Part shown: piece after piece, positions 1 through 44,770 of the stretch | Layout of the letters: every line of letters begins with the position of its first letter | Numbering within the stretch: the stretch's first letter is position 1 | Source of the DNA: Chloroflexota bacterium | Lineage (GTDB): Bacteria; Chloroflexota; Anaerolineae; Caldilineales; Caldilineaceae | Assembly (NCBI GenBank): GCA_003577005.1 | Contig: QEUW01000019.1 | Span: 1-44,770, forward strand | DNA: 44,770 nt | Direction of reading: 5' to 3' | Program-made: the position numbers and the translations under genes | Notes under the pieces: generated by a model | Seen by the model: only the letters and a program-made list of their open reading frames with translations | The model's database searches: none | Told to the model about the DNA's origin: nothing

Positions 1-513
1 GAAGATGTGGCGGCCAAAGTGCGGGCAGAGAGCGGCGTGGCCGACGACCAGGTAGTGGGTGACCTGGCTGGGGCCATGCACTTTCTGCGGTCACAGCCCT
101 ACTCCAACGGCAAAGTAGGCATCTTTGGCACCTGCTCCGGCGGCCGCCATGCCTATCTGACCGTCTGCCGCGTGCAGGGCTTTGACGCTGCCATCGATTG
201 CTGGGGTGGGCGAGTCGTGATGAGCCAGCAAGATCTCACACCCAAACAACCGGTCGCACCCATCGACTACACCGCCGGCCTCTCGTGCCCGCTCCTGGGC
301 CTCTTTGGCGAAGAAGACCGCAACCCTCCGCCTGAACAGGTGGCCCAACACGAGCAGGAACTCAAAAAACATGGTAAGAACTACGAGTTCCACATGTATC
401 CCAATGCCGGCCACGGCTTTTTCTACTACGACCGCCCCGCCTACCGCCAGGAACAGGCAGTGGACGGCTGGAAGAAGATCTTCACCTTTTTGGAGAAGCA
501 TTTGAGTTCGTGA
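1..513 (+). CDS. Dienelactone hydrolase family protein (5' truncated by window edge)
   Basis: The reading frame is open from base 1, so the N-terminus lies outside the window. This is the C-terminal part of an alpha/beta-hydrolase of the dienelactone hydrolase family, cytoplasmic enzymes that open cyclic esters with a cysteine nucleophile. In fragment numbering, the nucleophile elbow GTCSGG places Cys at 45, the acid is Asp 106 in EEDRNPP, and the base is His 138 in NAGHGFF, giving a complete Cys-Asp-His triad. The natural substrate cannot be read from sequence. The last two Ser codons and the TGA stop lie inside the first copy of a 14-bp tandem repeat (507-562), so the end of the protein may have been reset by the repeat. 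The next gene on the same strand is a DUF6295-like protein about 120 bp downstream. Confidence 0.9.
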   Translation, partial: EDVAAKVRAESGVADDQVVGDLAGAMHFLRSQPYSNGKVGIFGTCSGGRHAYLTVCRVQGFDAAIDCWGGRVVMSQQDLTPKQPVAPIDYTAGLSCPLLGLFGEEDRNPPPEQVAQHEQELKKHGKNYEFHMYPNAGHGFFYYDRPAYRQEQAVDGWKKIFTFLEKHLSS

Positions 514-569
514 TGCGTAGTTCGTGATGCGTAGTTCGTGATGCGTAATTCGTGATGCGTAATTCGTAA
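507..569. repeat. 14-bp tandem repeat array, family A (TTCGTGATGCGTA)
   Basis: Four head-to-tail copies of TTCGTGATGCGTAG or TTCGTGATGCGTAA lie at 507-520, 521-534, 535-548 and 549-562, followed by a partial TTCGTAA. The first copy contains the TGA stop codon of the upstream hydrolase. Related units recur at 19903-20002, where two glycosyltransferase genes meet. Confidence 0.9.
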
Positions 570-633
570 GCGGTCATTACTCATTACCGATTATCGATTC
601 CCATCCCTCCTCACCAAGCGAAGGAGCCTCATC

Positions 634-921
634 ATGTGTACCATGATCGTACAGCAAGCGCCTATCGAGGGCAGCGGCAAAGGAACAGCCGGCTGGTTCC
701 CGGTGCGCCAGGCCAATGTCTCGTTTGACCATCCGTTTCATGCGCCCTTTGAACATGCGCTCAACATCGATTTTGTCGACGAGGCGCGCGGGCCCGGTGC
801 GCGCGTAGCCGTAGAACTCAGCGCGCCGGCGGCCCGCGCGCTGGTGGAGACGATCCTCGCCGTGCTGGACCAGGCCGAGGCTGGCGGTCACCTGGAGGAG
901 CCACAGCACCTTCGATCATAG
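634..921 (+). CDS. DUF6295-like small protein of unknown function
   Basis: A 95-residue soluble protein with no signal peptide or membrane segment. It opens MCTMIVQQAP and carries GSGKGTAGWFPV and FEHALNIDF motifs that I associate with the uncharacterised DUF6295 family. That family assignment is from memory and was not searched. The ATG at 634 is preceded by AAGGAG at 621-626 with about 7 nt spacing, which fixes the start. It lies downstream of a dienelactone-hydrolase gene on the same strand, with a repeat array between them. No catalytic residues are recognisable and no function is proposed. Confidence 0.75.
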   Translation: MCTMIVQQAPIEGSGKGTAGWFPVRQANVSFDHPFHAPFEHALNIDFVDEARGPGARVAVELSAPAARALVETILAVLDQAEAGGHLEEPQHLRS

Positions 922-974
922 CCGCAGGTGACAGTACGGGCTACCACAACGATAGTATTCCCCTCGAACGGTTT

Positions 975-1030
975 TACCTCCGGGAGGTGACCAGAAGCCG
1001 CTTCCCCGGCCAGCTTATGCTGGTCACCTC
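975..1030. other. Mutually exclusive hairpins downstream of the DUF6295-like gene
   Basis: GAGGTGACCAG (984-994) pairs perfectly with CTGGTCACCTC (1020-1030) as an 11-bp stem. The same 5' arm can instead pair with the upstream ACCTCC in the palindrome ACCTCCGGGAGGT (975-987). There is no U-tract, so it is not a classical terminator. It could be an RNA switch, a processed 3' end or a degenerate repeat. Confidence 0.45.
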
Positions 1031-1186
1031 TCGAAGGCGTTTACCCGAAGGAGCGTCAGTGAATGGCAAGCAGTCTAGCCTTTTCTTGGGCACTTACTTG
1101 ACTGCGCCTCGCAATTTTGGGGCTTGTACATGTATCTGGCCCCTATATCCTCACCCATTGTATTTTCTGAACTTCTGTCTATTCTA

Positions 1187-1267
1187 GCGTAGATCGCACA
1201 CTGTAGCTTGCAGTGGCAAGGCGGTTGGATGGCACAGGCTCTGCCAGGCGCGATCGCGTATCTACGC
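1187..1267. other. 81-bp three-way-junction inverted-repeat element
   Basis: The outer arms GCGTAGAT (1187-1194) and ATCTACGC (1260-1267) pair and can be extended by CGC/GCG. Inside are two hairpins: CACTG (1199-1203) with CAGTG (1211-1215), and TGGCA (1230-1234) with TGCCA (1242-1246). It may be a small mobile repeat or a structured RNA. Nothing identifies a known riboswitch class. Confidence 0.45.
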
Positions 1268-1279
1268 AAACAAAGCTGA

Positions 1280-1412
1280 GAAACTGTTTGAAAAGGTGGG
1301 CGCCTACGCTGGTGCGTGTACCTACAAGGTGCGTTGCACCTCAGGAATGCCCGGCGGCCCAGGTGCATCGCACTCTGCGAGTGCAACGCACCGACCCTTT
1401 TCAAACAGCTTC
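1280..1412. mobile_element. MITE-like inverted-repeat element, type 1
   Basis: The terminal arms GAAACTGTTTGAAAAGG (1280-1296) and its near-perfect inverse (1396-1412, one mismatch) enclose about 100 bp with no coding potential. The core contains GGTGCGTTGCACC and GTGCAACGCACC, palindromic segments that recur in the differently terminated elements at 7481 and 27580. The arms resemble IS5-family ends, which is an impression only. No clear target duplication is visible. Confidence 0.6.
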
Positions 1413-1535
1413 TTAAACCTATTGACTATCGCTGTTTAGAATTTTATGCCGTAACCAGTACCCTCGTGGCCGGTTTCAGCCACCCTTATGGCGTGATAGT
1501 CATGCCACAAGCGCCACAGGACAAAGGAGCCTACT

Positions 1536-3566
1536 TTGGACGATCAACAACGCAAACAAGTCGGATTTTCCATTGGATATTTCTTACTTGCCTTACTGGG
1601 CATCTGGCTGATTCAAATCTTCTTCATCCAGCCCTTTCTCATCAACCAAGCGGAGGTGCCCTACAGCCAGTTCCGCCAGGATCTGGCGGAGGGTAAAATT
1701 GACACAGTCACCTTTAGCGGTGACCGTATCTTCTATACCTGCTGTGTCGAGCCAGAAACCGTACCTGACACTGCGGCGACAGAAGAAAGCGATGCCGAGA
1801 GCCAGGCAACACCGGCAGTACCGGCGGACGATGGCGCGGGCGGCCTCTTCCCGTGGTGGGGTGGAACGGCTCCGGCGGAGTCCACCGGAGCGCCACAAGC
1901 CTACAACGTCGTCGCCGTCGAAGATCCAGACTTGATCAACGATCTGCTTGCTGCGGGAGTCACCTTTAGCGCCGAGGCGCCGGCGAACAATCTGCTGGTT
2001 ACCATCCTGGCTTGGACGATCCCGCTCCTACCTCTGGTAATCATCTGGTACTTCTTCTTCCGGCGGATGCGATCTGCCGGCGGCAATGTCCTCTCCATTG
2101 GCAAGAGCAAAGCGCGTGAGATATCGGGCGAGATGACTGGCATCACCTTTGCCGATGTCGGGGGCGCAGACGAGGCTGAAGTTGAACTCAAAGAGATCAT
2201 CGATTTTCTCACCAATCCCGACCGCTTTACAGAGATGGGGGCCAAGTTGCCAAAGGGTGTGCTCATGGTCGGCCCACCGGGGACGGGCAAAACGCTTTTA
2301 GCCAAGGCGACGGCGGGGGAAGCAGGAGTTCCCTTTTTCCTGCTGAGCGGGTCGGACTTTGTCGAGATGTTTGTGGGTGTCGGCGCGTCGCGGGTGCGCG
2401 ACCTCTTCCAGCAGGCCAAGGCCAAAGCGCCTTGCATCGTCTTTATCGACGAAATTGACGCCATCGGCCAGTCGCGCTCGACCGCTGGCGCCATTGTCAC
2501 CAACGACGAACGCGACCAGACGCTCAACGCGCTGCTCTCCGAAATGGATGGTTTCGAGCCCAACAACGGCGTGGTCATCATGGCTGCCACCAACCGACCC
2601 GAAGTGTTGGACAGGGCGCTGCTACGCCCCGGACGCTTTGACCGCCAGATCCAGGTGCCGCTGCCGACCGAGCCGGGCCGGCGCGAGATTCTCAACATCC
2701 ACACAAAGGATGTCAAGTTGGCGCCCGATGTGCGACTGGACCGGATTGCGCAGATCACGCCCGGGTTCTCCGGTGCGGATCTGGCGAATATTGTCAATGA
2801 GGCTGCGCTGCTCGCCGTGCGTGAAGAAAGCAAGATGGTGACCATGCACCATTTTGACCTGGCGATCGAACGGGTTGTTGCAGGATTACAACGCAAAACG
2901 CCGCTGCGCGACGAAGTGCGGCGCCGGGTGGCCTATCACGAAGGTGGGCATGCGCTGGTCGCAAGTCTGCTGCCGACGCCCGACCAGGTCCACCGGGTCA
3001 GCATCATCCCGACAGCCAAAGGGGCCTTGGGCTACACCCTGCAAATGCCGGAAGAAGACCAATATCTGCTGGGCGAGCAACAACTGCGCGAGCGTATGGC
3101 CGTGATGCTGGGCGGGCGCGCCGCCGAACTGCTGATCTTCAAGGAACCATCCACCGGGGCCGCCAACGATCTGGAGATGGCCACAAAACTTGCCCGCCGC
3201 ATGGTCACTGAATTTGGCATGACCGATTCGCTGGGGGCGGTGCGCTACGTCACCGATGAGGGGATGGGCTACCTGGGCGTGCAATCCAGAATGCGCCCTG
3301 ACCTGGGCCCAGAGACGGCAACGCTCATCGACCAGGAGGTGCGCCAGCTGATCGACCACGCCCAAAACCAGGCGCTTGACCTGTTGCGCGAGAACATTCA
3401 AGCTCTACATGAGATTGCCCATGTATTGCAAGAGAAAGAAGTCATCAGCGGTGCGCAGATCGAGCAGATTGCAGCTAAGGCAAAGGGCAAGCAGGCTGAA
3501 ATCGAGCGAGTGCCACCCCACATCGATGGTGATAGCAAGGTTGAAGCGAAACAAGGAGGTGATTGA
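1536..3566 (+). CDS. ftsH: ATP-dependent zinc metalloprotease FtsH
   Basis: Membrane-anchored AAA+ protease that degrades damaged or regulatory membrane and cytosolic proteins as a hexamer. At 676 residues it is slightly longer than usual. TM1 is at about 11-31, an extracytoplasmic domain at about 32-150 and TM2 at about 152-175. Walker A GPPGTGKT is at 246-253 and Walker B around [11 protein letters not shown] near 300. The zinc motif HEGGH starts at His 468, a variant of the usual HEAGH, and the third ligand is probably Asp 545 in ANDLEMAT. The start is TTG: AAAGGAG at 1523-1529 sits 6 nt upstream, and no better ATG precedes the first TM. The extracytoplasmic domain has an acidic Pro/Ala-rich insert (about 63-115) with a Cys-Cys pair. 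Upstream lie three inverted-repeat elements and no visible consensus promoter. Confidence 0.97.
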
Positions 3567-3672
3567 ACATTTTTGAAATACCTGGTTGTTTGCCGGTAGG
3601 CTGGCAGGATCATTAACGGGTACGCTCTTTGGATCTGCTCTCGAGTAGCATGGCTAATTTCAGGAGGCAACG

Positions 3673-4437
3673 ATGCGACTTCAGGAAAAAGTTGTGGTGA
3701 TTACGGGTGCTGGCTCCGGGATGGGGCTGGCGATGGCGACACGCTTTGCAGCGGAAGGGGCGAGTATCGTCGCGGGTGACTGGAATGCGCAGCGGCTGGA
3801 TGCCGCCGTTGCGAGTATTCAGGCAAATGGCGGCGCGATTGTCGGCGCCCAGGGCAACATTGCAGACCAGGCAACTGCCGAGGGACTTATCGACCTGGCA
3901 ATCAGCACCTATGGTCGTCTGGATGTACTCTGCAACAACGCCGGCGTGATGGACTATATGCAGGGTGTAGGCGAGCTGTCGGATGACATCTGGCATCGCG
4001 TGCTGAGTATCAATCTGGATGGCCCCATGTTTACGAGCCGGCGGGCGATTCAGCATATGCTCACGCACGGCGGCGGGTCCATCATCAACATTGCCTCGAC
4101 CGCCGGTATTCACGGCGGGGCCGCGGGCGCTGCCTATACGGTCTCCAAACATGGGCTGGTCGGCCTGACGCGCAACACGGCCTGGATGTATGCGAAAAAG
4201 GGGATTCGCTGTAACGCTATCTGCCCTGGCGCGACCATCACGAACATCGCCGAGTCGATGCCGCAAGAGCGGCTAGACGCAACCGGTTTGGAACGTACGG
4301 GCGCATTTTCTGCACTTGCTCCGGCCTATCTGGACCCAGGCGATATCGCGGCGCTTGCGCTCTTTCTTGCCTCGGATGAGTCACGCCATATCAATGGTGC
4401 GATTATTCCTGCCGATGCTGGCTGGAGTGCAGTCTAG
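3673..4437 (+). CDS. SDR family oxidoreductase
   Basis: A 254-residue classical short-chain dehydrogenase/reductase, a soluble NAD(P)-dependent Rossmann enzyme. TGAGSGMG (11-18) is the cofactor glycine motif and NNAG is at 88-91. The catalytic Ser 142, Tyr 155 and Lys 159 (YTVSK) form the usual triad. Asp 37, in the GDWN stretch after beta-2, suggests NAD preference, which is inference. The substrate is unknown. AGGAGG at 3662-3667 precedes the ATG. It lies 106 bp after ftsH and 21 bp before cls on the same strand, so cotranscription with cls is likely. The stretch before it shows no convincing promoter. Confidence 0.93.
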   Translation: MRLQEKVVVITGAGSGMGLAMATRFAAEGASIVAGDWNAQRLDAAVASIQANGGAIVGAQGNIADQATAEGLIDLAISTYGRLDVLCNNAGVMDYMQGVGELSDDIWHRVLSINLDGPMFTSRRAIQHMLTHGGGSIINIASTAGIHGGAAGAAYTVSKHGLVGLTRNTAWMYAKKGIRCNAICPGATITNIAESMPQERLDATGLERTGAFSALAPAYLDPGDIAALALFLASDESRHINGAIIPADAGWSAV

Positions 4438-4458
4438 CCGCAAAAAGGGCAGGGGAAC

Positions 4459-5964
4459 GTGGAAGGTCTTGCAAATCTCTGGCAATTCATTCAAGAATGG
4501 ATTAGCTGGATCCTGTTTACCTTTTTTGCCCTCCTGCCCTGGCTGTTGCGGCTGGCGGGGCTGGTGGTGATCCCAGAGCAGCAAAAAAAGCACTATGCCC
4601 ATGCGTGGCTACTGCTTGCCTTTTTCGTTCCCGTGATTGGTTGGCTGCTCTATTTGTTGCTGGGCAGTCCAAAGCTCAACACCCACCGCCGCGCCCAACA
4701 AAAGTATATGGACGGGCTGATTGCCCAGCGGGTGAACGAGGCGGAGCAACGGCCGGAATTAGCCGTCCTCTTTGCCCCATCATTGCCGGACCAGTACGAG
4801 GGTATCATCCGGCTCAATGAGCGGCTGGGCGGCCTGCCGATCTTTGGCAGCAACCACATTGAGCTCTTTCCCGACTATCTGGGCGCGCTCAAACGCATCG
4901 TCGAACGGATCGACGCAGCCCAGCGCTATGTCCATGTCCAGTACTTTATGTTTGCCGATGACGAAAGCGGTTCGCTGGTGGTGGATGCCTTGCTGCGGGC
5001 GCAGCAGCGCGGGGTGAAGACGCGCGTGCTGGTCGATCATATAGGCAACTTACGGTTTAGCAGGCCATTGGTCAAGCGGCTGAGCGAAGGGGGCGTCGAG
5101 TGGAAGTATATGTTGCCTTTCTCAATCTTCCAAGGCCAGTGGAACCGGCCTGACCTGCGCAACCACCGCAAGATCGTGGTCATTGATGGCGAGATCGGCT
5201 TTACTGGCTCGCAGAATGCGATCAACAACACCTACAACAAGCTGGCCACCATCAAGCAAGGCATCTACTACGAAGAAGTGGTAGCGGAAGTCAGCGGGCC
5301 AGTGGTGCTACAACTGGAAGCTGTCTTTGTCACCGACTGGTATGCCGAGACCGATATCCTCTTGGAGCCGGAGGCTTTTCCTGAACTGGTGCGCCAGCCA
5401 CGCGCGGCAGGAGAGATGCTAGCCCAGGTTGTGCCGAGTGGGCCAGGGCACGAGATGCGCAACAATCTAAAGCTCTTTATTGCCCTGGTCCATGAGGCGC
5501 GCAGAAAAGTCGTCATCATCACGCCCTATTTTGTTCCAGACGATGCGTTGTTGGCGGCGATGCAGATCGCTGCTCAGCGCGGCGTGCAGGTGACGTTAAT
5601 TGTCTCCGGCATCGCCGACCAGTTCCTTGTCAGCCGGGCGCAGTGGTCGTTCTATGAGGAGCTGTTGGAGGCAGGCGTGGAGATCTGCGAGGTGGATCCA
5701 CCAGTGATCTTGCACGCCAAGACCATGAGCATTGACGATGGCATTGCCGTGATCGGGTCGAGCAACATGGACATGCGCTCATTTGAACTGAACCTGGAAG
5801 TGACAACTATCTGGTATAACGCAGAGGCAGTGACCAGGCTGCGCGCCATTGAGGCCAGCTACATTGCCCGCTCACAGCCGATGGATCTAAAGAGGTGGCG
5901 CCAGCGACCTTTCAGAAAGCGCTTTGTCGAAAACATTGCCCGCCTGTTTGCCCCCCTGGTGTAG
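4459..5964 (+). CDS. cls: Cardiolipin synthase (phospholipase D family)
   Basis: A 501-residue membrane enzyme that joins two phosphatidylglycerols into cardiolipin and glycerol. Two hydrophobic N-terminal segments (about 10-32 and 45-70) match the PLDc_N region, the second ending in LLYLLLGSPKL. Two PLD/HKD motifs follow: HRKIVVID from His 236 in a GFTGSQN context, and HAKTMSID from His 419 in an IGSSNMD context. Both are intact. The GTG start was chosen because AGGGG lies just upstream and the first TM begins soon after; no ATG is available before the first TM. The gene follows the SDR gene by 21 bp. Confidence 0.95.
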   Translation: MEGLANLWQFIQEWISWILFTFFALLPWLLRLAGLVVIPEQQKKHYAHAWLLLAFFVPVIGWLLYLLLGSPKLNTHRRAQQKYMDGLIAQRVNEAEQRPELAVLFAPSLPDQYEGIIRLNERLGGLPIFGSNHIELFPDYLGALKRIVERIDAAQRYVHVQYFMFADDESGSLVVDALLRAQQRGVKTRVLVDHIGNLRFSRPLVKRLSEGGVEWKYMLPFSIFQGQWNRPDLRNHRKIVVIDGEIGFTGSQNAINNTYNKLATIKQGIYYEEVVAEVSGPVVLQLEAVFVTDWYAETDILLEPEAFPELVRQPRAAGEMLAQVVPSGPGHEMRNNLKLFIALVHEARRKVVIITPYFVPDDALLAAMQIAAQRGVQVTLIVSGIADQFLVSRAQWSFYEELLEAGVEICEVDPPVILHAKTMSIDDGIAVIGSSNMDMRSFELNLEVTTIWYNAEAVTRLRAIEASYIARSQPMDLKRWRQRPFRKRFVENIARLFAPLV

Positions 5965-6364
5965 GCCAGGAAGTTACCGAATCCTGGGTTATGAAGGCCA
6001 AACCAATAGCCTTCCACCGTGCCCAGTTCAGCCTGCAACCACCGGCGTGAATCCCCGCGGATCACTGATATGCACAGGAGCAGTACCCGACGGATCATAC
6101 TCAAGCTAGAAAAGGGTCTCCAGGTGCTTCCACTTTAGCGTTTGGTACAGAAGGGGCGCCGGCGCAGTTGAGCCTGCTCATACCACAAAACGGAACGCCT
6201 TTCTATAACCAGGCACATAGCATTTTCTGCACTCCGTGATGAACTGTCATGACATGCAGACGGGAAAAGGAGAAATTCGTAAAAGGAAACCATTTAGGAG
6301 TTACGCAGCGATGAGGGCTTCTGAGGTAGAGTTGGCGAAGGGATGTTGATGATAGGAGAGATAC
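5965..6364. other. 400-bp intergenic region between cls and gap
   Basis: No convincing gene is present. A 10-bp perfect palindrome TGTCATGACA lies at 6245-6254, about 110 bp upstream of the gap start, and could be a repressor site. I find no well-spaced -35/-10 pair. The short frame on the minus strand here runs antisense into cls and has no recognisable features. Confidence 0.4.
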
Positions 6365-7381
6365 ATGGTACACAAAGTAGCAATCAACGGTCTGGGACGC
6401 ATTGGCCGGGCAGCGCTCAAGTTGTTGATGGAAACGCCCGACCTGAACCTGGTTGCCGTCAACGATATCGGCTCGCTCGAAAACATGGCCTACCTGCTCA
6501 GATACGATACTGTCTACGGACGTTATGACCAGAGCGTAGAAACAGCAGATGGCGCCCTCATTGTCGGCGGCAAACGCATTCGCTATCTGAGCGAACGTGA
6601 CCCCGCGCAGCTGCCTTGGCGCGAGCTTGGTGTCGAACTGGTCTTTGAATGCACGGGCCGCTTTACAAAACAGGAAGAGGCTGCAAAACACATCCAGGCC
6701 GGGGCAAGGTGGGTTATCCTCTCCGCGCCAACACGCAGCGAGAATGTTCCGACGGTCGTCTATGGCGTTAATCGGCCGTCCGGTGACCCATCCATCATCT
6801 CCTGTGCGAGTTGCACGACCAACAACATTGCGCCGGTGGTGGAGATCATGCACCGCCACTTTGGGGTAGAGAAGGCACTGTTGACGACCATCCATGCCTA
6901 TACAGCCACCCAAGCCCTGGTAGACGCTCCCGGTGAAAAGAAAGACTTTCGGCGCGGCCGGGCTGCCGCCGCCAACTTTGTGCCGGCGAGCACAGGCGCA
7001 GCCATCGCGACGACAAAGGCGCTTCCAGAACTGGAAGGGCGGTTTGATGGCGTATCCGTGCGCGGCCCCGTGCCGGTGGGTTCGCTTTCTGACCTGGTCT
7101 TTGTCCTGGCGCGCGAGACAACAGTGGATGAGATCAACGCTGTACTGCGCCAGGAAGCCACCAGCGAGCAGTACCGAGGCGTTCTGGGCGTCACCGATGA
7201 GCCATTAGTTTCCAGCGACATCATCAAAGATCCCCGGGCCGCTATTGTCCAGTTGGATATGACACGCATTGTGGGTGGCAACCTCGTAAAGATCATGTGT
7301 TGGTATGACAATGAGTGGGGCTTTACCAACCAGATGATCCAGACTGCGCTGGAGACAATTGGGGCCAAGCAAAGCACTTGA
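6365..7381 (+). CDS. gap: Type I glyceraldehyde-3-phosphate dehydrogenase
   Basis: A 338-residue cytoplasmic glycolytic enzyme that converts glyceraldehyde-3-phosphate, phosphate and NAD into 1,3-bisphosphoglycerate. The N-terminal Rossmann glycine motif NGLGRIGR is at 8-15. The catalytic Cys 150 is in SCASCTTN, and the partner base is His 177 in HAYTATQ. The phosphate-binding ASTGAA segment and the SVRGPVPVGS segment are typical of the family. ATG at 6365 is preceded by AGGAGA at 6354-6359. It stands alone between cls and the tRNA block. A MITE lies about 100 bp downstream. Confidence 0.96.
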   Translation: MVHKVAINGLGRIGRAALKLLMETPDLNLVAVNDIGSLENMAYLLRYDTVYGRYDQSVETADGALIVGGKRIRYLSERDPAQLPWRELGVELVFECTGRFTKQEEAAKHIQAGARWVILSAPTRSENVPTVVYGVNRPSGDPSIISCASCTTNNIAPVVEIMHRHFGVEKALLTTIHAYTATQALVDAPGEKKDFRRGRAAAANFVPASTGAAIATTKALPELEGRFDGVSVRGPVPVGSLSDLVFVLARETTVDEINAVLRQEATSEQYRGVLGVTDEPLVSSDIIKDPRAAIVQLDMTRIVGGNLVKIMCWYDNEWGFTNQMIQTALETIGAKQST

Positions 7382-7480
7382 GAACCCGCCTGAGCGCCGG
7401 TTTAATCAAGTTAATCTTCAGCATCGCCGGGTGGACGCGCCTGGTTGCAACACCTTTGTCCTGCCGATGGCGTTTGGCTA

Positions 7481-7571
7481 GGTTCTGTTGACATTTCGGT
7501 TCAGACCAGAGGTGCAACGCACTTTTCAAGTGCATCACATCTGAGTAAATACGCCAAATGCCAACAGAACC
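7481..7571. mobile_element. MITE-like element type 2, copy A
   Basis: A 91-bp non-coding element starts GGTTCTGTTGACATTT and ends with the inverted CAACAGAACC. It is flanked by TA on both sides (7479-7480 and 7572-7573), or by CTAG if the outer bases are counted. Its core has GTGCAACGCAC and GTGCATC. Related copies lie at 27580-27670 and 30375-30483, and a solo end lies at 33208. Confidence 0.75.
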
Positions 7572-7607
7572 TAGATGCACAAAAAATTGTACTTCAGCAT
7601 ATTTTGG

Positions 7608-7644
7608 GCAAAACAAATACACCGTCACATCTTGTAACGGTGTA
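7608..7644 (-). terminator. Rho-independent terminator of the tRNA-Met pair
   Basis: On the minus strand an 11-bp stem (TACACCGTTAC with GTGACGGTGTA, one G-U pair) and a 5-nt loop are followed by the T-rich TTTGTTTTG. It lies about 40 bp beyond the 3' end of tRNA-Met. Confidence 0.75.
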
Positions 7645-7685
7645 AATCCAACCGGCTCTAGGTTGTCTACGAACGGTTGTAGAGT

Positions 7686-7758
7686 GGCGACGGTGTGGAT
7701 CGAACACACGACCTAGGGATTATGAAGCCCTCGCTCTGACCGACTGAGCTACGTCGCC
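7686..7758 (-). tRNA. tRNA-Met (CAT), elongator
   Basis: A 73-nt cloverleaf folds on the minus strand. The acceptor GGCGACG pairs with CGTCGCC, the D arm is GCTC/GAGC and the T arm is GTGTG-TTCGATC-CACAC. The anticodon loop TTCATAA gives CAT. The last pair of the anticodon stem (31-39) is C-T, an unusual mismatch. CCA is not encoded. A tRNA-Ile with a modified CAT anticodon is an alternative, but the loop looks more like elongator Met. It is transcribed after the initiator tRNA, and an imperfect hairpin lies between the two. Confidence 0.92.
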
Positions 7759-7801
7759 AGATGAAAACCGCCGGTTTTCACCAGCGGTTTTCACATCTCA
7801 G

Positions 7802-7873
<72 letters not shown>

Positions 7874-7888
7874 TTAACTTACTGTTAT

Positions 7889-7917
7889 AGTATACTATAC
7901 CGTTCGAGATACGTCAA
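7889..7917 (-). promoter_or_regulatory. Sigma-70 promoter of the tRNA-fMet/tRNA-Met unit
   Basis: On the minus strand TTGACG (7912-7917) and TATACT (7889-7894) are separated by exactly 17 bp and end about 16 bp before the initiator tRNA gene. Confidence 0.85.
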
Positions 7918-7960
7918 ATTATCACAATTCGAAAATCGGTTGCGTGAGCCCCTGTCTACC

Positions 7961-8356
7961 CTAGTGACTCTCCCCAGCAGGTAAAAAGAGGTCAAGCCAC
8001 TGTTGCCAGTTGGGAACCAGTTGCAGCGCGGCAGGCCCGGCTTCACTCATCGCCGTGACGGTTGGCGGAACCGGCGTACCCTCAATCAGAATGAGCAGTT
8101 CATCGCCCGGCTGCACCAGGTTTAGCACCTCACGCGCCTGTTGGTGAATATAGGCCTCGCTGCGCACGTACGCCAGTTGCGCTTCCAGCTCGGCCTGACG
8201 CTGTTGGGATACAGCGATCTGCTCTTCCCAGCGCGCTGCCTCCGCTCGCAGCCGGCCCTGTTCGGCCAGCCGCCCCGTGTACCCAAGGATGAAGAGCAGA
8301 CAACCAAGGATCAACGCCAACAAGACGAACGGTCGCCGGTTGGATGCGCTGTTCAT
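7961..8356 (-). CDS. FtsB/DivIC-like septum formation initiator protein
   Basis: A single-pass membrane protein of about 131 residues. A short basic N-terminus is followed by a TM (about 12-28, LALILGCLLFILGY), then a coiled coil (about 30-75) and a conserved patch, YIHQQAREVLNLVQPGDE, typical of FtsB/DivIC. Such proteins scaffold the divisome with FtsL and FtsQ/DivIB. The frame also offers ATGs at 8365 and 8362. I prefer 8356 because GAGGG at 8366-8370 is then 9 nt upstream. The gene lies between tRNA-Leu and tRNA-fMet on the same strand, with a terminator upstream of it, so it probably has its own promoter. The C-terminal Pro/Leu-rich extension is not recognised. Confidence 0.85.
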   Translation of the reverse strand: MNSASNRRPFVLLALILGCLLFILGYTGRLAEQGRLRAEAARWEEQIAVSQQRQAELEAQLAYVRSEAYIHQQAREVLNLVQPGDELLILIEGTPVPPTVTAMSEAGPAALQLVPNWQQWLDLFLPAGESH

Positions 8357-8397
8357 GGTCATCATCCCTCTTTATCCATCAACTGGAAGGGTAGAAA

Positions 8398-8425
8398 ATA
8401 AAAAAGGAGCTTCGCAACAAGCTCC
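8398..8425 (-). terminator. Rho-independent terminator after tRNA-Leu
   Basis: On the minus strand GGAGCTT and AAGCTCC form a 7-bp stem with a 6-nt loop, followed by TTTTTT. It lies about 57 bp beyond the tRNA-Leu 3' end and just upstream of the FtsB-like gene. Confidence 0.85.
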
Positions 8426-8481
8426 GGCGCGGACCCCGATCAGGGTCGAACCACCGTACCATGCGAAAGACTCCTCGCCTC

Positions 8482-8568
8482 TGGTGCCGCAGGAGGGACT
8501 TGAACCCCCACGGGAGTACTCCCACTACGCCCTGAACGTAGCGCGTCTGCCAATTCCGCCACTGCGGC
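8482..8568 (-). tRNA. tRNA-Leu (CAG)
   Basis: A class II tRNA on the minus strand with an encoded CCA end. The acceptor GCCGCAG pairs with CTGCGGC and the discriminator is A. The anticodon stem CTACG/CGTAG holds loop TTCAGGG, giving CAG, which reads CUG leucine codons. The long variable arm GGGAGTACTCCC and T loop TTCAAGT confirm the class. It has its own promoter and terminator. Confidence 0.97.
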
Positions 8569-8589
8569 GCACCCTGTCTTGCAAACAGT

Positions 8590-8618
8590 ACTATATCACC
8601 ATTACCTTATGCTGTCAA
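8590..8618 (-). promoter_or_regulatory. Sigma-70 promoter of tRNA-Leu
   Basis: On the minus strand a perfect TTGACA (8613-8618) and TATAGT (8590-8595) are separated by 17 bp, about 22 bp upstream of the mature tRNA 5' end. Confidence 0.88.
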
Positions 8619-8659
8619 ATTGTTATCGGGTGTACATGGGGCTTCTCAAAGTACATCTA

Positions 8660-8737
8660 AGAACCGCGGATGGACAGAAAGACACGGATCTGGCTCAAGC
8701 AGCTCCAATCCGGGTCTTTCTGAAAATCCGTGGTTCT
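8660..8737. repeat. 78-bp imperfect inverted repeat (AACCRCGGAT type)
   Basis: The 30-nt arms at 8660-8689 and 8708-8737 are inverse copies with a few mismatches. They carry AGAACC, CGGAT and CAGAAAGAC blocks, around an 18-nt loop. It lies between the 3' end of the glycosyltransferase-AcpS gene and the tRNA-Leu promoter. It could act as a 3' RNA stabiliser or terminator for the long minus-strand polysaccharide operon only if that operon is read through this far, since the arm lies 45 bp past its stop. Confidence 0.7.
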
Positions 8738-8781
8738 CACCCCTTCGCCCGACCTTTGAGCAGCCCTGGAGTGTATATGGG

Positions 8782-10548
8782 TTAGATACCACCCTGCCCC
8801 ACTACGACCGCAATCGCCCGCTCGCGGTCATGGCTCAGGCTGATCGACCACTGACCCAGCCCTAACCCCGCCGCGCGCACTGCGGCCGCGCCGTGCAGAT
8901 GGAGCGCCGGCTCACCACTTTCGGCCACCCGCACAATCTCGATATCGGTCCAGGTGATGCCATGACGCCAGATGCCTGTACCCAGCGCCTTGGCCACCGC
9001 TTCTTTCCCGGCAAAGCGTGCGGCCAGCGACTCAGTGCGGCCATTGCAGGCGGCCCGTTCGGCTGCGGTGAAGACGCGCTCGAGAAAGTGCGCGCCATAC
9101 CGCTCCACCGCAGTGCGGATACGCGCGATCTCGATCAGATCGACGCCTGTGCGCACTCCACTGTTCGCCGCGCGCAGCCGGCGATTCTCCATCTGCAATT
9201 TGAGAATTTCATCGGCCAGCAACCGGTTGTAGTTGACCTGTCGCTCGATGATTGGGTCGAGATAGGCTTCTTTGACGTGGGTCGTGCTGTTACGGCGGAC
9301 CCATTCGATGAGCCGGCCCACGATAGGCGACCCCGAACGCACCCGATAGCTGCGCAGCGCAATGTCTGACTCGCGCATGAGACGCCCCATCGGAGATTGC
9401 GCAGCCGGCGGCGGCTCCTTGGCTAGTTCCGCTGCTTCGGCTAGCACGGTGCGCAAATTGTGGGCAAAAACAGCCGGGCTAAAGGCCGCAGCGCGTGCAT
9501 ACCCTCGTTCTACTAGCGTGGCGCGTAACTCCGCGTCGGTCAACAGACGCTGTACCTGGCGCGCCAGATCCTCGGCGTCACCGGGCTTGCAGAGGAGGCC
9601 GGCGGCGCGCTCCTCGCCTTTTTCGGCATCGAGCACCCAGGGCATGGCGCCCGTCGCACCCGCCACGACTGGTGTACCGGCGGCCATCGCCTCGACCAGC
9701 GGCACGCCAAAGCCTTCATGCTGGCTGGGCAAGACCACCACGTCAGCCAGGTGGAGATAGGGCTCGACCGCATCCACACGACCGGTGAGGGTGACCCGGT
9801 CGGCGACCCCCAAACGGGCAGCCTGGTCGGCCAGCCGCACCGCCAGTTCGCGCTCAGCCGGGTTGTCCTCTTTGCTGCCGACCACCAATAAGTGCAACAC
9901 CGGGTTGCTTGTGCGCAGCCGGGCCAACGCAGCGACGGCGGCATCGATCCGTTTGTTGCCCGCGACTCGCCCGATAAAGAGCATAACCTGTTTCCCCTCC
10001 AGCCGCCACTGCGCCCGCAACTGCGCCAGTGTGGCCTCGGACGGGCGCTGGCGGATGGTGTCCACCGGCACACTGATCGGGATGATGCGGATGCGTTCCA
10101 TCGGGTAGCCAGAAAGGTTGTGCAACTCCCGCCCGATGTAAGGGCTATCGGCAATAGCCAGGTGCGCAAACCAGGCCAGTTGTGTCCGCAGTTGCGAAAT
10201 CTCCATCTGCTCGCGCCCGGCCTCCACCTTCCACAGTTCCGGTGGTGTCACCCCATGATAGGCAAACAGGGTTGCACCCTTTGTGTCGCGAATCCGTTCA
10301 GCCAGTGGATACCAGCTTGGGTATTCGAGGATAAAGAGATCGCTCTGCGGCGAATAGCCGGCGTAATCGGTCTGGCGCACCAGAGGACGGATGTCATCCG
10401 GCGTAGGGCCAGGAGGATAATTCGAGTAAATCTGCGTCCGGATACCATCCTGGCGGAGGATACGCGCAATTTCGATCAGATGGTTGCCGGTCGCATCCCC
10501 CGTCCGAACGCTCGGACCAATGAGGTCGGCAGTCTGAAAGTTGATCAT
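8782..10548 (-). CDS. Glycosyltransferase family 4 fused to holo-ACP synthase
   Basis: A 588-residue fusion. Residues 1-380 are a GT-B, GT4-type transferase, with FIGRVAGNKR near 190 and the nucleotide-sugar motif HEGFGVPLVEAMAAG near 277-291. Residues 400-445 hold a tether module (VRSGSPIVG, EWVRRN, ERQVNYN) also found in the next gene upstream. Residues 465-588 are a complete AcpS: GVDLIEIARI, FAGKEAVAKALG and the terminal SISLSHDRERAIAVV. AcpS transfers phosphopantetheine from CoA to acyl carrier protein. No stop separates the parts. A GTG at 9154-9156 falls exactly where a stand-alone AcpS would begin, but without a well-spaced ribosome site. The gene start overlaps the upstream stop (ATGA). 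It is the last gene of the polysaccharide operon. Confidence 0.9.
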   Translation of the reverse strand: MINFQTADLIGPSVRTGDATGNHLIEIARILRQDGIRTQIYSNYPPGPTPDDIRPLVRQTDYAGYSPQSDLFILEYPSWYPLAERIRDTKGATLFAYHGVTPPELWKVEAGREQMEISQLRTQLAWFAHLAIADSPYIGRELHNLSGYPMERIRIIPISVPVDTIRQRPSEATLAQLRAQWRLEGKQVMLFIGRVAGNKRIDAAVAALARLRTSNPVLHLLVVGSKEDNPAERELAVRLADQAARLGVADRVTLTGRVDAVEPYLHLADVVVLPSQHEGFGVPLVEAMAAGTPVVAGATGAMPWVLDAEKGEERAAGLLCKPGDAEDLARQVQRLLTDAELRATLVERGYARAAAFSPAVFAHNLRTVLAEAAELAKEPPPAAQSPMGRLMRESDIALRSYRVRSGSPIVGRLIEWVRRNSTTHVKEAYLDPIIERQVNYNRLLADEILKLQMENRRLRAANSGVRTGVDLIEIARIRTAVERYGAHFLERVFTAAERAACNGRTESLAARFAGKEAVAKALGTGIWRHGITWTDIEIVRVAESGEPALHLHGAAAVRAAGLGLGQWSISLSHDRERAIAVVVGQGGI

Positions 10549-11543
10549 GGCTGCAATCGGTTCTCAGCAGGAGGGTTGAGTGATTGAGGATCGCCGGTGG
10601 CTTGCGAGCGCCTGCTCAACTCTGCCAGGCGCTGTTCCAACCGGCGGATTCGTTCCTCGAGCGCGGCCTGCTCTGCGCCTTTTTGATGGATAAGGGTAGC
10701 CAGTGCCTGGGCGACCTGGCGGTTAAAACTCTCCTGCCGCTCAAACGTTGGATCGATATAGGGTTCACGCAAGTGCGACGTCAGGTTGCGCCGCACCCAA
10801 GCAATCAGCGGCCCGACGATAGGGAGACGAGAGCGCACAACATAGTCGCGTTGTGCGGTCGCCGCACCCGCCAGCAGCTTCTGCGCTTCTGCCTCTGACA
10901 CTGCACCGGTGAGACCATCCGCTCCGGTGCCCGGCGTTGTCTCGCTAGCTCGTGGTGGCGGGTGCAGTTCTTCCCATGCCGGCAACCGGCCAAAGGGATA
11001 CGGGCGATTGGGCAGCCAGGCAGTGGCCGCGGCTACTGCCTCGGTCCAGAACAGTGCATACTCAGCCGCTGAAGACGCTGCAGTCACTGGCAGCACATGG
11101 ACGGGCGCTGCCCGATAGTCGTGTCGTTCGGCCAGACTGCGGGCCGCCTCTTCCCCTTCAGCCACCACCAGGTCGACGCATGTAATAAGCGATGCCAGGG
11201 CGGGTTGGCCGGCCTCCCCACCGCCCGCCGGGTCGTAATGATAGTAAAAGATCACAGCGCCCCGCTCCAACTGCGGCAATACCGCCAGGAGGGGATAGAA
11301 CCCCGCCCCGTGAAAGATGAAGAGTTCACTTGCGGCGAAATACGCATCGTCGGTGAGAGCCGTATCCGTACTGACGACCACCCGCGCTGGCAACGACTCG
11401 CTGTCTACCGGCTGTGCTGGCGGGCGGGCAGAGTAGATGAAAACCTTGTCACCCCGGCCATGAAAAAAATGTGCCTGGCTTGCCACCCGCTGGCTAATTG
11501 CGTCTTCTGTGTTCAGGTAGGGTGTGATCAGACTGACTTGCAT
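10545..11543 (-). CDS. Half-length GT-B-like protein with tether and coiled-coil tail
   Basis: 332 residues. The first 190 resemble the N-terminal Rossmann half of a GT-B glycosyltransferase (VSLITPYLNTEDAISQRV, then FIFHGAG and YYHYDP). The nucleotide-sugar-binding C-terminal half, with its EGFG-type motif, is absent. A Pro-rich linker leads to the module VRSRLPIVGPLIAWVRRN (about 233-250), then DPTFERQESFN and a coiled coil (about 290-318). The tail closely matches that of the downstream GT-AcpS protein. It may be an inactive partner or scaffold. Its TGA overlaps the next ATG, which implies translational coupling. Confidence 0.75.
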   Translation of the reverse strand: MQVSLITPYLNTEDAISQRVASQAHFFHGRGDKVFIYSARPPAQPVDSESLPARVVVSTDTALTDDAYFAASELFIFHGAGFYPLLAVLPQLERGAVIFYYHYDPAGGGEAGQPALASLITCVDLVVAEGEEAARSLAERHDYRAAPVHVLPVTAASSAAEYALFWTEAVAAATAWLPNRPYPFGRLPAWEELHPPPRASETTPGTGADGLTGAVSEAEAQKLLAGAATAQRDYVVRSRLPIVGPLIAWVRRNLTSHLREPYIDPTFERQESFNRQVAQALATLIHQKGAEQAALEERIRRLEQRLAELSRRSQATGDPQSLNPPAENRLQP

Positions 11544-11591
11544 CGAGCCTCTATCGCTTCCTCTAGCCGTGCGACTGCACCCTGCACGCTG

Positions 11592-11632
11592 CTACGTTCT
11601 ACGTTCTGCATTCTGCGCTCTACGTTCTACGC
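11592..11632. repeat. Family B short repeat array at a glycosyltransferase 3' end
   Basis: About four units related to CTACGTTCTRC (GYAGAACGTAG on the minus strand) form the 3' end of the glycosyltransferase gene and include its TAG stop. The same family occurs at 21387-21430 and 23436-23461. Confidence 0.8.
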
Positions 11633-12872
11633 CCTCGCCGACCCTGGTGCGGGCACGGCGCAGGGTGCGGAGATAGACACCTTCTACAATGCCAGCAATG
11701 CGGCCAATTGTATAACGGCGGTGAAGCTTCCGATTCCCTTGCCGGCCCATGTGGTGGGCGAGCCGCTGATTGCTAATGAGGGCCTGGATAGCAGCTAGCA
11801 ACTGGCCCGGCTGCAGCGGGTCTACCACAAAGCCATCGACGCCGTCGTCGATCAACGAAGCGACCGATTGAATATTGGCGCCGATCACCGGTTTGCTGTA
11901 AGCCCACGCTTCCAGATAGACAATACCAAACGCTTCACCGGTAGACGGCAGGGCGAGCACATCACAGGCGGCCAGCGCATCCAAACGCTGCTCTTCGTCC
12001 ACTGCCCCATGCACCACCAGCCCGTCCAGTTCCCCATACTGGCGCCAGAGCATCTGCGAGTACGTAGTCTCCGGGCCGACTGCCAGTAGATAGAGGTTGG
12101 GGTGTTGGCGCCGCAGGGTGACAAAGGCTGCCAACAGTTGCGATAACCCCTTGTACTCCGTCTTGCGGCCCAAAAAGAGGAGCACAAAACTATCCACCGG
12201 CAGCCCCAGACGTTGCCGGCACTTGGCTGCGTCGCGTGGCGGAAAACGGGCAAGCGACAGCCCATTCCCCCCTTGCACCACCGCTTGGTCGGGCAGTTGG
12301 CGCTGGAGAAACTCTTGTTCAGCGCGAGTTACTGCCAAAACGGCATCGCTCCCACGAAGAATACGCCAAAGATAGTTCACATCGTACGTCTCTGGCTGTT
12401 CCACATGGATGTGGGGCGTGAGAACGATGGGCACCCCCCGTATCCGCGCCGCAAGATAGGCCGTCCAGGCATGGGCGTAGTGCAACTGGTTGATGTGTAT
12501 CAGATCGTAGCCACGCACCCGCCGCAAGAGAGCCCAAAAGAGCGACGAGCTGACCGGCCCATTGCCCAGGAAGATCGCCGGCGCTGCGAGGGATGAGCGC
12601 GTCTGATGGTAGGTACTCAGCCCCCACTCCAGGAGGCGCCAGGTGTGCGGGCCGCGTTGCCAACTGGAAAAGCGGTGGATATAGACACCGTTGCGCACCT
12701 CAAAAGGTGGCAACTGGCTACGCCACGTGTGGTAGTCGCACGACTGGCTGGTAAAGACGGCTACTTCGTGGCCGCGCTGCGCCAGTTCCTCGGACAGGTC
12801 GGTGATGTACCGTTCCGAACCACCGATGGCCGGCGCGTACTGGTGGGTCACGTGCAATGTGCGCAGGGTCAT
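11592..12872 (-). CDS. Glycosyltransferase family 4 protein
   Basis: 426 residues, GT-B fold. N-terminal HVTHQYAPAIGGSERYITDL is the typical acceptor-side glycine-rich opening of GT4 enzymes. FLGRKTEYKG near 220 and GEAFGIVYLEAWAYSKPVIG near 305 mark the donor-binding half. It is expected to act on the cytoplasmic side, adding one sugar to a lipid-linked glycan; the sugar cannot be read. Its ATG overlaps the preceding stop (ATGA). The last dozen or so residues (VERRAQNAERRT) and the TAG stop are encoded by a GAACGTAGA-type repeat and look like a random extension beyond the conserved domain. Confidence 0.93.
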   Translation of the reverse strand: MTLRTLHVTHQYAPAIGGSERYITDLSEELAQRGHEVAVFTSQSCDYHTWRSQLPPFEVRNGVYIHRFSSWQRGPHTWRLLEWGLSTYHQTRSSLAAPAIFLGNGPVSSSLFWALLRRVRGYDLIHINQLHYAHAWTAYLAARIRGVPIVLTPHIHVEQPETYDVNYLWRILRGSDAVLAVTRAEQEFLQRQLPDQAVVQGGNGLSLARFPPRDAAKCRQRLGLPVDSFVLLFLGRKTEYKGLSQLLAAFVTLRRQHPNLYLLAVGPETTYSQMLWRQYGELDGLVVHGAVDEEQRLDALAACDVLALPSTGEAFGIVYLEAWAYSKPVIGANIQSVASLIDDGVDGFVVDPLQPGQLLAAIQALISNQRLAHHMGRQGNRKLHRRYTIGRIAGIVEGVYLRTLRRARTRVGEGVERRAQNAERRT

Positions 12873-14101
12873 GCCGCTTGCGCTTCCTCGTAGATCCGCA
12901 GGTGGGCTGCCACGTGCGCCGATAGGCTGAGCCGGGTGCGCGCAGCCTGCACACAGGAGCGCCGCATCTGTCGCCGCTCCCAGGGCGCTTTGCGGAAGTG
13001 CCGCGCCACCTGTGCAGCCAGCGCGGCCGCATCGCCCACAGGGTAGAGATACCCGGTTCGATCCTCGTCGATCAACTCCACTGTGCCGCCAAAACGGGAG
13101 CCGGCCACTGGCGTCCCCATCTGATAATTTTCGTAGATAACCAGCGGCGAGTTCTCGTGCCAGACGGAGGCGACAATGCTCAGGTCGGCGGCGGCGAAGA
13201 GCGCTCGCATATCAGCAAACCCCACCGAACCAAGCATGACCACCGGTGGCCCATAGGAACGAAACCGTTCCAGCAGACGCTCCTCGCCGCCACCGGCAAT
13301 CACCACACGGGCGTTTTCGACCCCCATCAGGATCCGCGGAATGGCGGCAAGAACGACCTGGGCGCCCTTATGTTCGTGGCCGCCGCCGGCAAAGACCAGC
13401 GTCGGCTGGCTTCCGGCGCCACGGACAATCTGTTGCACAAGCGGGTGGCGTGGCGCAGCCGCCGGTGGCTCATCGATGCCGTAGGGCACCAGCCGAAACC
13501 GCTCATGCGCATATCCTGCCTCGACATGGCGATCAATGAGCGCCTGGCTAGGCGAGATAAACGCGTGGACATTTGCGGTCAAGGCGGCAAAGAGACGGCG
13601 GCGTTGCGGCACCGGCGCCCAATAATCATAGCGGCGAAAGCAGCGGCCACAGCCGTTGGGGAAGCGAGCCACATCACAGTACGAGCCGTCGGCGCGGTAA
13701 CGCATGTTGTTTGGGCAGAGCAACCACAGGTCGTGGAGCGTGTTGACAACCGGCACACCCGCCCGCCGGCAAGCCAGAAACGGCGCCAGCGAGGCTCCCG
13801 AGACATTGTGGATATGGACAAGCGTGGGTTTAACGGCGGCCAATTCGCGCAAAACCACCCGGTAGACCCGCAGGTCTACCGTCTCTTGGAGCGGCCAGTG
13901 CGTAGAAAAATGCACACGGTGCACAGGGATATGGTCGACCTGATACCATTCGTCGGCGGCAGTGGCGCCCCGATAGTTGATCGACAAGACCGAGCATTCG
14001 ACACCGGCGCGTTGCATTGCGCGGCAGGTGTGGTAGAGCGAAACTTCGGCGCCACCCTTAACTTCGGGTGGAAACCAGTTGGTGATGTACAGAATACGCA
14101 T
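12869..14101 (-). CDS. Glycosyltransferase family 4 protein with cysteine-rich insert
   Basis: 410 residues, GT-B fold. It opens MRILYITNWFPPEVKGGAE. An N-domain insert after HDLWLLCP carries four cysteines (CP..., YCD, GCGRC), a pattern seen in a subset of GT4 enzymes where it may bind a metal. The donor half has VFAGGGHEHKG near 237 and a SPLVIYENYQMGTPVAGS segment near 320 in place of the usual EGFG motif. The ATG shares one base with the upstream TAA (TAATG), and the stop overlaps the next start by 4 nt, so the three genes are tightly coupled. Confidence 0.92.
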   Translation of the reverse strand: MRILYITNWFPPEVKGGAEVSLYHTCRAMQRAGVECSVLSINYRGATAADEWYQVDHIPVHRVHFSTHWPLQETVDLRVYRVVLRELAAVKPTLVHIHNVSGASLAPFLACRRAGVPVVNTLHDLWLLCPNNMRYRADGSYCDVARFPNGCGRCFRRYDYWAPVPQRRRLFAALTANVHAFISPSQALIDRHVEAGYAHERFRLVPYGIDEPPAAAPRHPLVQQIVRGAGSQPTLVFAGGGHEHKGAQVVLAAIPRILMGVENARVVIAGGGEERLLERFRSYGPPVVMLGSVGFADMRALFAAADLSIVASVWHENSPLVIYENYQMGTPVAGSRFGGTVELIDEDRTGYLYPVGDAAALAAQVARHFRKAPWERRQMRRSCVQAARTRLSLSAHVAAHLRIYEEAQAA

Positions 14102-16779
14102 TATTGCTCTACTCTGGGCGTGACGGCCACATTCGCCTGTGCAGTAGTCGCTTCCACCTGTGCCAGTTGGTGGGTCAGGGCGGCATTGGCCAGTTCGAGC
14201 TGGTCGATCTGGTGTTGGAGACTGGCCAGTTGCTGCATGTGCTGCCAGTTGACCGCATCCTGCTGCTGTTGCAGTTGGAGCGGCGATACTCGTACCTTCA
14301 CATTGTACCAGAGGCGACCGAGGGCGTTAAATACGAGCCTCTGTGTAGATAGGGACTCAGGTGGCGGCGCCGGAAGGGCCGTGAACCGGCTCTCCTCGGA
14401 CTGCGCCAGTTCGCGCAACGCAGCAACCAGCTCTCGGACCTCCTGATCGTCAGCATGCCAGTGAGTTTTGAGCAAGAGAGGCGCTGCGAGCACGGCATCC
14501 AGGTAGGCGCTCTGGACTGCCGCATCCGCACGCATCGCCTGGCTCCGTTCGTACGGTAGAAAATCACGCCACCACTCAGCGGGCGAAAGATGTTTGAGGG
14601 CAAGACGCAACCGGCCCCGGTGATAAAAACGCTGCACCGCCCTCTCATCGATGCGCGAGGAGGTCTCCTGATGTTCGAGCACTGCTTCGGCACAGTACCA
14701 GACCTGCCACCCGGCCGCCCGTGCGCGCAAACAGTAGTCCACATCCTCATAATAGCCGGGCCAGAAGCCCTCATCGAGATAGCCGATGGCATCGATCACC
14801 CGGCGGCGGATCGCAAATGCCGCCCCCGTCACCCATTCGACCGGCCGGGATTGGTCCCCTTGTCCCTCATCCGCATCCCCGTGGCTAAAGTGGATGCCGT
14901 TCAGGTCAGGGCGCCGGAGATGGCCACCGGTGTGTTGTAGCGTTTTGCCGTCAGGATAGTAGATCTTGCACCCCACGATGCCCGTTGTCCGGTCGGCAAA
15001 GGCATGTACGATGGCGCGCACCCAACCAGGGTAGACCCGCGTATCCTGATTGAGCAGGATCGCGATCCCCGCGGGCGCGGCGGCTAACCCTTGATTACAA
15101 CCACCGGCAAAACCGCGGTTGACCTTGTTGCAGATGAGCCGGACCATGGGATAGTGCTGAGCGATAAAGTCGGCTGAACCATCGATCGAGGCATTGTCAA
15201 CGGCGACGATCTGAATCTTCAACTCCGGTGCAGCCTGTTGTTGAGCCAGCAGCGCATCGAGACAGTTGCGCAGATAAGGCATGCCGTTACGCACAGGAAT
15301 GATGACCGAGATAGTCTGGAGATCGCTCATCCTTGGCCTTTCCAGGTGTGATGTAGACACAGTGGCTGGGCGCATTGGAGGATGTTCTCTCCTCCGGCGC
15401 GGGAGAAAGTGGCCGACCCACTTCATGAACCGTATAAAGCGGCCGCGCTCATACGCGCCGGTCAAGTCGCGCCAGTAGTCGCGTTCCTGACGCAATTGGG
15501 CGAGTTCGACTGCCGGCTCATCATCTTCGAAGCTCTCGACAAAGGAACGGTCGGTCGCCATCCAGGGTTCACGACAGTAGGCGACCAGGGGCGCTGCGGC
15601 CTTCTCCCAAGTCAGTGCATAGCGCGCCGTAGCAAAGGCCTCTGTGCGCGCCTGCGCCGGTTCCGCCAGCAGCATCTGGATTGCCACCGCCAGCCCCTCG
15701 ACATCGCCGTAATCGACCACAGCCCCCAGGCCATGTTGTTCCACCAGTTCGCTGGTGGCGTCACCCCGGGTCGCAATGATGGGCAGCCCGACCCAGATAT
15801 AGTCGAGCACACGGCTACGAAAGGCCAGTCGTGTCTCCAAGGTATCAAAGTGCAGACTCAACGCCAGATCGCTTTCCAACAACACATTGGGCCAGTCGGC
15901 ATAGGAGACCCAGTCGCCAAAGAAAACCGCCTGGTCAACCAACCCCAGTTCGGCGGCAACCTGGCGAGCCTCTGCGGTTGCGGTGGGCATTCCTGCCACC
16001 TCTGGATTGGGGTGGCGCGTGCCAGGGAAGATCAGCTTGACATCCTGGCGCGTTTGCCGGACCAGGGCCACGGCGCGGATGGCTGTCACTGGGTCGAGCC
16101 AGGGCCACAGCCCACCGCCCCAGAGCAGGAGCTTGTCGCTTTGTTCGATGCCGGGCCACACCCCTTTGACCACCGATCGCGTCGGTTGCGCCGGTGTCGA
16201 AGGGAGGCCATAGGGCACTACGTCGATCAGCTTACGCAGCGACGGGTCGTGTTGAAAGGTAGCCGGATTGATGCGCCCGCTGGCCTCAAGCTGGCCGAGC
16301 CACCAGTCGCGCTGGCGTTCGCTGGCGCACAGATAAAAATCGCCAATCAAGTACCGAGAGCGATTCACAACCAGCTGTTCATGCCACATTGCCAACTGTT
16401 CTGTCACTGACATCTGCTTGGGCAGCGCCAGCCACTCGGCCAGGAGCGGGTCATAGCCATCGACCACGATGTAGGGTGTCTGCACCGGCAGCAGCGCCAG
16501 TTGATCCACCATTGCGCTTGGCGCCAGGCAGATCGTATGGGTGCGCAGGTAAGTGACCAGTGACGACCAGTTAGCCGGATCGTAGTGTACCCAGTCAAAG
16601 GGCTGCGACTGCGCCTTGTGTTCGCCGGGCGCTGCGGGCGCGGCCAGCGTCGTAGGCAGATGCTGCGCCAGCACACGGGCCAGGTGATAGTAGCGGATGC
16701 CGGGCCCGGCCATGTGTTCGCCCACCCGATCATGGCTGATAATTAAAAGACGGTGCGACACTGTATCGGCAGCACTCAC
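14101..16779 (-). CDS. Two-domain glycosyltransferase: GT-B domain plus GT2 domain
   Basis: 892 residues. The N-terminal GT-B-like domain (about 1-410) opens with RLLIISHDRVGEHMAGPG and has LLLWGGGLWPWLDP near 210. A middle link runs to about 480. From Met 484 a GT2 (GT-A fold) domain begins: ISVIIPVRNG, VAVDNASIDGS, LLNQDTRV with the DXD-like site, and GYYEDVDYCLRA. This is the pattern of rhamnosyltransferase-type GT2 enzymes. The C-terminus has a WYNVKVRVSPLQLQQQQ tether and a coiled coil. Met 484 has GGAAAGG six bases upstream, so the GT2 half could also be made separately. The stop overlaps the next start by one base. Confidence 0.9.
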   Translation of the reverse strand: MSAADTVSHRLLIISHDRVGEHMAGPGIRYYHLARVLAQHLPTTLAAPAAPGEHKAQSQPFDWVHYDPANWSSLVTYLRTHTICLAPSAMVDQLALLPVQTPYIVVDGYDPLLAEWLALPKQMSVTEQLAMWHEQLVVNRSRYLIGDFYLCASERQRDWWLGQLEASGRINPATFQHDPSLRKLIDVVPYGLPSTPAQPTRSVVKGVWPGIEQSDKLLLWGGGLWPWLDPVTAIRAVALVRQTRQDVKLIFPGTRHPNPEVAGMPTATAEARQVAAELGLVDQAVFFGDWVSYADWPNVLLESDLALSLHFDTLETRLAFRSRVLDYIWVGLPIIATRGDATSELVEQHGLGAVVDYGDVEGLAVAIQMLLAEPAQARTEAFATARYALTWEKAAAPLVAYCREPWMATDRSFVESFEDDEPAVELAQLRQERDYWRDLTGAYERGRFIRFMKWVGHFLPRRRREHPPMRPATVSTSHLERPRMSDLQTISVIIPVRNGMPYLRNCLDALLAQQQAAPELKIQIVAVDNASIDGSADFIAQHYPMVRLICNKVNRGFAGGCNQGLAAAPAGIAILLNQDTRVYPGWVRAIVHAFADRTTGIVGCKIYYPDGKTLQHTGGHLRRPDLNGIHFSHGDADEGQGDQSRPVEWVTGAAFAIRRRVIDAIGYLDEGFWPGYYEDVDYCLRARAAGWQVWYCAEAVLEHQETSSRIDERAVQRFYHRGRLRLALKHLSPAEWWRDFLPYERSQAMRADAAVQSAYLDAVLAAPLLLKTHWHADDQEVRELVAALRELAQSEESRFTALPAPPPESLSTQRLVFNALGRLWYNVKVRVSPLQLQQQQDAVNWQHMQQLASLQHQIDQLELANAALTHQLAQVEATTAQANVAVTPRVEQ

Positions 16780-19700
16780 GACTCAGCCCCCCCACCCAAT
16801 CGCCAACGTAGATAATTGGTCGCCTCGCGCATCAGCCCTGCGGCGCCCTGGGTGCGCAACGCCTGCCAGCTCTTTTGCGCCAACCGGCTTCCTTCGCGCA
16901 CGCTGTGTTTCCCCACTTGCCAGAGTGCGTGCGAGAGCGGTTGTGGGGGGACCGTCCAAGGCGCGGCTGCTACCCGGCCCGCCGATGCAGCTTGCGCTTG
17001 ATAGCCAGGATGAAAGAGCAATTGTCCCCGCAACCGCCGCCCCCCACGGAACAACTGTGTCTCCGGGGGCGCCGCCCAAGAGCGCCAGAGGGCATGGGCA
17101 AAGGTCTGGCTATCGGCGGCCAAGAGGGTGAGCCGATAACTCCGCCCGTTTGAGTAGGGCTGCGGTGCAAAGTCCAACAGGAATGGCCGGTCAGACGGGA
17201 TTTCGGTAGCAAGGATCATGCGGTCGACGATGGGTGTCTCTGGCTGAACCAGGTCATATAAGACGATGTGCAGCCTGCTACCGGTTGCCGCCGCGGCAGG
17301 GGTGAAGAGCAACTCGATCTGGCATAAGTGAGAAGCGGTGGCGGCAAACTGTTGCTCCACAGGCGCAGGACCAATGGGCAATTTGCCCAACGGCCGCTTG
17401 TTGAGCACCCAGCCGGGTGCCTGCTCCAACACCTGCACCGGGGCGCTGCGCAGCAAACTCACCGGGCGGCCAGCGCGCTGATAGGCTTGCAACGCCTCTT
17501 CGGTACGGCGCAATTGTTCGGCCAGGGCCGCCTTTTCCTCCAGTGTACGGCGAAGCAGCGTGTGCAGGTGAAGAGTCTGCCGGGTCGTTTCTTCATGCCG
17601 GTCGAGCAACTGGTGAATCTGCCAGAGCAGGCCGTCCGCATCTTGTTCGTAGACACGGCGGGTGAAGCGGCGTTCCGTGGGGGGAGGCGCATGGTCGAGC
17701 AAGATGCGTTCGATCTGCCGCGCCGAGGACTGCCAAGAATGTTGCTGCACCTGTTCATAGGCCCGCTCGGTGATGGCGGTGTGCAGCGTCTTGTCCCAGA
17801 GCAATTCGAGGACGGCATCGGCGATGCTCTCGGGCGTGGGTTCGGCCAACAGTGCGTTCTCGCGGTCGACCAAGAGCCCTTCCACCCGTTCGCTACAGAG
17901 ATCGATGACAGCGCACTTGCAGGCCATCATCTCGAAGGGGACAAAAGAGGGGTTGGTAAGCGAGAGCACAAGCCCCACATGGCAGCTTGAGTAGAGTGTC
18001 GCCAGCTCCCACGGGTTGCGGATACCAGCGTTCATGCCCATAAAGGGCATAGCCGGCAGATCGTTGGCGCCGAACAGGATGATTTCGGTCTCTGGGTATC
18101 TCGCTTTCACCAGGCGCAGCGCCTCGATCCCAAGTTCATAGGCACGGCGTGGAGTGCTGGGCCGCGCATAGAAGGCTACGCGCGGGTGGGCGGGCCGGGG
18201 CTGTGGTTGCGGCCAGTAGACATCTAGATCGACGCCAAAATCGAAATGGTCGGCCTGGGCTTGAAATCGTTCTCGTATAAGCCGGGCCAGCCATGGCCCC
18301 AGTGTGATACAGTGAAAACCCTGGCGGTAGCTATTTTCAGCGCGCAGATAGTCGGAACCTACCGGGTAAAACAATGGCTCAAAATCTTGCACAAAATAAT
18401 AGCGGCGGCCAGGGTTGGGGAGGGTGAGCACATCGTTTACCGTGGACCAGTAGGTGGCGATGGTTGCATCGGCTTCCTGGACGCGCCCGCTCCAACGGTG
18501 GAAATGGGCGCCGGTGACGAGGATATTGTAGTCGACAAAACGGCGGATCTCCTCGGCAGAAAGATGGTGCATCTTCTCCACCGGCACGACATAGACATGG
18601 CATTCGTGCCCAAACTCCACCAGGTAGCGGATCATGCGAAAGACGCCCAAATGGCCCCCAGAGCCGCGAAAAGGCTCAGTGACAATCCAGTTGAGGACGA
18701 GGGGAACGTCAGGGGGTGGGGCGTGGGGTGTGGGGTTTGGGACTGTATGCTCGTTTTCCGGTTTCTGCTGCCCAATCCCCTGTCTCCAGTCTCCAGTCTC
18801 CAGTCTCCGCGTCTCGCCATTGCCGGCTCCTATCGTACTCACTTTGGCGAGCGTTTCGGCCAGATCGGCGGTGCGGGCGGCAAGGCTGTAGCGTTTGATG
18901 ACTTTCTCACGGGCAGCCTGGCCGAGGCGGTTGCGCAGTTCGGGCTGGGTGATGAGCGTGTCGAGTGCATCGATCCACTCTGGCGCAGTGGCGGCCAGAA
19001 AACCATCCACACCGGATTCGATGGCATACTCAAATGGGTCAATGCGCGACGCCACGGTTGGGATGCCCAGCAGCCCGGCTTCGACAAACTTGATCTCGCT
19101 CTTGGCGCGGCAGAAAATATTGCCTGGCTCCAGCGGCGCCAGGACGATGTCCAGCCGGCTTGCCAGACTCAGGTATTCCTGCCAGCCGGTAAGCGGATAG
19201 CGGCGCACACGTTTGCCAAAGAGATCGAGCGCCGGCGGCGTCGCCAGTGGCCCCATGAGCCACAGCGTCACCTGGGGATAGCGGCTCAGGATGTCAAGCA
19301 GCGCTGGCACGGCCACCTCAAAATCGATATCGTGCGTGGGCGTGCCGCTGCCGTAACCAATAATGATCCTATCATTCTCCTGACGTTCTGGGCCGATATA
19401 GAGTTGGTCGCCGAGCACTTGCATCTCGCGACCGACAGCGTTGCGATGGACCCAGGCCGGTTTACCCCGGCGTTGCGCCAGTTCGGCCAGGAGTGGGCTG
19501 GCGGCAAGGACGCCATCGCAGGCGTTGAGGGTAGCGAGTATTCGCTGCACGCCATCGACATAGAGTTCTTGTTCAGCAGGAGAGAGCCGCAAGACGCCCC
19601 GGTGCCAGGCGGTCATGGCCGGCTCGAAGACGAGATCATCGGTGTCGAAGAGCACCAGTTTCCCTTGCGCTTGCATCTGGTCGATGAGGCGGCGTAAGTT

Positions 19701-19901
19701 TGCTGTCAGGGCGGTGCGTTGCAAGATGAGCAGGTCATATCGGTCCGCCACGCTGGCCGGGAACGGTTGATCGACCCAATCTTGCACCTCGGCCTGGATG
19801 CCCAGTTGGGCAAATTGCTCCTGCAGATGGGTGCAGCGATAGAGTTTAACGGTGGCATGGAGACATCCGGCCAGGATCAGAGCTGAGGAGATTGGGTGCA
19901 T
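16776..19901 (-). CDS. Two-domain glycosyltransferase: GT4-like plus WsaF-like, with beta-sandwich tail
   Basis: 1041 residues. Domain 1 (about 1-360) is GT4-like and clearly paralogous to the whole neighbouring gene at 19992 (shared YRCTHLQEQ, LLILQRT, LFDTDDLVFEP, KSEIKFVEAGLLGIPTVAS). Residues 362-398 are a low-complexity linker coded by repeats. Domain 2 (about 400-730) resembles WsaF-type rhamnosyltransferases: PFRGSGGHLGVFRMIRYL, YYFVQDFEPLFYPVG, FYARPSTPRRAYELG, NPSFVPFEMMACKC. After a coiled coil (about 740-800) comes a beta-rich domain (about 820-950), possibly carbohydrate-binding, and a tail ending ATNYLRWRLGG. It overlaps the next gene by 4 nt. No ribosome site precedes the ATG, where repeats begin. 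Confidence 0.88.
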   Translation of the reverse strand: MHPISSALILAGCLHATVKLYRCTHLQEQFAQLGIQAEVQDWVDQPFPASVADRYDLLILQRTALTANLRRLIDQMQAQGKLVLFDTDDLVFEPAMTAWHRGVLRLSPAEQELYVDGVQRILATLNACDGVLAASPLLAELAQRRGKPAWVHRNAVGREMQVLGDQLYIGPERQENDRIIIGYGSGTPTHDIDFEVAVPALLDILSRYPQVTLWLMGPLATPPALDLFGKRVRRYPLTGWQEYLSLASRLDIVLAPLEPGNIFCRAKSEIKFVEAGLLGIPTVASRIDPFEYAIESGVDGFLAATAPEWIDALDTLITQPELRNRLGQAAREKVIKRYSLAARTADLAETLAKVSTIGAGNGETRRLETGDWRQGIGQQKPENEHTVPNPTPHAPPPDVPLVLNWIVTEPFRGSGGHLGVFRMIRYLVEFGHECHVYVVPVEKMHHLSAEEIRRFVDYNILVTGAHFHRWSGRVQEADATIATYWSTVNDVLTLPNPGRRYYFVQDFEPLFYPVGSDYLRAENSYRQGFHCITLGPWLARLIRERFQAQADHFDFGVDLDVYWPQPQPRPAHPRVAFYARPSTPRRAYELGIEALRLVKARYPETEIILFGANDLPAMPFMGMNAGIRNPWELATLYSSCHVGLVLSLTNPSFVPFEMMACKCAVIDLCSERVEGLLVDRENALLAEPTPESIADAVLELLWDKTLHTAITERAYEQVQQHSWQSSARQIERILLDHAPPPTERRFTRRVYEQDADGLLWQIHQLLDRHEETTRQTLHLHTLLRRTLEEKAALAEQLRRTEEALQAYQRAGRPVSLLRSAPVQVLEQAPGWVLNKRPLGKLPIGPAPVEQQFAATASHLCQIELLFTPAAAATGSRLHIVLYDLVQPETPIVDRMILATEIPSDRPFLLDFAPQPYSNGRSYRLTLLAADSQTFAHALWRSWAAPPETQLFRGGRRLRGQLLFHPGYQAQAASAGRVAAAPWTVPPQPLSHALWQVGKHSVREGSRLAQKSWQALRTQGAAGLMREATNYLRWRLGGGAES
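18709..18817. repeat. In-frame repeat linker inside the GT4-WsaF fusion (CTGGAGACTGGAGA and G-rich tract)
   Basis: On the minus strand three near-tandem copies of GGAGACTGGAGACTGG are followed by a CCCCAC-rich tract (CACACCCCACGCCCCACC). They encode RRLETGDWRQGIGQQ and PNPTPHAPPPD. The stretch looks like intergenic microsatellite yet stays in frame between two enzyme domains. Confidence 0.85.
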
Positions 19902-19902
19902 G

Positions 19903-20002
19903 AGTCGTGATGCGAGATGGGTGACAAGTAATTCGTAATCAGTAATTCGTAATCGGTAATTCGTAATTCGTAATCGGTAATACGTGATGCGTCATGAGTA
20001 AC
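19903..20002. repeat. Family A short repeat array between two glycosyltransferase genes
   Basis: Units of GTAATTCGTAATCG and TACGTGATGCGTCATGAG fill the gap between the start of the GT4-WsaF gene (19901) and the end of the neighbouring glycosyltransferase gene, whose TGA stop (19992-19994) lies within the array. The array leaves no recognisable ribosome-binding site for the downstream gene. Confidence 0.85.
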
Positions 20003-21386
20003 GGCCTGAGCTATCCGTCTGCGGGTTCTGCGTGCCGGGCTGGGTTCTGGACTCATATTCCGCGTTCGTAAGCCGCGCCAGGATTGTGCGTAATGCTTCG
20101 GTGTGGTGGGCTGCGGTCTGTTCGTAGCTGCGCTTCCAGAAATCGCGCTGGGAGTCGGCGGGGGTGGCTTCCCAGGTGGCGAGCGTCTGGCGCAGTTGGT
20201 CGAGCTGGCGCGCCTGCTGGTGCTGCTCTGCTTGCAGCCGGTCGATCTGGCGTTTCATGGCGGCGGCAAGGGTGGCCGCCATGCGGCCAGCGTCGGCGGC
20301 AGTTGCTGTGTACTCTTGCTCAATCTGCTGCAACGTGGCGACCAACTCCTGGCTGCGCGGTTCGGGCGCATACTCGGCATAGACGCGGCGGCGGGCATCT
20401 TCACCCAGGCGTTGGCGTTCGGCAGGATCTTCCACCAGCCGGGTGAGCGCAGCGAGCCAAGCCTCTTCGTTGCCGGCGAGCAGACCGTTTTCGCCGTCGA
20501 TAATGGCATAGGCAAAGGCGTCCGTAGGGCTGGCGACGGTCGGCACACCCACTAGCGCCGCCTCGCTGTATTTGATCTCGCTCTTGGCCTGGCAGAACGG
20601 GTTGTCAAGTTCCAGCGGCGCCAGGTTGATGTCTACCTGGGCCAACAGGTTGGGCAATTCCTGCCAGGCCACAAAAGGCGCCCGGCGAATGCGGCTGCGG
20701 AAGGAGTGAAAGCGTGAGTCCAGCTCAAGCGGGCCGCTGACATGGAGCCAGACGTGAGGATAGCGGGCCATTACTTCCAACAACGGCGCCGTCACCAGGG
20801 CAAAATCTCGATTGTGCGAGCCGGTGCCGCTAAAGTAACCGATGACGACCTCCTGTTGCTCGCCCCCCGCGGCGCGCCTGGTTTGCTGGCGCAGCTCGTA
20901 GGCGGCCTCCGCCGCACGGAGCATCTCGGCGCTGCACGCGTTGCGCTGGACAAAGGCCCGCTTGCCATGCCGGGCGGCGGCCTGGGCCAGATAGCCGGTC
21001 GTCGTCAGCACAAAGTCGCTGGCGGCGAAAACGCGGGCCTGGCCGTGCAAATCCTGGCGGAAGCGGCTGGCCGCCTCCGGGCTGAGGGTATCGAGAAAGG
21101 CGATGGAATCGTAGAGTTCCGGCTCAAAGATCAGGTCATCGGTCTCGAAGATAGCCGGTATGCCGCGCAGGCGCGCCACTTCGATGAGATCCTTTACCAC
21201 GTCCGTATCAGGCGTGCGGTGGAGGATGAGCAGGTCATGGGTGGCGATGTTCACATAGGCCTGGAGGTCATCCGCCGTGCGCAACGTGCTGGCAACGCCG
21301 TGAAGCGCCAGTTGTTCTTGGTGGTGAAGACAGCGGTAGCGCCGGGTGTCGCCGTCGATCCCGCTGAGAAAGAGCACATTCTTCAT
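19992..21386 (-). CDS. GT4-like glycosyltransferase with coiled-coil tail
   Basis: About 464 residues from Met 21386. It opens MKNVLFLSGIDGDTRRYRCLHHQEQL. AIFETDDLIFEPELY is typical of a group of spore-coat/O-antigen GT4-like proteins, and KSEIKYSEAALVGVPTVASPTDA marks the donor site. A coiled coil follows (about 345-400). It is paralogous to the first domain of the next gene downstream. The frame is open upstream to 21476, but those 30 residues are coded by repeats and run into the preceding gene, so the ATG at 21384-21386 is preferred. No clear ribosome site precedes it. The stop lies within a repeat array. Confidence 0.88.
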   Translation of the reverse strand: MKNVLFLSGIDGDTRRYRCLHHQEQLALHGVASTLRTADDLQAYVNIATHDLLILHRTPDTDVVKDLIEVARLRGIPAIFETDDLIFEPELYDSIAFLDTLSPEAASRFRQDLHGQARVFAASDFVLTTTGYLAQAAARHGKRAFVQRNACSAEMLRAAEAAYELRQQTRRAAGGEQQEVVIGYFSGTGSHNRDFALVTAPLLEVMARYPHVWLHVSGPLELDSRFHSFRSRIRRAPFVAWQELPNLLAQVDINLAPLELDNPFCQAKSEIKYSEAALVGVPTVASPTDAFAYAIIDGENGLLAGNEEAWLAALTRLVEDPAERQRLGEDARRRVYAEYAPEPRSQELVATLQQIEQEYTATAADAGRMAATLAAAMKRQIDRLQAEQHQQARQLDQLRQTLATWEATPADSQRDFWKRSYEQTAAHHTEALRTILARLTNAEYESRTQPGTQNPQTDSSGRYS

Positions 21387-21430
21387 AGAACGTAGAGCGC
21401 AGAGCGTAGAACGCAGAACAGAGAACGTAG
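21387..21430. repeat. Family B short repeat array before a glycosyltransferase start
   Basis: Five irregular units of GAACGTAGA or GAGCGCAGA fill the space between the methyltransferase stop (21436) and the next gene's ATG (21386). No Shine-Dalgarno sequence is left in the gap. Confidence 0.85.
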
Positions 21431-21435
21431 CTGCT

Positions 21436-22332
21436 TCATGGGTTGGCGTCCTTGTCGCCGATTGCGTAACATTCAAAAGGGCGGTTGGTTGCCTCGATCA
21501 GCGTGCGCAACGACTGTTCGACCTGGGTGAGCTGCGTCTGCACCTGCTGTACTTCCTGCTGAGCACGGTCCAGATAGGGCTGCACAAGCCAGCGCACCAA
21601 CCCCATTTTAACATACCAGATGCCGCGACGCAGAGGATTGGTTGGCCTGGGCAACACTTCGCCCAGGCTCTGGCGCGCGCCCGGGCCGGGTGGCGGGACC
21701 AGATGGCGCAGCGGCGATTCTGCCGAAACGTGCTGGGGCATCGTGTGGGGGTTTTCGCCTGTCTCGGTATGAGTGAAGCCGCTGTAGCTCATAAAAAAGG
21801 CCAACAGGTTGGGATGGTAGAGCGCGATATGGGCAAAATGCATATGATAGAGTTCGAGATGGGTCACCAGCGCGCGCGGGTTGGGCGTCACCAGGAGCAA
21901 CCGCCCGCCTGGCCGCAGCGCCCGGTACGCCAGTTGAACCGTCTCCAGCACGGCAGGATAGGGCATGTGTTCGACCATGTGCGCCGAAAAGATGGCGTCC
22001 AGGCTGGCCGGGTCGAGGGTGCGCAGGTGCTCGACCACGTCCGCTTCGACTACGGGCAGATCATGGCGTTGCGCATCGGCGATGCACTGGGGGTCCGAGT
22101 CCACTCCGTAGGCGTCGTGGCCGTTCTCGCATAGAAGCTTGACAAAACCGCCCAGTCCGCAGCCCAAGTCGAGCACGCGGCTACGCCCCGCCAGGAAGGG
22201 CAGGTAAAAACCGTGCAGCGCCGCCTCGCCCTCGATGGAGACGTTGAGATAGTTGAGAAAGGCATAGTCTAGACCGGGGTGGTGCATATAATTGATGTCC
22301 CGTGGACGATTGCTACAACCGGCGCCATGCAT
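21436..22332 (-). CDS. Class I SAM-dependent methyltransferase with tether tail
   Basis: 298 residues. Motif I VLDLGCGLGG is at about 52-61, the acidic end of beta-2 is in YGVDSDP, and HMVEHMPYP with GGRLLLVTPNP follows, as in Methyltransf_11/23-type enzymes acting on glycans or lipids. The C-terminus (about 225-285) carries IWYVKMGLVRWLVQPYLDRA followed by a coiled coil, similar in layout to tails of glycosyltransferases in this cluster. A second ATG 45 bases downstream (MHHPGLDY) is a possible start. It probably methylates or caps a sugar of the exported polysaccharide; this is inferred from context. Confidence 0.88.
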   Translation of the reverse strand: MHGAGCSNRPRDINYMHHPGLDYAFLNYLNVSIEGEAALHGFYLPFLAGRSRVLDLGCGLGGFVKLLCENGHDAYGVDSDPQCIADAQRHDLPVVEADVVEHLRTLDPASLDAIFSAHMVEHMPYPAVLETVQLAYRALRPGGRLLLVTPNPRALVTHLELYHMHFAHIALYHPNLLAFFMSYSGFTHTETGENPHTMPQHVSAESPLRHLVPPPGPGARQSLGEVLPRPTNPLRRGIWYVKMGLVRWLVQPYLDRAQQEVQQVQTQLTQVEQSLRTLIEATNRPFECYAIGDKDANP

Positions 22333-22382
22333 GTTGGCGCCCCCCCAAATGTAACGCTCTCGTCCGATTCATGTCTTCGGGC

Positions 22383-23390
22383 CTAAGCTATCGCCGCTAG
22401 TTTCCACCGGATGTAATTCCACACCTCTTGCCCTAGCACCTGCCAGCGACCCGAACTAACAAGCTGCCATACCTTGTCCAGCCTATCCCGCTGGGTCACC
22501 GGTTTTTCGGCCAGCGCGGTGATTGTGCTACCTCGGTCTGAAGCTTGCATTACCTTTAGCCGGTGCAAAGCCTGGTCGGCTGCTGCGCGGTCCCTCTTTG
22601 ACGCGATCTCATCAACCTCGGATGCACAGAGTTCGGCGGATTCTATATCCTTGAGTGTAAATCCAGTCCTGGCCAACATCTGGCGCGTGGTTGCGTGCGT
22701 GAAGTAGTAGAAATGGTCGGTGACAAACATGTCCCACTGGGGGCCGAGAAACTCGCGCGCGATGTCATCCCAGTTGGGCATCTGCAAAATCAGCAAGCCA
22801 CCGGGCCGTAGCACTCGATGCACCTCGCGCAGCACAGCCATCGGGTCCAACAGATGTTCGATCACATTCCACAGCGTCACGACATCAAAATGGCGCCGCG
22901 GGAAAGCCATCTGGCTGAGTTCACTGTGATAGATTTCCACGCCGTACTTCTCACGTCCATACGTGCTCAGCGGCTCCGATGGGTCAACACCATAGCTCTC
23001 CCAACCGTCCGCATTGGTTGCCACCAGGAAGAGACCGATCGCACACCCGACATCCAGAACCCGGTTGGTCTGCCGGTAGCTGCGCATCTGGCTGAGATAA
23101 CGCTGATAAATCTGGTAGATTTTCTCCGCCTCCAGAGCACCGTCGGGGCCTAGCAACCCCACATTTTGATAGAGAGGTAAATAAAACTGGCGGAGATAGG
23201 CCTCGTTCAACGTAAAATTATCAGCGAGGCGCTTCAACCGTGGGTTCAGGTAAACCAGGCCACAACCGTTGCACTGGACTACCTGTGTGCCTACTGTATC
23301 GATGCGTCGTACTTCCGGGTAAACAACAGAAGCATCTTGGGCACCGCACAAATTACAATTAACAAATTCGGTGGGCAAAGTCTCGGTCAC
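22383..23390 (-). CDS. Zinc-ribbon class I SAM-dependent methyltransferase
   Basis: 335 residues. Four cysteines (12, 15, 40, 43) in CNLCG and CNGCG, followed by LVYLNPR, form the N-terminal zinc-ribbon typical of sugar C- or O-methyltransferase-like proteins in polysaccharide loci. Motif I VLDVGCAIG lies near 113-121, with WNVIEHLLDP and PGGLLILQMPN after it. The C-terminus ends EVWNYIRWKLAAIA, matching the tail of the GT4-WsaF protein. The GTG start has GAGAGG about 8 nt upstream. It lies just downstream of wzt. Confidence 0.9.
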   Translation of the reverse strand: MTETLPTEFVNCNLCGAQDASVVYPEVRRIDTVGTQVVQCNGCGLVYLNPRLKRLADNFTLNEAYLRQFYLPLYQNVGLLGPDGALEAEKIYQIYQRYLSQMRSYRQTNRVLDVGCAIGLFLVATNADGWESYGVDPSEPLSTYGREKYGVEIYHSELSQMAFPRRHFDVVTLWNVIEHLLDPMAVLREVHRVLRPGGLLILQMPNWDDIAREFLGPQWDMFVTDHFYYFTHATTRQMLARTGFTLKDIESAELCASEVDEIASKRDRAAADQALHRLKVMQASDRGSTITALAEKPVTQRDRLDKVWQLVSSGRWQVLGQEVWNYIRWKLAAIA

Positions 23391-23422
23391 CCTGCAAACC
23401 TCTCACGAACGTGCACGGGGCA

Positions 23423-24775
23423 CTATCCCTTCTCATGTTCTGCGTTCTGCGTTCTCCGTTCCTCCTGGACCGCGGGCTCGTGCAACCACGTCCCATTCAG
23501 GGTGACCAGGCCGTAGCTCTCCCCCGTCTGGCCGCGGTAGACATGAAAAGGGTAGAGCCGGTCATGATAATCATACGTCTCAGTGTCAGCCTCATCAACC
23601 ACGGCGACCGACAGGAGATAGGAGCCCTCCAGCAGCGACAGGGCCGGCACCCGGTAGCTGATCACCCCCGCGCCCTGGACACAGGCGATAGACAAGCCGG
23701 CAAATTTTGTATTGGGGCCACAGATGTGGGTGCCGCTCTGGTGATAGATGGCGATGCCAAAGATCGGCTGTTCGACTGGCTCCTCGGCTTCATAGAAAAG
23801 CCGCACGGTCAACCCGGCACCGGTGCGAAAACGGGTGCGCGCTTCGCCCTGGTCGTCGCACAGTTCGACCTTTGTGATCCGCACGCGCCCGCTGCCCCAA
23901 CGGCGCACCGGCGCCGACTGGACGACGCCATTCTGACCCGGCCCACCTGTCGCATTTGAGGGCTGGTCCTCTTCGACGGGGTCGGGCTCGAGCTCGCCTT
24001 CCTTTTCCATCAGGTGCTGCGTGTAGGCCATGATCACATCGGTCGGGTGGCCATCGGCCCGCAGTTCGCCCTGCTCCAGCCAGATGACCCGGCGGCAGAT
24101 CGATTGGATGGTGTTGAGATCGTGCGAAACCAGGATCAACGTCCCGCCGCGGTCACGGAACTGTTGGATGCTGGCCAGGCACTTACGTTGGAACGAAGCA
24201 TCACCCACCGCCAGCACCTCATCTACCAGCAATAGATCGGGCGTTGTCTGGATGGCAACGGCAAAACCGAGCCGGACATACATCCCCGACGAGTAATGTT
24301 TGACCGGCGTGTCGATAAAGTCGCCCAGTTCGGCGTAGCGAATGATGGCATCTAGCCGGCGGTTCATCTGAGCGCGGCTAAAGCCATAGATCGATCCGTT
24401 GAGATAGATATTTTCGCGACCGGTCAGTTCGGGATGGAAGCCGGCGCCCAGTTCCAGCAGAGATGAGATGCGACCGTTGATGATCAGGTCGCCCTCAGTC
24501 GGCGTGATGACGCCACTGAGCACCTTGAGCAACGTGCTCTTGCCCGACCCGTTGGGGCCAATGATGCCGACGCTTTCGCCTCGCCCGATAGAGAAGCTGA
24601 TCTCGCGCAGCGGCCAGAACTCATTCGGCTCGCTCTGGCTGCGGCGAAAAAGGCGGATAAAACCTTCTTGCAGAGAACGCTGGTGGGTGCGCTGGAGTTC
24701 ATACCGCTGTGACACCTTGCGCAGTTCGATCTGCGGCTGCCCCGGTTCCCAGCGCTCGCTGCGGTAGACGCTCAT
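23423..24775 (-). CDS. wzt: ABC transporter ATP-binding protein with Wzt C-terminal domain
   Basis: 450 residues. The nucleotide-binding domain has Walker A GPNGSGKST at about 72-80, signature YSSGMYVRLGFA near 160 and Walker B LLLVDEVLAVGD near 180. It belongs to the O-antigen/teichoic-acid exporter group. Residues 290-425 form a Wzt-type beta-sandwich (RITKVELCDDQGEARTRF onward), which in known systems recognises the finished or capped glycan before export. It pairs with the permease upstream, overlapping by ATGA. The last residues EERRTQNAEHEKG are coded by family B repeats. Export across the cytoplasmic membrane is expected; whether the cell has an outer membrane is not shown here. Confidence 0.94.
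   Translation of the reverse strand: MSVYRSERWEPGQPQIELRKVSQRYELQRTHQRSLQEGFIRLFRRSQSEPNEFWPLREISFSIGRGESVGIIGPNGSGKSTLLKVLSGVITPTEGDLIINGRISSLLELGAGFHPELTGRENIYLNGSIYGFSRAQMNRRLDAIIRYAELGDFIDTPVKHYSSGMYVRLGFAVAIQTTPDLLLVDEVLAVGDASFQRKCLASIQQFRDRGGTLILVSHDLNTIQSICRRVIWLEQGELRADGHPTDVIMAYTQHLMEKEGELEPDPVEEDQPSNATGGPGQNGVVQSAPVRRWGSGRVRITKVELCDDQGEARTRFRTGAGLTVRLFYEAEEPVEQPIFGIAIYHQSGTHICGPNTKFAGLSIACVQGAGVISYRVPALSLLEGSYLLSVAVVDEADTETYDYHDRLYPFHVYRGQTGESYGLVTLNGTWLHEPAVQEERRTQNAEHEKG
23436..23461. repeat. Family B short repeat array at the wzt 3' end
   Basis: Three units of GTTCTGC or GTTCTCC (GCAGAAC on the coding strand) code for the last residues of Wzt just before its TAG stop at 23423-23425. 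Confidence 0.75.
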
Positions 24776-25620
24776 AGCTCTTCTCCAAAGCGGTCGCTAT
24801 AGCGGATAAAGAGCCAATACCCCACCACCAGCACGATCAGCGCTGTCACCGTCGTCCGCACAAAGAAATCCAGGTCGGTGCGATAGCCGTAGTAAAGCAG
24901 GTCGCGGTAGATGTTGATCAGCGAGGCGATGGGGTTCAAAATATAGGCCAGCCGCTGCACATTGAACGGGATGCCGTAGAGGGTGTATGTGCTCGGCAGC
25001 GTCGTGACCGCATAGAAAACAGGGGTCAAAAAGAACCAGGCAAGCATGACCACGTTCATGACGATCATCGTATCGCGGTAGAAGACGTTGAGCGTGCTGA
25101 GCATGAGCGCCATGCCGATGGTAAAGCCGGTCTGGATCAAAATGACGAAGGGTAATGTCCAGAGCCAGGGGCTAAAACTTGCCCGAAAGATGAGCAGCGC
25201 AACAAAGAGAATCACAAAAGCCAGTAAAAAATTGACCAGTTGCGCCAGCACAGTGGCAATGGGCAACACCTCGCGCGGAAAATAGACCTTCTTGATCAGG
25301 TTGGCGTTGCCGACGACGCTGTTGACACTGCTCATGATGCTGTCGGAGAAGAAATACCAGGGCAGCAGACCACAAAGCACAAAGAGTGGATACTTGTCTA
25401 TCTGCTGTTCGGGCGCCAGCACGCTAAAGACCACGGTAAAGACCAACATCATCGCCAGCGGGTTGAGCAGGCTCCAGACAAAACCCAGCGCACTGTTTTT
25501 GTAGCGGGCTTTTAGTTCGCTTGCCACCAGGTTGCGAACCAACTCACGGTAACGGTAAAGCTCGTACAGCCGTCCCCACAGTTGGGCAAAGACCCCTGGC
25601 TGTTGTGTCTGACCGATCAT
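24772..25620 (-). CDS. wzm: ABC-2 type polysaccharide export permease
   Basis: About 282 residues with six predicted TM segments in the ABC-2 export permease pattern. It has an N-terminal ELYRYRELVRNLVASELKARYK amphipathic stretch, LGFVWSLLNPLAMMLVFTVVFS, and a PWYFFSDSIMSSVNSVVGNANLIKK re-entrant segment. It forms the membrane channel for the Wzt ATPase. The frame opens at a TTG (25650), but the ATG at 25618-25620 better fits the family length; neither has a strong ribosome site. It follows a secreted protein gene by about 105 bp. Confidence 0.93.
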   Translation of the reverse strand: MIGQTQQPGVFAQLWGRLYELYRYRELVRNLVASELKARYKNSALGFVWSLLNPLAMMLVFTVVFSVLAPEQQIDKYPLFVLCGLLPWYFFSDSIMSSVNSVVGNANLIKKVYFPREVLPIATVLAQLVNFLLAFVILFVALLIFRASFSPWLWTLPFVILIQTGFTIGMALMLSTLNVFYRDTMIVMNVVMLAWFFLTPVFYAVTTLPSTYTLYGIPFNVQRLAYILNPIASLINIYRDLLYYGYRTDLDFFVRTTVTALIVLVVGYWLFIRYSDRFGEEL

Positions 25621-25726
25621 GGACAATGAGCGCCTGTTGAATTTGCACAAAACGAGCAGGACCGGTACGTGCGGCCCTGCTCGTGACGAGGATAGCAGAA
25701 CTAACGGCGGTTGTAAAATTCACGCG

Positions 25727-27274
25727 CTACTGCATAAACGGCGTCCGGAACAACAACGGCAAGAAGGCCTGATCCGTGGCAAAGAGGGGGCTTGCGCTCT
25801 TCAGGTTGTTGCTCTTATCCGTCTCCCCTACTGCACCGACCGGGTCGACCCAGACGTAGACCCGGTAGTCGCCGGGCGCCACATCCGGCCAGACGACCGA
25901 AACCTGGGCATGGTCGCCGCAGCCCGCCAACGACACCGTCTGCGGCCCGCCGATGGGGGCGCCGCCCTGATTGGGATCGCCATCATAGAAGCGGACGGTG
26001 AACGATCGCGCCGCCTGGGAATTGCCAGCGTTGGCGATCTGCGCCTTGACGGTAAATGTTATATTCCCGCTGTCGGCCAGCGGGGCCGGTGGGTCAAACG
26101 CGATCTGCACCGGGTAGAGGTCGGTTTCAACCGCCAGTGCATTGGCATACGCTACCCAGTTCTCTCCCATCGGAGAGAGGCGAAAGGGTGCGTTGGGCTG
26201 GTCGCGTTCGTAGAGATAGCCGTTGAACTCGCCGCTGGGAACGGTACTAAACCAGGCCAGCCGCTGGACGAGACGGTAGCCATCGGTAGGGTCGCCCAGC
26301 GCCTGGTCGGTTGTATTCAACAGATAGTCGAGACTGCGCTCCATAAACCGGTTTACCCGGTCGGAGGAAAAGCCAAGCCGCTCAGGCATGAGCACACCGT
26401 ATTCAGAGACGTAGAGCGGCTTGCCCCCATAGCCTCGGCTCGCCATCCAGAACCGAAAACGCTGGATCTGCTCGACAAAAAGGTCAAAATCGTCATTCTG
26501 GTCGACTTCAACCACCAACCCGTCGGTAGCATCGATGCCCGGCGGGATATCGGCACCCCAACAAATTTGTGCATCTTTGTAATGGTCGCAGCTTCTCTCG
26601 TTGAGGATAAAATTGTGGATCGCCCAACCGTCCACTGGCATCCCTACACCAAACTGTTCATAGTAGCTGCGCATGACCAGGTCCAGATATTGCAGCCGCA
26701 CCGGCGTCGGCTGCACAATGGCGCCGGCAAAGATGCGGGCTGTAGGATCGGCCTGTTTGATGGTATGGTAGAGGTCATGGTAGGCCAACGCATAGACTGA
26801 GGGCAACAGGTCATCGGTCGCCCCACCCGGCACAGCGCGCCGATCCGGTTCGTTGCCGATGATCCAGTCGGCGCCGGGGTTATCGGCAATGGCCTGCTGC
26901 AGTGCGGTGCCCCGGGGCGAAGAGACATACCCGCTGGCGCCGTCCCGGCTGATCCGGATCACGGGGGCATGTGCTACGCCGCTTGGGGGTGCTTCAGGGG
27001 GAACGGCGCGATAATCGATATACCAGCCAACGCGCAGCGGCGCCAGGTCCACCTCATCAAACGTATTGGTAGCCCCATGCAGGGCGTTGACGCCAAGCCG
27101 GCACAAGGGGGGATGGGGCTGTTGCGCCGCGGCCGCGGTGGAGGCCTCAGCCTCCTGCGCCAGCAGTGCTTGCGGCGCAAAGACGGCTCCCAGCACACCA
27201 GCGACGGCCAAAAACAGCCAAACAAGCAGCCTGTTCCACAAAAGCATTTGTTTTTCCATAACCACACTTTCCAT
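25727..27274 (-). CDS. Secreted GH-A-fold glycosidase-like protein with CARDB-type domain
   Basis: About 515 residues. A signal peptide (TM about 10-35, ending ALLAQ) precedes a TIM-barrel-like domain (about 55-370). IGNEPD holds a candidate acid/base Glu 142 and VSEYGVL a candidate nucleophile Glu 291, about 150 residues apart as in clan GH-A. Residues 385-495 resemble a CARDB beta-sandwich (NITFTVKAQIANAGNSQ, VDPVGAVGETDKSNN). The C-terminus QAFLPLLFR fits the LPLV-type motif seen on other secreted proteins here. It is paralogous to the gene at 30483. By analogy with PslG it may trim the exported polysaccharide; this is inference. A TTG directly precedes the ATG, and another ATG lies 15 bases downstream. 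Confidence 0.82.
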   Translation of the reverse strand: MESVVMEKQMLLWNRLLVWLFLAVAGVLGAVFAPQALLAQEAEASTAAAAQQPHPPLCRLGVNALHGATNTFDEVDLAPLRVGWYIDYRAVPPEAPPSGVAHAPVIRISRDGASGYVSSPRGTALQQAIADNPGADWIIGNEPDRRAVPGGATDDLLPSVYALAYHDLYHTIKQADPTARIFAGAIVQPTPVRLQYLDLVMRSYYEQFGVGMPVDGWAIHNFILNERSCDHYKDAQICWGADIPPGIDATDGLVVEVDQNDDFDLFVEQIQRFRFWMASRGYGGKPLYVSEYGVLMPERLGFSSDRVNRFMERSLDYLLNTTDQALGDPTDGYRLVQRLAWFSTVPSGEFNGYLYERDQPNAPFRLSPMGENWVAYANALAVETDLYPVQIAFDPPAPLADSGNITFTVKAQIANAGNSQAARSFTVRFYDGDPNQGGAPIGGPQTVSLAGCGDHAQVSVVWPDVAPGDYRVYVWVDPVGAVGETDKSNNLKSASPLFATDQAFLPLLFRTPFMQ

Positions 27275-27282
27275 CAAGCTAG

Positions 27283-27450
27283 CTAGTCCTACAACGAGAC
27301 TTTGATGATCGTCGCTGTCAAGACCTCCGCGCCCAAAGGGCCCCCGTGACCGGAAATTGTCTGGTCAAGAAAGTTGATTCTGGTCACAGGGACCCTTTGG
27401 GCGCGGAGGTAGGGGTAGGCCCGTCACATGAAGTCTCGTTGTAGGACTAG
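27283..27450. mobile_element. MITE-like inverted-repeat element type 3
   Basis: Arms starting CTAGTCCTACAACGAGACTT (27283-27302) are repeated inverted at the other end (about 27430-27450). A second internal pair, CTCCGCGCCCAAAGGG and its inverse, makes the 168-bp element almost wholly palindromic. No coding frame is present. Confidence 0.75.
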
Positions 27451-27571
27451 GGGTGCGTCCGAAATGTTCGCGCCCCAGGTGACTGTCACTGGGCGTCATC
27501 CTGTGTTCTTCGCCCATCCGCGCCAGCGCCCAGTGACAGTCACCTCCTCGCCCCAAATCCTGGACGCACCC
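27451..27571. mobile_element. MITE-like inverted-repeat element type 4
   Basis: The ends GGGTGCGTCC (27451-27460) and GGACGCACCC (27562-27571) are perfect inverses. Inside, GGTGACTGTCACTGGGCG is repeated as its inverse. The 121-bp element abuts the type 3 element with no gap. Confidence 0.75.
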
Positions 27572-27579
27572 GCCAGCTA

Positions 27580-27670
27580 GAGTTCTGTTGACATTTGGTG
27601 AATTTACTCAGTGCGATGCATTCGAAAAGTGCGTTGCACCTTTGGTCTGAACCAAAATGTCAACAGAACC
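27580..27670. mobile_element. MITE-like element type 2, copy B
   Basis: GAGTTCTGTTGACATTTGG at the left and AAATGTCAACAGAACC at the right form terminal repeats around a core with GTGCGATGCA and GTGCGTTGCACC. TA flanks both sides (27578-27579 and 27671-27672). It lies 8 bp from the type 4 element and 18 bp from the next gene's stop. Confidence 0.75.
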
Positions 27671-27688
27671 TAGACATTCGGGCTGCTC

Positions 27689-29122
27689 TTACTGCAACAC
27701 CCGAATATAAACCGGCCTCCCCACGGACACAGTTACGCGCCCGTTGGCTGAACCATCATCTGCGTCATTTACCACGCTGGTAGCGCCGTACAGATCCTTG
27801 ACCAATACCTGTGCGGCATTCAGGGCTAGCGGCAGCCCCGGCAGGCTAGGGTTGTCCACCGGGTTGCGCCACGCCACATAGAGGGTCTGGCCGGTCGCAG
27901 TATCGGTAAATTCGTGAACCTCCAGATCGGCGTTGCCTGTCTGGGCCTGGGTCAGGGTGCGTACGTACTGGGCCGAGCCAAGCTCCTGGGTCATCAACTG
28001 GAAGACCCCGTAGGCCGGCTTGAGCTGACCATCGACCGTGATCAACCCTGAATCGTACTCGTAGGTGGGACCGATATCAATGAACGGCCACCAGGTGTTG
28101 ATCTTCACGTCAGCTGCCAGCCCCTGCGCAAAGAGCGAGACCACATAGCGGCTCTGAATTTCGTCGTTGCTGGAGAACTCTTCCAGGGGGTGTGCGTTGT
28201 TGTGCCAGCCGGTCTCGGTGATGATGATCGGCTTGTCCAGCCCATATTCGGCCAGCTTCTGGCGGATCGCCTCTGTCTTTTCCAACAGACCCGGCCCCTT
28301 GTTGTTTGTCCAGGCTGCGGCAAAGGCCGGGTATTGGTGGAAATTCATGATATCAAAATAATCACCGGCCCCGGCGGCAAGCGCGTCATCGAGAAAGCTG
28401 CGCACAAAGATACCACCGTTCTCGGTAAAGCCATCGTAGGCGATACCGCCGAAGACGACCTGGGCGTTTGGGTTGGCCGCTTTGATGACCGGGTAGACGG
28501 TCTTGAGCATCTCGGCGTACTCGGCGCCATAGTTGCCCCAGGCTTCCCCATGGGGCCGCGGGCCGGCGTCGGGTTCGTTATAGAACTCGAAGTATTCAAC
28601 GATTGGCGAACCAGGTGCATCGGCGATGCCGTCACCGTCGTAGCGTTCGACCAGGGCGCCAATATACTGGGCAAAGCGGTCGAACCCAACTTTGTCGATC
28701 AGCCCAGGCGCGTTGGTCGCCGCCCAGGTAGGGCTCGAAACATGCGTTAGGATCATATGAAAACAACCCTGTGTCACGGCGCCCACGGTTCGATCAACCA
28801 CAACCCAGTTGTATTGCGGCGGGGTGCGATTGGTCGGTTCGACGAGTTCCCAGAAGACCTGATTGCGGACCCAGGTGGCGCCGCTACTATTGAGGGCCGG
28901 CAACTTACCGCTCGCAAGGCCGGAGCCACTGTAGAGTTGGACGGCAAAAGGTGTGTACGGTTTTCCCCCCAGGCAGTTGCCGTTCAAAACCAATGGCAAG
29001 ATATTCGCCCCCTGGGCCACAGGCGCGGCAACCGCCACATGCGCCCCCCCCAGCAGAGTGGTGGCCAGCACAAGGCCAATACACAAGAGAGGGGTGCGAA
29101 TTACAGAAAACATCACTTTCAT
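27689..29122 (-). CDS. Secreted GH39/PslG-like glycoside hydrolase
   Basis: About 477 residues. A signal peptide (TM about 8-28, ending VAVAAPVAQ) is followed at once by ANILPLVLNG, the LPLV-type motif. The TIM-barrel has FEFYNEPDAG with candidate acid/base Glu 183, and IITETGW with candidate nucleophile Glu 303, typical of GH-A families such as GH39. WWPFIDIG and a short beta-domain follow. PslG, a GH39-type enzyme, sits in the Psl exopolysaccharide locus of Pseudomonas, and a similar glycan-trimming role is inferred here. The ATG at 29120-29122 has AGGAG eight bases upstream, which decides against the longer frame from 29149. Confidence 0.88.
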   Translation of the reverse strand: MKVMFSVIRTPLLCIGLVLATTLLGGAHVAVAAPVAQGANILPLVLNGNCLGGKPYTPFAVQLYSGSGLASGKLPALNSSGATWVRNQVFWELVEPTNRTPPQYNWVVVDRTVGAVTQGCFHMILTHVSSPTWAATNAPGLIDKVGFDRFAQYIGALVERYDGDGIADAPGSPIVEYFEFYNEPDAGPRPHGEAWGNYGAEYAEMLKTVYPVIKAANPNAQVVFGGIAYDGFTENGGIFVRSFLDDALAAGAGDYFDIMNFHQYPAFAAAWTNNKGPGLLEKTEAIRQKLAEYGLDKPIIITETGWHNNAHPLEEFSSNDEIQSRYVVSLFAQGLAADVKINTWWPFIDIGPTYEYDSGLITVDGQLKPAYGVFQLMTQELGSAQYVRTLTQAQTGNADLEVHEFTDTATGQTLYVAWRNPVDNPSLPGLPLALNAAQVLVKDLYGATSVVNDADDGSANGRVTVSVGRPVYIRVLQ

Positions 29123-29173
29123 CACTGTTTCTCCTAATTGTTGGATCACGGTTGGTAGATCAAGGTAAGCGGA

Positions 29174-30238
29174 TCATTGTTGGTGAACCAAAGGAAGATG
29201 GGCAAAATGGAAATAGGGGGCCGACCACTCGATGATAGTACTGCCTTGACTGTCAGCAACCCAGACCCGGCCATCTGCATCGACGGCGATTCCCGCCGGT
29301 CTTGCGTCGGCTGCAGGGAGCCGGGCTTCGCGTAGGCTGACCTGTGCAGCGCTGGAGCGAACTCTGAGTTGACCGGCGCGACCGGCAGCATGCTCGGTAA
29401 ACCACAGTTCCCAGATGCTGCCATTCTCCCGGAAGGCAATACCAACCGGTTCGCTGTTAACCGCAGCGAGCCGGTAAGGACGCCACAGGCTCAAGGTCCC
29501 CGGCGCATAACGGATAATGTAATCGGAACCCGCCGGGGCCACCCAGGGATTGCCACCTGGGTCCAAGACGATCCCCATCGGGCGCGGGTGTGGATTGGAA
29601 AAGACGTAGCTAAAGAGGGGCGTTCCCCTGCTCAGATCCAAATAGACCACCTGGTTGAGATTGGGCGCAGTTGCCCACACCGCCTTGTTGTTGGCAACTG
29701 CGATCCCCTCGAAGTGTGCATCGGGTGTCTGGTAGATATACTCCTCGATCACGCCTGTGGACGGGTCGAGGCGGCCAATCTGGTTGCCGCTGCGACCGAC
29801 AAACCAGACCCGGCCATCCGGCGCGATGCCAATGCCGGTTGGCTCGCTATCCGCTGTGGGGATGGGAAACTCGTCGATGTCGCCGGTAGCGATATCAAGA
29901 CGCCCAATGCGGTTACCCGCCCGTTCGCTAAACCAGATAGCGCCGTCGGCATAGGCTAGAGCGTACGGCTCGCTGCCAGGCGTGGGGATAGAGTACTCAG
30001 TGTAGACCGCTGTTGACTCCACCGCCAGCGATCCAATGGCATTGGCATCGGGCAAAGTGAACCACACACGGCCTGGCGCTTCGGCCACGATATGCTGCGG
30101 CGCAGCCGGAATCAGATACTCCTTCATAAAGTGTTGCCGCCCATCAATCACCTGAACCTGGCCGTTGGCTGTTTCCAGGGGAATCAGCCAGACGATGAGC
30201 AACACAGAAATCAACTTAGGGTAAATCCTCAACATCAT
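29174..30238 (-). CDS. Secreted Vgb/NHL-like beta-propeller protein
   Basis: About 354 residues. The signal peptide (about 8-26) ends near ETANGQ. Six or seven repeats of the type EPxGIAxxPDGRVWFxxxxGNxIGRLD form a beta-propeller like virginiamycin B lyase (Vgb) and its many non-lyase relatives. Examples are SEPTGIGIAPDGRVWFVGRSG and ARPAGIAVDADGRVWVADSQG. The C-terminus FHFAHLPLVHQQ carries the LPLV-type motif. A binding or sensing role outside the cell is more likely than antibiotic lysis, given the locus. The frame opens at a TTG; the ATG two codons later is preferred. It lies between two secreted glycosidase-like genes. Confidence 0.86.
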   Translation of the reverse strand: MMLRIYPKLISVLLIVWLIPLETANGQVQVIDGRQHFMKEYLIPAAPQHIVAEAPGRVWFTLPDANAIGSLAVESTAVYTEYSIPTPGSEPYALAYADGAIWFSERAGNRIGRLDIATGDIDEFPIPTADSEPTGIGIAPDGRVWFVGRSGNQIGRLDPSTGVIEEYIYQTPDAHFEGIAVANNKAVWATAPNLNQVVYLDLSRGTPLFSYVFSNPHPRPMGIVLDPGGNPWVAPAGSDYIIRYAPGTLSLWRPYRLAAVNSEPVGIAFRENGSIWELWFTEHAAGRAGQLRVRSSAAQVSLREARLPAADARPAGIAVDADGRVWVADSQGSTIIEWSAPYFHFAHLPLVHQQ

Positions 30239-30374
30239 GTTCAACCTAAGAAATCAGCAAACATTCTCCGAAATGACAGACTTGGGTAGACAGGTAAGCA
30301 GGCGGCAAGTACATGTTTCCTTGTTCCTTGTATGCCACTGGTAGCGAGCTATTTCTGACAAACTCAAGTGTTTA

Positions 30375-30483
30375 GGTTCTGTTGATATTTCAGCCTGCAC
30401 AGCGGTGCGATGCACGTCTCAGGCGCCACGCACGTGCGCACCCTGGCCGGGTCATGCGCCGCCCGACAAATGTCAACAGAACC
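30375..30483. mobile_element. MITE-like element type 2, copy C
   Basis: GGTTCTGTTGATATTT at the left and AAATGTCAACAGAACC at the right form terminal repeats, flanked by TA (30373-30374 and 30484-30485). The core contains GTGCGATGCACGT. The right TA plus the last base of the element supply the TAG stop codon of the adjacent minus-strand gene. Confidence 0.75.
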
Positions 30484-31754
30484 TAGTAGCCGCGCCGCGC
30501 CAATTCGTGCCCTCGCTGCATAGCGTATATTTGAAACCGTTGCCCGGTCGGGGTCATCTCGAGGGTATCGTAGGCAAAAAGCCGGCCATAGGGGTTGAAG
30601 CCTTCGGTGCTGTGGTCTACACTAAACCAGTTCCAACGCTGCACCAACCGGCATTCATCTAGCGAATAGCCCAGCGTACAATCTTTTGTATCGAGAAAAT
30701 AGTCAAAAGTATCCACCAGAAAATCATACACCGGTGTAGCATCACCGGCCGGCAGCCCCATCACCTCGTTGCGATACAAGACCCCGTACTCGCTGACGAT
30801 CAACGGTTTCTCCTGCTGGCCGCGATCCTTCATCCACTGGCGGAAGGCGCGGATCTGGCGGTCAAAGATCGCCAGATCGAGGTGGGTGAGCGTTGAACCA
30901 AGATATTCACCCTCATTGGATGCGCTGCCGGGTGGTACATCGGCCCCCCAGTTGTTGCGTTGCTCCTGTAAAATAAAATTGTGAACGTTCCACACATCGA
31001 CGGGCATGGGCTCACCATAGCGAGCCAGGTACTCATCCCACACTGTGGTTAGGTAAGCCAGCCGGAGAGGAGTTGCTTGAATCACCCCTCCGATGGCAAT
31101 CTGCGCAGTAGGGTCGGCCTCGCGCACCAGTTGGGCCAGGTCATGGTAAGCGACCGCATACGTCTCTGGTAACATCTCATCCTGGCCTTCATAGCCAATG
31201 ACCTCACAGTGACTTCCATTCCACTGAACGCAGTAGGCCCAATCACGGCGATCCATTTCGTTGCCGATCAACCAGAGCGCGCCCGGATTGGCCTCTGCTG
31301 CGGCAATGATGGTGTCGGCGTCGGGGAAAAAGAGATAATCCAGCGGCTCGGCATACGGACAGGCAATACGGTCACTATGATAGCGCTCGCCACAGGCCAA
31401 TTGCTGATGGACACGAATGACCTGCACATATTCGATACCGTTCGTCCGGGCTGGCGCCTTTCTGACTGCCCAGTCAAGATACCAACCGGCCCTCAACGTC
31501 GGGAGCGCTGGATAGCGGGTCAGCGGGCCATTTGTTACACTGTACCCCAACCGCGTCGCCAGGGGTGGAATCCCATCTGCCACCAGCGGCAAATAGAGAG
31601 TCCCATCGTTCGGGGCCCCTGCCGGCACAGCCAACTCGCCCTGTGCGAAGATGTCCCTTCCATCGGCTGTCGATCCGGCAAGTGCGGCCAACACCAGGGT
31701 TCCTGTCACAAGCTGGCGCAACCAGACGAAGCGTTGGCCCAAAATCCCTTGCAT
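30483..31754 (-). CDS. Secreted GH-A-fold glycosidase-like protein (paralogue)
   Basis: About 423 residues from the ATG at 31752-31754, which has AAGGG about 5 nt upstream. The signal peptide (TM about 12-30) is followed by GTLYLPLVADG, the LPLV-type motif near the N-terminus. The barrel has LWLIGNEMDRR with candidate Glu 166 and PLIVSEYGVL with candidate Glu 322. It matches the protein at 25727 along its length (shared AVAYHDL, PVDVWNVHNFILQE, WNWFS) but lacks the CARDB domain. Five or more cysteines in the first half could form disulfides. The TAG stop is created by the end of a MITE, so the original C-terminus may have been lost. Substrate unknown. Confidence 0.82.
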   Translation of the reverse strand: MQGILGQRFVWLRQLVTGTLVLAALAGSTADGRDIFAQGELAVPAGAPNDGTLYLPLVADGIPPLATRLGYSVTNGPLTRYPALPTLRAGWYLDWAVRKAPARTNGIEYVQVIRVHQQLACGERYHSDRIACPYAEPLDYLFFPDADTIIAAAEANPGALWLIGNEMDRRDWAYCVQWNGSHCEVIGYEGQDEMLPETYAVAYHDLAQLVREADPTAQIAIGGVIQATPLRLAYLTTVWDEYLARYGEPMPVDVWNVHNFILQEQRNNWGADVPPGSASNEGEYLGSTLTHLDLAIFDRQIRAFRQWMKDRGQQEKPLIVSEYGVLYRNEVMGLPAGDATPVYDFLVDTFDYFLDTKDCTLGYSLDECRLVQRWNWFSVDHSTEGFNPYGRLFAYDTLEMTPTGQRFQIYAMQRGHELARRGY

Positions 31755-31901
31755 GCGCACCCTTGATCTAGCTACAGGTCTTTGCCGCGCATCACGACTT
31801 CCGCCCACCGGCGGCGCCAAATCTGTGCGACTCGCCAGACTACGGTCAATGCGGCGAAGATCGGATAACCAGGTTCAACTGTTCTATCTGGCACAACCCC
31901 A

Positions 31902-33182
31902 TCACTTCTGAATGACCGTCTGCATCGAAGATTCGATCTGGTGTGGCCGGCTACCGGTCACCCGGTTGTAGACCTCGACAATCTGGTGGCCAGCCCGCAA
32001 CCAGGAAAAGTGGTGGATAGCTCGTTCTCGTAACGCCGTCCCTCGCTCTGGTTCATTCAAAGCGGCCAGCAGCATCTCTGCCAGGCTTGCTTCGTCGCCA
32101 CGTTGCGCATAGAAGCCGTAATTACCAAGGTATTCACGCGCCACGGGCGTATCAAACGCAACGGCGGGCAGCCCCATCGCCATGTAGTCGAGCAATTTAC
32201 CCGACCCTTCGGTCAGGCTCAACTTGGGCGCCGCCCCCACATCTCCCAACGAAAGATAGATCGGCGCCTGCGCATAAGGGATTCGCCCGGTCAGGATGAC
32301 ACGCTCGCCAATGCCCAGGTTCTGGGCCAGTTGCCGGTAGTGTTCTACCCCGGGAAAGCCCATCAACAATAGATAGACGTTTGATTGGCGTTGTAGGATA
32401 CGCTGCATTGCGGCCAGGAGCAGACCTGTGCCCTGATATTCGGCCAGAAGACCCAGATAGACGATCACTTTGCCGTCCGGCGGGATGCCTAGTTGCTGCC
32501 GTAGAGCCGCCCGTACTGCCGGGTCAAACGCAGCGGCAGGGCGAAACACATCGGTGTCCACACAGTCGGGCAGCGCAACTACCCGGCTGGGTTCGCAACC
32601 AAACTCATCGATCAGAAGTCGCTCAGCGTGGGCGGTGCTGGTCAGAATGGCAGGCGCCGAACGGTCGAGCCAGCGCTCGAAGCGGCGCAACGGATTGTAG
32701 AGCAGGCTCCCGCGCGCCAGAAAGCGGTGGTCGATCATCTCTTCGGTCAGGCTCCCCTGAAAATCAAAGACCATGGGGGTACGGAAGAGGCGCCCTAACA
32801 GGAGACCGATCAGGGCCCCTTCGTGCAAGTGGGCGTGGATCACATCGAACCGCTGCCGGGATAAGAGCCGCAGCGTCTCCAGACCGAGCAAGGCGTCAAA
32901 GGCAATCTTGTGGCGACTGGAACCCACCTCATATTGAGTCCGCCAGGGGATGGGGAGCGTACGGTGGACATCGACCCCAGGTACATCGTTGCCGTTGCGA
33001 TAGGTGATGATCGTCACCTCATGCCCCAGCTTTTGCAGGATGCGCGTCTCTTCCAGAATTCGCACATGGCAGCCATAGTCGGCAAAGAAACTGGTGGGGG
33101 CCACCATCAAGATGCGATAGCTCCGCGCCATGCCGGGGGGACGTTCTACCGCTGTCGATTGTACGTCAATGCTTGGCTTCAT
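31902..33182 (-). CDS. Glycosyltransferase family 4 protein
   Basis: 426 residues, GT-B fold. RILMVAPTSFFADYGCHVRI opens the acceptor half after about 23 extra residues. VYLGLLAEYQGTGLLL near 245 and SLTEGSGKLLDYMAMGLPAVAF near 330 mark the donor half. No ribosome site precedes the ATG at 33180-33182. MARSYRILM, 17 codons later, is an alternative start. It lies upstream of the secreted protein genes and just downstream of a methyltransferase. A solo MITE end (33206-33219) sits in the gap between them. Confidence 0.92.
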   Translation of the reverse strand: MKPSIDVQSTAVERPPGMARSYRILMVAPTSFFADYGCHVRILEETRILQKLGHEVTIITYRNGNDVPGVDVHRTLPIPWRTQYEVGSSRHKIAFDALLGLETLRLLSRQRFDVIHAHLHEGALIGLLLGRLFRTPMVFDFQGSLTEEMIDHRFLARGSLLYNPLRRFERWLDRSAPAILTSTAHAERLLIDEFGCEPSRVVALPDCVDTDVFRPAAAFDPAVRAALRQQLGIPPDGKVIVYLGLLAEYQGTGLLLAAMQRILQRQSNVYLLLMGFPGVEHYRQLAQNLGIGERVILTGRIPYAQAPIYLSLGDVGAAPKLSLTEGSGKLLDYMAMGLPAVAFDTPVAREYLGNYGFYAQRGDEASLAEMLLAALNEPERGTALRERAIHHFSWLRAGHQIVEVYNRVTGSRPHQIESSMQTVIQK

Positions 33183-33205
33183 ATCAGTGACTGATGGCCG
33201 GCGAG

Positions 33206-33219
33206 TAGGTTCTGTTGAC
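33206..33219. mobile_element. Solo end of a type 2 MITE
   Basis: TA followed by GGTTCTGTTGAC matches the terminal repeat of the type 2 elements exactly over 12 bases. No inverted partner is found within 150 bp. It is probably a remnant. Confidence 0.5.
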
Positions 33220-33242
33220 CCGTACTGGCGACTGACTTCTTG

Positions 33243-33977
33243 TTATGCCGTAAGGTCTGCGTGCTGTTGAGCCGGTCGTTCCGCCTTGATCAAAACCCGC
33301 AACCACGGTCCTGCCGAGGGCCACCCCACCAGCCGCACAAACCGGGGACCCACCAGCCGCATAAGCGCAAAAGTAGCTACCTTGACCGGCCAGTGATTCT
33401 CATACAGCATCAACTTTTTGTGGGCAGCAGCAGATTCATACCACTGGACGTTGACCACCCAGCCCGCCTGTCGCAGCCATGCCGCCACCTCACCGGCATC
33501 TGGGAGGCCATTGGTGATGTGCTCTTGTAGCCACTGCGGCAATGCCGGCGCCAGCGCCTCGGCTAGTTCGTTGTAGACGGCGACGGCCGCCGGCCCGCTT
33601 GGAAAGACGAGCAGCAATCCCTCATCCGCCACCCGCGCCATCTCTTGTACCGCGGCGCAACGTTGCACCGGCGTCACATGTTCCAACATATCACAGCTAA
33701 CCACTAGCGGAAAGCTGCGATCTGCAAAGGGCAAGCGCAAGCCAGAGGCCACCACAGCACGGTGAAGCGGTCTCCGTTTGAACACCACATCGGTTCCCAC
33801 CACCGTCCCACGCCAGAATAGCGCCAATCCTTCCGGCCCACTCCCCACTTCAAGGATGCGCGCGGGACGCCACCGTTCCAGTGTGCGGACAATGGGTTGA
33901 TAGCGGATGGCATGGTTTAACATTCTGGCAATGTCGCGTACTCGTTGATCTGCGCTGTGGGCAGATAATCTGTACAA
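33243..33977 (-). CDS. Class I SAM-dependent methyltransferase
   Basis: 244 residues. Motif I ILEVGSGPEG is at 41-50. VVGTDVVF, LRLPFADRSFPLVVSCDMLEHV and LLLVFPSG follow the Methyltransf_11 pattern. The C-terminal segment (HWPVKVATFALMRLVGPRFVRL) is amphipathic and may touch the membrane. The first usable start is TTG at 33975-33977. The frame is open about 13 codons further upstream but without ATG, GTG or TTG. It lies between a flippase and a glycosyltransferase, so a glycan or lipid-carrier substrate is inferred. Confidence 0.85.
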   Translation of the reverse strand: MYRLSAHSADQRVRDIARMLNHAIRYQPIVRTLERWRPARILEVGSGPEGLALFWRGTVVGTDVVFKRRPLHRAVVASGLRLPFADRSFPLVVSCDMLEHVTPVQRCAAVQEMARVADEGLLLVFPSGPAAVAVYNELAEALAPALPQWLQEHITNGLPDAGEVAAWLRQAGWVVNVQWYESAAAHKKLMLYENHWPVKVATFALMRLVGPRFVRLVGWPSAGPWLRVLIKAERPAQQHADLTA

Positions 33978-34046
33978 CCGGTTGAGCAGATAGATCGGCC
34001 AGCAAACGATGTTCTATTCTATACGAAAAGAAAGAGGGGAGCCAAA

Positions 34047-35459
34047 TCAAGCCTGTGGATTCGCCCATACGCTACGCACCAGCCGCCATTCATGCACGCC
34101 AAAGAGAGCAGTGCGCCAGACGACCAGCCAATAGAGAACAACGGCCAGAGGAAACGTCACAAAAGCCGGCCAGGCTAGCTGTACGCCGGCCAGGGTAAGC
34201 AGCATCGCCAGGAAAAATAACAGCACCACCCGGCCCACTTTGAGCGGCATGGCTACCTTGCGCAATAGCCAGAGACCGGCTCCCGCGCTCAACAGGCCAG
34301 AAAGCACAACCGCCCAGGCCGTTCCAACAGCGCCCCAGGTGGTAGTCAGCCCCGGCAGCAATAGTACGATTCCAACGAAGTGTATACTGCTGACCAACAA
34401 ACTCTGCACGGGGTTCTGTTCCACCATGAGCACGGTGGCAGCAAAGGTTTCGATGAGCAGAAGCGGAGCACTCCAAACCAGGATCTGCAAAACGGGCGTT
34501 GCCGGCAGGGAGTCGCTACCAAAGACCAACTGAAGCGCAGGTTGCGCCAGGAGCGAAAGCAGAACTGCGCAGGGCAACAACAGCAGCAAGGCCCCGTGCA
34601 AACCGAGCGTCGCCAGCCGCACATAGCGCGGCTGTACCTCCTGATAGAGCCGGCTCAAGGTTGGGTAGAGTGCGCGCCAGAAACTCTGCACCAACTTGAG
34701 CAAGACCCGCACCAACTGATAGGCGGCGCTGTAGATGCCGGCGACTGTCTCACCCGCCACAACGCTCAACAGGAGGATATCGATGCGCTGCAACAGCACA
34801 TCGGCGATAGAGAAACCCAAAAAAGGGCTCGCCCGGCGGGTCAGGCGGGCCAGATCCAGCGGAACCGTCTCCTGTGGCGCCGCCAATAGACCCGTTTGCC
34901 GCACGAGCAGCAATCCTATCAAGGCCGAAAGCGCTTGTGTGGCAATCAAAAGGCCGACCAGTATAAATAGACTTGCGCCAAACCAGAGTGCGATAACACT
35001 GGCAACCAGGATCAACGTGTTGATCACGGCTTCGACACCCAGTATCAGTTCCATCCGCTCATCTGCCTGAAAGAGGGTCTGCGTCACCGAGGTGAGCGCG
35101 GCAAATGGGAGCGATGCACCGACAATCCAGAGCGCCATTTGGGTGGTCGGCGTGAGCGGCAACAACCAGGCCAACAACGCCAGCACCCCCCAGATCACCA
35201 GACTGGCAACCAGTTGGAGGCTCAACGCAATGCGAAAATAAGCTAATCGATGCTCCGGCCGCTGCGACAGGTCACGCACGAGCAAACCCGGCAACCCCAG
35301 TTCACCCACCACCTGACAGACGTTCAGATAGGCCATGGCGATGGTGTAGGCGCCAAGCATCTCCAAACCCAGTTGGCGGGCGATCAGCAACTGCAAGAGA
35401 AAGCTGGTCGCAATACGCCACAGATTGGAGCCCGCCAGAGCAATCGTGTTGGCCATCAC
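34047..35459 (-). CDS. Wzx-like oligosaccharide flippase (MOP superfamily)
   Basis: 470 residues with about 12-14 hydrophobic segments, matching polysaccharide_synt/MATE-type flippases that turn lipid-linked oligosaccharides across the membrane. The N-terminal NTIALAGSNLWRIATSFLLQ and LGLEMLGAYTIAMAYLNV segments are family-like. The GTG at 35457-35459 is followed directly by ATG. The frame stays open another 26 codons upstream without a normal start codon, and no ribosome site is obvious at either start. A flippase beside an ABC exporter in the same locus suggests two glycans or a shared pathway. Confidence 0.9.
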   Translation of the reverse strand: MMANTIALAGSNLWRIATSFLLQLLIARQLGLEMLGAYTIAMAYLNVCQVVGELGLPGLLVRDLSQRPEHRLAYFRIALSLQLVASLVIWGVLALLAWLLPLTPTTQMALWIVGASLPFAALTSVTQTLFQADERMELILGVEAVINTLILVASVIALWFGASLFILVGLLIATQALSALIGLLLVRQTGLLAAPQETVPLDLARLTRRASPFLGFSIADVLLQRIDILLLSVVAGETVAGIYSAAYQLVRVLLKLVQSFWRALYPTLSRLYQEVQPRYVRLATLGLHGALLLLLPCAVLLSLLAQPALQLVFGSDSLPATPVLQILVWSAPLLLIETFAATVLMVEQNPVQSLLVSSIHFVGIVLLLPGLTTTWGAVGTAWAVVLSGLLSAGAGLWLLRKVAMPLKVGRVVLLFFLAMLLTLAGVQLAWPAFVTFPLAVVLYWLVVWRTALFGVHEWRLVRSVWANPQA

Positions 35460-35533
35460 CCGGCGACCGGTGTGGGCGCTACTTGTGAGCCGTGGCGGGG
35501 CGGTATCCTCCCCACGCTGAATGCGCTCGCTGT

Positions 35534-36070
35534 TCAGAAGTCAACCTTTCCGGTCCATAAGAAACGGCGTAACCGGGACACCTGATAGAGCCGGTGGCGC
35601 CAGATAAACCAGACCAACGCCAACAGCCCGCCGACCTCCCAGACCCAAAGTTCCGGGCGGCGGGTAAAGGCTACCCAATAGGCCTTGCCGATCTCGGGCT
35701 GTTCCGAACCTCGTTTGCCCCAAACATGAAAACGCCAGCCGCGCAAGGGCCAGTAAAAGGTGTCGGGGAAAAACCAGAGCCGGTCGAGCACGGCGTGCCC
35801 TAGAAAGGCCAGGCTGTAGGTCCACCACTGCTGGGCAAAGCGAGTGGTCGCCCACACCAGCGCCAGGTGAGCCAGCAGCGTGTGGGCAAAGAGCACCGCC
35901 GACCGGTATCGTTTGTAGAAATAGGCCCAGGCCAGCGGCTTGTCGACCAGGTCTGGCCCCATCGCAGCCAGCGCCACCAATCGATAGTCCGCGGTGCGCC
36001 CAATCGCCAAATGTTCTTGGGCAAGACTCAGAGCCAGCCAGGTATAAGCAACGTGTGATTGTGGTAGCAC
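35534..36070 (-). CDS. Small membrane protein resembling YdjM-type metal-dependent hydrolases
   Basis: 178 residues with about four hydrophobic segments. His and Asp residues recur in a membrane-hydrolase-like spacing: QSHVAYTW, GPDLVDKP, FAHTLLAH and GHAVLDRLWFFPD. These resemble the DUF457/YdjM family or zinc-dependent phospholipase-C-like folds, from memory and not searched. The function is unknown. It is the first gene of the minus-strand cluster, about 75 bp upstream of the flippase, and could belong to the same operon. Confidence 0.7.
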   Translation of the reverse strand: MLPQSHVAYTWLALSLAQEHLAIGRTADYRLVALAAMGPDLVDKPLAWAYFYKRYRSAVLFAHTLLAHLALVWATTRFAQQWWTYSLAFLGHAVLDRLWFFPDTFYWPLRGWRFHVWGKRGSEQPEIGKAYWVAFTRRPELWVWEVGGLLALVWFIWRHRLYQVSRLRRFLWTGKVDF

Positions 36071-36374
36071 GGTTGAAGTTTAACTGAAATGATGAGCGTC
36101 TGATGCACCGTCTACGTCAAACCCAATTTGATGTTCGTTGGTTAGGAGACTGGCCGTAGGCGAATCTCACTAACCGACCCTCCAGACAGCCAGTGCAGTC
36201 AACGCCCGCGCCACAAAGCAGAGAACCAGCGCAACGGCGGATACAATTCTCGTAGGATACCCAAAGTAAGGACAAATCAAAAATCTGGCTCTGCAAAAAC
36301 AATCAAGCCCACCAAAATTTAGCGGTACTGTCGTCCATGGCTTCCAGCTAAACGCGGTAGCGCCAACACGCAAC
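36071..36374. other. Intergenic region between the YdjM-like gene and the Hsp20 terminator
   Basis: No gene is recognised. The composition is more AT-rich than its surroundings. It should hold the promoter of the minus-strand polysaccharide cluster, but I could not pick a convincing -35/-10 pair. Confidence 0.4.
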
Positions 36375-36425
36375 AAAAAACCCTGCTGTCATCGTTGCCA
36401 GTATATGGCAACGATGACAGCAGGG
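36375..36425 (-). terminator. Strong rho-independent terminator of the Hsp20 gene
   Basis: A perfect 20-bp stem (36381-36400 with 36406-36425) and 5-nt loop are followed on the minus strand by TTTTTTG. The stem starts CCCTGCTGTCATCG. It lies 75 bp beyond the Hsp20 stop. Confidence 0.92.
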
Positions 36426-36499
36426 CTAGACCTGTGATTCTAAGGGTCAGGACACCGGATAGTGTATCCAAACGCGGCAGATCGAACACTCGACAGAAT

Positions 36500-36976
36500 C
36501 TAGTCGTGGCTGACCGTATTCTTGACCGCAATTTTCTTGGGCTTGACCGCCTCAGACTTGGGCAGACGGAGCGTCAAGACACCATTCTCATTGGTGGCCT
36601 CCACCCGGTCCGCATCCACCGAGGCAGGCAGGGTGACACTGCGCATAAAGGTACCATAGCGGCGTTCGCGCACGTGCCAGTTAGTCTCTTTGGACTCAGT
36701 CTCCTCTTTGGTTTCGCCCTTGATGGTCAGCACGTTGTCGGTCAAGGTGATCTCGATGTCATCGGGGTTGATGCCGGGCACCGACGCCTTGACGATGTAG
36801 TTGTCGGCATCCTCCGCCACGTCGAGGGCCAGGCTCCACGCGCCGCCGTTGCGCTGAGACCAGGCTGGCGCGCTACCGAAGATTGGGTCCTCAAAGAAGC
36901 GTTCCATCATGCGGTCCATGTTGCGCCGCATATCGGCCAGTTCACGGAACGGTTCCCAACGAGTCAAAGTAGTCAT
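36500..36976 (-). CDS. Hsp20/alpha-crystallin small heat-shock protein
   Basis: 158 residues, a cytoplasmic ATP-independent chaperone that holds unfolding proteins as large oligomers. An N-terminal RWEPFRELADMRRNMDRMM stretch leads to an alpha-crystallin domain (about 47-140), with the typical YIVKASVPGINPDDIEITL and the NGVLTLRLPKSE end. The C-terminal KKIAV is a candidate IxI/V-type anchor. The ATG has AGGAGG about 8 nt upstream. No CIRCE or HAIR operator is visible upstream. The gene stands alone, with its own strong terminator. Confidence 0.96.
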   Translation of the reverse strand: MTTLTRWEPFRELADMRRNMDRMMERFFEDPIFGSAPAWSQRNGGAWSLALDVAEDADNYIVKASVPGINPDDIEITLTDNVLTIKGETKEETESKETNWHVRERRYGTFMRSVTLPASVDADRVEATNENGVLTLRLPKSEAVKPKKIAVKNTVSHD

Positions 36977-37467
36977 AGTTACTACCTCCTATCAAACAAA
37001 TTTCTCGAACGCTACAGTCAGAGAGATTCGTTTTGGGCTTGCTCATTCGCCCATAGTAATTGTCATTCTAAATCAGAAAAGTCAGCAGAACATTGACGGT
37101 GCGTTAGCAATATGTCAGTACTGCGCCAATATTTTGTTAGCGCAAGGAACTGATCACGTGCGGAGTATGAAGCTTGATGAGGAGCCGTACGCCAGCCGGC
37201 GCGATTGCGGCGCCTGGTTGCTGCTTGACGCCTTCTGTTATGTACGGTACGCTGGTGTTCGGTGCATAGCGCTAGCTCACCCCCGGTGAAGCTAGTTTAT
37301 TCAAGGCCGATTTTCCATTGACCGTGACGTAGATCACATCCTCTCTGTATCACCCAGCACAGGATTTGCAGAGGGATTGATCTACCGTACGAGGCTATTT
37401 GCTGTAATCACTCATCAACTCGAATAGCCCCTTATCCGTTCTCATTCTGCCTACAGAGGATGCCAGT
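36977..37467. other. 491-bp divergent intergenic region between Hsp20 and the haem protein
   Basis: It holds the promoters of both divergent genes. An imperfect hairpin (CTAGCTCACC with GGTGAAGCTAG, about 37271-37296) is followed by TTTATT and may be a terminator-like or decayed element. A CRP/FNR-like palindrome lies at 37323-37338. No gene is seen. Confidence 0.45.
37323..37338. promoter_or_regulatory. CRP/FNR-family operator-like palindrome
   Basis: CGTGA-N6-TCACA matches the TGTGA-N6-TCACA consensus at 9 of 10 positions, 130 bp upstream of the haem-protein start. No regulator gene is in the window, and chance is possible. Confidence 0.35.
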
Positions 37468-39861
37468 ATGAAGCGAATAACGCTTATTATATGTGTGATG
37501 ATACTGTTGGCTTTGCTAGGCTATTCCGCACCCCCGGTTGGAACCCAAGCCGCCCCCTCGTTGATCCCCGGCGTGGGACCGACCACCCCGCACCCGATCC
37601 TCTTTGTTACCCAGCCGCCGCTGCCCGGCGATTTTACAACCGTCAACTCCGTCTTTGGCAACCACAAGGCAGGGATGCAAGAATCCACCCGCGGGGGCGA
37701 TCTGTGGATCTGGTATCCCGATGGCGCACTCAAAAATCTGACCGCTGCCGCAGGCTACGGCACGGATGGCTTCCAAGGCGCCAACGCCATTGCCGTGCGC
37801 GACCCAGCTATCCACTGGGATGGGACAAAGGCGATCTTTAGCATGGTGATCGGCGCGCCCACTGAGCAATATCAGGTGGCAACCTACTACTGGCAGCTCT
37901 ACGAAATCAGCGGGCTGGGCCAGAATGAGACGCCGGTGATCAGCAAAGTGCCTAATCAGCCGGCCAATTACAACAACATCAGCCCGATCTATGGCACCGA
38001 TGACCGCATCATCTTTACCACCGATCGTCCGCGCAGCGGCGAAGCCCATCTTTACCCCCAGCTTGATGAATATGAACTCGCCCCTACTGTCTCCGGTCTC
38101 TGGAGTCTGGACCCTGCCACCGGTGACTTACGCCTACTCAACCACGCCCCGTCGGGCGACTTTACGCCGATCCTCGACAGCTTTGGCCGTGTGGTCTTTA
38201 CGCAGTGGGATCACCTGCAACGCGACCAGCAGGCCGACGGCGACGCCAACGCCGGCACCGGCCAGAACTGTGACGGCGGCGCCACCTATGGCACCTTTAA
38301 CTATTCAGACGAGTCGGCCAACGCTGCGATCCTCGACGACCGCAGCGAGATCTTCCCCGAACCGCGCGCCTGCCGGGGTGATCTGCTGGCCGGCACCAAT
38401 CTGGCCGGGCACAGTTTCAACCACTTTCTGCCCTGGCAGATCAACGAAGATGGCACAGAGGGAGAAATCCTCAACCACCTGGGACGGCACGAACTACACG
38501 GCTACATCCCCGCCAGCATCACCGGGGATGAGAATGTCGTGGAGTACTACGGGCAGTACAGCCGCTTCAACCAGAACCGGATTCTCAATCTGTTGCAGAT
38601 GCGCGAGTCGTCTGCCACGCCGGGGCTCTATTTTGGCATCGATGCGCCGGAATTTGGCACCCACGCCGCCGGCCAGGTCGTCAGCCTCAACGCACCGCCC
38701 ACGCTGGATGCCGACCACATCCAGATCACCTATGTCACCCACCGCGATACGTCGGGCACTGATGATACGCCAGGCGCCGACCATTCCGGTCTCTATCGTG
38801 ACCCGCTGCCGCTGGCCGATGGCTCGGTCGTCGTGGCCCACACCAGCGAGACCCGTGAGGATAGAAATGAAGGCAGCCGTGAGCAGCCACAATCTCGCTA
38901 TGCGTTCCGGCTCAAAGTGCTGGCGCCGGGGGCCAATGGACACATGGCCGCCGGCCAATTCTTGACTGCGGGGATCAGCAAAAATGTCAACTGGTGGGAC
39001 CCCGATGTGAAGGTGACCTACAACGGTGAATTGTGGGAACTCCAGCCGGTGGAGGTGCGTGCCCGTCCGCGGCCCCCACGCCTCGTCGCCCCGCTGCCCG
39101 GCCCGGAGCAGCAAATTTTCGCCCAGGCCGGTGTTGATCCCATCCAACTCCGGGCCTATCTCAGCCAGCACAACCTGGCCCTGCTCGTCACTCGCAATGT
39201 GACCACGCGTGACGACTTTGACCGGCAACAGCCTTTCAACCTGCGCGTCCCCGGGGGCGTGCAGACGGTCGCCAGCGACTTTACAGCAAGCGATCAAGTG
39301 TATGATGTAACCCATCTACAGATTTTTCAGGCTGACCAACTGCGCGGCTGGACTGGTTGTTGCGGCGTCACGCCCAGAGCTGGGCGGCGGGTCATAGCTC
39401 AGGTATTACATGATCAGGCGGCGCTCGCCATCAATCCTGCCAACCCTAGCGGCCCTGACGGCAGTGTCCAGATCGCTACCGATGGCTCGGTGGCGGCCTT
39501 TGTGCCCGCCCGCCGGGCGCTGGCCTGGCAGCTCACCGACCCCAATGGGGCAGGGGTGGTGCGCGAACGCAACTGGATTACCTTCCAGCCCGGCGAGATT
39601 CGTGTCTGCGGCTCCTGTCACGGGTTGAGCGAACTGGACCAGGCAGGCCAGGCCACGCCGGCCAATCAACCACAGGCCTTGCTCACCTTGCTCCAACACT
39701 GGAAGAGCACGGTTTGCGACGGTGACGAGTGTCCCGTTGTCACAGCCACGCCCACAGCCACACCCACTGTCACCCCCACGGTTACGCCGACGCCTACGCT
39801 GGTTCAGACGCCGCCGGGAGACTTTCGCCCGCGCGCCTTTCTGCCCAATGTCAGCCGGTAA
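37468..39861 (+). CDS. Secreted mono-haem protein resembling HzsA middle/C-terminal region
   Basis: 797 residues. A signal peptide (TM about 4-20) precedes a large beta-rich, probably propeller-like domain (TDDRIIFTTDRPRSGEAH, FTPILDSFGRVVFTQWDH, GADHSGLYRDPLPLADGSVVV). RNWITFQPGEIRVCGSCHG carries one c-type haem motif (Cys 714, Cys 717, His 718), like the end of hydrazine-synthase-alpha-type proteins in non-anammox bacteria. That family link is from memory. A Thr-Pro spacer (TATPTATPTVTP, about 758-782) and FRPRAFLPNVSR end the protein, suggesting surface exposure. Haem attachment outside the cytoplasm is expected. AGAGGA lies about 8 nt before the ATG. Redox partner and reaction are unknown. 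Confidence 0.8.
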   Translation: MKRITLIICVMILLALLGYSAPPVGTQAAPSLIPGVGPTTPHPILFVTQPPLPGDFTTVNSVFGNHKAGMQESTRGGDLWIWYPDGALKNLTAAAGYGTDGFQGANAIAVRDPAIHWDGTKAIFSMVIGAPTEQYQVATYYWQLYEISGLGQNETPVISKVPNQPANYNNISPIYGTDDRIIFTTDRPRSGEAHLYPQLDEYELAPTVSGLWSLDPATGDLRLLNHAPSGDFTPILDSFGRVVFTQWDHLQRDQQADGDANAGTGQNCDGGATYGTFNYSDESANAAILDDRSEIFPEPRACRGDLLAGTNLAGHSFNHFLPWQINEDGTEGEILNHLGRHELHGYIPASITGDENVVEYYGQYSRFNQNRILNLLQMRESSATPGLYFGIDAPEFGTHAAGQVVSLNAPPTLDADHIQITYVTHRDTSGTDDTPGADHSGLYRDPLPLADGSVVVAHTSETREDRNEGSREQPQSRYAFRLKVLAPGANGHMAAGQFLTAGISKNVNWWDPDVKVTYNGELWELQPVEVRARPRPPRLVAPLPGPEQQIFAQAGVDPIQLRAYLSQHNLALLVTRNVTTRDDFDRQQPFNLRVPGGVQTVASDFTASDQVYDVTHLQIFQADQLRGWTGCCGVTPRAGRRVIAQVLHDQAALAINPANPSGPDGSVQIATDGSVAAFVPARRALAWQLTDPNGAGVVRERNWITFQPGEIRVCGSCHGLSELDQAGQATPANQPQALLTLLQHWKSTVCDGDECPVVTATPTATPTVTPTVTPTPTLVQTPPGDFRPRAFLPNVSR

Positions 39862-39868
39862 ATACAAA

Positions 39869-39904
39869 CGACCTTCCAGGAAATTAGGGTCTCCTGGAAG
39901 GTCG
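39869..39904. terminator. Hairpin terminator between convergent genes
   Basis: CGACCTTCCAGGA (39869-39881) pairs perfectly with TCCTGGAAGGTCG (39892-39904) around a 10-nt loop. On the minus strand it is followed by TTTGTATTT, so it would end clpB transcription. It starts 8 nt after the plus-strand stop and may serve both directions. Confidence 0.75.
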
Positions 39905-39943
39905 CGTTCGCTCAGGTAGATTGTTGGCCGGCAAGCAAAGAAT

Positions 39944-39980
39944 CGGCAGAATGAAAGGATGTAACTTCTGCATTCTGCCG
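39944..39980. repeat. Second hairpin between convergent genes
   Basis: CGGCAGAATG (39944-39953) pairs with CATTCTGCCG (39971-39980), 10 bp perfect, around a 17-nt loop. It ends 10 bp beyond the clpB stop. There is no U-tract. Confidence 0.55.
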
Positions 39981-39989
39981 TTCGTTGGC

Positions 39990-42543
<2,554 letters not shown>

Positions 42544-42609
42544 CTCTCTACTCCTCAGTCAAATTCTTGTCGTCCGGTTGCCGTTCAGGCAATAAATAAT
42601 GTCTCAGTA

Positions 42610-42649
42610 AGAGTGTAAGGCTCAGGCGTATGATCCACGCTTGCACTCT
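42610..42649. promoter_or_regulatory. Inverted repeat upstream of clpB
   Basis: AGAGTGTAAG (42610-42619) and CTTGCACTCT (42640-42649) match in 9 of 10 positions as an inverted repeat with a 20-bp spacer, 67-106 bp upstream of the clpB start. It is neither CIRCE (wrong half-site order and spacing) nor HAIR. It is a possible heat-shock operator. Confidence 0.35.
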
Positions 42650-42788
42650 GTTAGTCTATCGTTTGACAAGTGAGATGAGGATATTGAAAATGATGCGTGT
42701 GGTAACGGGTGGCTACAAACTATCGTCACGCCGGAGGCGGCGACCTACAATTGGCTGACCTCTTCGTTGTTCATGTCAGCGGAACCGG

Positions 42789-43205
42789 TTAGAGATTGGC
42801 CGCGAGCCAGTCGGCGGGCGTGATGGCGCCGGCATGGCGGACGAGTTCATCGTCCCAGGAAATCAGGTGTGCGCCGCTGATTTCGGCGGTGGCGGCGTAG
42901 AGGGCATCGGCTCCGCGCAACAGGTATTGAGGACCGAGCCGGGCGGCAGTGGCGAGTAGGGCATCGTCGAGCGGATGCAGTGTTAGCAGAGGATGGTGCT
43001 GCAAGCGTTGGAGCGCAACCTGACCGGCGGCTGTACCCTGTGCCCGCCGGGCGAGCGCGCAGCCGGCTTCGACCAGCACAAAGGCGGGGCCGTTGAGCGG
43101 CTGCGCCTGGCGGGTAACGGCAACGAGGAAGGCGGTGCTCTGTGCATGAAAGTGATCGGTGGGATCATAGGCTGCGATCCAGATGTTGGCATCGAGCGTG
43201 AGCAT
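42789..43205 (-). CDS. vapC: PIN-domain toxin, VapC type
   Basis: 138 residues from the ATG at 43203-43205. The open frame extends further upstream only through the antitoxin gene. A PIN-domain RNase has four acidic residues around one or two metal ions: Asp 5 (LDANIWI), Glu 46 (FVLVEAG), Asp 100 (GADALYAA) and Asp 118 (SWDDELV) fit. VapC toxins cut tRNA or rRNA until bound by VapB. The ATG is 2 bases after the antitoxin stop, the usual arrangement. The target RNA cannot be deduced. Confidence 0.93.
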   Translation of the reverse strand: MLTLDANIWIAAYDPTDHFHAQSTAFLVAVTRQAQPLNGPAFVLVEAGCALARRAQGTAAGQVALQRLQHHPLLTLHPLDDALLATAARLGPQYLLRGADALYAATAEISGAHLISWDDELVRHAGAITPADWLAANL

Positions 43206-43207
43206 GG

Positions 43208-43492
43208 TCAACGGCGCTCCAGACGGTTGCGGTCGGCGGCCAGAATTTCGGTGGCGGTTGGACCTGGCGGCGCGTCGTGCAGCGTCTCTGCGCCGAGCTT
43301 GAGCCATTCTTCCAGCCATTGTTCGGCGGCGGCGCGACGCTGAGCCTGGTCGGCCGGCGGCTGGGCAAGGCGCTGTTCGAGCCCGGTGCGCACCAATTCG
43401 GCCATGAGTTCACCCAGCTTGCGGCGTTCACGGGCGGCGAGCACTTTGACTTCGGTCATGAGTTGATCGGGTAATTCAATGGTTGTTTTCAT
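43208..43492 (-). CDS. vapB: Ribbon-helix-helix antitoxin, VapB type
   Basis: 94 residues. The N-terminal MKTTIELPDQLMTEVKVLAA and RERRKLGELMAELVRTGLEQ form a ribbon-helix-helix DNA-binding fold. The remaining 50 residues (QWLEEWLKLG and after) would wrap the toxin. It should neutralise VapC and repress its own operon. A GGA ribosome site lies just before the ATG within an inverted repeat that may be the operator. The pair sits between clpB and an Elp3-like gene. Confidence 0.92.
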   Translation of the reverse strand: MKTTIELPDQLMTEVKVLAARERRKLGELMAELVRTGLEQRLAQPPADQAQRRAAAEQWLEEWLKLGAETLHDAPPGPTATEILAADRNRLERR

Positions 43493-43514
43493 ATTTCCAT
43501 TTTACTGGAAAAAT
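43491..43514. promoter_or_regulatory. Candidate VapB operator over the vapB start
   Basis: ATATTTCCA (43491-43499) and TGGAAAAAT (43506-43514) are inverse in 8 of 9 positions with a 6-bp spacer. They overlap the vapB start codon and ribosome site, a location expected for autorepression. Confidence 0.45.
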
Positions 43515-43675
43515 GAAAGTCGGGCAATAAACCGCTTACCCCCTCCCCCAGGTTGGGGAGAAGTTGTCGTTTCGGTAGAAGAAGATGCCCCGTTCTTCCC
43601 GACCCGGTGCTCTTCCCAAGCTAGGCCCAGAGGGTGCCGAACCAGCAGCGCCCTTCTTTCTTACAACGTTCTTCC

Positions 43676-44770
43676 TTACAACGTCGCGCTCATATACAGT
43701 TCACCCTGCTCAAAGCCGCGCGCAGCATAATAGCCACGAGTCCCCGTGGCTGCGATCACACTGATACGCTGGAAACCCGCCTCCCGGCTGATGCGCCGCG
43801 CCTCTTCCAGTAGCCGTGTCCCCAGCCCGGCATGTTGCGGACGGCCTTCGCTCTCCTTGCCGATGCTCAGCGCCGGACCATAGACATGCACCTCGCGGAT
43901 CATGGCGCTCCCGGCGATCTCATCGATAAATGCCCGGCTGCCCACACCAGGCGCCAGCGGCAAACTCAAGCGCAAAAAGCCGGCAATCAGACCCGGCTGG
44001 GCGCTCCCCTCGTGTGTGGCAAAGTAGAGAAAGTGCTCGTGCGTCAGATCGGTGTCATACGTGTAGCTGCGCAGTTCAAGCTCCTCGGCGCGTACCTGGC
44101 GGCGTTTGATCTCGTGGCAGCGAATACAGCCGCACTGCTGGCCCCGCCGCGCCAGTTCCTCGTGGACAAGCTGGCGCAGATTGCTCGTTTTGACCCCCGC
44201 CTCGATGTGGTGCGCCGGGATGTCGCGGAAGAGCCGGTTGACGCGTGTGTAGGGCGGAATCGCCGGCTTGACATCGGCCAGCAACCCCACCAATTCTTCC
44301 AGGCTGTAGGGGTGGTAGAGCCCCTGCCGCCAGAGGTCGTATAGCTCCGTGCCGCCGATCAGCGAACAGGGGTAAATCTTCAACTCGTCCGGGCGGATAG
44401 CCGGATCATCGAAGAAACGGGCGAAATCCTCGCGGTCTTTGGCCGCTTGTTGAGCGCCAGGATCTCATCGTCCAGGCTCTGGACGCCGATCTGCACCTTG
44501 GTCACGCCCAGCTTGCGCAGGTGGCGGATCTCGTCCGGCGTCACCCAGTCCGGCCGCGTCTCGACCACCAAGCCGACGTTGCGGTGGGCGGCGGTGACGT
44601 TGTACGCTTGCGCCTCGGCCAGCGAGGATGAACCAGCGTAGGCTGGATTGCCGGCGGCATTCATCGCGTCAAAACAGCGCTGGATAAACCACTCACGGTA
44701 GTCCTTGCTATAGGCGCTCCACGTCCCGCCGAGGATGAGCAATTCCACCTTGTCCGCCGCATGGCCGATG
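43676..44770 (-). pseudogene. Elp3-like radical SAM/GNAT protein, frameshifted and 5' truncated by window edge
   Basis: Homologous to Elp3, which modifies uridine 34 of tRNA using a radical-SAM domain and an acetyltransferase domain. The upstream frame (to 44380) has GGTWSAY, VGLVVETRPDWV and VTKVQIGVQSLDDEILALNKR, then leaves frame and stops. The downstream frame resumes at DREDFARFFDDP and continues with DELKIYPCSLIGGTELY, a zinc-type CGCIRCHEI site and a GNAT end (GLGTRLLEEARRIS, GYYAARGFEQGE). About 33 residues expected between NKR and the DREDF segment are missing, so this is an out-of-frame internal deletion. The radical-SAM cysteines lie beyond the window. Whether it is a true pseudogene or an assembly error cannot be told. 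Confidence 0.88.

Follow-up and report, generated by a model that had tools for sequence, protein, structure and literature searches.

Is the frame that joins a glycosyltransferase to a holo-ACP synthase (AcpS) in a Chloroflexota bacterium a genuine gene, and if so, what holds two such different enzymes together? The locus lies on contig QEUW01000019.1 in a stretch of 44,770 nucleotides, here called the window, whose ORF list contains an ATG-initiated frame of 588 codons without a stop. The other two coding-strand frames over the same interval contain 12 and 13 stops, and GC3 is uniform along the gene (0.72, 0.73 and 0.74 for residues 1-380, 381-464 and 465-588, respectively). The domains follow each other as GT4, tether helix and a complete AcpS at residues 466-583 (Table 1). 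Pfam recognises both enzymes in this one frame, and NCBIfam the AcpS, as the initial annotation had proposed, and its domain borders at 380 and 465 match the structure model, a monomer in which the GT and the AcpS domains are both confident. In the fold searches the matches listed are taken up by the GT domain (residues 1-377), so that these searches bear on the GT alone.

Table 1 Features of the fused gene and its surroundings (positions in the window)
Feature	Position	Strand	Details
Fused GT4-tether-AcpS gene	8782..10548	-	588 aa; ORF, families, four full-length fused relatives
GT4 (GT-B fold) domain	9424..10548	-	residues 1-375
E-x7-E motif EGFGVPLVE	9691..9717	-	residues 278-286; motif search
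Tether module and long helix	9166..9384	-	residues 389-461; structure model
AcpS domain including GTG codon 465	8785..9156	-	residues 465-588; TIGR00516, PDB match
AcpS motif GVDLIEI	9127..9147	-	residues 468-474, Asp470
AcpS motif FAGKEAVAKALG	8980..9015	-	residues 512-523, Glu516, Lys520
AcpS motif SLSHD	8827..8841	-	residues 570-574, Ser572, His573
332-aa neighbour ORF	10545..11543	-	similar to GT N-terminal part, with the same tether
GT4 glycosyltransferase, same operon	11592..12872	-	Pfam
GT4 glycosyltransferase, same operon	12869..14101	-	Pfam
ABC exporter pair	23423..25650	-	Wzt-like ATPase with Wzt_C 23423-24775; ABC-2 membrane protein 24772-25650
tRNA-Leu, downstream of fused gene	8482..8568	-	own promoter-like site 8618-8590, terminator-like site 8425-8406

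The N-terminal part is assigned to GT4 by a match to Glycos_transf_1 above the cut-off (PF00534, residues 178-351, E 2.6e-36), by its GT-B fold and by the E-x7-E motif, a hallmark of GT4, of which both Glu residues are invariant in 12 of 12 aligned sequences. No equivalog model of the NCBIfam search reached its cut-off with the GT part. Compared to Anabaena HepE-type and related GT4 enzymes, the GT4 of the fused protein additionally bears the tether helix and AcpS. The C-terminal part matches ACPS above the cut-off (PF01648, residues 468-559, E 7.6e-14), and 2jbz_A is the nearest solved AcpS by sequence (E 2e-17). In the available part of PMC3447402, Asp8, Glu58, Lys62, Ser102 and His103 of the B. 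anthracis AcpS structure bind metal and CoA phosphate; motif and spacing place Asp470, Glu516, Lys520, Ser572 and His573 of the fused protein at these positions. The earlier claim of a full-length AcpS with its motifs is confirmed by a TIGR00516 score of 81.4 bits versus a cut-off of 59.8 (residues 467-583), with GVDLIEI starting at residue 468 and FAGKEAVAKALG at 512. The domain thus resembles free-standing group I AcpS (TIGR00516) in its full length, its score above the cut-off and its GVD, KEAxxK and SLSHD motifs, but those enzymes are normally separate proteins of about 120-125 aa, while this one forms the C-terminal end of a 588-aa protein. Since the stand-alone size of ~120 residues is exceeded, we regard it as a fused AcpS and not as a typical one.

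The same architecture occurs in relatives, as the initial annotation had suggested checking. A search that scored 7996 proteins returned 635 at E ≤ 0.001, of which the best 120 were examined, and PF01648 was also present in five of these 120: the window protein (P0001) and P0002, P0003, P0004 and P0005 with 599, 592, 596 and 597 aa. These four full-length proteins are 84, 83, 67 and 67% identical to the window protein over 99% of the length, with the same domain order and intact catalytic motifs. A partial sequence, P0129 (202 aa on a contig of 1127 bases), has a tether running into AcpS without a GT, which was probably lost to the contig end. All six fused sequences exceed the TIGR00516 cut-off of 59.8 (74.8-83.6 bits). 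The one named source among the fused relatives is a Caldilineaceae bacterium (Chloroflexota). Databases label the fused proteins as 'holo-ACP synthase' only, so that the glycosyltransferase is lost from the annotation.

Fusions of AcpS to other partners already exist, and GT4-AcpS is for this reason a new architecture of known families rather than a system of a new kind. When proteins of 323-1029 aa were searched with the AcpS part, 13 matched, namely the five GT4 fusions and eight in which AcpS is likewise joined in frame to another enzyme: an SDR/enoyl-reductase-like enzyme (P0121), Nnr-type domains (P0122-P0125, P0127) and a PF03279 acyltransferase (P0126, P0128). AcpS occupies the N-terminus in all five of the P0121-P0128 fusions that were read as sequences, whereas here it is C-terminal with GT4 as partner. 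The alpha subunit of fungal type I FAS is a large enzyme that likewise ends in a covalently joined AcpS-like PPT domain, and the FAS structures 7q5s and 4v58 match the AcpS part at their chain ends; this PPT is described as a group III PPT in the available part of PMC3447402. The fungal domain serves the carrier domain of its own complex, while the GT4 partner has no known carrier protein. No GT-AcpS fusion was found in the literature searched at the level of titles and abstract starts. Judged by sequence comparison, the fusion of GT4 and AcpS is real, conserved and rare, two well-known enzymes being joined.

The nearest unfused relative, the Caldilineaceae MAG CHL12 (loci L001 and L004), has a GT that is 76-77% identical and the same operon order as the window. 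Its GT4 stop (L004:274) and the ATG of its acpS (L004:459, 123 aa) lie on the same strand with 184 bp between them. This gap (L004:275-458) holds an interspersed repeat with inverted arms at 322-333 and 398-409, for which the genome gives 38 matches, its own copy counted and some being both strands of one copy. Apart from this single AcpS the genome encodes one longer PPTase-superfamily frame of about 280 aa, which we take from its length, and not from a model, to be Sfp-like. As GT4 and acpS lie side by side in CHL12, the fusion most likely arose from neighbouring genes, which is a simpler origin than the functional link that the initial annotation considered. The longest contig is 190643 bases for P0006 as well as P0133, an unfused GT and an AcpS of the CHL12 type, and 56111 bases for P0008 as well as P0131; these shared contig sizes make it probable that GT4 and a separate acpS lie on one contig there as well. 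The tails of the unfused GTs are alike by eye, e.g., EIAALRGQRNP in P0006 and EVEELRKQQPSA in P0008, and this similarity rather suits CHL12 having kept an unfused state. AcpS being always separate in close relatives would have spoken against the fusion; the closest relatives found are themselves fused, and the next, CHL12, is split but adjacent.

We favour, with a probability of about two in three, one polypeptide with two independent enzymes, a housekeeping AcpS placed on the C-terminus of a GT4 from neighbouring genes, with no shared chemistry. By sequence, the N-terminal part is a GT4 sugar transferase whose polysaccharide operon includes an ABC exporter, and the C-terminal part, complete and with its catalytic motifs, is a group I holo-ACP synthase. 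The latter is probably the cell's housekeeping enzyme, which would load the acyl carrier protein used in fatty-acid synthesis with 4'-phosphopantetheine taken from CoA. Adjoining GT4 and acpS genes may have lost the intervening stop and spacer to give a single gene, and the need for AcpS would then keep the frame open. Bacterial AcpS is trimeric, and one crystallised as a trimer with a 24-residue N-terminal tag, according to the available part of PMC3447402. The GT4 would be trimeric as well, because AcpS acts as a trimer, and three GT4 domains on three tether helices would surround the AcpS. The GT4 and AcpS reactions would have no common substrate and be linked at most by co-expression. If the fusion is real as a protein, a polysaccharide enzyme can carry, as a passenger, an unrelated housekeeping enzyme that is generally essential.

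The strongest alternative, although itself unlikely, is a selected coupling in which the fusion is kept to place holo-ACP synthesis at the site of glycan assembly, or in which the GT benefits from trimerisation or co-expression. That the fusion recurs, in five full-length sequences and a partial one, agrees with it; and against a by-product, its presence in proteins with no more than 67-68% identity, perhaps from more than one event, could mean selection. In a GT tree of 40 of the best 120 of the 635 proteins, the unfused P0006 (CHL12 type) is sister to P0001-P0003 (support 100/99), and the hypothesis that the five fused GT halves form a single clade is rejected (p-AU 8.8e-5), which allows for repeated fusion. 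In the tree of AcpS sequences (56 rows, 121 columns) the six fused ones fall into one weak clade (84/87) that includes P0130, an N-terminally incomplete protein that may or may not be fused, but not the AcpS of CHL12. The six without P0130 are compatible with one group (p-AU 0.097), while the test speaks against CHL12's AcpS as neighbour of P0001-P0003 (p-AU 0.017), a grouping named after the trees were seen. Since the two trees disagree, the history was not the simple loss of one stop, and since CHL12's AcpS stands apart from the AcpS halves of the proteins closest to it by GT, side-by-side genes as in CHL12 may not have been the immediate forerunner of the fusion. The trees allow either at least two fusion events or a single fusion that was later split or replaced in the line of CHL12.

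The gene arrangement also favours coupling: the last 4 bases of the preceding 332-aa ORF, at its stop, are also the first 4 of the fused gene (10545-10548), and the overlap has this size in CHL12 too (L001 4710-4713). However, Pfam named neither a carrier protein nor an acyltransferase in the part of the window ORFs that was scanned, conservation of the linker is low, and elsewhere in CHL12's order acpS adjoins unrelated genes, namely an M16 peptidase (L015, L036), a GT2 (L026) or an integrase-like gene (L014) upstream. Such varied neighbours suit a chance neighbourhood. Within this order, 42 of 46 genomes have an AcpS-region match among the matches listed (none for G007, G023, G028 and G035). 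None of the 42, with the match in G039 being partial, has AcpS fused to such a GT4, which bears out the earlier statement that AcpS normally stands alone. The AcpS frames measure at most 251 aa except in G040, where the frame has 511 aa, yet the first start codon in it belongs to an acpS of 129 aa, and in G038, where it has 461 aa by one reading and 147 aa by another. In eight genomes (G033, G034, G036, G037, G039, G040, G041 and G045) a close GT4 relative lies on another contig than acpS. Among 396 genomes drawn from the class, 352 have an AcpS match; the long frames listed there include G121 (1026 aa) and G297 (381 aa), and an AcpS motif search of these two loci did not recognise AcpS. In the one genome with the integrase-like neighbour, a phage-integrase-like gene lies directly upstream of acpS at L014:1973-2674.

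If coupling were demonstrated, fatty-acid carrier activation and surface-glycan synthesis would turn out to be physically linked, which is unexpected. Somewhat more doubtful is a selected union within the Caldilineaceae, perhaps with more than one origin, in which AcpS would act as a trimerisation hub for GT4 and tie holo-ACP supply, and through it membrane lipid synthesis, to the making of the surface glycan.

A further and less probable explanation is nested genes, where free AcpS would also or mainly be made from an internal start, either the GTG that is codon 465 or a start before it in the same frame. The tether follows the pattern VRS..P..G.LI.W.R.N.T.H.KEAY.D..E.Q..N at the GT4 C-terminus, which in its strict form is present in 84 of the best 120 of the 635 relatives; a Pfam scan reported no family for 9166-9384. 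Its helix (423-461, pLDDT about 75-85) extends to the first AcpS strand in the structure model. The tether shares 49% identity over 63 aa with the 332-aa ORF, which otherwise has only an N-terminal GT match. Mean pairwise identity among the five full-length fused proteins is 0.83 for the tether, 0.78 for AcpS and 0.71-0.73 for the GT, and only 0.35 for residues 453-465, and this least conserved part would fit a passive linker. The GTG (9154-9156) sits where separate AcpS proteins begin, and codon 453 is an ATG in the window gene. But codon 453 reads L or I in P0002-P0004, P0004 has I instead of V, M or L where codon 465 lies, and P0004, P0005 and P0129 have P/T/S-rich linkers at the AcpS junction. 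Anti-Shine-Dalgarno pairing is weak at both internal starts (-2.1 and +0.4 kcal/mol), although the gene's own start is hardly better (-2.7). Free AcpS from the internal GTG is therefore not favoured.

A sequencing or assembly error, or the accidental read-through in one strain that the initial annotation had considered, is highly improbable: CHL12 does have a stop and spacer at the junction, but the fusion recurs in four more diverged full-length proteins from several sources and one partial one, and the cluster of the window protein represents nine contigs; because of this recurrence, an assembly artefact is rejected.

In the preferred reading of two independent enzymes on one chain, the gene is the last glycosyltransferase of the ABC-exporter operon, in agreement with its earlier description as the terminal gene of a polysaccharide operon. 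Further upstream on the minus strand, the window encodes an 892-aa glycosyltransferase of GT4-type and GT2 (14101-16779) and a 1041-aa GT4-type glycosyltransferase with WsaF-like domains (16776-19901). On the plus strand, a 797-aa protein (37468-39861) has a match to HZS_alpha, the middle domain of the hydrazine synthase alpha subunit, with 41.1 bits versus a cut-off of 26.6.
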